DNA from: Balneolaceae bacterium
GTDB taxonomy: Bacteria > Bacteroidota > Rhodothermia > Balneolales > Balneolaceae
Length of the DNA: 34,142 nt
Assembly (NCBI GenBank): GCA_020832285.1
Contig: JAFIFB010000013.1
Coordinates: forward strand, 1-34,142
Reading direction: 5' to 3'
Shown here: positions 1-34,142 of the stretch, piece after piece
Numbering within the stretch: position 1 is the first letter of the stretch
How the letters are laid out: the number at the start of each line of letters is the position of its first letter
Translations under genes and position numbers: made by a program
The notes under the pieces: model-generated
What the model was told of the DNA's origin: nothing
The model's input: the letters and a program-made list of their open reading frames with translations, nothing else
The model's database searches: none

Positions 1-79
1 CGTCTACATCAATTTTGGTTACTTCCCACTCATCACCAAAATTCAACAGATGCTTAAATAACTTAGAGATTTCACTCAT
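1..79 (-). CDS. Transposase, ISL3-like, N-terminal fragment (cut by window edge)
   Basis: Only the first 26 codons lie in the window (start ATG at 79-77). The N-terminus contains LNFGDEWEVTKIDVD, which resembles the opening of ISL3-family (IS204/IS1001/IS1096/IS1165) transposases, where a short helix is followed by a W-x-V-x-x-v-x-v-D strand before a zinc finger. The call rests on this short stretch alone. It would make the peptide-export locus next door the flank of an insertion sequence. Confidence 0.5.
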   Translation of the reverse strand, partial: MSEISKLFKHLLNFGDEWEVTKIDVD

Positions 80-122
80 TGGATTTTTCCTCAAAAGTAC
101 TACCTCATCTATTTACCCACAA

Positions 123-138
123 GGTTTCCAGTAGAACC
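123..138. repeat. Possible terminal inverted repeat of the ISL3-like element
   Basis: GGTTTCCAGTAGAACC lies 44 bases upstream of the putative transposase start, in AT-rich DNA. Read on the minus strand it begins GGTTCTACTGGAAACC, a plausible outer end of an ISL3-type element, and it is itself an imperfect palindrome. The partner end is outside the window, so this is a placement guess only. Confidence 0.25.
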
Positions 139-295
139 TAAAAAGCTAACAAAAGTCCAGGTACAATAATATGTTGTGTATCATAGGAAAGGTAAAAAAA
201 ACTAACATCATATACTTCAAAGTTAGATACATAGGAATAAACGACACATACAAAAAACTAATTATTAGTATATTGATATAACTATTCAATTGAAC

Positions 296-505
296 CTAAC
301 TTATATAATTATAAATTGGCATAATAAACCAAAAGGTAAGCTGTAACACAAGTATTAACAATACTAAATATTTAACTAAATTTAGTATTTTATTGAATTG
401 ACCAGAATGCTTTCTCTTCTTTATCCTGTCTTTTATAAAAAGATAAGCTGAATAAGTAGCAATAAAAAGAGGAAGATAAAAAATCAGCAATGTAACCGTA
501 TTCAT
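296..505 (-). CDS. Small two-span membrane protein, candidate immunity or accessory protein
   Basis: 69 residues. Two hydrophobic segments are visible, about residues 5-24 and 45-67, separated by a strongly basic loop (KDRIKKRKHSGQ) that should face the cytoplasm. I do not recognise a family. It is the last gene of the peptide-export locus, 73 bases after the stop of the nearest double-glycine peptide and beyond a perfect hairpin. Small hydrophobic proteins in this position beside class II bacteriocin genes are often immunity proteins; here that is inference from position and shape only. It could also be a cargo gene of the adjacent IS, or unrelated. Confidence 0.5.
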   Translation of the reverse strand: MNTVTLLIFYLPLFIATYSAYLFIKDRIKKRKHSGQFNKILNLVKYLVLLILVLQLTFWFIMPIYNYIS

Positions 506-528
506 ACAATTAATTTAATAATTTAGGC

Positions 529-561
529 ACATGGATAGGCATATTAAATGCCTATCCATGT
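529..561 (-). terminator. Perfect 14-bp stem-loop after the peptide genes
   Basis: ACATGGATAGGCAT at 529-542 pairs perfectly with ATGCCTATCCATGT at 548-561 around a 5-nt loop. It begins 17 bases beyond the stop of the 579-749 peptide gene in transcription order and is followed on the minus strand by AT-rich sequence without a clean T-run. It could terminate transcription, stabilise the 3' end of the peptide mRNA, or reduce read-through into the 296-505 gene. Confidence 0.6.
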
Positions 562-578
562 ACAATTGCTCATCAAAT

Positions 579-749
579 CTACTCGCAGGGTGGTGGTATA
601 CAATTCCTTTTGGCATCGTAATAACCTAAAGCAGTAGCACCAGCTAAAACTAAACCAGCAATACCAACAACTGCTCCTATTACCCCCCCATTAATTTCTT
701 TTAATTCGGAGTTTTCAATTTTTCTTAGATTATATTTTTTAGCATCCAT
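579..749 (-). CDS. Double-glycine leader peptide 1 (bacteriocin-like), 56 aa
   Basis: Leader residues 1-22 end LRKIENSELKEINGG, with hydrophobic residues at -4 (Ile), -7 (Leu) and -12 (Ile) from the GG cleavage site, the pattern recognised by C39 peptidases. The predicted 34-residue core begins VIGAVVGIAGLVLAGATALG, a hydrophobic helix rich in Gly and Ala with small-residue packing motifs, and ends with a short polar tail holding two cysteines (Cys50 and Cys55, in CIPPPC) that could form a disulfide. This resembles class II bacteriocins or exported peptide signals. It is the third peptide gene after the transporter, 30 bases from its upstream neighbour. No sequence match to a named bacteriocin was recognised. 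Confidence 0.8.
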   Translation of the reverse strand: MDAKKYNLRKIENSELKEINGGVIGAVVGIAGLVLAGATALGYYDAKRNCIPPPCE

Positions 750-779
750 ATTAATGATATTAAATTAAAGATTTAAATT

Positions 780-968
780 TTATTGACATTCGCATTCATT
801 TTGACCAGCGTCATTTCCCATAGCATACGCACCTCTAACCATAGCTACAGCTCTTCCAGTAACATATCCCATAGCATAGGCTAAATAATTAAATGTGCCT
901 CCACTTGTTTGCTTTAATTCTATATGACTTAGCTCACTTAGTTGAAAAGATTTAGATTTCATAATCAT
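780..968 (-). CDS. Double-glycine leader peptide 2 (bacteriocin-like), 60-62 aa
   Basis: The leader ends LSELSHIELKQTSGG, with Leu at -7 and -12 and Thr at -4 before GG. The predicted core of 38 residues starts TFNYLAYAMGYVTGRAV, is rich in Gly, Ala, Tyr and Met with repeated YAMG units (twice), and ends in a C-E-C-Q tail. Two in-frame ATGs lie at 968 and 962; the second (MKSKSFQL) fits the usual leader length better and gives 60 residues. It sits 11 bases after the stop of peptide 3 (counting to 968) and 30 bases before peptide 1, so the three are probably cotranscribed. The core shares no obvious sequence with the other two. Confidence 0.8.
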   Translation of the reverse strand: MIMKSKSFQLSELSHIELKQTSGGTFNYLAYAMGYVTGRAVAMVRGAYAMGNDAGQNECECQ

Positions 969-980
969 AATATATTTTTA

Positions 981-1133
981 TTAGGTTGCATCTTTATATC
1001 CTTCTATGAAACTTTCTGCAGAAAGTATCCAGTAAACCATGGCTCCAAGTCCAGCGGGCGGAATTAATCTTGTACCTCCCTTTATTTCTTTTACTTGATT
1101 ACCATCTAATTCAGTCAGATTTAAATCATTCAT
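981..1133 (-). CDS. Double-glycine leader peptide 3, 50 aa
   Basis: Short gene between the HTH protein and peptide 2. Leader MNDLNLTELDGNQVKEIKGG has Leu at -12, Val at -7 and Ile at -4 before the GG site (residues 19-20). The predicted 30-residue core starts TRLIPPAGLGAMVYWILSAE and has no cysteine; it holds a short hydrophobic stretch around residues 31-38 and an acidic, polar end. The start lies 81 bases downstream of the HTH gene stop. The leader is the strongest evidence; the function of the core is unknown. Confidence 0.75.
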   Translation of the reverse strand: MNDLNLTELDGNQVKEIKGGTRLIPPAGLGAMVYWILSAESFIEGYKDAT

Positions 1134-1214
1134 ATCTATAAGTGTTTAGTTTTAATGTATGTTTCACAACCAAACTTTTTGATTGCACTTATAACTTACT
1201 CCGCCTCACTGCAC

Positions 1215-1520
1215 TTATACATACAGTGAAGAAAATATTTTAAACTTTTTTCCACCACTTACTTCTCTCATTTGCCAGGGTTCCAGCTCTTTGGTAAATC
1301 CGATGACAACTTTTCCGGGTTTCTTGTATACATAACTCCGTCTCCTTCTGTCGTACCGGATGGGACAGTCCAGTTCCACTTTAAGCTCTTCAAGAAAGAT
1401 GTAAAGCCAGCGCTCGGATATACCCAGTTTATCGGCAAGTTCTTTCGGTGGCCCTGTTCTTTTTTGTCGAATTAGTGCATCCAGCCTTCTTATGCGGTTC
1501 AAATAATCATATAGTGCCAT
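1215..1520 (-). CDS. HTH regulator with a C-terminal double-glycine motif, 101 aa
   Basis: Residues about 8-47 form an HTH resembling the N-terminal domain of DeoR/WYL-type regulators (LADKLGISERWLYIFLEEL), followed by a basic beta-wing (RYDRRRRSYVY). The C-terminus is unusual: residues 79-90 read LEPWQMREVSGG, with hydrophobic residues at -12, -7 and -4 before GG, the same spacing as in the leaders of the three neighbouring peptides. After GG only 11 residues remain (KKFKIFSSLYV). The gene starts 15 bases after the transporter stop and precedes the peptide genes. I infer it regulates the locus; the tail may be a released peptide signal or may only dock to the C39 domain. Confidence 0.75.
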   Translation of the reverse strand: MALYDYLNRIRRLDALIRQKRTGPPKELADKLGISERWLYIFLEELKVELDCPIRYDRRRRSYVYKKPGKVVIGFTKELEPWQMREVSGGKKFKIFSSLYV

Positions 1521-1535
1521 AATCTTGAAAATGAA

Positions 1536-3734
1536 TTAAAGTTGAGGTTGCAGTTTGTCGATTTTCATTTGCTCATTCAAAAACGGAAACTGTTTCTGCC
1601 ATAACCTATAGTAATGGCTCTTCTCCCCGATCAGTTTTTCGTGTGTGCCTTCTTCCACAAGCCGACCTTTTTCAAGGACACAGATTTTGTCAGCCATGAA
1701 GACCGTACTGAGGCGGTGGGCAATCAGAATCACGGTTTTACCCTGTTCCCGAAGATAGGTCACCGCATCCTGCACGTATTGTTCAGATGCAGAATCCAGA
1801 GAGGAGGTGGCTTCATCCAGAATCAGGATTTCCGGCTCCTTGTATAATGCCCTGGCAATGGCAATGCGCTGTTTTTGTCCGCCGGAGAGTGTGGCACCAT
1901 TTTCGCCCAGATGCGTTTCGAAGCCGTTTGGCAGCTCTTCAATAAAAGATAGAATCCCGAGTGTTTTACAAATGGAGATCATCTTCTCCATGTCCGGATT
2001 AAACGCCCCCACTGCAATATTCTCAATCACATTGCCGCTGAACAGATCGATTTTTTGCGGAACCACGGACACAACCTCCCGCAGGCTTTGTGTATCGATA
2101 TGGGCAAGGTTCATCTCACCAATTGATACGCGCCCCGATTCAATAGGATACATCTTCTGCAGGATGTTAACCAGCGTGGTCTTGCCCGAACCGCTCTCTC
2201 CGACAAACGCCGTTACTTTACCTTTTGGTATGACCAGGTCCAGACCTTTAAATACATCCACACGGGATCCGTACCGAAAGTGAACATCCCGGAACCGGAT
2301 ATCTCCCATCATTTCAGGTTTAAGGTCAACTTTCTGTCCCTGTTCTTCTTTATCCAGATCCATGATCTCGAACAGACGGTCAGCGGCAATCATAGCGTCC
2401 TGAATGGTTTTATTCATATCCACCAGTTCACTGACCGGCCCGGTAAAATATCCTATAATCGCATAAAACGAGAGGAGTTCTCCGGGCGTGATGGATCCTT
2501 GCAACACATAGCCGGCACCGACCCACAGCAGAATGATCGTAAACAACCTGGACGTTAACTGGGATGAATTCCCGGAAAAAACAGAATTCAGACCCGACCG
2601 GTACACCGTTTTCAGCAACTGCACAAAACGAGTTTCGGTTTTCATATTGGCAAATTCTTCCAGTCCGAACTGCTTGATGGTGGAGACCGAATTCAAAGAT
2701 TCCACCAACTGGGATTCCAGATCAGCAGCATCTTCCATGAGCCTGCGCTGGGTTTTTCTGTTTAGCCTGTTGGTAATAAAATAAACCAGTGTATAGACGG
2801 GGATAATAGAAAGCATCACAAGGCCCAGCTTCCAGTAATAGGTGAACATCAAACCGAATGAAAACAGAACAATAAAGATGTTTACCACGATGTTAATGGC
2901 CACATCATTGATAAATGCCCGAATCTTCACTGCATCGTTAATCCGGGAGATGATTTCACCCACTCTCATGGTATCAAAAAACCGCTGGGGAAGTTTAAGC
3001 AGATGTTTGTAATAACCAAGAATAAGTCTTGCATCAATCAACTGACCAGTTTTGAGGGTAAACACCGTTTTTGCCACACCGATAAACAGCTGAATCAGGA
3101 GCAGTACAATCATGCCTACACCCAGCAGATTCAGCAGATTCCTGTTCCCGTCAGCCAGCACATGATCCACAATTAGCTGTACAAATATCGCTGTGGAAAG
3201 ACCAATCACCGTATATACTGCCGCCCCGATCAGCGCCTGAAAAAGTACTCCCCGGTGCGGCTTCAGAAGAAACCACAACCGGCTGGTGATCGATACTTTT
3301 TCGCTTCCCGGTTCAAATGTTTCGGCGGGCATAATCAGAACCAGAACTCCGGTCCACTGTTCTTTGAACTCCTCATGAGGGATTCGGTGAAGCTTCCCGT
3401 CCATCGGGTCCATTACTTCGATATATTTATCGGTGATGTCGTAAATAACCACAAAATGGTGGAGAACTTCTTTAACCACCACATGAGCAATCGTTGGCAC
3501 GGGAATTTTGAACAGGCTCTCATACTCCCCTTTTACACCTTTGGCAGACAGGCCAAGTTTATCGGCGGCTTCCATCATGCCGAGGATATTCGTTCCTTTT
3601 TTATCGGTAGACGCGTACTGCCGGATTTTCGAAATGGGCATCTCAAGTCCGAAATGTGCTGCAACTGATGCCAGGCAAGCTGCACCACAATCGGTAATAT
3701 CATGCTGTTTGACACAGATTTTTCGTTTTCTCAT
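1536..3734 (-). CDS. Peptidase-containing ABC transporter (C39 domain, PCAT type)
   Basis: 732 residues in the standard three-domain order. The N-terminal C39 cysteine peptidase shows Gln10, catalytic Cys16 in DCGAAC, His93 in LHHFVV and Asp109 in MDP. The membrane domain spans about residues 155-430. The ATPase domain has Walker A GESGSGKT (512-519), Q-loop Gln560, signature LSGGQ (616-620), Walker B ILILDE (636-641) and switch His673, so peptidase and ATPase both look intact. The family cleaves leaders after GG and exports the core across the inner membrane as a homodimer. It lies between the HlyD-like gene (107-base gap) and the HTH gene (15-base gap); its likely substrates are the peptides at 579-1133. 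Confidence 0.95.
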   Translation of the reverse strand: MRKRKICVKQHDITDCGAACLASVAAHFGLEMPISKIRQYASTDKKGTNILGMMEAADKLGLSAKGVKGEYESLFKIPVPTIAHVVVKEVLHHFVVIYDITDKYIEVMDPMDGKLHRIPHEEFKEQWTGVLVLIMPAETFEPGSEKVSITSRLWFLLKPHRGVLFQALIGAAVYTVIGLSTAIFVQLIVDHVLADGNRNLLNLLGVGMIVLLLIQLFIGVAKTVFTLKTGQLIDARLILGYYKHLLKLPQRFFDTMRVGEIISRINDAVKIRAFINDVAINIVVNIFIVLFSFGLMFTYYWKLGLVMLSIIPVYTLVYFITNRLNRKTQRRLMEDAADLESQLVESLNSVSTIKQFGLEEFANMKTETRFVQLLKTVYRSGLNSVFSGNSSQLTSRLFTIILLWVGAGYVLQGSITPGELLSFYAIIGYFTGPVSELVDMNKTIQDAMIAADRLFEIMDLDKEEQGQKVDLKPEMMGDIRFRDVHFRYGSRVDVFKGLDLVIPKGKVTAFVGESGSGKTTLVNILQKMYPIESGRVSIGEMNLAHIDTQSLREVVSVVPQKIDLFSGNVIENIAVGAFNPDMEKMISICKTLGILSFIEELPNGFETHLGENGATLSGGQKQRIAIARALYKEPEILILDEATSSLDSASEQYVQDAVTYLREQGKTVILIAHRLSTVFMADKICVLEKGRLVEEGTHEKLIGEKSHYYRLWQKQFPFLNEQMKIDKLQPQL

Positions 3735-3841
3735 GAATGGGATTCATTTTGTGAATTCCGGATCAGGATTAAAACATGTCAGCTTTCACAGATTGGCAAA
3801 GAGCTGATCTTATTGCCGCTGCTTCTGAACCATCATTCACA

Positions 3842-5032
3842 TTAATGTTCTGTTTTGGAAGCATATTCATTTTCTCCCCAGGACGGGTCGAGCCAATCAT
3901 CCACTTTGTCGCGGAGAAGCTGCAAGAGGCTTCTTCTGGCTACGATAAATCGCGCCTGGAACGTCATACCTTTTTTTATTTCTGCACTGAAACCATTTCC
4001 CAGCTCCAAAAATGTTTGATCAAGAGAGCACCGAACCCGAAACAGCGGTTGTCCGTCATTCATCAATACATCACTGGATATATCTTTGATCTTCCCGGTC
4101 ACAACACCCCAATCGTGATGATTGTAGGCATCTACCTGCAGCCGCACCTGCATTCCTTTGCGTAACAAACCGACATCCTGCGGCGATACATACGCTTCGG
4201 CAACGACGCTGGTATCTGGTGATATTTCACCCAGCACCTGGTTAGCATAAACAAAGCTGTTTTGGAAAATTCCGTCTGTATTCTGAACGGCACCGGTGAC
4301 AGGAGACCGGATTTCATAGCGGCTCAACTCCTGCTGCAGGCGAATTCTCTCAGACTCCAGTTGGTCAAGCTCTTCCTCAAATGCAGTTTCATCCATTTTC
4401 CACTGATTAAACTGTTGCTCGATAAGCAGCTTGTATTGGCTGACGGCATTCTGCCATGAAAAATCAGCTTCATCCAGAACTGCTTCACTAACGGCTTCAT
4501 TTTCGAAAAGAATTCTTTCCCGTTCGAGCTGCCTCAATAATTGCTCCACTTTCTGATGCTGACTGATAAGCTTTTGACTGAATTCAAGCCAGGCTCTCCG
4601 GTACCGGGCGGATTCTAAATCAACCGGGTAATCAGGAGTTTCGGGATCTGCCTGCTCCAGCCTCGCAAGATCTGCCAGAAACATATTTACCTGATCCGTC
4701 CGCATTCTGTTAAAGCGTAGTCTTTCGGAAAGTTCCGGTGCCTCAAGTACGGCAAAAATATCACCCCTTTGAATAATACTGTTTTCGGTTGCATTCAAGA
4801 TCTGGATCTGCCCCGAGACAGGTGAAGTGAGCTGTACGACTTCTGTGACCGGACGAATAAGCCCCTGACTGCGGACTCCCACATCCACATGAATAAATGG
4901 AAGAAGACAAATAGCAGCTATCAGAAACAGCACAATTGAAGAATAGATGACTCTGGATCTGACCGAATGCTTTGAAAAGTTGGCCTCTTGTGAATTCTCG
5001 ATAATTTCTTCTGGAAACAGTTGTTTTTGCAT
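3842..5032 (-). CDS. HlyD-family membrane fusion (adaptor) protein
   Basis: 396 residues. A single membrane anchor lies near residues 27-47 (VIYSSIVLFLIAAICLLPFI), followed by a biotinyl-lipoyl-like half (RPVTEVVQLTSPVSGQIQIL), a long helical hairpin about residues 115-240 rich in Glu, Gln, Leu and Arg, the second lipoyl half (YEIRSPVTGAVQ) and a C-terminal beta-barrel region. It is the periplasmic adaptor linking the C39 ABC transporter to an outer-membrane channel, as in other Gram-negative type I peptide exporters. No TolC-like gene is in the window, so the channel must be encoded elsewhere. It is the first gene of the transport operon. Confidence 0.92.
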   Translation of the reverse strand: MQKQLFPEEIIENSQEANFSKHSVRSRVIYSSIVLFLIAAICLLPFIHVDVGVRSQGLIRPVTEVVQLTSPVSGQIQILNATENSIIQRGDIFAVLEAPELSERLRFNRMRTDQVNMFLADLARLEQADPETPDYPVDLESARYRRAWLEFSQKLISQHQKVEQLLRQLERERILFENEAVSEAVLDEADFSWQNAVSQYKLLIEQQFNQWKMDETAFEEELDQLESERIRLQQELSRYEIRSPVTGAVQNTDGIFQNSFVYANQVLGEISPDTSVVAEAYVSPQDVGLLRKGMQVRLQVDAYNHHDWGVVTGKIKDISSDVLMNDGQPLFRVRCSLDQTFLELGNGFSAEIKKGMTFQARFIVARRSLLQLLRDKVDDWLDPSWGENEYASKTEH

Positions 5033-5155
5033 ATCCTGAAAAATTTAAAGCCAGCGGATTCGGAACGAAATGTTCAGGTTTCGTCATCAATAAAGGAACA
5101 AAACATTAAAATTTTTTCATTTTTTTCTTAAAGTTTTTCCCTGCAAAGATATGCC

Positions 5156-5292
5156 CTCCGGATGTCCATCTTTCACTTCTGATACAGCTTGCTAATTCGA
5201 TTTCAGAAAAATATCCCTTCCTCCAGGTGTCCGGACGGAGCTGTTTCTACTGCCATATAATGATAAACTCATGCGACGGACATCCCCTGGAG
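5156..5292. promoter_or_regulatory. Three related CTCC..TGTCC boxes upstream of the export operon
   Basis: The 379-base gap between the AraC-type gene and hlyD (5033-5411) holds no gene. It contains CTCCGGATGTCC (5156-5167) and CTCCAGGTGTCC (5221-5232), identical at 10 of 12 positions and 65 bases apart, plus an inverted version CGGACATCCCCTGGAG (5277-5292) that pairs with CTCCAGGTGTCCG (5221-5233) except for three extra bases. Boxes like these fit binding of a dimeric regulator; the adjacent AraC-type protein or the HTH protein at 1215-1520 are candidates. No promoter could be assigned. Confidence 0.4.
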
Positions 5293-5411
5293 CAAAGTTT
5301 ATACTTCAATATTTCCCGGTTTTTTAAAAAAGTGGTAAACGCAGGAAAGATTTGCTGTTAAATTTACCCGTGGGCTTAGTTGTCCAGATAATGGCTTGGT
5401 GAAAATAGTAC

Positions 5412-5825
5412 CTACACCTTACTTTCCCTTTTCCAAGCTTTTGGAGTTGTTCCAGTCTGCTTCTTGAAGGCCATTGAGAAAGAGGAGGGTTTTTCATAGC
5501 CCACTGTAAAACCAATATCGGTTACGTGAAGATGATCTAATTTTTCATGCCTGAGCAGTAGTTTGCCGGCGTGTATCCGGTGGAACACTATGTACTCCCT
5601 TGGAGTCATCCCCACATAATTACGGAACCGGGTGGAAAAGTTGGTATCAGCGATGTCGCAGCGTTCTCGCATCTTGTTTACCGAGTAGTCGGTATCAAAA
5701 AGGTGCCTGTTGATGCAGTGCAACCCTTTTCGAATGTCAAAAGGCCAGTTTTTTTCAGATTTTTTTAATCTTTTTTTATAGAGTTCGATGCACTTTTTTT
5801 TGATTTTAGTTTCTATCAGGCTCAT
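5412..5825 (-). CDS. Stand-alone AraC-type DNA-binding protein, 137 aa
   Basis: The second half matches the C-terminal AraC/XylS double-HTH domain, including ADTNFSTRFRNYVGMTPREY for the first HTH and IGFTVGYEKPSSFSMAFKKQTGTTPKAW for the second (shown in pieces, about residues 58-78 and 103-131). The family is normally about 250-300 residues with an effector domain; here only about 35 basic residues precede the HTH region, so it is a minimal DNA-binding form with no obvious ligand domain. It is read toward the export operon, 379 bases upstream, and probably controls it. Confidence 0.8.
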   Translation of the reverse strand: MSLIETKIKKKCIELYKKRLKKSEKNWPFDIRKGLHCINRHLFDTDYSVNKMRERCDIADTNFSTRFRNYVGMTPREYIVFHRIHAGKLLLRHEKLDHLHVTDIGFTVGYEKPSSFSMAFKKQTGTTPKAWKRESKV

Positions 5826-5976
5826 ATCTATAATTTCTTAATCAGGTTAGATATTATTATCTCTATACATAGGAACCGTAAAAACCGGATTCCTTACAAA
5901 AATTTTTTTACTGAGTCGTTTCTGAAGAGCGGCAGCTGACGTTGAATATCCTGAACTATCATTTGTTTATTGTGTA

Positions 5977-6005
5977 TCGATCCGCCACAAACACGTTCTA
6001 CGGTT
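5977..6005. repeat. Dispersed 29-bp repeat, copy A
   Basis: Begins TCGATCCGCCACAAACA and ends CGGTT. It matches 31235-31263 at 27 of 29 positions, same orientation, about 25 kb apart. Both copies are intergenic and outside any gene family shared by the two places, so this is a dispersed repeat of unknown type. Confidence 0.6.
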
Positions 6006-6181
6006 AAGTAACCAAGGACACTTCTACAAGGAATTTTTTGCCCTCAGATTCATCCTAAACCTGAGTACAATTTTAAATTATGGTGAAAATGCAGAGGTTC
6101 TCCAAAAAGACAAAATTATCTAAAACCTGCCTGAATTAATTAGGCATTAACAAGTTCCGATCTTTTCTGACCCACCCCCGT

Positions 6182-6218
6182 CCCCTCCCTCCGGCGAAAA
6201 ACACGCCGCAAGGAGGGG
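6182..6218. repeat. GC-rich hairpin
   Basis: CCCCTCC (6182-6188) pairs with GGAGGGG (6212-6218), enclosing a second stem CGGCG/CGCCG (6192-6196 with 6204-6208) around an A-rich loop. It is much more GC-rich than its surroundings. It lies about 200 bases after the stop of the alpha/beta hydrolase gene, and could be a terminator or an intergenic repeat unit. Confidence 0.5.
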
Positions 6219-6419
6219 TGCTCCTTTTTAACACCTTGACAAACTTAAAATTTTTAGGCTTTAAGATCTTGAAACTCACTTCTTGAAGCACATAAATGAC
6301 GATATATAATCGAACTTTGGTCCTAATGTCATTTGCTGCTGAACAAAACAAACTGGCATCCCGAGGCGCTGAACAAAATAACCTCATCTATTTATCAAAA
6401 AAAGTTTGCTGGAGATCCA

Positions 6420-7367
6420 TTAATTATTCAGAAAACTGTTAATCTCTCTTCGGGCATCTTCCAGTTCAGAAATTAAACCGTGCCCGCCAGTTTCATAAAG
6501 GACAAGTTTTGAACCTTCAATCCGTTGGTTTGCATATTCAGCATGGCTGAAACTAACCAACCCATCGTTTTTGGAATGAATAACAAGAGTTGGTACAAGA
6601 ATGGTTTCAGGAATCTTGAAATCCTGAATGATTAATCCATCTGTTATTGTTCCCTTGTGCCGCAGCGACATGGGATGCATCACATCCAGCAGCTCATTGG
6701 CAAGTTCTTTTTGTTCGGGAGTAAACTGTTTATAATCACCGGAAGGTATTCCAATCAGGCTCAGGATTTGCGATTTGAAGGCTTTTGTAAAAACCCAATA
6801 GGCAAAATCTGATTTCTGGATGGTTTGAATAATGTTAACAAAAAAAGGGTCTTTATCGTCAGGATGAGGCGGCATGCTTACTGCACTCAAAAGAATAAGT
6901 TTATCAACCCGTTCGGGAAAATCATTTGCGAATTGCATCGAAGAAGGGCCTCCTGCCGAAACCCCGATGATGCTTACCCGATCGATACCTAAATAATCCA
7001 ATAGAATTCGATACTGTTCAGCCTGAAGTTTTGCCGAATATTCTTCCGGAGTTTGTGAACTGAGGTATCCAAACTTTGAGGGAGCGATAAACTGATAATC
7101 CCCTTCCAGACAAATTCGTCCGAGCCACAATCCCTGGTCAAAACCACCGCCGGCGCCATGGATTAACAAAACCGGCTTACCCTGGCCGCTGATTGCGTAT
7201 TCCATCACACCAAATTTGGTTTCCAAAAGCCTCGATTCACTTTTTATCCTTTCTTTCGCTTCATGCATTTGCTTTTGATAGGAGGGGAATACGATTAAAA
7301 GCGTCATCAGAATAAGCGCAACGAAGCCAGCCAAAGTGTATAGCGTTATTTCTTTTACCCTTGTCAT
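6420..7367 (-). CDS. Membrane-anchored alpha/beta hydrolase
   Basis: 315 residues. An N-terminal hydrophobic helix (about residues 8-28) should anchor it with the catalytic domain outside the cytoplasm. The fold is clear: oxyanion region HGAGGG (70-75), nucleophile elbow GVSAGG with Ser137, candidate acid Asp268 in HSKNDG, and His296 in GGHG. Substrate cannot be told from sequence; esterase or lactonase-type hydrolysis is typical of the family. It is the last gene after the TonB receptor, nitroreductase and serine hydrolase, separated from the latter by 145 bases, so cotranscription is possible but not certain. Confidence 0.85.
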   Translation of the reverse strand: MTRVKEITLYTLAGFVALILMTLLIVFPSYQKQMHEAKERIKSESRLLETKFGVMEYAISGQGKPVLLIHGAGGGFDQGLWLGRICLEGDYQFIAPSKFGYLSSQTPEEYSAKLQAEQYRILLDYLGIDRVSIIGVSAGGPSSMQFANDFPERVDKLILLSAVSMPPHPDDKDPFFVNIIQTIQKSDFAYWVFTKAFKSQILSLIGIPSGDYKQFTPEQKELANELLDVMHPMSLRHKGTITDGLIIQDFKIPETILVPTLVIHSKNDGLVSFSHAEYANQRIEGSKLVLYETGGHGLISELEDARREINSFLNN

Positions 7368-7512
7368 TTATTTTGGTAATTCGTGCCCAACGTTTCTATA
7401 ACTCTTGATCAGGTATGTTTTTTTGCCTGATTATTTAGTTTCGAAATTATACTATCACAGCCGAGATTGAATGCTATCTCTCTATCTAATTTAGCTCATT
7501 CCGCGAATTGTT

Positions 7513-8703
7513 CTATGCCCGCATATTGGAAATAATTTTATTTACTGCATCCCTGATATTTAGCTCCCTGTCCATATTCATCATTTCTGAAGACATATTG
7601 TTCATAGTGTATGCAATGGTCAAGTTTTTATCAGGATCATGAAATACAAAACTTCCACCCGCTCCAAAACCACCAAAAGCTTTTGAAGAATCAGAAAAAT
7701 TATGCTTTTCAGATGGCTTCATAAATCCGGCATGAAATCTAAATGCATCCTGTTTAAAGACAATGTCTTCCCATCCTTTTTGGGGTTCATCTGGGTACAT
7801 CATTAAATACTCTGCTGTTTGCTTACTCAAACACAAGGGGTGTTTTTCATTTGTCAAAGAATCAATCAGAGAAGCAAGTCCCCTTGCATTTCCAATTCCA
7901 CCACCAGCCCCTATCTCGAGTTGAAGGATTTCCGGTTTATTAAAATTTGAATGATTACTGACAAATAATGGATTTAACATTGATTTATAGGTGAGTGACC
8001 ATGGCTTGAAGAATTCCAAAACAAACTTTAAAGGCATTGATAACATCCCTTTAACCTTCGAAAATGGTTTTAATGTTGCAATTTCAGCCCAGTCATAGTC
8101 ATGTTCCAATCCAATTCGGATTTCACCATCAATTTCAGGAAGTACTTCCTGCTCCAGGAATTCTTTAAGAAATCTCTTTTCAGGATCAATTCTTAAAAGT
8201 AATGAGCTGATATACCAGCCTATATTCCAAACATGATAACCCTGATATTCCCCGGGTTGCCAGTGAGGTTCTTGATCTGCTATCACGCTATCTAATAAAC
8301 TTCGATCTTTAATGATGTACGTATCCAGTTTTTTATCGATGGCTGAAAGTCCTGCCCTGTGTTGAAGTAATTGCTCAATAGTAATTTCTTTCTTACTTCC
8401 AGTGTTAAACCCGGGCCAATATTCAGAGACATAATCCTTATAGTCAAAAAGTCCTCTGCTGTGGCAAATAGCTAAACAACTTGCAGCGATTGCTTTTGTA
8501 GTCGAAAACATTGGTACAACAGTATTCTCATCCCACTCTTTTGTCTTCTCTAAATCTTTATAACCTCCCCAAATATCAATTACTTTTTCATGTTTATGAT
8601 ATACACAAAGTGAAGCGCCAATTTCTCCATGTATCTCAAAGTTCTCTCTAAATGAGTCTGCTATTTCTGTATAATGCTTTTTAACGTGTCCTTTTATTTT
8701 CAT
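7513..8703 (-). CDS. Serine hydrolase of the beta-lactamase (class C/EstB-like) family
   Basis: 396 residues without a recognisable signal peptide. The SxxK motif is STTK (Ser67, Lys70) within VPMFSTTKAI, and the tyrosine of the second motif is probably Tyr156 in GYHVWN. A GGFGAGGSFVF segment near the C-terminus matches the third motif region of this family, where the KTG of true beta-lactamases is replaced by other small residues. Members act as esterases, peptidases or transesterases, so antibiotic resistance should not be assumed. It lies 79 bases after the nitroreductase gene on the same strand. Confidence 0.85.
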   Translation of the reverse strand: MKIKGHVKKHYTEIADSFRENFEIHGEIGASLCVYHKHEKVIDIWGGYKDLEKTKEWDENTVVPMFSTTKAIAASCLAICHSRGLFDYKDYVSEYWPGFNTGSKKEITIEQLLQHRAGLSAIDKKLDTYIIKDRSLLDSVIADQEPHWQPGEYQGYHVWNIGWYISSLLLRIDPEKRFLKEFLEQEVLPEIDGEIRIGLEHDYDWAEIATLKPFSKVKGMLSMPLKFVLEFFKPWSLTYKSMLNPLFVSNHSNFNKPEILQLEIGAGGGIGNARGLASLIDSLTNEKHPLCLSKQTAEYLMMYPDEPQKGWEDIVFKQDAFRFHAGFMKPSEKHNFSDSSKAFGGFGAGGSFVFHDPDKNLTIAYTMNNMSSEMMNMDRELNIRDAVNKIISNMRA

Positions 8704-8782
8704 ACATCTCCCTTTTTCAAATTATTCCATTCTGTAGTATGTATAAAAATTGGCAGATTACGTGGAGCATACCGTAATCTCA

Positions 8783-9778
8783 TCAGCTGACTTTTAAAAT
8801 AACATCATTGATTCTGCGTCTGAAAGAAAAAGGCATTTTTTGTGAATAGCCCAATCGGATTAAAAGCTGTGGAAATCCATCTAATCCCAAATCGTTCATC
8901 ATTCTATCTCTGACTTGAGGTATTTGACAAGGCGAATTAATATATGAATGGTTCAAACCTAACTTAGTGGCAGTAAGCGCAAAACGCTGGAAAACCATAC
9001 CCGTTTTGACCCAATGCTCCAGTTCGTTGCCTGGGGTAGTGAATATGGCAACAGCAGCAGTATTTTCGAGTTGGCTGATCAATCTTTTGTTTTCGCTCCT
9101 GACAGTTACAAAATTTTTAAACGCAAAACTTCCAAACATACGCCCCATTGCCGGCATACCACTGCAGGCAGTGTAAAGACCATCACCTTTTTGCATGGCT
9201 TCCTTCTCGCTGAAACACACCCATTGTATCAATTCCTTTTTGAATTTGGGATTACTCATCTGTATAGCGTTGGCTTCAGCAACAAAAGGGCTGAACTGCT
9301 GTATTTCATTCTGCCCGATAAAAAATCGGATAGTTATGCCATCACCCACATTTTTTAAAGCAGCAATGTCCTCGCTTAAAATTGGCTTATCGGCATAATG
9401 GTTTCGGGTTGTTTGCCTTACATTGATATAAGAAAAGAGTTCTGGATGTTCAACCGTATCGTCTTTTTGAAGGGATATTTTTATTGAGAAATCAGTGCTG
9501 AAGGCATTGATATTCAGCACTGTTCTGTAACCATAAAACCCTGCTGCAATCATCGCCGTTTCTGCGGCACAACCCAGGCTGATGAACAGCTCCCTCTGCT
9601 CGGGGTCGGCAACAGGCAATGAACGGCTGAAATCCGGAATAATGCAGAAACCGTCATCCTTTTTTTTAAACAACCAGGGCTGCGTATTGTGTGCCGATGG
9701 GGCCTTTACGGCACTCCGTACTATTTTTAGAAAAATATCATCTGGTATCATTTTGCCTGCACTATAGTTAAAATTCAA
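8783..9778 (-). CDS. Acg-like nitroreductase-fold protein
   Basis: 331 residues. The N-terminus has KAPSAHNTQPW (about residues 25-35), the FMN-binding motif characteristic of the nitroreductase superfamily and of the Acg subgroup, whose members are longer than ordinary nitroreductases (about 330 residues, two fused halves). Further family marks are RQTTRNHY (about 126-133) and LGLNHSYINSPCQIP toward the C-terminus. Acg proteins may bind or store flavin rather than catalyse reduction. The start overlaps the end of the TonB receptor gene by 11 bases, which suggests translational coupling and a shared job. Confidence 0.85.
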   Translation of the reverse strand: MNFNYSAGKMIPDDIFLKIVRSAVKAPSAHNTQPWLFKKKDDGFCIIPDFSRSLPVADPEQRELFISLGCAAETAMIAAGFYGYRTVLNINAFSTDFSIKISLQKDDTVEHPELFSYINVRQTTRNHYADKPILSEDIAALKNVGDGITIRFFIGQNEIQQFSPFVAEANAIQMSNPKFKKELIQWVCFSEKEAMQKGDGLYTACSGMPAMGRMFGSFAFKNFVTVRSENKRLISQLENTAAVAIFTTPGNELEHWVKTGMVFQRFALTATKLGLNHSYINSPCQIPQVRDRMMNDLGLDGFPQLLIRLGYSQKMPFSFRRRINDVILKVS

Positions 9779-12146
9779 TCTTATACCCCAGTGATGGGAA
9801 AGGCATTTTCATCTCATCTACAATAACATCGTTTTTCATTCGGCTGTAGAACGGTTCGCTGTAATCGGGTTGCATCAGGCCATTCTTTATCATAAAGTAC
9901 CATGTGCCGGTATATTTTGGTTTGTTTACCTTGTAGGTGATTGACAAATCCACTCCGGTTGTTGACGGAAACTGACTCTCGTAAGCCCTTGAATGGTCGG
10001 GCAAAGCCCATTTGGCAGCCATTGATTCTTCATAAAGAGCCGGGGTGTAACGCAATCCGCCCATGTAGGTAACTTTGGCGCTGATACCAAGGATGTTTTT
10101 ATTAATAAGCATCCATTCTTTACCTGCCAACAGATTGATCACATGGCCTCTGTTGTAAACGGTATTGTATTCCACTCCATCGCCCCCCGTATATTTGGAG
10201 TCGAAAATGGTTGCGGTGAAAAGATAGTAATAGCCATCTTTTAAGAATTGTTCGAGGGTTACATCAATCCCGTAGTTTTTGCCGGTACCGGAGTTTTCGA
10301 GCTTTCGGTTTATCGCCCAGTTATTTGTCACATTGATGATAGAAAATGAACTGTTTGGATAAACCGGGATATTTTCGAGTATTTGGTAATATGGCTCTAC
10401 TTTTATACGAATCACATCGCTGATTTTTCGGCTGTAACCCAACACAAAATGGTGCGATTTCATGAAATCGAGATTCTTGTTTTGCAGTTCAATGGTCCCG
10501 TTATTGTTTACTTCCGAATAATAGGTACGCAGCTCTTCCATTTGCGAATGTAAGCCATAAGCAATGCTCAACTCATCATTTTCAGTAATTTCCCAGTTAA
10601 TACCGGCACGTGGCTCGATAGTGGCTTTATCATTCACATCGAGATACATAGAGTGTACGCCCAGGTTGGCTGTTACATTGGGCAGCAAATCTATTCTGAA
10701 TTGGGTAAATGCTTGCGTTTGTAATCCTGTGCCTTTGCTGTCCACAAAATCTATTAAATCATCAGGATGGTCATAAAATGCCAGTTTTAGTTTGTTATCG
10801 AAAAACAAACTGTTGACGGTAATGCCGGTAAGTGAGTTGATTTTTGAACTGAACCTGTGATTCAGAGTTGTTTTGAAGGTATATTTTCCTTCTGTGCTTT
10901 GTGAGTTGAGTACTGGAAGCATCCGCATGTCGAGCGAATACTCCCTTTTGTCATAATTATAACTTATACCATCGGCGCTGAGCATGGTATTCAGATATGA
11001 GTTTCTTCCAACGATAATCTGATGCGACAAACCAATAACACCGAAGCGGTTTTTATACCTTTGGGCCATATAATCTATTGAGGTTTCCCATTCGGCGGGG
11101 TCTTCCTTTGCATCTTTGTTGTTGATATCATCGGCGCCCATACCCCAGATGGTGATTGTACCCGCACTCTGAGTTGGAAAATCAAATTTGAATGTTAAAT
11201 CCTGAAAGGTTGGTAAATTGGGGAAGCTTACCATCTTTCCAATGAGTCCGAGTGTACCATAGCGATAGTTGAATAGATAAGTTGAATTACTGCCTTTTAC
11301 AAATGGACCCTCTGCAGCAAAATCTACGCCTTGAATTCCTAAACCGGCAGTATATTCACGTTTCTCATCGTTTCCGGACCTCATTTTTACATCAAAAACA
11401 CCTGAGAATGCATTGCCATATTCCGCAGGGAACGCCCCTGTGTAGAAATCGGAATTGCGAAGCATCTGGCTGCTGAACACCGTATAGCCACCGCCGCCCA
11501 CAAAATCGACATTGGGAAAGTGGAATGTGGCCGGAACATCAACACCTTCAACCCGCCACAGAACACCCCTGGGTGAATTACCGCGAATGATAATGGCATT
11601 GTTTGTAGTTTGGGTTGTGGCAACCCCTGCAAAACCGGCAGCCAAACGGGCAGGATCGTCCAATCCTCCTGCATAACGGCTGGCTTCCTCCACGCTGAAG
11701 GTGCGTGCACTTACAGTTGCCATTGAATTTATCGGCCTGTCTTTACTGGTGTAACCCCATACAATTAATCCACCTAATGAATGGGTTGTTTCTTTCAGCT
11801 CGATATCAAGCACAACCTCTTTCCCCGACCCAACCAGGATTTCTGAAAGTATGTAGGGTTCATAACCAATATAACTTACCTTAAAGTTATGCCTTCCTAC
11901 AGGCACACTTTCTATACGGAAATTGCCATCAATGTCTGCGGTAGCGCCCATTATCGGCTCGATTCCATCAACGATTATAGTTGCACCAATCAGGGAGATT
12001 TTTAAATCGGCATCCTTGATTGAACCTCTCACCGTTTGGGTTAAGGTGTTTTGAGAGAGTGCATTTGACAAATCAAAGATAATCAGAAGTGTCAATGCTA
12101 ATTTTGCTGTTATTAATAATGTAATCCGTGTCATAATTTTGCTCAT
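9768..12146 (-). CDS. TonB-dependent outer-membrane receptor
   Basis: 792 residues. An N-terminal hydrophobic segment (about residues 8-30) is the signal sequence. Residues about 38-117 form a carboxypeptidase-regulatory-like beta-sandwich (GATIIVDG, GNFRIESVPVGRHNFKVSYIG), followed by a plug domain (IIIRGNSPRGVLWRVEGVDV, then GAFPAEYGNAFSGVFDVKMRSG). The rest is beta-barrel, ending GYKIEF with the terminal Phe used in outer-membrane insertion. No SusD partner is adjacent, which argues against a standard polysaccharide-utilisation pair; a small ligand is as likely. The direct repeat at 12188-12242 and the AraC gene upstream point to regulated expression. Confidence 0.92.
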   Translation of the reverse strand: MSKIMTRITLLITAKLALTLLIIFDLSNALSQNTLTQTVRGSIKDADLKISLIGATIIVDGIEPIMGATADIDGNFRIESVPVGRHNFKVSYIGYEPYILSEILVGSGKEVVLDIELKETTHSLGGLIVWGYTSKDRPINSMATVSARTFSVEEASRYAGGLDDPARLAAGFAGVATTQTTNNAIIIRGNSPRGVLWRVEGVDVPATFHFPNVDFVGGGGYTVFSSQMLRNSDFYTGAFPAEYGNAFSGVFDVKMRSGNDEKREYTAGLGIQGVDFAAEGPFVKGSNSTYLFNYRYGTLGLIGKMVSFPNLPTFQDLTFKFDFPTQSAGTITIWGMGADDINNKDAKEDPAEWETSIDYMAQRYKNRFGVIGLSHQIIVGRNSYLNTMLSADGISYNYDKREYSLDMRMLPVLNSQSTEGKYTFKTTLNHRFSSKINSLTGITVNSLFFDNKLKLAFYDHPDDLIDFVDSKGTGLQTQAFTQFRIDLLPNVTANLGVHSMYLDVNDKATIEPRAGINWEITENDELSIAYGLHSQMEELRTYYSEVNNNGTIELQNKNLDFMKSHHFVLGYSRKISDVIRIKVEPYYQILENIPVYPNSSFSIINVTNNWAINRKLENSGTGKNYGIDVTLEQFLKDGYYYLFTATIFDSKYTGGDGVEYNTVYNRGHVINLLAGKEWMLINKNILGISAKVTYMGGLRYTPALYEESMAAKWALPDHSRAYESQFPSTTGVDLSITYKVNKPKYTGTWYFMIKNGLMQPDYSEPFYSRMKNDVIVDEMKMPFPSLGYKIEF

Positions 12147-12187
12147 TAAAGTTTATGATTGCAAAATATGCTGGGTTACATTTTCCG

Positions 12188-12242
12188 GAGTCTCACTTTA
12201 TGGTTAAGAAGTATCGTTTTCAGGATAAACGAGTCTCACTTT
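12188..12242 (-). promoter_or_regulatory. 12-bp direct repeat between the AraC and receptor genes
   Basis: GAGTCTCACTTT occurs perfectly at 12188-12199 and at 12231-12242, start-to-start distance 43 bases, close to four helical turns. The pair fills the short gap between the AraC regulator stop and the receptor start (42 bases downstream of the nearer copy). Tandem half-sites on one face of the helix are typical for AraC-family activators, so this is a likely operator for the receptor operon. Confidence 0.55.
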
Positions 12243-13376
12243 TTATGAGGCCTTCGAAATATAGGCTGTAGGCGAGATTCCTTCGAATTTGTTGAATGCC
12301 CTGTAAAAAGCCGCTTTGGAGTTAAAACCACAGTCGTATGCAATACCCAATACGGATAAATGTTTATTTTCCGTGCACAGGCATTTTAGCTTGAATTCCT
12401 CAATGCGGTGTTTGTTTATAAAGTCGAAGAAGTTTTGATTCAGGGTCGAGTTTAGAACTTCGGAGATGATTTCGGGTTTGGTTTTCATCAAGTCGCTTAG
12501 CCCGGCCAAACTAAGCTCCGGATCTAAATAGGGTTGTTCAGACTCCATCAAGAGAGTCAGCCTGCTGATAATGTGGGAATAGTCCTTTTTATTACCTGTT
12601 TTTGGATCATCTTGCTTTACTGGTTCAAGGACCTTTTCAATATCAGTGATTGGGTAATCCACAAAAATTCGTCCCTGCCTGATTCCGAAATATCCGATAT
12701 AGAACACGTAAATCGTTGAAAAACTGTACGCAACTTGCGCAAGTTCATAAAATCCTGCAAAATGTAAGTAATTATTGATATTGAATAGAAAAACATTCAC
12801 CGAAAACACGATTAATGAAGCAACTACCAGGGTTTTCAACCACTTCAGGTCGATTTTTTCAATATTAGAAAATTGATGTTCAATATTTTTCCTGTGTTTT
12901 TGCAGCAGCCGTAAAGACCAAATATTATACCCAATACTGGAAATTCCGATGGAAATTCCCCTAATTTTGAAAAAAACCGTAGTCGTAAATAGCTCATTTT
13001 CTGCCAGGAATATTTTCTCATCGGCAGACAGAAACATGTAATTAAACATATGGAGAATTAAAAAAGTTACAAATGGGACAAGATGCAGAATATGTAAGGG
13101 TTTAACCTTAAAATCTTTAACTGTTAGCGATTTAACATAAAGCCATAGCAGAGGCCCGTGCAAAAGTAAAAATAGCCAGGCAATGTTTATCAAATGAGGA
13201 TATGGAAAATCATTGTCACGATTATAAATCTCGATAAATGGCCCACCAATAGTCAATGCATAAACAGCGAACATGCAGAGCAATGTCTTGTCAGCCAATG
13301 TCTTGTTTTTCTTCCCCATCAGTAAGAGGGAGAGAAAAAGCGACATAAAAAAACCCAACAGTAGTATCGTTGTCAT
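12243..13376 (-). CDS. AraC-family regulator with N-terminal membrane domain
   Basis: 377 residues. The first about 230 residues contain six or seven hydrophobic segments (for example MTTILLLGFFMSLFLSLLLM at the start). A linker leads to an AraC/XylS double HTH at the C-terminus, with LAGLSDLM for the first helix and IAYDCGFNSKAAFYRAFNKF followed by GISPTAY for the second. This membrane-bound AraC type is common in Bacteroidota and senses signals at the inner membrane. It lies directly upstream of the TonB receptor gene in the same direction, 96 bases apart, and is its likely activator. Confidence 0.9.
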   Translation of the reverse strand: MTTILLLGFFMSLFLSLLLMGKKNKTLADKTLLCMFAVYALTIGGPFIEIYNRDNDFPYPHLINIAWLFLLLHGPLLWLYVKSLTVKDFKVKPLHILHLVPFVTFLILHMFNYMFLSADEKIFLAENELFTTTVFFKIRGISIGISSIGYNIWSLRLLQKHRKNIEHQFSNIEKIDLKWLKTLVVASLIVFSVNVFLFNINNYLHFAGFYELAQVAYSFSTIYVFYIGYFGIRQGRIFVDYPITDIEKVLEPVKQDDPKTGNKKDYSHIISRLTLLMESEQPYLDPELSLAGLSDLMKTKPEIISEVLNSTLNQNFFDFINKHRIEEFKLKCLCTENKHLSVLGIAYDCGFNSKAAFYRAFNKFEGISPTAYISKAS

Positions 13377-13830
13377 TTATTTTATTAATCTGTCATAATG
13401 GATGGTTTACTTTCTCTATTGGTTCTTTCCTCTCTTTTTTTACCGGGCGATAACTCATTAAATGTGCAATAAACAAGTGGTTTATATATCAATATAGCAG
13501 TAAAGACGATTGTATTTTGTGTTTTATATTAGAATTTTTCCATTCCATTTGACTGCTGGTTTTCCCACATTATTGCGGCTCGGCTAAACGGCAGTCCTTT
13601 TCCGCATCATTTTTTCGTGACAAACTTAAGATCGGACCATGATCTGCCTCTGTGATGTCCGGTAAGTGACGAATCATTTACAAAATCACCGGACCCAAAA
13701 TACCAGCGAGCAGCTCAGCGAGTAACTAAACCGGATTCAGCCTAAGTCTTAAACAATCTGACGGCGCGGACTTTCCCCGTAAGGTTGTATGCCATACTAC
13801 TAAAAAAGCGGTGTTACTGAAAACGCGGGA
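13377..13830. other. 454-bp intergenic region, no gene seen
   Basis: No coding sequence. It should hold the promoter of the AraC gene at its left end. A 7-bp perfect inverted repeat, GTCCGGT (13657-13663) with ACCGGAC (13688-13694), and an imperfect pair GACTGCTG/CGGCAGTC (about 13551-13595) are present, neither followed by a T-run. Confidence 0.5.
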
Positions 13831-14409
13831 TCAGGGTGAAAACGGCAGCGAAGAGTGGTGAGTGATGATTCGCAAATTGCCTTCATTATCCAATCGGTAG
13901 GCGAACGTCTTATCAACTGTTACCGTGCTCTCGTCGTAGGCCGTAAGGGTGATGTTCCCCTGGGCAATCGCAATATCTCCGTGGATATACACTTCCGAAA
14001 TATCGGTGGTGCCGCTCACGTACGGAGCCAGTGCAAAACCGGAATCATCAGGATAATCGTCGTTGCCGCCCACAAAATAGGCGAGAGCCCCGTCAAAATC
14101 AGGCCGGAATGTTTGATCGCCATGGGCAAGGGTAGGCTTGAACAGCACCCGGTTGTTATCAAAATCGTAATAGGTATTCAACACATCTTCAGCAACCTGC
14201 TTCGCATCTTCACCTTCGCTATGCGCTTCACCGATTCGCACCAGTTGTTGAATCCAGACTTCCTGTGCGGACTCAATCATATCGTGGGTAATGGTCTGGC
14301 TGCTTTGATCTGACTGAGCCGTTGTGGATTGGGTCCGCTCGGTGTCGGAAGAGCAGGCGATGGTAAACATAAAGAGAATAAGTGAAACTGCTAAAACTGA
14401 GTTTTTCAT
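13831..14409 (-). CDS. Lipoprotein with SnoaL-like (NTF2-fold) domain
   Basis: 192 residues. The signal peptide ends in the lipobox TIAC with Cys19, so this should be a lipid-anchored protein. After a Ser/Thr/Gln-rich linker, residues about 42-190 resemble SnoaL/DUF4440-like cone-shaped domains: IQQLVRIGEAHSEGEDA at the N-terminal helix, GALAYFVGG, VYIHGDIAIAQGNITL and a C-terminal strand LRIITHHSSLPF with the usual HHSS pattern. Homologues are often labelled phosphoribosyl-AMP cyclohydrolase in databases, a misleading name, since no HisI motif is seen. Ligand and role are unknown. Confidence 0.7.
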   Translation of the reverse strand: MKNSVLAVSLILFMFTIACSSDTERTQSTTAQSDQSSQTITHDMIESAQEVWIQQLVRIGEAHSEGEDAKQVAEDVLNTYYDFDNNRVLFKPTLAHGDQTFRPDFDGALAYFVGGNDDYPDDSGFALAPYVSGTTDISEVYIHGDIAIAQGNITLTAYDESTVTVDKTFAYRLDNEGNLRIITHHSSLPFSP

Positions 14410-14742
14410 AATATGAGAAAGATGGGTTAAATGTAGTGAAATTGCCTTTTGGCCAGACTGTTTTTGCTTGATTCTTTTTGATGGCTTTGCGGCATGATAG
14501 AATCAGAAAAACATTAACGGATTCACATTCATAAATAATTCGAATGCACTGTTTCTAACCAACAAAAAATAAACATTTATGTTCGTTCGGGTTCCTGCAG
14601 ATTTTTTGGCAAAAGCAGACATCGCAGAATAAAAGTAAAGCACAAAAGAACTAAACATTGGTAAAGCTGCCTTATATACTCTCTCCCTCTGAAATTGCTG
14701 ATACAATAATCCAGATACTTTCGGGCAATTAATCTTTCAGAA
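14410..14742. other. 333-bp intergenic region, no gene seen
   Basis: AT-rich DNA between the glycan operon stop and the lipoprotein start. The open frames here (14503-14706 and the part of 14577-14924 that overlaps the glycosidase in another frame) lack any recognisable protein features and look spurious. No clear terminator was found. Confidence 0.5.
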
Positions 14743-15921
14743 TTACCAAGTAATTTCTCGTATTGTGTCGAAATATGGAGTCCTTTTCTCTTCCACACAT
14801 TGACAAGCATAGAGATATAGCGATGCACTCCAGGTTTGCCAATCTTGCCCCATAGGTTTGCCAGTTTGGGATTTAATCCATTCATTAAATCCAAATTTAA
14901 CGGGTTCAATTCGGGATTTTTCAATGAGTCTGGTTAGAGTCAAAAGTTTACTTTCTGCCAATTTATATTCTTTAACAGCTACAAGAGCCGCAATGTAAAT
15001 GCCACATGTAAACGGCCAAATACCACCATTATGATAATGCCCGGGTTGGTTAAACATGTTATCCCTATAGTGCCAGTCTTTATCGTTTGGTTGAATGAAG
15101 GGAAATAAGTTTGGTGGCATATTCACAACTAATAAACCATCTTTAATCATTTTCTGACACTCTTGTTCTATCCATAAAACTATTTCTTTTGAACGACCCG
15201 GAGAGGCAATTCCGGTCAAAATAGCAAGGCTGTTTCCAAGCAGATCAAATCGCTCACTGCTCAGTACTTTATAAGACCAACAAGCATAGTAGGGTTTGTT
15301 TTTTAAAGACAATCCTTCGTGGACATGATTGTGCATTATATCCGAGGTAATAGTAAAGCGAGTCATTTCCTCTTTAAGTTTTTCTGCTCTTTCAGTTTGG
15401 CCAAAAAGACACAAATATCCATGAACCACCGTATTGACAAACAAGCCATATCCTAAAACCCACTGTTCATCTCTCCAGTCACTTGTTGGTTGTTGGGCAA
15501 TCAAAATATGATCATCAGGACTTTGGTATTCCATCCAGGTCATTGCTTTTTCAGCTTCCTCTTTAAGAAAATCAGGCTCATTCATTTTTAATCTGTAAAT
15601 CCCCAAACCAAGTAAAAACAGGGGTGTGGTGTCACTTGCTCCAAGGTCATTTTTATTATGAACCAAGCTGGGAATCAGCCCTCTTTTTGACTGATTTTTT
15701 GCAAGTGTTTCCAATACATTCCTTACGCTATCGAGTAGAATTTTGTTATCCGTAGAGGTAATTCCCAGAATAGAAAACATCAAATCTCTGGTATAGGGTT
15801 CAGGATATCCCCATCCTGCGGTACGGGGAAGTCCCTCATATGGACCGTGTGCATTGTGCAGTAAAACTTCTATTGCAGCTTCTTTTGCCTCAGCTATAAA
15901 TTTTAGGTTTTTAGAGTCCAT
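14743..15921 (-). CDS. GH100-like (alpha/alpha)6-barrel glycosidase
   Basis: 392 residues with repeated helical hairpins. GWGYPEPYTRDLMFSILG near the N-terminus places Asp46 where GH100 (alkaline/neutral invertase) and amylo-alpha-1,6-glucosidase-like enzymes have the catalytic acid. NGGIWPFTCGIYIAA and FGFNEWIKSQTG, then QDWQTWSASLYLYA, match the conserved C-terminal half, with the Glu of FNEW a candidate base. No signal peptide, so cytoplasmic. It ends the seven-gene operon, 8 bases after the GT4 gene. It may hydrolyse the product or a precursor; invertase activity is possible but unproven. Confidence 0.7.
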   Translation of the reverse strand: MDSKNLKFIAEAKEAAIEVLLHNAHGPYEGLPRTAGWGYPEPYTRDLMFSILGITSTDNKILLDSVRNVLETLAKNQSKRGLIPSLVHNKNDLGASDTTPLFLLGLGIYRLKMNEPDFLKEEAEKAMTWMEYQSPDDHILIAQQPTSDWRDEQWVLGYGLFVNTVVHGYLCLFGQTERAEKLKEEMTRFTITSDIMHNHVHEGLSLKNKPYYACWSYKVLSSERFDLLGNSLAILTGIASPGRSKEIVLWIEQECQKMIKDGLLVVNMPPNLFPFIQPNDKDWHYRDNMFNQPGHYHNGGIWPFTCGIYIAALVAVKEYKLAESKLLTLTRLIEKSRIEPVKFGFNEWIKSQTGKPMGQDWQTWSASLYLYACQCVEEKRTPYFDTIREITW

Positions 15922-15929
15922 AAAGGGGA

Positions 15930-17072
15930 TTAATTGATTCCAAGTTTGTCCTGCATAAGTGTTACAAATTGTTTTGCTACTACTCTGTAATCAAAATGCT
16001 CCACTACCCGAATTCTTGCTGCTTTTCCCAATTCCTCTCGTAGTGATGCGTTTTCCATAAGTGCCAGCAGATGGCCTGCAATGTCTTGAACGTTGGCACG
16101 ATAGTCCACTGTTCGGGGTACATCAAACACTACTTTGTGATTGTCTTCAAATCCGGATTCATCTCCCAGAGTTACCTCATTTACCACAATTTTTTCAGCA
16201 ACATTTGCCAATAGTGCCGTTTTTCCATGCACAAGTGTATCCAACATGCCCATTGCATTGATCCCAATGACTGGTTTTTCGCAAGCACCGGCTTCTACTT
16301 GTGGCATCCCAAATCCTTCCAAACGGGAAGGGGCCGCATAAATATCACAGGCACCTACCAAATAAGGCATAAAATTTCTTGAGATGGTATTAGTAGCGTA
16401 GGTGACATTTTTTTCTATACCTAGCGCAGTAGCCATTTCCAAATCAGCCTGGTTTTGCATCCTGGTTCTTGGCTGTGGCCATACTTTGCAAACGTACTTC
16501 CAGTCAGGCGCTTTCGAATTAATGATAGCCAGTGCCTGCATCACCTCTTGTGCTCCTTTTGATGCGGCATCTCCACCCACAGTAAGGATCATGAGCTGGT
16601 CCGGAGAAATCCCCAAAGACTCTCTTACTGCCTTAATTTTTGGATCATCCTTTTGGAAAGGTATAAATTGATCAGTATGACAACCCACCGGTAAGACCTC
16701 AATTTTATCACCACTGATCCCATCACGAACATACATTTCTTTCACCCAGTTGGAAGTGACCAGGATCAATGGAAGTGCATTTAAAACTTCTTGATAATTG
16801 GCGATATATCCATCTGCTACCAGCCAGGGTACCGGCTGTATGCCATATCTCTGAGGATGAAGTACCAAATGCGGGGAATGCCCCCAATAGCCAACTCCAA
16901 CGGCAACATCGGGATTGAACCACCGATAGTACCACTCTTTTTCCTGCGCAGATTCAAAATGGACGGCATGGGCATCTACTCCCAATTCCAGAAGTCCTTT
17001 ATATAAAAGATCGCCTTGAGTAGCCAGTCCTCCCGGTGAAGGTGGGTAATCATATAAAACCAGTACTTTCAT
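15930..17072 (-). CDS. GT4 glycosyltransferase (operon gene 6)
   Basis: 380 residues, GT-B fold. The glycine-rich N-terminal loop is PPSPGGLATQG (about 10-20). The donor-binding half has LTVGGDAASKGAQEV and the GT4 EX7E motif SRLEGFGMPQVEA, with Glu252 and Glu260. GT4 enzymes are retaining and commonly use UDP-Glc, GDP-Man or UDP-GlcNAc. The sequence around the first loop does not fit BshA of bacillithiol synthesis despite the neighbouring PIG-L gene. It follows the PIG-L gene by 7 bases and precedes the GH100-like gene by 8, so all three are tightly coupled. Confidence 0.88.
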   Translation of the reverse strand: MKVLVLYDYPPSPGGLATQGDLLYKGLLELGVDAHAVHFESAQEKEWYYRWFNPDVAVGVGYWGHSPHLVLHPQRYGIQPVPWLVADGYIANYQEVLNALPLILVTSNWVKEMYVRDGISGDKIEVLPVGCHTDQFIPFQKDDPKIKAVRESLGISPDQLMILTVGGDAASKGAQEVMQALAIINSKAPDWKYVCKVWPQPRTRMQNQADLEMATALGIEKNVTYATNTISRNFMPYLVGACDIYAAPSRLEGFGMPQVEAGACEKPVIGINAMGMLDTLVHGKTALLANVAEKIVVNEVTLGDESGFEDNHKVVFDVPRTVDYRANVQDIAGHLLALMENASLREELGKAARIRVVEHFDYRVVAKQFVTLMQDKLGIN

Positions 17073-17079
17073 AATTATG

Positions 17080-17697
17080 TTAATTTTTGATGGGCCTTTT
17101 TTTAGCTTTTAATGAACTTTCAAACTGCCAAAATGCTTCAGATTTTGGTGTTGTTTGAGCTTCCCAGCTATGGGTATCAAATCCATAGGTTTCGATAATG
17201 ATTTGGTACTTTTCTAACCAGATTTTGTGGCTCAGCTTATGAAAAATGGGTGCCTCCGCAATTGGCATGGGGAAATGCGTTTTTTTGTGATCATCATAGG
17301 CAAATAACCAGAGATCTTTCGTCTTTAGTCTGCCGGATTCCAGCAGGTTAAGAACAGCATTACTTGTCTCTTCATGCCTAAGGTGCCGCGTGTATTCTCC
17401 CTGAGGGGAATGAGTGATGATGAGATCGTATAAGGGTATTGGCAGCAGGTCTAAAATAGCTTGCTCAACTTCCTGAATATTTAGTGGTTTTTGGTCTGGC
17501 CCATCGTCCAGATCACCCATTACACCTTGAGCATTAAGTTTTAACATTGCCTGGTTAAATCTTGGCTCCCGGTTTTTATCATTTTTTCTACATAAGGATA
17601 TAACAAACCAATTCCATTCAGGATTAGATAAAATGGTGCCACCGGCCCACAAAGTTTCGTCATCAGGATGAGCAACTATTACTGCACAGTTTTTCAT
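17080..17697 (-). CDS. PIG-L/LmbE-family zinc deacetylase
   Basis: 205 residues. The signature AHPDDE gives His10 and Asp13 as zinc ligands with Asp12 as general base, and HLRHEE near 105-110 provides the third ligand His108. The family removes acetyl groups from N-acetylglucosamine or related sugars on small molecules and lipids. No signal peptide. Lying between a GH130 gene (58-base gap) and a GT4 gene (7-base gap), it suggests that one sugar in the product carries an N-acetyl group that is removed during synthesis. Confidence 0.88.
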   Translation of the reverse strand: MKNCAVIVAHPDDETLWAGGTILSNPEWNWFVISLCRKNDKNREPRFNQAMLKLNAQGVMGDLDDGPDQKPLNIQEVEQAILDLLPIPLYDLIITHSPQGEYTRHLRHEETSNAVLNLLESGRLKTKDLWLFAYDDHKKTHFPMPIAEAPIFHKLSHKIWLEKYQIIIETYGFDTHSWEAQTTPKSEAFWQFESSLKAKKRPIKN

Positions 17698-17755
17698 GGT
17701 TGTCTCATTTATGGATTATTTATCAATTTCGCTTCAAGAGATCTTTGAATTATTA

Positions 17756-19207
17756 TCACACTCGTTTCATTCTGGAAAGCAAATCACTTACATCCACAGT
17801 AGCAATTCTTGATGTTATATCGGACATGGCGTACGGCACAATTAGCTTGTTGTTATGAATCAAAGAGCCACAGGAATAGACCACATTGGGTACATAACCT
17901 TCGCGCTCTTCCTCATTTGGTGTAAGAAACGGCTCTTCGAGCCGTGCAATAACTTTCGAGGGATTTTCAAGATCAAGCAAAATGGCACCGATAACATACT
18001 GCCTCATGGGTCCAACGCCATGCGTTATCACTATCCACCCCTCACCTGTTTCAATTGGTGAGCCGCAATTCCCTATCTGAACAAATTCCCAGGGCATTTT
18101 TGGTTCCTGAATTATTTCAGCCTTATCCCAAAAGTGCAGGTGGTCAGAATACATGATGTAGTTATTCTCTCCATCCATACGGGAAAGCATCACATATTTA
18201 CCGTTTATCTTTCGCGGGAAAAGGGCCATCCCTTTATTTTGAACAGCCTCGCCATTTAACGTAATGATATCAAAAAAAACAAAATCCTTGGTTAAAAGCA
18301 GCTGCGGAAGAATACAAACACCATTATATGCAGTGTAGGTCGCATAGTAGACAATTTCACCATTCTCATAGAAAAATTGAACAAACCGTGCGTCTTCTAT
18401 TCCCTTGCTTTCATTTTCAGAAACCGGGAAAATCACACGTTCAGAAATATCATTTTTTGATTCAAATTTTATGAAATAATTAGAATCGGCAAGCCAGAGA
18501 ATATTATTTATCGATTCTTTAGAATAAGCATTTACAGTATCCATTTGAACCGCTGTAATTCTACTCTTTAACTGGCTGAACGTGAATGATTCCGGCAGTT
18601 TTTTAAATACCCTTATACTTGTTTCATTCCACGCTTTCATATGTTCCAGCTTACGCTGAAACATATGACGAACATACGATTGGTCATGACGGATTTTGGG
18701 AGTTTCAACAAACTCGCTTACCGGATTAAAAAGAATGGAGCCATCTTCTTTAATGATACCGCTGCGAAATACGATGGAAGAGATATGGCCTTCTCCGGTA
18801 GCCCGAAGACTCATGATAAACCGTAAACTTCCGGGATCGACACCTTCCTGGTTTGGATGAGGAACAATTGACGGATTAAAAAGGGCTGCAGATTCAATAG
18901 AGTACTCCATCGAAAAGTAAGCTCCTATCAATTGCTTCTTGGTGCTGCTTAATTTTTGGCCATCCGGAACATATTGGGATACCTTCTCAAAGTTTGCCTT
19001 AAACACACCTGCGATATCTTTATGTCTGTCGGAGAAATTAAAATTAACTGTTTTCAGTAATTCTTTAGCTCTTTCATCAGATAAATTTACAACCCTGGAT
19101 ATGATTCCCTCTATTCGTTTTTTGACCTGCATATGAGTACGGGTTATTACTCTTGATGCGTTCCTGTTAATTTTAGTTCTGCTTCTTTTAACGAATTTCT
19201 TTTTCAC
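17756..19207 (-). CDS. Long GH130 glycoside phosphorylase/hydrolase
   Basis: 483 residues, longer than the usual 300-350 of GH130. Residues 1 to about 100 are a basic, helical extension (starting MKKKFVKRSRTKINRNASRV) before the five-bladed propeller. The catalytic-acid region reads KGIEDARF with Asp272; the short paralogue upstream has GIEDPR at the same place. Later blades show PRKINGKYVMLSRMDGENNY and GEGWIVITHGVGPMRQY. GH130 enzymes act on beta-mannosides, most by phosphorolysis and some by hydrolysis, and I cannot tell which from sequence here. No signal peptide. The similar paired long and short GH130 genes with glycosyltransferases suggest a stepwise recycling system. Confidence 0.85.
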   Translation of the reverse strand: MKKKFVKRSRTKINRNASRVITRTHMQVKKRIEGIISRVVNLSDERAKELLKTVNFNFSDRHKDIAGVFKANFEKVSQYVPDGQKLSSTKKQLIGAYFSMEYSIESAALFNPSIVPHPNQEGVDPGSLRFIMSLRATGEGHISSIVFRSGIIKEDGSILFNPVSEFVETPKIRHDQSYVRHMFQRKLEHMKAWNETSIRVFKKLPESFTFSQLKSRITAVQMDTVNAYSKESINNILWLADSNYFIKFESKNDISERVIFPVSENESKGIEDARFVQFFYENGEIVYYATYTAYNGVCILPQLLLTKDFVFFDIITLNGEAVQNKGMALFPRKINGKYVMLSRMDGENNYIMYSDHLHFWDKAEIIQEPKMPWEFVQIGNCGSPIETGEGWIVITHGVGPMRQYVIGAILLDLENPSKVIARLEEPFLTPNEEEREGYVPNVVYSCGSLIHNNKLIVPYAMSDITSRIATVDVSDLLSRMKRV

Positions 19208-19258
19208 TTTTTTCCTGATTAGGAAGGTTAATACTTCTTATATGCATATGTTTTATCC

Positions 19259-20272
19259 TTATTGTAATTTCAAAATATGTTTATAAGTCTCAAGGTATGC
19301 CTGCGTCATTTTTTCTCTGCTGAACTTTGAAAGCGCCCACTCCCTGCACCTGTTTCGCTCAATAGTTTTGATGTTATTTACTGCTTCGGCTGCTTCTTCA
19401 ATGCTGTTTACCAGAAAACCGGTTTCCCCGTCAATGATCAGTTCAGGCATAGAACCTAAATTGAATGCGATAACGGGCGTGCCGCACATCATCGATTCTG
19501 CCACACTTAAACCAAATGGTTCTTTAAAACTGATGGGGTGCAGAAGTGCAAACGCTTCTCCCAGCAGTTTATCCCTTTCCTCTGATCCCGAATTCCCCAC
19601 ATACAGTATGTCATCATCATTAATAAAGGGCTTTACTTTGCTGTCAAAATATTCCTGATCCTGGATTAAGCCCGAAATAATTAATTTCCGTCCCGTTTTT
19701 TTGGCAATCTGTATAGATTCCCAAGTCCCTTTTTCTGGGTGGATTCGCCCAAAAAACAACAGATACTCTTTTGAAGCTTCCCGAAATGTAAACTCATCTG
19801 TATTAATCCCATTATATATGGTTGCAATGTAATCAAGTTCAGGAGAACGGTCGGAGTTACTTATGGATACGTAATAATTGTCGTTGTTATACTTTTTATA
19901 TACCGGCAATATCCTGGGAGATGAAAAACCATGAATGGTGGTCAGAATGGGCGTTTTAATCAGCCGGGAATAGGTAAGCGGAAGAAAATCGAAGTGGTTA
20001 TGAATGATATCAAATTCATCTGCCTGTTCCATCAGGTGACCGATATGAAGGCATTCCCATACCTTTGGGTCCGTTTCCGGATTCTCAGCGTAACCCTCAT
20101 TCGTCACAGATTGCAAACGGCCTATTGTAAGCGAATTACCTGTAGCAAATAAGGTGACATCAATGTCATTGGCTACTAATCCTTCAGTAATATTTGAAGC
20201 CACCTGTTCCCAGGGGCCGTATTTTTCCGGTGGCGTTCTCCATGCAATGGGTGACAATATGGCTACTTTCAT
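19259..20272 (-). CDS. GT4 glycosyltransferase (operon gene 3)
   Basis: 337 residues, GT-B fold. It opens MKVAILSPIAWRTPPEKYGP with the N-terminal nucleotide-sugar fold, has IHNHFDFLP near 90-98, LLFFGRIHPEKGTWE at the start of the C-terminal domain, and the EX7E motif KEPFGLSVAES with Glu251 and Glu259. It resembles trehalose/sucrose-type or mannosyl GT4 enzymes of small soluble acceptors, but no specific donor can be assigned. It starts just beyond the 227-bp repeat element and is followed after 51 bases by the long GH130 gene. Confidence 0.88.
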   Translation of the reverse strand: MKVAILSPIAWRTPPEKYGPWEQVASNITEGLVANDIDVTLFATGNSLTIGRLQSVTNEGYAENPETDPKVWECLHIGHLMEQADEFDIIHNHFDFLPLTYSRLIKTPILTTIHGFSSPRILPVYKKYNNDNYYVSISNSDRSPELDYIATIYNGINTDEFTFREASKEYLLFFGRIHPEKGTWESIQIAKKTGRKLIISGLIQDQEYFDSKVKPFINDDDILYVGNSGSEERDKLLGEAFALLHPISFKEPFGLSVAESMMCGTPVIAFNLGSMPELIIDGETGFLVNSIEEAAEAVNNIKTIERNRCREWALSKFSREKMTQAYLETYKHILKLQ

Positions 20273-20277
20273 ACTAT

Positions 20278-20504
20278 CCCGGATATCTCACTGTAAAATA
20301 TGTTAAACATAATGTAACCATTTCATATGTTATACTTTATAATCCAAATTTGGAATCTTTAAAAAACAGACCCTGTTTCTCTGCGACATTTTTTCCTCAA
20401 CTGCGTTGAATCTAAAATGACGTGCTCAACGTACTCAGGTACATTTCCGCTGCCATTTTAGATTCGCCTTGCTGAGGAAAAAATCTCTTGGTGAGATATC
20501 CGGG
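20278..20504. repeat. 227-bp element with nested inverted repeats inside the glycan operon
   Basis: Outer arms CCCGGATATCTCAC (20278-20291) and GTGAGATATCCGGG (20491-20504) are a perfect 14-bp inverted repeat. Inside lie ATTTTTTCCTCA (20388-20399) with TGAGGAAAAAAT (20473-20484), and GAATCTAAAATG (20408-20419) with CATTTTAGATTC (20454-20465), both perfect 12-bp pairs that stack into one long stem. The right arm ends exactly before the stop codon of the short GH130 gene and the left arm lies 5 bases from the GT4 start, so the element fills the whole gap. It looks like a non-coding palindromic mobile unit. Confidence 0.75.
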
Positions 20505-21431
20505 CTATTTAGGATCACGACGATTATTCAAACAGTGATCCACAAGCTCTTCTATAATTGCTGTGCCCACACACATGACTGTATCGGCTGCACCCCAGTA
20601 AATTTTTACTGTGCCATCGTCTTCTGGAACCGCTCCACAACTGAATACTACGTTGTGCACATAACCTGTAATCTCATACGGTTCTTCCGGCTGCAGAATC
20701 CATTCATCATCAACAGCAATAATTACAGACGGATCTTCGAGATCGTGCAGTACCAGCCCTAACCTGTAAACACTGCCGTCCATGGTCGGGAAAACACCAT
20801 GATAAATATTAAGCCAGCCCCTGGTTGTTTTAATAGGCGGTGCACCCGGGCCTATTTTCATTTCATCCCAGTGATACTGCAACGGTTTCATGATTAATTT
20901 GGATTCACCCCAGTAGATCAGGTCAGGTGAATAAGATATCCAGATAGACCATGGGGATATTTCGGAATGCGGACGATCCAGTCGTGCAAACAACCCATTA
21001 AACTTCTCCGGAAAGATCACCACATTGCGGTAGTCTGCTTCAGTGATAAGAGATATTCGCTCTACAGATTTAAAATCTGTGGTTTTTGCCAGGCCGATTC
21101 TCACGCCATTCCGGGAATAGGCGCTGTAGGTTATCAGGTATTCACCTTCAAATAAAATAATACGCGGGTCTTCAATACCATATTCTTCGTATTCTTTAAA
21201 AAAGTCTTCATCAGATGGAACCATAAATGGCTCTTCATCTACTACAAAATTAAACCCGTCATTGCTCACCGCCTTCCCCAATATGCTTCTTCCATTCCGT
21301 TTATGAGAACGAAATATCATGATATAGGTATCCCTGTATTTTACAACTCCGGCATTGTGTACCGTAGCCACAGGATAAGGCACATCATCTTTCGTAAGAA
21401 TGGGATTATTATGATATCTCTTTATCAGCAT
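20505..21431 (-). CDS. Short GH130 glycoside phosphorylase/hydrolase
   Basis: 308 residues, the normal size for a bare five-bladed GH130 propeller. The catalytic region is EEYGIEDPRIILFEGEYLITYSAYS with Asp88 in GIEDPR (positions 85-90), and the blade containing FARLDRPHSE, then IWISYSPDLIYWGESKLI, matches the family. The R-P-H cluster is where phosphorylases bind phosphate, which favours phosphorolysis, but the subfamily is not certain. The start overlaps the end of the upstream GT4-fusion gene by 23 bases, a strong sign of coupled expression. No signal peptide. Confidence 0.88.
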   Translation of the reverse strand: MLIKRYHNNPILTKDDVPYPVATVHNAGVVKYRDTYIMIFRSHKRNGRSILGKAVSNDGFNFVVDEEPFMVPSDEDFFKEYEEYGIEDPRIILFEGEYLITYSAYSRNGVRIGLAKTTDFKSVERISLITEADYRNVVIFPEKFNGLFARLDRPHSEISPWSIWISYSPDLIYWGESKLIMKPLQYHWDEMKIGPGAPPIKTTRGWLNIYHGVFPTMDGSVYRLGLVLHDLEDPSVIIAVDDEWILQPEEPYEITGYVHNVVFSCGAVPEDDGTVKIYWGAADTVMCVGTAIIEELVDHCLNNRRDPK

Positions 21432-23724
21432 ATTTTTTGCTCTTTCTGATTACAGAACCATTGCTCTTGAAATCCTTTTTGTCATTTTCTTCCAATGCCT
21501 GTAATACGATTAAATGGGAAATCAGATAAGCCAGCGTGCTTTCGGCCCCCTGGTTACGATTTACCCCATAGTTTTCAAGGCCATCGAAACACCCTTTGGT
21601 TTCATAATCATACAAACTCATCCGCAGGTCATTTTGCCCCAAAAACCACATGAAGCAAGAAAACAACTTCGACAGATAGTCTTTATCTTTTGTTAAGTAA
21701 AAGGCCTGATGATACATTAAAATCATGGCCAGTGCATCCAACGGTTGTTGAGCAAACATGGATCGTTTACCACCTTTTTCATACCATTCTTCATTGCCGA
21801 TAATTGACAAGTAACCATCTTTAAGAGTAAGATCCGTCAGAAAGTCCATCGATTCCAAAGCAACGGCTTTGATTTCATCGTCGTCAGATATTTCGGCAGC
21901 ATGTAAGAGGGCAAGGGGCAAAAGGCCATTATCATACGTGAGTTTTGGCTCAAACCAATTCCAGCCGGGCGACCTGTTTTTCTCATATTGATCGATTAAC
22001 TTCCCGGCAAGATTTCTTAATACCTTTATCATTGATTCATCTGAGGGATTATCTTTCAGGTAATAGCTGATCCCTAACATTGTATTGGCGATGGCTCGTA
22101 TTGATTTAATTTTTTCAAAGTGCGGGGAAGCCTCAAAGAAAATCAGTTTTCCTGTCTGGCAATAAGAATCATTAGGAGCATTACCTATCAGGTAGCCAAG
22201 AGCCCAGATAGCTCTTCCAAACGAATCCTCCGAACCAACCTCATCAAGAAAGTTCCGCTCAAAATTCAGAAAATTCCTGAATGTTCCGTCTTCGTTTTGC
22301 ATATAGTGAATGTAGCTCAGGTATACAGGAGTTAATTTTAGTGCAACCATGTCTTTCTTTTGCCTGTACGCCATAAGTGCCATCAGCAGAGCCCGGGCAT
22401 TATCATCAAGACAATATCCTTCTTTCAGATAGGGAATACTGAATCTAGCATGCTGAATAATCCCGGTATCATCCGTCAGGCGTTTAACATGATTTAAAGA
22501 AAATGGCGGCAGTAAAAGCGGATCAATTAACGTTTCGGCCTTCGCAAGAACTTCAGGCTCACTTGATTTAATTTGTTTGGCAAGCGTAATGTATTTGCTC
22601 CCGGATTTTGGCCAGGTTGTTGTTTTACCATATTCCCTGGCTTTATTTCTGATTTTCGTCAACTCATCAGGGTTATCGAGCAAGTCAAGCAGAATCTTTG
22701 AAAGTCCTTCAGAATCATTAAAGTTAAAAAACCGTCCCCGGCCTTCATCCAGTAATTCCGATGCATGCCAGTACGGTGTTGAAATAACCGCCGAACCTAC
22801 GCCAACTGCATAAGAGAGAGTTCCGCTTGTAATCTGTGCTTCATTCAGGTAAGGCGTAATGTATATATCACAGGCCGATAAATATTTAAATAGTTCTCTT
22901 TGATCTATAAATTCATTTATAAAAATAACATGATTTTCCAGGTTAAGCGTATTTACCAATTGATGAAGATAGTTGCGATATTCTTCGCCGGAATAACGAA
23001 CTACATTTGGATGCGTCTTCCCAAGGACGATGTATAACAGATCCGGATTTTTTTTAATTAACGCGGGCAATGCATTAATTACGGTTTCAATTCCCTTATT
23101 CCGGCTGAGAATTCCAAAGGTGAGTAATACTTTTTTATGCTCGAGTTTTAATTCCTTTTTGGATTGTTCTTTATCAAACTGAATATCGGGAACGCCATGT
23201 TCAATGATTGAAATCTTTTCTTCGTCTGCGTCATAGATCTCAGTGAGAAGTTCAATGGCTTTTTGACTCATAACAACCACTTTTTGGGCCATTTTGCAGA
23301 TTTTGCTCAGTACAACTTTCTCGTTGTAGGAAGGGTCTTTTACAATCGTATGAAGAGTTACGATGAGCGGAATTTCAAGACGATGAATTAAAGGAAGGAT
23401 ATACAAACCATTCTGACCTCCAAATATTCCGAATTCGTGTTCAATGATACAAACATCAGCGCCGCTTTGATTGATAAACTTTGCCGCTTCCAGGTAGTCA
23501 CGCTGATGTTCCTGCCTGATGTTCAGTTTAACCTCATCAGGATAATCATAGGATTGATCATGATCATTCATAGCAACAATGAACCCTTCAATTGTATCCT
23601 TTTTGGGCTTATTGCCGTTAGTCGATATAGCAGGATTTGTTACCATCGATTGGTAAAGGTTTTGGGTAAACGTTGCAATACCACATTCGCGGGGAGGATA
23701 TGTTCCTATGCAGGCAATTTTCAT
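21409..23724 (-). CDS. GT4 glycosyltransferase fused to an alpha-helical toroid domain
   Basis: 771 residues, first gene of the operon. Residues 1 to about 390 are a GT4 domain: PPRECGIATFTQNLYQ at the start, EHEFGIFGG (about 93-101), LTFGILSRNKGIETV (about 204-218), and a variant donor motif YLNEAQITSGTLSYA where the second Glu of EX7E is missing. Residues about 415-750 are helical repeats (GYCLDDNARALLMALMAY, EDSFGRAIWALGYL, MFAQQPLDALAMIL), resembling an (alpha/alpha)6 barrel of glycosidase or epimerase type. No known fusion of this shape comes to mind by name. It may extend a glycan and trim or bind it. Confidence 0.85.
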   Translation of the reverse strand: MKIACIGTYPPRECGIATFTQNLYQSMVTNPAISTNGNKPKKDTIEGFIVAMNDHDQSYDYPDEVKLNIRQEHQRDYLEAAKFINQSGADVCIIEHEFGIFGGQNGLYILPLIHRLEIPLIVTLHTIVKDPSYNEKVVLSKICKMAQKVVVMSQKAIELLTEIYDADEEKISIIEHGVPDIQFDKEQSKKELKLEHKKVLLTFGILSRNKGIETVINALPALIKKNPDLLYIVLGKTHPNVVRYSGEEYRNYLHQLVNTLNLENHVIFINEFIDQRELFKYLSACDIYITPYLNEAQITSGTLSYAVGVGSAVISTPYWHASELLDEGRGRFFNFNDSEGLSKILLDLLDNPDELTKIRNKAREYGKTTTWPKSGSKYITLAKQIKSSEPEVLAKAETLIDPLLLPPFSLNHVKRLTDDTGIIQHARFSIPYLKEGYCLDDNARALLMALMAYRQKKDMVALKLTPVYLSYIHYMQNEDGTFRNFLNFERNFLDEVGSEDSFGRAIWALGYLIGNAPNDSYCQTGKLIFFEASPHFEKIKSIRAIANTMLGISYYLKDNPSDESMIKVLRNLAGKLIDQYEKNRSPGWNWFEPKLTYDNGLLPLALLHAAEISDDDEIKAVALESMDFLTDLTLKDGYLSIIGNEEWYEKGGKRSMFAQQPLDALAMILMYHQAFYLTKDKDYLSKLFSCFMWFLGQNDLRMSLYDYETKGCFDGLENYGVNRNQGAESTLAYLISHLIVLQALEENDKKDFKSNGSVIRKSKKYADKEIS

Positions 23725-24227
23725 TTTTTATAAGAAATAAGATGTTATTAAGCATCAGTTTTTATTGTCCCTGGCCGTTAACTATTTTCTGTTTTACGAC
23801 GGCTCGGTGTTTCTGCTTCCTGGCAATCAATGTTGATGTTAATCAGGGCTAAGTTTGTAATTGCCTGAATGATCTATTTTAGGCTGGTATTGATTTATCC
23901 CTCTATTCCGGGTTAATAAGCTTGATGATCCCTAATACTAATCAAATAGGATGGAATACGAATTACATTATGTCAGAAAAGAGTTACATATTTCAACTAT
24001 TCTTTATCATTATTTACATATAAACATGCGTACTAAAGGAAGGGAAAGTCTTTTTTTAAAACTGACGACCTGTTTTTTAAGCGGCGGGCATGATTTCTAA
24101 ATCGATTGAGATACACGAACCGGTCAGTACATTCAATGAAACGCGAAGAAAAGCTATTGTTTTAACTTGAAATTACCGAAAAGAGGAGAGCTTACTAAGT
24201 GTTATGTCAAAGATAAACCGTCGGGTA
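23725..24227. other. Intergenic region upstream of the glycan operon
   Basis: About 500 bases with no gene. It must contain the promoter of the seven-gene operon. It is AT-rich, has no obvious operator repeats, and ends at the first 77-bp palindromic element. Confidence 0.5.
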
Positions 24228-24304
24228 AGTCATCAGACGAGTTCTTCAAAAAATATACCAATGACGATAATTGGGATGATCCCGGATTGACTCGTCTGAT
24301 GACT
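24228..24304. repeat. 77-bp palindromic element, copy 1
   Basis: AGTCATCAGACGAGT (24228-24242) and ACTCGTCTGATGACT (24290-24304) are a perfect 15-bp inverted repeat around a 47-base centre. The centre contains ACGATAATTGG. The second copy at 25969-26045 has the same total length and matches at 63 of 77 positions. The element lies downstream of the rhlE-like gene. Confidence 0.8.
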
Positions 24305-24494
24305 CTCCAACACTTTTACAGTTGACACGACACTAAGAAGAAAATCGGCCTTCAGAGCCTGTACTAACAACAAATTCGGGAAAATGCTGGTTGAGCCTGT
24401 TTCCCTGCAAAAATTTTGTTTTGACGGTCTTCCTATTAACACCGGAGCAATGTAAGGTTCATCACCTTCATTATTCTTTATGAAAGGAAGCGAA

Positions 24495-24525
24495 AAGTCA
24501 TTCTGAAATCAGTTCAGAATGACTT
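24495..24525 (-). terminator. Stem-loop after the DEAD-box helicase gene
   Basis: AAGTCATTCTGAA (24495-24507) and TTCAGAATGACTT (24513-24525) form a perfect 13-bp stem with a 5-nt loop, 11 bases beyond the helicase stop. On the minus strand it is followed by TTCGCTTCC, a weak T-run, so it is either a modest intrinsic terminator or an mRNA end-stabilising hairpin. Confidence 0.65.
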
Positions 24526-24536
24526 GTAAGAGCGTT

Positions 24537-25805
24537 TCATCTTTGGCGTCTAATTCTTTTTTTATTTGATCTGTTCGCTTTTGACCGCGCGCCGTTTTTC
24601 CGGCTTCCATTGTTTCGGCTCTTCTGTGGTTTGCGCGACTGCTGTTTTTCAGGTTCCGGCGGATTATGATCTGTCAGCGGAAAGTCGTGCTCATCAATAA
24701 TAGGAATTCTTTTGCCGATCAGCTTTTCAATATCGCGGAGATAGGCTTTTTCCTGTGCATCACAGAAAGAGAGTGCAGTTCCATCTGATCCGGCGCGGCC
24801 TGTACGTCCAATTCTGTGAATATAGGTTTCCGGTATATTTGGAATTTCATAATTGATCACGTACTGAAGTTCATCCACATCGATACCGCGGGCAGCAATA
24901 TCGGTAGCCACCAGCACGCGGGTTCGCTGATCTTTGAAATTACCCAAAGCTTTCTGCCGGGCTGCCTGTGATTTATTTCCATGAATAGCTTCTGCCTGGA
25001 TGTTACTTCCGTTCAGAAGCTTTACAACCTTATTTGCACCGTGCTTGGTACGGGTAAATACAAGCGCCGATTTGATTGAATCATCCTGCAGAACATCAAC
25101 CAGCAGATTCTTCTTATTTCCTTTATCTACATAATAAAGCCCCTGTTGAATGGCCTCTACTGTTGAAGATTCGGGAGTAACTTCTACTTTTTTGGGGTTG
25201 TGAAGGATTGATTTCGACAGTTTCACAATTTCTGGCGGCATGGTAGCCGAGAAGAAAAGGGTCTGCTTCTTTCGCGGGAGTGCAGAAAGCAGTTTTTTCA
25301 CATCGTGGATAAAGCCCATGTCGAGCATGCGGTCTGCTTCATCCAGTACAAAAATTTCAACATCAGAGATAGAAATGTACCCCTGGTTCATCAGGTCGAG
25401 CAGGCGGCCGGGTGTGGCGGTTAAGATATCAACGCCCTGTTTCAATTTCTTTACCTGGCTTTTTTGGTTTACGCCGCCAAAAATTACTGCAGTATTCAGG
25501 CCGGTATATCGGCCATAGTTTTGAAAACTCTCATCAATCTGGATAGCCAGTTCGCGGGTTGGTGTAACAATCAGGCTTCTGATTTTCCTGTTACGATCTG
25601 TGCTCTTGTTCTTACTCAGGAGTTCCAAAATTGGAATGGCAAAGGCGGCCGTTTTACCGGTCCCGGTCTGTGCACAACCCAAAAGGTCTGTACCCTGGAG
25701 TGCAATTGGAATGGCTTGAGATTGAATGGGGGTAGGTTCGGTGTATCCTTCTTTTTTTAATGATCTGAGGATTGGATCAGTTAGATTCAGCGAATTAAAT
25801 GTCAT
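24537..25805 (-). CDS. rhlE: DEAD-box RNA helicase, RhlE type
   Basis: The start MTFNSLNLTDPIL at 25805 fits the family; an ATG 33 bases further upstream lies inside a hairpin and adds residues no homologue should have. In order: Q motif PTPIQSQAI, motif I AQTGTGKT, Ia PTRELA, Ib TPGR, motif II DEAD, motif III SAT, IV FTRTKHGANKV, V ATDIAARGID and VI HRIGRTGRAG. A basic, Arg/Lys/Asn-rich tail of about 60 residues follows, as in RhlE proteins, for RNA binding. Such helicases act in ribosome assembly, RNA decay and cold growth. Two copies of a 77-bp repeat flank the gene. Confidence 0.93.
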   Translation of the reverse strand: MTFNSLNLTDPILRSLKKEGYTEPTPIQSQAIPIALQGTDLLGCAQTGTGKTAAFAIPILELLSKNKSTDRNRKIRSLIVTPTRELAIQIDESFQNYGRYTGLNTAVIFGGVNQKSQVKKLKQGVDILTATPGRLLDLMNQGYISISDVEIFVLDEADRMLDMGFIHDVKKLLSALPRKKQTLFFSATMPPEIVKLSKSILHNPKKVEVTPESSTVEAIQQGLYYVDKGNKKNLLVDVLQDDSIKSALVFTRTKHGANKVVKLLNGSNIQAEAIHGNKSQAARQKALGNFKDQRTRVLVATDIAARGIDVDELQYVINYEIPNIPETYIHRIGRTGRAGSDGTALSFCDAQEKAYLRDIEKLIGKRIPIIDEHDFPLTDHNPPEPEKQQSRKPQKSRNNGSRKNGARSKANRSNKKRIRRQR

Positions 25806-25823
25806 ATAGGGGATAAAATGAAA

Positions 25824-25855
25824 AAAGCCCGCTTTCAAATAAAAAGCCGGGCTTT
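25824..25855 (-). terminator. Terminator-like hairpin just upstream of rhlE
   Basis: On the minus strand AAAGCCCGGCTTT pairs with AAAGCGGGCTTT (one bulged G), followed at once by a run of T residues, 18 bases before the rhlE start. An intrinsic terminator here could end transcripts coming from the beta-barrel gene 390 bases upstream, or act as an attenuator in the rhlE leader. On the plus strand it is followed by no T-run, so it works only toward rhlE. Confidence 0.6.
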
Positions 25856-25968
25856 AAAAAGTGAACTGTAAGATACGGAATTTAAAGGTGAGATCCTTTT
25901 CTAAAACAATCGGATCCTTTCCACCAATTTCTTGAACCTGGTATCTTTTAAAAATTTAACGACGTATA

Positions 25969-26045
25969 AGTCATCTGACGAGTTTTCCGAAAAATAAACA
26001 CGTTACGATAATTGGAATGATCATGGACCGACTCGTCTGATGACT
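25969..26045. repeat. 77-bp palindromic element, copy 2
   Basis: Arms AGTCATCTGACGAGT (25969-25983) and ACTCGTCTGATGACT (26031-26045) pair at 14 of 15 positions around a 47-base centre that again holds ACGATAATTGG. It lies in the roughly 390-base gene-free gap between the rhlE hairpin and the beta-barrel gene, same orientation as copy 1. Short open frames across it are not genes. Nothing else was seen in this gap. Confidence 0.8.
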
Positions 26046-26245
26046 CTCCCGGCCTGTACACTAACTCAACTACAAAACCATGAAAATCGACCAAATCGGA
26101 TTTATTTGGATAATGAAATGAGCAACTCATTAGGGTTATCATTAAGGCAAACCCGGTCTTACTTTTTTTCCGGATTGAAGTTAGAATCGTTTGTATTGAT
26201 CCTCGTATTTTAGCTATTTGTTAGTTAGTGATGAGAAATATTATT

Positions 26246-26818
26246 TTAGAAATAATAGGCTAAACCGATAAGAAATCTGCCCGATGTTGCATTCTCATCA
26301 ATATCAATTGCCACAGAACCGATTTTAAATTCAGATATATTTATAAACGCGTGCGTGTAATTTATATCCAGCGCCAGTTTTTCGCTTAAGAATATTAATG
26401 ATCCTCCGCCAAGGCCAAATCCTGCTCCAGATCTTTCGATCAAATCATCCTGAACGGAAAAACCTAATACTGAAGCTCTTAAGAATGGCCTGAATCTATC
26501 TTCAGTAGTTCTAAATGTTCCCTGAACACCTAAATCAAAATGAGTTAATATATAACTATTACCCATATCAGATTCGAGGTTTGCAACATCAAGAGCGGTA
26601 AATAATCCAAAATTTGTGTTGAAGTTGTATCCAATCTTCAGGCCAACTCCAAAACCTGATTCTGAGTCAAAATCCGGACTATCTATAGACCATATTTTTC
26701 CAAGTAAAGAGGCGTTAATGAAAAATCCTTCATTATCATATACAGGTGGGTTCGTACTCTGCGCTTGCAATTGACTTGCTGTAAAGAGTAGTGTAATAGA
26801 AAGCAGTAGTGTTTTCAT
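26246..26818 (-). CDS. Outer-membrane beta-barrel protein, 190 aa
   Basis: Signal peptide MKTLLLSITLLFTASQLQAQ, cleaved near residue 20. The remainder alternates in short amphipathic strands (GFGVGLKIGYNFNTNFGLF, ILTHFDLGVQGTF, GFGLGGGSLIFLSEKLALDI) and ends GLAYYF with the C-terminal aromatic typical for barrel insertion. Size and spacing fit an eight-stranded OmpA/OmpX-like barrel. Function is unknown; such proteins are usually annotated as outer membrane beta-barrel protein. It is monocistronic, with repeats on its downstream side. Confidence 0.85.
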   Translation of the reverse strand: MKTLLLSITLLFTASQLQAQSTNPPVYDNEGFFINASLLGKIWSIDSPDFDSESGFGVGLKIGYNFNTNFGLFTALDVANLESDMGNSYILTHFDLGVQGTFRTTEDRFRPFLRASVLGFSVQDDLIERSGAGFGLGGGSLIFLSEKLALDINYTHAFINISEFKIGSVAIDIDENATSGRFLIGLAYYF

Positions 26819-27426
26819 GTATTGTAACTTTTGTTTCAGGTTAGATAAGGAAAGTTACAACCACGGTTTAACCGGCTTTCCATTACGGCGCTAATTTGCT
26901 AAAAGTCCGGTTTAAGTGCAACAGAGTTTGAATAGTAACAAAATTAGTCAATTGCACTTGATTCTTAGTTAAGGGTAAGACTTGGTTATGGATCTGGCTT
27001 CGCCTTTTTCTGCCCTAACTCAAGTTCCGAAAAATTGTGATGTAGTGGTTACAAAATTAGCTTCATTTAAAAGTGATAGAAATATTTAATGCCATAACTT
27101 ATCATCTGCAAAAATTGGTTTTGCTGGTCATTGTTCCTTTACTGCTTTTAAAAACAGTAGACCTTTGATAAAATGAATGGCGTTCATTTTTCATGGGAAA
27201 AACCAGCCCCTTCTATTGTGCCATATGGTATGATGTGTTTTATTAGAAGAAACGGTTTTTTCGACAGCCCCCCAGTATCACACAGTGATTCCGAGGGGTA
27301 AAACCAGGCGGGTAGGAATGGAAGGAAGAACAGGAAGCTTGACCTGTTTTAAAATAATGGATGTAGCACTACAAAGCGTTGTTTAAAGATAACAGAGGTT
27401 GATTTTTAGATTTTTCGGAATTTGAG
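26819..27426. other. 608-bp intergenic region, no gene seen
   Basis: Contains the upstream region of the beta-barrel gene. A perfect 8-bp inverted repeat AAAATGAA (27170-27177)/TTCATTTT (27183-27190) and a stem CTGCTTTT/AAAACAG near 27142-27157 are present. No coding or repeat family was recognised. Confidence 0.5.
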
Positions 27427-27651
27427 CTAACCGCTACCTGTATCCCAACCGTTTGCATCCATCTTCGGTACAATTAGACTGCCTTCGCCCTTCTCGTCGC
27501 CAGCCCGGGAACCCGGTTTTTCCACGAAATCCCACATTGCAGCAACATCTGTATATTTCTGAAGTCGATAATCGGATGATGTATCGTCAGGCACGAGATT
27601 TAACAAGCTGCTATTCTCCCAAAGGACAATTGACTGTCGAGGTTTCCGACA
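27427..27651 (-). pseudogene. Open in-frame continuation after the tricorn-like gene stop
   Basis: Reading on past the TGA at 27652-27654 in the same frame gives 74 further codons without a stop, ending TAG at 27427-27429. The translation is protein-like (for example YTDVAAMWDFVEKPGSRAG and IVPKMDANGWDTGSG) and has ordinary composition, but I do not recognise it. It may be a remnant of another gene, a stop-codon read-through tail, or chance. The tricorn-like family normally ends near the TGA. Confidence 0.3.
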
Positions 27652-30600
27652 TCACTGATCCATCTCAAACCGATCCGGACGTTTCCAGCGTACCGGTGGG
27701 TCAGGTTCTGATTGCATTTCTACCGGGGAAAGCTCAAGCAGGCGCAACGCTTCCTCTACCGACGCCTCGAGCTGGGGATCGTTACCCCTTAACACCTCAG
27801 CCGGATGCTGCAACACTTCAATATCGGGTGCCACTCCTTCTCCCTCAACGGCCCATTCACCATCGGTATCAAAAAAGCCGCCTCGAGGGGCCACCATCCG
27901 CCCGCCGTCGATAAATAGCGGAGTATCCCAGGTGCCTACAAGGCCTCCCCATGTTCGCTGACCAATAAGCGGACCGATCTCCATCTTGCGAAACATATAG
28001 GGAAGGAGATCACCGCCGGAGCCTGCATTCTGATTGATGATCATTACCTTAGGCCCCCAGATACCGGCCATTGGAGTGGTAAACGGTTTACGATCGCCCG
28101 CCCGGCTGTTAAAGTATCCGTGAAGCTGCCGCGCCATGATGTCCACCATATAGTCGGCCGCAGAACCACCACCATTATTTCGTTCATCGATGACGGCCCC
28201 CTGCCGGTCTTGCTGAGAAAAATAGTAGCGGTTGAAATATTCATATCCAACCTCTGCGGTATTTGGTACATACACATAGGCCAGTTTTCCGTCCGACATC
28301 TCATCCACCGCCTTCCGGTTCGACTCAATCCAGTTTCTCATCCGCAAACCAAACTCATTATTGACCGGAACCACGGTCACTCTTCTTGAACCTTCAAGTT
28401 CAGGTGAGCTATTCACACGGATCTCCACCTGACGCCCGGACGTCGATTCGAAATGCTCATAAAGGTTCATATCGGCCGTTAATTCCCGTCCATTCACTTC
28501 CAGCAGGTAATCCCCCTCGTTTACGTTGATTCCGGGGCCCGAAAGCGGGGCGGTAAGGCCGGGGTTCCAGTTTTCGCCGGTGTAGATCTTCTTGATGCGG
28601 AAGCGATTATTTTCAATTTCGTAATCGGCACCAAGCAAACCTCCCGGAACAGTATCGATATCGGGCATATCTCCGCCATACACGTAGGAGTGGCCCACAG
28701 ACACTTCACCTCCCATAATCTCCACAATGTAGTTCAGGTCGGTTCGATGCCGTACGTGATCAACCCACGGCCGGTACCATTCATGAATTTTGTCCCATGG
28801 TGCTCCGTGGACATTGTCGACATAAAGGAAATCGCGCTGAAACCGCCACCCTTCCTTAAAGATCTGCTCATACTCCTCCCTGGGATTTACCCTGATCGAA
28901 ATATCATCCGTTCCAATACTGCCGTCACCCGGGCTTACGGCTCCGCCGGTTGTGCTTACGATTCCCCAGGTTGATCCGCTTCGGTACAGAAGATTTTGAC
29001 GGTCATGACTTACCTCGGCTTCGTTCAGGTTCTCCAGAAATTCGATCGACTCTCTGTCGGAGAGGCTGTAGCGATGGAGTACCGCGGGCCGGTTTTCGCG
29101 GGATTCCGCATAGAAGATATGCCCTTCTGGCCCCGCAACCGTGTAGGTATAATTTCTTATGGGAACGTCAATTGCGACCTTTCGCTGATCGATCCCATCC
29201 ATGTCGATCCGTACCTCAACTTCGTCGTTCGATTCATCGCCATTCTCATCTTCTCCCGCAGATTCATCGTCACTTTTGGGTAGCAGCGGAGAGGGTTCAT
29301 CATCAGCCAGAACAATCATGTAAAGGCCACGGGTGACGGGCATATTGTAGCTGCTCATATCCAGCCAGCCGGTGTTCAGCCCAAAATCGGTACTTGCCAG
29401 GAAGTAGAGATACTTTCCGCTCTCATCCCACTGCGGATCGATCACATCCGCCAGGCCATCGGTAAGCTGATAATTTTCACCCGATTCGATACTGTGCACA
29501 AACAGTGCCTTAAACTGATTATCGAGCAGGCGAGCGTAGGTGATCCAGCGGCTGTCGGGCGACCAAACCGGATTCATGGTACGATTGGGATGTGCAAAGC
29601 GATCGGTCTCAACATGGGTCAGGCCGCCACTTTCAAGATCGATATACCAGAGATTGTAGTCAGTGTCGGTAAAGGCGATATATCTACCGTCAGGAGACCA
29701 GTCGGGACGGAAATAGAATTTATCATTCAGCACATAGCTCCTTGGCTCTTCTGTACCGAACTGATCGCTTACATGAAGCTGGTATTCACCTGATTCATCT
29801 GAAAACCAGGCGATTTGTGTGCCGTCTGGCGACCAGACCGGCGAGCGCTCTGCTGCGAGTGAAGTATTTGTGAGATTACGCCAGTTTCCGTGCTCCTTTG
29901 GCACAGTGATGATTTCTCCGCGGTGTTCAAAGATAGCTCGCTGCCCCGTGGGTGATAGCCGGGCATTGGTCAATTGTGTGGGTGATACGTCGGTGTATCG
30001 CGACCGTGCCCAGTTCAGATCTCCGCGCGCATAGATCTCAAGCTGAGTCGTCTCTTTGGTTCGCGGATCGAGCTGATGGAGATACCCGCCCTGCTCATAT
30101 ACCAGGATATCATCGGCCGCAGATAGATTTTTCACGTCAAACTGCGCATGAAATGTTAGCTGATCTTCCTCGCCGGTATAAGGATTGTAGGACCAGACAT
30201 TGTTGGCATAGTCACGCTCGGAGAGATAGTAGATTGTATCACCAATCCAGACGGGTGAGGTGTGCCGCTCACGATCTGTGCGCGGAGTTTGATGAAATTC
30301 TTCGGTTTCCATATTAAATATCCAGATCGGCTGGGCCTGGCCACCCCGGTAGTTCCTCCATTCGGAATCCCAAAACGGAAATGGCTGATAGGCAACTTTA
30401 GATCCGTCGGGTGAGATCGATCCGGTATTGGCAAACGGCAGGGAGAGAGCCTCAGGAGTGCCGCCATCAACGGAGACACTGAAAAATTTGGTGTTGGCCG
30501 TCGGATAGCCTTCGCGCCCTGACCGGAACACAACCCGTTCACCATCCGGTGTCCAGTCCTGTACAATATCGGGCCCGGGGTGCCAGGTGAGCCGCATCGG

Positions 30601-30891
30601 TTCTCCGCCAATAACCGGTACGATATAGACATCGGTGTTGCCGTCGTACTGACCGGAAAAGGCAACCCATTCGCCATCGGGCGAGATACGCGGATTCACT
30701 TCAGCCCCCTCAGCCGAAGTTAAACGGCGAGCTTCGCCCCCGCCGCGTTCTACCACCCATAGGTCATTGGCATGAACAAAAACGATATGGGTATCACTGA
30801 CGGACGGATCCCGCAGCAGCATAGTACCCTGGGAAAAAAGCGGAACGGTGATCCAGAAAATAAGGAAGATTGTAAGCGAATATTTTTTCAT
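27652..30891 (-). CDS. Tricorn-like protease (beta-propellers, PDZ, S41 core)
   Basis: The start MKKYSLTIFLIFWITVPLFS at 30891 gives a clean signal peptide and is preferred over an ATG 39 bases upstream, leaving 1079 residues. The N-terminal half has repeated WD40/TolB-like blades (ISPDGEWVAFSG, WTPDGERVVFRSG, WSPDGTQIAWFSDE). After an acidic linker (about residues 545-570 of the long form) come a PDZ domain (GDYLLEVNGRELT) and the peptidase core with DERNNGGGSAADY and NQNAGSGGD, the nucleophile Ser about residue 971 of the long form. Unlike archaeal tricorn it is exported, so it probably degrades peptides in the periplasm. It is monocistronic. Confidence 0.92.
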   Translation of the reverse strand: MKKYSLTIFLIFWITVPLFSQGTMLLRDPSVSDTHIVFVHANDLWVVERGGGEARRLTSAEGAEVNPRISPDGEWVAFSGQYDGNTDVYIVPVIGGEPMRLTWHPGPDIVQDWTPDGERVVFRSGREGYPTANTKFFSVSVDGGTPEALSLPFANTGSISPDGSKVAYQPFPFWDSEWRNYRGGQAQPIWIFNMETEEFHQTPRTDRERHTSPVWIGDTIYYLSERDYANNVWSYNPYTGEEDQLTFHAQFDVKNLSAADDILVYEQGGYLHQLDPRTKETTQLEIYARGDLNWARSRYTDVSPTQLTNARLSPTGQRAIFEHRGEIITVPKEHGNWRNLTNTSLAAERSPVWSPDGTQIAWFSDESGEYQLHVSDQFGTEEPRSYVLNDKFYFRPDWSPDGRYIAFTDTDYNLWYIDLESGGLTHVETDRFAHPNRTMNPVWSPDSRWITYARLLDNQFKALFVHSIESGENYQLTDGLADVIDPQWDESGKYLYFLASTDFGLNTGWLDMSSYNMPVTRGLYMIVLADDEPSPLLPKSDDESAGEDENGDESNDEVEVRIDMDGIDQRKVAIDVPIRNYTYTVAGPEGHIFYAESRENRPAVLHRYSLSDRESIEFLENLNEAEVSHDRQNLLYRSGSTWGIVSTTGGAVSPGDGSIGTDDISIRVNPREEYEQIFKEGWRFQRDFLYVDNVHGAPWDKIHEWYRPWVDHVRHRTDLNYIVEIMGGEVSVGHSYVYGGDMPDIDTVPGGLLGADYEIENNRFRIKKIYTGENWNPGLTAPLSGPGINVNEGDYLLEVNGRELTADMNLYEHFESTSGRQVEIRVNSSPELEGSRRVTVVPVNNEFGLRMRNWIESNRKAVDEMSDGKLAYVYVPNTAEVGYEYFNRYYFSQQDRQGAVIDERNNGGGSAADYMVDIMARQLHGYFNSRAGDRKPFTTPMAGIWGPKVMIINQNAGSGGDLLPYMFRKMEIGPLIGQRTWGGLVGTWDTPLFIDGGRMVAPRGGFFDTDGEWAVEGEGVAPDIEVLQHPAEVLRGNDPQLEASVEEALRLLELSPVEMQSEPDPPVRWKRPDRFEMDQ

Positions 30892-31069
30892 AGAACCCAG
30901 ACTGGTTGATGGTGATTTTAGAATCGACAAGATATTACTAAATAGAGCCCAGATCTTAAAATGGAAGAGTATGGAAATCGGCTTATAATATACTCATCCA
31001 GCTTCGCCATAGTTCAAGGAAAAATCGTATGGAAACCGTGCTATTGTTAAAGCTTAAAATCCCGATAGA

Positions 31070-31135
31070 GACCTGACAGGTTTTGCCCGGTATTTCAGAC
31101 TTAATTAACAAGCTATATTTAAGGTGTCAGGTCTT
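31070..31135. repeat. 10-bp inverted repeat AGACCTGACA / TGTCAGGTCT
   Basis: AGACCTGACA (31070-31079) and TGTCAGGTCT (31126-31135) are perfect inverted arms around 46 AT-rich bases. From memory, palindromes built on ACCTGACAGGT/ACCTGTCAGGT are frequent between genes in Bacteroidota; this may be a split or expanded example. That comparison is unverified. Confidence 0.55.
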
Positions 31136-31234
31136 TATCCGACAAATGAGAGTTGACTTAACACTACATGCGCCCGCCAGAATTTACCTGCAAAAATCGA
31201 TGAATCCCCTGTATTGTCATTTATTTTCGGAGTC

Positions 31235-31263
31235 TCGATCCGCCACAAACAGGTTCTTCGGTT
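31235..31263. repeat. Dispersed 29-bp repeat, copy B
   Basis: TCGATCCGCCACAAACA followed by GGTTCTTCGGTT, two mismatches against copy A at 5977-6005. It sits 68 bases upstream of the HigB-like start. Confidence 0.6.
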
Positions 31264-31331
31264 CAATAGAAGCAAGTTAAATACCCGTCTGTGCTATTGT
31301 TTAATTATGCCAAATTCGACATATTAAAGTT

Positions 31332-31661
31332 GTGTCTGATAATGATAAACCATTGGTTTGGATTCAGGGAGAAGTAAAGTCTCCGCCTTTCTCGGCAGAT
31401 GCCATAATAAAAGCTGGCTTTCTGTTAAGAAGGCTTCAAAAAGGAGATATGATACAAATGCCGGATTCCAGGCCAATGCCATCGATTGGAAAGAACTGTC
31501 ATGAACTACGCGTTAACGACAAAAATAAAACGTGGCGCATTATCTATTTCATCGATGATGATGCCATTGTCATTTTGGAGGTATTTGCGAAAAAAACACA
31601 AAAGACGTCGCAGGAAGTCATTGATGTCTGCAAAAAGCGTCTGACTCGTTACAAACAGTAG
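31332..31661 (+). CDS. HigB/Gp49-like toxin of the RelE/ParE fold
   Basis: 109 residues from a GTG start at 31332. The pattern CHELRVNDKNKTWRIIYFID, then AIVILEVFAKKTQKT, is typical of the phage-derived Gp49-like (HigB) family, with the Lys-rich C-terminal helix. Members are mRNA interferases acting at the ribosome. It precedes an XRE antitoxin by 18 bases on the same strand, the usual HigBA order of toxin first. The upstream region consists of repeats, as expected for a mobile module. Confidence 0.87.
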   Translation: MSDNDKPLVWIQGEVKSPPFSADAIIKAGFLLRRLQKGDMIQMPDSRPMPSIGKNCHELRVNDKNKTWRIIYFIDDDAIVILEVFAKKTQKTSQEVIDVCKKRLTRYKQ

Positions 31662-31679
31662 TAAAGGATAGGAAATATC

Positions 31680-32006
31680 ATGGATAAGAAAAGAAAACAA
31701 CAACTGGAAGAAAAAGGATTTCGGGTTGGTTCTGCTGCTGATTTTTTGGAACTCTCGCCGGAAGAAGAGGCCTACATTGACATTCGTCTGGATATCAGTA
31801 ATATGGTAAAAAGCCAACGTGCAAAAAGAGGATGGACCCAGGAGCAGCTTGCCCGTGCGATTGGCTCAAGTCAGTCGCGAATTGCCAAACTTGAAGGTGG
31901 TGACCCCGGCATTTCACTGGATCTTATGATCAAAGCACTTCTGCGGCTTGGGACATCTAAAAAACAGATAGGTAAACTTTTAGAAGGAGAGTTGGAAGCA
32001 GCTTGA
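31680..32006 (+). CDS. HigA-like XRE antitoxin
   Basis: 108 residues. The HTH_XRE domain lies about residues 43-97: VKSQRAKRGWTQEQLARAIG and SSQSRIAKLEGGDPGISLDL. The N-terminal 40 residues (with SAADFLELSPEEEAYIDIRL) match the segment that wraps the toxin in Gp49/XRE pairs. It should neutralise the HigB-like protein and repress the operon. A GAAATATC stretch separates the genes, with the weak purine-rich site AAAGGATAGG before the start. Confidence 0.9.
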   Translation: MDKKRKQQLEEKGFRVGSAADFLELSPEEEAYIDIRLDISNMVKSQRAKRGWTQEQLARAIGSSQSRIAKLEGGDPGISLDLMIKALLRLGTSKKQIGKLLEGELEAA

Positions 32007-32019
32007 ATCTTAGGGTACT

Positions 32020-32057
32020 TAACGGTTTGGCAAATAAGCGGTCATGCCGAATTATAA
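32020..32057. repeat. Palindromic site A between modules
   Basis: TAACGGTTTGGC at 32020-32031 begins 13 bases after the HigA-like stop. TTTGGCA (32026-32032) pairs with TGCCGAA (32045-32051) with one G-T, and TTAA/TTATAA extends it. The 12-mer recurs identically at site B (32954) and with two changes at site C (33647). Confidence 0.5.
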
Positions 32058-32101
32058 GATTAAAACAATTTAAAAGAGGAGTGCGTAATTACAAACTCAT
32101 C

Positions 32102-32157
32102 ACATCAAAATAGCAAGTTCGAGGCATGTCCGCCTTGATGCGGTTGTTATTTGATGT
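32102..32157. repeat. Imperfect palindrome downstream of the minus-strand module
   Basis: ACATCAAAATAGCAA (32102-32116) pairs with TTGTTATTTGATGT (32144-32157) with one mismatch and one unpaired base, and CCGC (32130-32133) pairs with GCGG (32140-32143). It lies 16 bases beyond the stop of the 32174-32356 gene. A long stem with an unpaired base is typical of folded attC sites, but the core boxes are not clearly canonical. Confidence 0.45.
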
Positions 32158-32173
32158 AGCAGAAGGGGTGCTA

Positions 32174-32356
32174 CTATGCCGGCTGTTTAGATTTGGAAAC
32201 TTTTTTAATTTTCTCTTTTATTTTCGATCGCTTCTTTTCACCAAGATCGGACTTCTGCTTTTCCATCAGTTTCCTGAATTCTTTCAACTCTTCATCAGAC
32301 CAGGGTTCTGACTTAACAACGAAATCGATTCCTTTGGGTTCTTTTACAATAGCCAT
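32174..32356 (-). CDS. Small charged protein, 60 aa, partner of the frameshifted gene
   Basis: It begins MAIVKEPKGIDFVVKSEPWS, then a helix SDEELKEFRKLMEKQK and a highly basic tail (KKRSKIKEKIKKVSKSKQ). It starts 6 bases after the stop of the frameshifted gene, so the two are translated together. I recall this short EPKG-x-DFV family beside genes like that neighbour in Bacteroidota genomes; this is memory, not a search. A toxin-antitoxin-like relation is possible. Function unknown. Confidence 0.6.
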   Translation of the reverse strand: MAIVKEPKGIDFVVKSEPWSDEELKEFRKLMEKQKSDLGEKKRSKIKEKIKKVSKSKQPA

Positions 32357-32362
32357 GGTGAT

Positions 32363-32879
32363 TTATTCCTGAAAGTATTTTTGAACGAGCTTGAATGCAT
32401 TAACGGTATCAATAAACATTCGTTGTCCTTTGAAATGCGTAGCACCAAGTTTTTTCTTGTAATGTTCAATTAACGCAGACTTTGAATCAAAGGCAACATA
32501 TCCTTCATATCCCTTCTCAAATGACAATTTACAAGCAAAGGCGAAAAAGTTTCCAGCTACACCAAAATACATTTTGTTAGTGCCTTTATTGAAATTTGCA
32601 CTTTCTACAAGATGGATAAAAATATGATCGGACTTGTCTTCCAGAGACAACAAGCCATGAATGATTTTAGGATTATTGACAGTAGTCAATTTAAACACTT
32701 CCCGATCTGCCAAATTCAGCTCTGCTTCCCAATCGAATAGCCATTCTGCGGAGATTGATAACTTTTTTATCTGCCTTACGAAGTTGAACTACTTGCGTAT
32801 CGAAAACCTCACCCGTAACACTGATTTCGATAGAGTTGGTTAGCCGATCAATTTCAATATCAATCTCTTTTTTTGCCAT
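32363..32879 (-). pseudogene. Frameshifted gene, two fragments of one protein
   Basis: Two overlapping frames form one protein of about 170 residues. The upstream frame (32879-32691) gives MAKKEIDIEIDRLTNSIEIS and on to KADKK; the downstream frame (from about 32768 to 32363) continues ISAEWLFDWEAELNLADREVFKLTT and ends FKLVQKYFQE. The upstream frame turns into unrelated residues after KKV, while the W-LFDW segment in the other frame fits this hypothetical family as I remember it. The join falls at a run of six A's on the coding strand (32763-32768); dropping one A restores the frame. Real mutation, sequencing error or programmed shifting are all possible. The C-terminal half resembles GNAT-type folds weakly. 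Confidence 0.7.
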
Positions 32880-32952
32880 GTTAGAAAATACAGATATCTG
32901 AGAAAATATTTTGACCGATATCTATGCTTTTGAAGAGAATTGGTTTAGACAA

Positions 32953-32987
32953 ATAACGGTTTGGCGGTTGTACGAACCGCTGGTTAT
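32953..32987. repeat. Palindromic site B between modules
   Basis: ATAAC (32953-32957) pairs with GTTAT (32983-32987) and GCGGTT (32964-32969) pairs with AACCGC (32975-32980). It includes TAACGGTTTGGC (32954-32965), identical to site A. It lies 27 bases beyond the YafQ-like gene stop. GTTATGCTG at its right end is the inverse of CAGCATAAC at site C, so the pair brackets the DinJ/YafQ genes. Confidence 0.55.
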
Positions 32988-33014
32988 GCTGACGATCTGC
33001 CTTTATTTAACTTG

Positions 33015-33284
33015 TTACCCAAATAAATCTGAATGAGTACCTGTTCGAATCAGGATAAGCTCGTCAACGTGATCTTCATAAATAAGTAGCCAGTCCGGTT
33101 CTATGTGACATTCTCGAGTCCCCACATAATTTCCTATTAATTTGTGATCCCGAAATTTTTCATCCAACGGTTCACCATGAGCCAACTGTTGAATAACCTG
33201 TTTGAAAACGTCAAATGATTTTCCACGCTTCTTCATTTTTTTGACGTCTTTTTTGAATCTGTTTGTGCGGGAAATCTTTTTCAT
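33015..33284 (-). CDS. YafQ-type mRNA interferase toxin
   Basis: 89 residues, normal length. The catalytic pattern is complete relative to E. coli YafQ with an offset of three: His47 in RDHKL, His60 and Asp64 in CHIEPDW, Trp65, and His84 in GTHSDLFG. Such toxins cut mRNA at the ribosome during translation. It overlaps the last base of the antitoxin gene upstream, the standard operon order, so the module looks intact. Confidence 0.9.
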   Translation of the reverse strand: MKKISRTNRFKKDVKKMKKRGKSFDVFKQVIQQLAHGEPLDEKFRDHKLIGNYVGTRECHIEPDWLLIYEDHVDELILIRTGTHSDLFG

Positions 33285-33547
33285 CAGATATCCAGATCTT
33301 CAAATAACTCCTCAGTGGTTTCAAATTCTTTCACTTTTTGACCTGATTTGGCCTCGACAATAGCTTGGTGTGTTTTTTCATTGGGAATCTTCATTTCAAA
33401 TGGAAGGCCACGCTGAAGTTTCACCTGCTTAAAAAAAATTCGTATCGCTTCTGTTGTGTTCAGTCCAAGCTGCTCAAGGATACGTTCCGTCTCTTTCTTA
33501 AGTCCCGGTTCCATACGAGCTCGAACTGTTGCAGTTTTCTTAGTCAT
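33284..33547 (-). CDS. DinJ/RelB-type antitoxin
   Basis: 87 residues. The N-terminal ribbon-helix-helix region reads TATVRARMEPGLKKETERIL, then LGLNTTEAIRIFFKQV, typical for RelB/DinJ, followed by a toxin-wrapping C-terminal half with LPFEMKIPNEKT. It should form a dimer that represses its own promoter and blocks the YafQ-like toxin encoded immediately downstream. The upstream site C lies 100 bases before the start. Confidence 0.9.
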   Translation of the reverse strand: MTKKTATVRARMEPGLKKETERILEQLGLNTTEAIRIFFKQVKLQRGLPFEMKIPNEKTHQAIVEAKSGQKVKEFETTEELFEDLDI

Positions 33548-33646
33548 AACAATGGATTTGATTAAACCTGATACTAATGTAGCTTATATGTGCTACAAAT
33601 ACAAGGATAAAATATGCTGTTTGGTACAAATCCTAAATAGACAGCA

Positions 33647-33731
33647 TAACGGTTCAGCGTTTAAGCGGCTGATCTGGTAATGTACTACAAGCAACCCATT
33701 GTTTCCAGTCCGCTTGAAACGCTTGTTGAAC
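33647..33731. repeat. attC-like palindromic site C next to the recombinase
   Basis: Begins TAACGGTTCAGC. GTTCAGCGTTTAAGCGG (33652-33668) pairs along its whole length with 33710-33731 (CCGCTTGAAACGCTTGTTGAAC) except for unpaired segments of one and four bases, around a 41-base loop. GTTGAAC at 33725-33731 fits the integron R-prime core GTTRRRY. The layout, a long imperfect stem with extrahelical bases and about 85 bases in all, resembles an attC site. A second short palindrome GCCGCT-A-AGCGGC follows at 33735-33747. Confidence 0.5.
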
Positions 33732-33830
33732 TAAGCCGCTAAGCGGCAGGTTGCTATCGGATTCAGAATGTCGTGAAAAATTTATCGGTGGGTCATACTA
33801 TACCTCCTCAGATATTAACCCAAAATTAAC

Positions 33831-33836
33831 AGGAGA
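33831..33836 (+). promoter_or_regulatory. Strong Shine-Dalgarno site of the recombinase gene
   Basis: AGGAGA six bases before ATG at 33843. It is stronger than ribosome sites in the rest of the window, in line with a gene acquired from elsewhere. Confidence 0.6.
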
Positions 33837-33842
33837 TATACT

Positions 33843-34142
33843 ATGACACCACTCGAAAAACGCTTAATCGAAGATATGAAACTCTTCGGTTACTCCAAAC
33901 GAACGCAGGATACCTATCTTTATGCGGTCCGGAAGTTGACAAATCACTTCCAAACATCCCCGGACCAGATTACCAACGATCAACTCCGCGAATACCTGCT
34001 TTGGCACAAAGATAAATACGCACGGAATACGACCACAATTGCTTTATGTGGCATCAAATTCTACTATCAGAAAATTTTAAAAAAAACCATGCCGGTCTTT
34101 GATCTGGCCCGTCAACCTCGTGGGACCAAACTTCCTGTGGTA
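33843..34142 (+). CDS. Tyrosine recombinase (integrase), N-terminal part
   Basis: The first 100 codons only; the gene runs off the window. MTPLEKRLIEDMKLFGYSKR, then TQDTYLYAVRKLTNHF and NTTTIALCGIKFYYQ, form the N-terminal SAM-like core-binding domain. The opening matches the tyrosine recombinases that accompany IS91-type elements, and less so integron IntI proteins. The catalytic R-H-R-Y residues lie outside the window. It points away from the small-gene modules at 31332-33547, as an integron integrase would. The strong ribosome site and the palindromes beside it suggest a mobile origin. Confidence 0.82.
   Translation, partial: MTPLEKRLIEDMKLFGYSKRTQDTYLYAVRKLTNHFQTSPDQITNDQLREYLLWHKDKYARNTTTIALCGIKFYYQKILKKTMPVFDLARQPRGTKLPVV

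Follow-up and report, generated by a model that had tools for sequence, protein, structure and literature searches.

Operon organisation and conservation

The seven-gene operon described here, found in a 34,142-nucleotide stretch of DNA from a Balneolaceae bacterium (the window), joins two conserved modules and is best read as a new assembly of known enzyme families. We put at about even the chance that it encodes a cytoplasmic pathway which makes and recycles a mannose-containing glycan and is tied to stress. The seven open reading frames lie on the minus strand from 23724 down to 14743, in the order g1 to g7, and Pfam assigns to them, all above curated cut-off, three GT4 glycosyltransferases, two GH130 enzymes, a PIG-L protein and a GH100/GH63-like (α/α)6 protein, confirming the genes and family labels of a preliminary description of this DNA. 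The tight spacing reported there, gaps of 7-8 bases and a 23-base overlap, holds at three junctions (g1-g2, −23 bp; g5-g6, 7 bp; g6-g7, 8 bp) but not at the other three, which are wider (g2-g3, g3-g4 and g4-g5; 232, 51 and 58 bp). The g2-g3 gap is filled by a repeat element (20273..20504, no strand assigned) with 43 or more genomic matches, this copy counted (40 of 125 candidates scored), and a strong hairpin (z −8.8). The relatives L084, L063 and L064 lack it at this junction, and it was probably absent from the operon in its ancestral form. None of the seven proteins has an N-terminal hydrophobic segment, the highest Kyte-Doolittle 19-residue score near an N-terminus being 0.94, which is consistent with the claimed absence of signal peptides. 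An operon is favoured over a chance arrangement because the same families recur together elsewhere.

Module I consists of g1, the GH130 genes g2 and g4, and the second GT4 gene (g3); parts of it recur in Bacteroidota, Fusobacteriota, Deinococcota and Alphaproteobacteria, and all four genes are present in Fusobacteriota. Module II is a trio encoding the PIG-L protein, a GT4 and the GH100-like protein (g5 to g7), complete in 75 of the 80 best named loci. Within up to 10 kb on each side, the trio is flanked by a g1-type or GH130 gene in 43 of these 80 loci, and by genes of both kinds in 33, with many different arrangements. Where the flanks are full, 21 of 35 trio loci hold such a gene, against about 0.4-1.4 expected under random placement, an expectation to be read in the light of the loci's shared ancestry. 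For 26 of the 37 trio loci with neither gene nearby, g1 was sought elsewhere in the genome, and it was found in 25 of the 26, the comparison rate being 72 of 394 genomes of the phylum. At 60% identity or more the 80 loci contain g4 in 23, g1 in 17, g3 in three and g2 in none, and a further form of g1, the more distant type only, is seen in 25; given the scarcity of g2 and g3, the link between the modules rests on g1 and g4. A g7 at the level of the trio occurs in only four of the 394 evenly drawn phylum genomes, host included, two of which (the host and G428) also have g1 (Fisher p 0.15), the genes being far apart in G428. Among the matches listed, g1 lies away from GH130 genes in G060, G065, G105, G113 and G202.

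The preliminary description looked to a conserved gene neighbourhood, and this stands in so far as the two modules recur and often meet. It does not extend to the full set: the window and the congener L084 are the only annotated loci in which the seven were seen together, ruling out that they always travel together. Some contigs (e.g. L063 and L083) break off within the operon, and a gene missing from an annotated locus can be an artefact, since the ORF picker discards the shorter of two ORFs when the overlap exceeds 30%; g3 and g2 of L220 are among the genes so discarded and were taken from separate searches.

The g1 fusion protein

The g1 protein (21409..23724, minus strand; 771 aa) combines a GT4 domain (about residues 1-390, Pfam) with an unnamed (α/α)6 domain (about 400-750), both seen in an AlphaFold model of mean pLDDT 83. 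This two-domain build had been overlooked in the preliminary description. The glycosyltransferase half has the Pfam GT4 domain and a GT-B fold which by structure comparison resembles MshA, PimA and BshA; it matches ManT with Z 30.9, though ManT is not its closest structural match. The hallmark of GT4 enzymes is the EX7E motif, and g1 lacks its canonical form, the site being occupied across 45 aligned rows by Q297, S300, G301, T302 (Ser in one) and Y305.

The top structural match of the C-terminal half is YPO2471 of Yersinia pestis (PDB 7tem; Z 38.5, 336 residues aligned, rmsd 2.8), and the relation is also evident by sequence (E 2.9e-10 with the window domain alone, 9e-150 with the A4 profile). 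The two belong to the same (α/α)6 family, but YPO2471 is free-standing and annotated as a putative exported protein, whereas the g1 domain is fused to a GT4. Residues D441, E592, D714 and E728 are kept in all 45 chosen fused proteins, and free-standing homologues of the domain sit in GH130 sugar-uptake loci. The analysis also exposes an (α/α)6 family that had no Pfam name in the scans made and whose only strong solved match, YPO2471, returned no paper in a literature search. Strong g1 matches were obtained in two of the 27 host congeners searched, several of whose genomes are incomplete, and none in viral contigs.

GH130 enzymes and the remaining proteins

Both GH130 proteins are well above the Pfam PF04041 cut-off of 26 bits: g2 (20505..21431, minus strand; 308 aa) scores 183.2, and g4 (17756..19207, minus strand; 483 aa) scores 114.7 over residues 236-481, residues 1-235 falling outside the match. 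The solved structures nearest to g2 are TM1225 and then a 1,2-β-oligomannan phosphorylase, and the top solved match of g4 is the 1,2-β-oligomannan phosphorylase 9fj8. Rows were read by alignment, with the g4-type set restricted to proteins shorter than 560 aa and the g2-type set to those of 250-420 aa. The catalytic-acid Asp (equivalent to BT3780 Asp142) is present in 59/59 g2-type and 43/43 g4-type rows. In the motif columns for phosphate binding, g2 and g4 of the window both retain Lys, Arg and His; among g4-type rows the columns read Lys in 41 and Arg in two, Arg in 43, and His in 43, and among g2-type rows Lys in 41, Arg in 17 and Phe in one, Arg in 59, and His in 59. As retention of basic phosphate-site residues in principle distinguishes phosphorylases from hydrolases (PMC4599007), these motifs mark both proteins as putative phosphorylase-type GH130s, in agreement with what had been proposed for them.

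Specificity appears to separate the two. At the position of BT3780 Lys199, the β-1,2-mannoside specificity residue, which was mapped via the 9fj8 and 7fip alignments and not via BT3780 itself, Lys is found in 43/43 g4-type rows, but g2 of the window has Arg, as do eight of its cassette relatives (L063-L066, L083-L085 and L219). In each of these nine proteins Glu adjoins the catalytic Asp; other g2-type rows pair Glu with Lys (38) or Tyr with Arg (12).

The two other GT4 proteins, g3 (19259..20272, minus strand; 337 aa) and g6 (15930..17072, minus strand; 380 aa), were assigned by Pfam and carry EX7E at 251-259 and 252-260, respectively. The latter is unusually conserved, with 80-86% identity in the best 80 named loci, and had no plasmid match at E 1e-40. 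The PIG-L-type de-N-acetylase g5 (17080..17697, minus strand; 205 aa; PF02585, 34.1 bits, cut-off 28.2) has HPDD and HLRHE motifs, HPDD/HxxH metal motifs being hallmarks of PIG-L, and from its family an N-acetyl sugar in the product is a reasonable expectation. The match of g7 (14743..15921, minus strand; 392 aa) to GH100 is partial (PF12899, 44.6 bits), residues 185-377 aligning with positions 251-433 of the 435 in the profile, and it also matches part of GDE_C (PF06202) above cut-off. Its model (mean pLDDT 72) resembles in fold invertases, a GH63 mannosylglycerate hydrolase, MmpH (Z 22.4, not the closest match), an amylo-α-1,6-glucosidase and glucoamylases.

Plasmid loci and neighbouring genes

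Module I genes are arranged g3-g2-g4-g1 on an Ilyobacter (Fusobacteriota) plasmid and g1-g3-g2 on a Deinococcus plasmid, and g3 adjoins a GH130 gene in one Fusobacteriota and one Deinococcota plasmid. In all 14 alphaproteobacterial plasmid loci read, of 26 records, a g4-type GH130 gene comes after g1; four plasmid records outside these 14 match g1 by its glycosyltransferase half only. ManA, ManB and/or ManC genes lie near the g1-GH130 pair in nine of the 14, six of which are beside chaperone genes (groES-groL in two, dnaK-grpE in four), and the Sphingobium arrangement, ManC-ManA-g1-GH130-ManB, offers a compact, testable gene set. Several of these alphaproteobacterial plasmids are typed as conjugative.

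Around the trio, protein clusters in each of which one member was named by Pfam represent Usp (17/80 loci), YtxH (12/80) and BON (7/80), and many other trio neighbours are not stress genes. At E 1e-15 no ManA, ManB or ManC was found in 141 stretches, comprising the window and 140 loci, nearly all of Bacteroidota, and an RNA helicase gene is the one stress gene among the nearest neighbours scanned in the window. The association of alphaproteobacterial g1-GH130 genes with ManA/B/C and GroEL/DnaK genes suggests, at the level of sequence, that mannose is the likely sugar of the pathway, synthesis its likely direction and stress its likely setting. Together with the GH130 motifs, the neighbourhoods and mannose-supply genes support the earlier idea of mannose-based synthesis with turnover in conserved cytoplasmic units.

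Proposed pathway and alternatives

From the families, motifs, conserved neighbourhoods and the mannose-supply and stress neighbours of relatives we infer the stress role of the pathway, its substrates and linkages, and the direction and order of its steps, as follows. Man-1-P and GDP-Man would be supplied by general metabolism in the host, and in Alphaproteobacteria by ManA, ManB and ManC encoded beside the core. As members of a retaining family, the GT4 enzymes g1, g3 and g6 would add α-linked sugars, and for the same reason β-mannosides are more likely made by GH130 with Man-1-P; that the GT4s form the β-mannosidic bond, as first supposed, is unlikely, and we reject it. The GH130s would reversibly add or remove β-mannosyl units with Man-1-P or phosphate, g4 acting on β-1,2 linkages and g2 on a different linkage or acceptor. 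PIG-L would deacetylate an N-acetylhexosamine in the glycan core, and the (α/α)6 domain of g1 may, with g7, trim the chain to fragments re-used as primers.

The original proposal, a β-1,2-mannan stored and phosphorolysed for energy like the mannogen of Leishmania, draws on the β-1,2-phosphorylase type of g4 and the ManA/B/C genes beside the core in nine of the 14 alphaproteobacterial loci read. A pure reserve role is weakened by the glycogen pathway genes GlgC and GlgA in the host genome (both above cut-off) and by the stress genes near relatives, and a plain β-1,2-mannan requires neither PIG-L nor three GT4s; we regard it as improbable. Much the same holds for a small glycosylated solute, thiol or glycolipid head group with GH130 as a side activity. 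A GT4 paired with PIG-L is the mycothiol/bacillithiol pattern, and that pairing, the closeness of the g1 glycosyltransferase half to the MshA, BshA and PimA folds and the stress context of relatives all fit. Yet the seven include no further thiol-pathway gene, NCBIfam scores for MshA, BshA and BshB2 are far below cut-off, and two GH130s and two (α/α)6 domains would be left unexplained, making this explanation unlikely.

Several GT4s with a deacetylase are common in surface and capsule glycan clusters, and the operon resembles one to that extent, but no flippase, polymerase, initiating transferase or polysaccharide export family was detected in the 20 window proteins scanned, and a surface glycan is very improbable. 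Catabolism of imported mannosides or N-glycan fragments, in which GH130 would free Man-1-P and PIG-L and the (α/α)6 enzymes would handle the rest, has parallels in uptake loci where ABC transporter genes for sugars accompany homologues of g2, of g4 and of the C-terminal domain of g1, and in the GDP-Man salvage proposed for a Thermoanaerobacter GH130-GT4 cluster (PMC4264767). It is also unlikely, as the operon contains three glycosyltransferases and no sugar transporter or secreted enzyme, and related alphaproteobacterial operons include mannose-supply genes.

Relation to known systems

GH130 enzymes have so far mostly been explained as catabolic. Their recurrent association with a GT4-(α/α)6 fusion, and on alphaproteobacterial plasmids with mannose-supply and chaperone genes, points to a widespread anabolic cycle. 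A more specific form of the make-and-recycle reading, which we hold only tentatively, is a stress pathway, carried on plasmids and also spread horizontally by other means through four or more phyla, that makes a cytoplasmic mannose glycan not seen before. Its hallmark would be a GT4 whose active site is altered, fused to a glycosidase of an uncharacterised (α/α)6 family and paired with a synthesis-direction GH130, and the pathway would be a bacterial equivalent of the cycling of mannogen or methylmannose polysaccharide. Literature searches found nothing for GH130 with 'glycosyltransferase family 4' and stress, only a CAZyme study, by title, for GH130 with PIG-L and glycosyltransferase, and nothing relevant by title for PIG-L, GT4, Bacteroidetes, deacetylase and glycolipid; for GH130 with mannose-supply genes only PMC4264767 was relevant by title, among the matches listed.

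In that report, the Thermoanaerobacter cluster (Teth514_1785-1796) carries out β-1,2-oligomannan phosphorolysis feeding GDP-Man. It shares with the window two GH130 phosphorylases accompanied by a GT4, the GH130s being without signal peptides, and we also count as a likeness the mannose-1-phosphate guanylyltransferase adjoining its GH130s (PMC4264767). An ABC transporter and GH5 are peculiar to that cluster, which was interpreted as serving salvage, no sugar transporter being found among the 20 window proteins scanned, whereas the window adds the GT4-(α/α)6 fusion, PIG-L and the GH100-like enzyme, and some alphaproteobacterial relatives also have ManA/ManB. Leishmania makes and breaks mannogen, a β-1,2-mannan for energy storage, with GH130-fold GT108 mannosyltransferase-phosphorylases, according to the review PMC8950772; the window operon would instead use GH130, GT4 and trimming enzymes. 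The mycobacterial methylmannose polysaccharide cluster (ManT, MmpH, MeT1 and pMeT3) is described in PMC9883506 as producing a mannan made by a mannosyltransferase, recycled by an endomannosidase and tied to low-temperature growth. The glycosyltransferase half of g1 matches ManT and g7 matches MmpH, neither as closest match, but Pfam identified no MeT1/pMeT3-type methyltransferase among the seven proteins, which have GH130 and PIG-L in place of methyltransferases.

Results and discussion

Reading the window by ORF and Pfam bears out the preliminary description of seven genes and their families, which lie on the minus strand from 23724 down to 14743: a fusion of a GT4 glycosyltransferase to an (α/α)6 domain (g1), two GH130 enzymes (g2, g4), two further GT4s (g3, g6), a PIG-L protein (g5) and a GH100/GH63-like enzyme (g7). 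Hydropathy reveals no N-terminal hydrophobic segment in any of the seven. Junction spacings from g1 to g7 are −23, 232, 51, 58, 7 and 8 bp. The 232 bp gap between g2 and g3 (20273-20504) is a hairpin-rich repeat element with a strong fold. The genome contains 43 or more matches, counting this copy (scored: 40 of 125 candidates), and 14 further copies are near full length, at 72-84% identity. As the repeat is absent from this gap in the congener locus L084 and in relatives L063 and L064, the operon was probably tighter formerly than now.

The same three loci keep the order g1-g2-g3-g4. Searching named genomes with g6 gave 281 relatives, and among the best 80 of these the trio PIG-L-g6-g7 is intact in 75; in seven loci g4 immediately precedes g5 in the same orientation, as it does in the window. 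Two conserved strings that overlap at g4 (g1-g4 and g4-g7) thus cover the whole operon. The available flanks of the 80 loci carry a g1-type gene in 42, a GH130 in 34, both in 33 and either in 43; the g1 is at least 60% identical to that of the window in 17 and of a more distant type in 25, g4 is found in 23 and g3 in three, and g2 at 60% identity or more in none. Fully flanked loci have a g1-type gene or GH130 in 21 of 35 cases, against about 0.4-1.4 expected by random placement, which is a guide only, the loci sharing ancestry.

The g6 proteins of the 80 loci share 80-86% identity with that of the window, whereas full-length g5 and g7 reach only 52-62% and 58-69% (short partial g7 rows up to 74%), a strikingly strong constraint on g6. 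Four contigs labelled ANME-2, Anaerolineae, Syntrophales or Thalassobius (L182, L198, L155, L217), with g6 80-84% identical to the window, are probably misbinned. Neighbours of the Bacteroidota trios include, with many unrelated genes, PAS kinases (named by eye), UspA, YtxH and BON proteins and α-glucan phosphorylase. No homologue of mannose-6-P isomerase (ManA), phosphomannomutase (ManB) or mannose-1-P guanylyltransferase (ManC) was found in 141 stretches, nearly all Bacteroidota. A protein family of about 128 residues (e.g. L197:5763-6155) is encoded close to the trio, in the same orientation, at 18 of the 80 loci; the one member scanned has no Pfam match above cut-off.

Screening whole genomes for g1 (E 1e-60 or better) finds it in 72 of 394 from the phylum. 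Among 26 genomes whose trio locus had no g1 or GH130 in the flank examined, representing 26 of 37 such loci, the figure is 25 (Fisher p 2e-16, kinship ignored). Against this association, trio-level g7 occurs in only four of the 394 evenly sampled genomes, host included, of which only the host and G428 have g1 (p 0.15); trio order is confirmed in the three non-host genomes. Of 53 genomes with g1 (the host among them) that by handle number belong to the sample searched for GH130, at least 27 have a GH130 within 5 kb, as counted by hand from listings. In class relatives of 57-60% GC (L134:8668-12870, L076, L136) a g3-type GT4 adjoins GH130, a tandem GH130-GH130 protein of 712-724 residues, or both.

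The g1 product is predicted to fold as a GT-B half followed by an (α/α)6 half. Structure comparison places the former near MshA, PimA, BshA and sucrose-phosphate synthase, and it has Q..SG(T/S)..Y in place of the usual EX7E. The second half (21412-22425) matches no Pfam family at its cut-off, and its nearest solved relative, and sole strong solved match, is YPO2471 (7tem). Residues D441, N442, R444, E592, D714 and E728 are unchanged in all 45 fused proteins that we selected from the loci, and the domain therefore looks competent. Free-standing relatives, 23-26% identical to the window in the family alignment, adjoin GH130 genes. One (L072:7972-9228) has a lipoprotein-like N-terminus and lies with a GH2-like enzyme and sugar ABC transporter genes, all judged by eye; a Sphingomonas hankookensis plasmid locus (L222:3169-9700) unites a homologue, sugar ABC transporter genes, GH130 and DUF1861.

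According to PMC4599007, β-1,2 cleavage is linked with Lys199 of BT3780 and phosphorolysis with basic residues, and UHGB_MP is a Man-β-1,4-GlcNAc phosphorylase. Mapped via the solved β-1,2 enzymes 9fj8 and 7fip against 4udk (UHGB_MP), rather than via BT3780 itself, the Lys199 position holds Lys in 43 of 43 g4-type rows. The pairing of Arg at this position with Glu next to the catalytic Asp is confined to nine of 59 g2-type rows, the window's g2 and eight cassette relatives; the others combine Glu with Lys (38) or Tyr with Arg (12).

Outside the phylum, the gene order is g3-g2-g4-g1 on Ilyobacter polytropus plasmid pILYOP02 and g1-g3-g2 on a Deinococcus plasmid. By genus, 26 of the 28 plasmid records with g1 are alphaproteobacterial. 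We read 14 of these, some near-duplicates, and all have g1 followed by a g4-type GH130 (13 by ORF scan, Novosphingobium humi from tblastn places); in four records outside the 14 only the GT half of g1 matched. ManA, ManC and/or ManB genes adjoin the pair in nine of the 14 and an AGE epimerase in two more, the remaining three having neither beside it. In two Sphingobium yanoikuyae plasmids groES-groL is followed by ManC-ManA-g1-GH130-ManB; in four other plasmids ManC-g1-GH130 lies close to dnaK and grpE, and Hsp20 or a universal stress protein is also present.

GT4 enzymes are configuration-retaining, so those of the operon would form α bonds, and β-mannosyl bonds would be best assigned to GH130 acting with Man-1-P, which could come from ManA/ManB/ManC neighbours. 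PIG-L would imply a deacetylated hexosamine. Because trimming domains share the operon, a self-recycling cycle is plausible, by analogy with the one that PMC9883506 shows for methylmannose polysaccharide. The nearest described system, a Thermoanaerobacter cluster of two GH130s, GT4 and guanylyltransferase, has a like GH130-GT4 pairing but was interpreted as salvage, with a transporter. Among the matches listed in open-licence literature there is no description of the GT4-(α/α)6 fusion or the stress cassette. We regard the operon as a putative variant of intracellular mannan cycling.

Elsewhere in the window, a Tricorn-like protease gene (27652-30930) lies in DNA of 49-52% GC, compared with about 40% in its surroundings, and was possibly acquired; a Peptidase C39 ABC exporter and HlyD-type adaptor pair (1536-5032) also lies in a higher-GC stretch.
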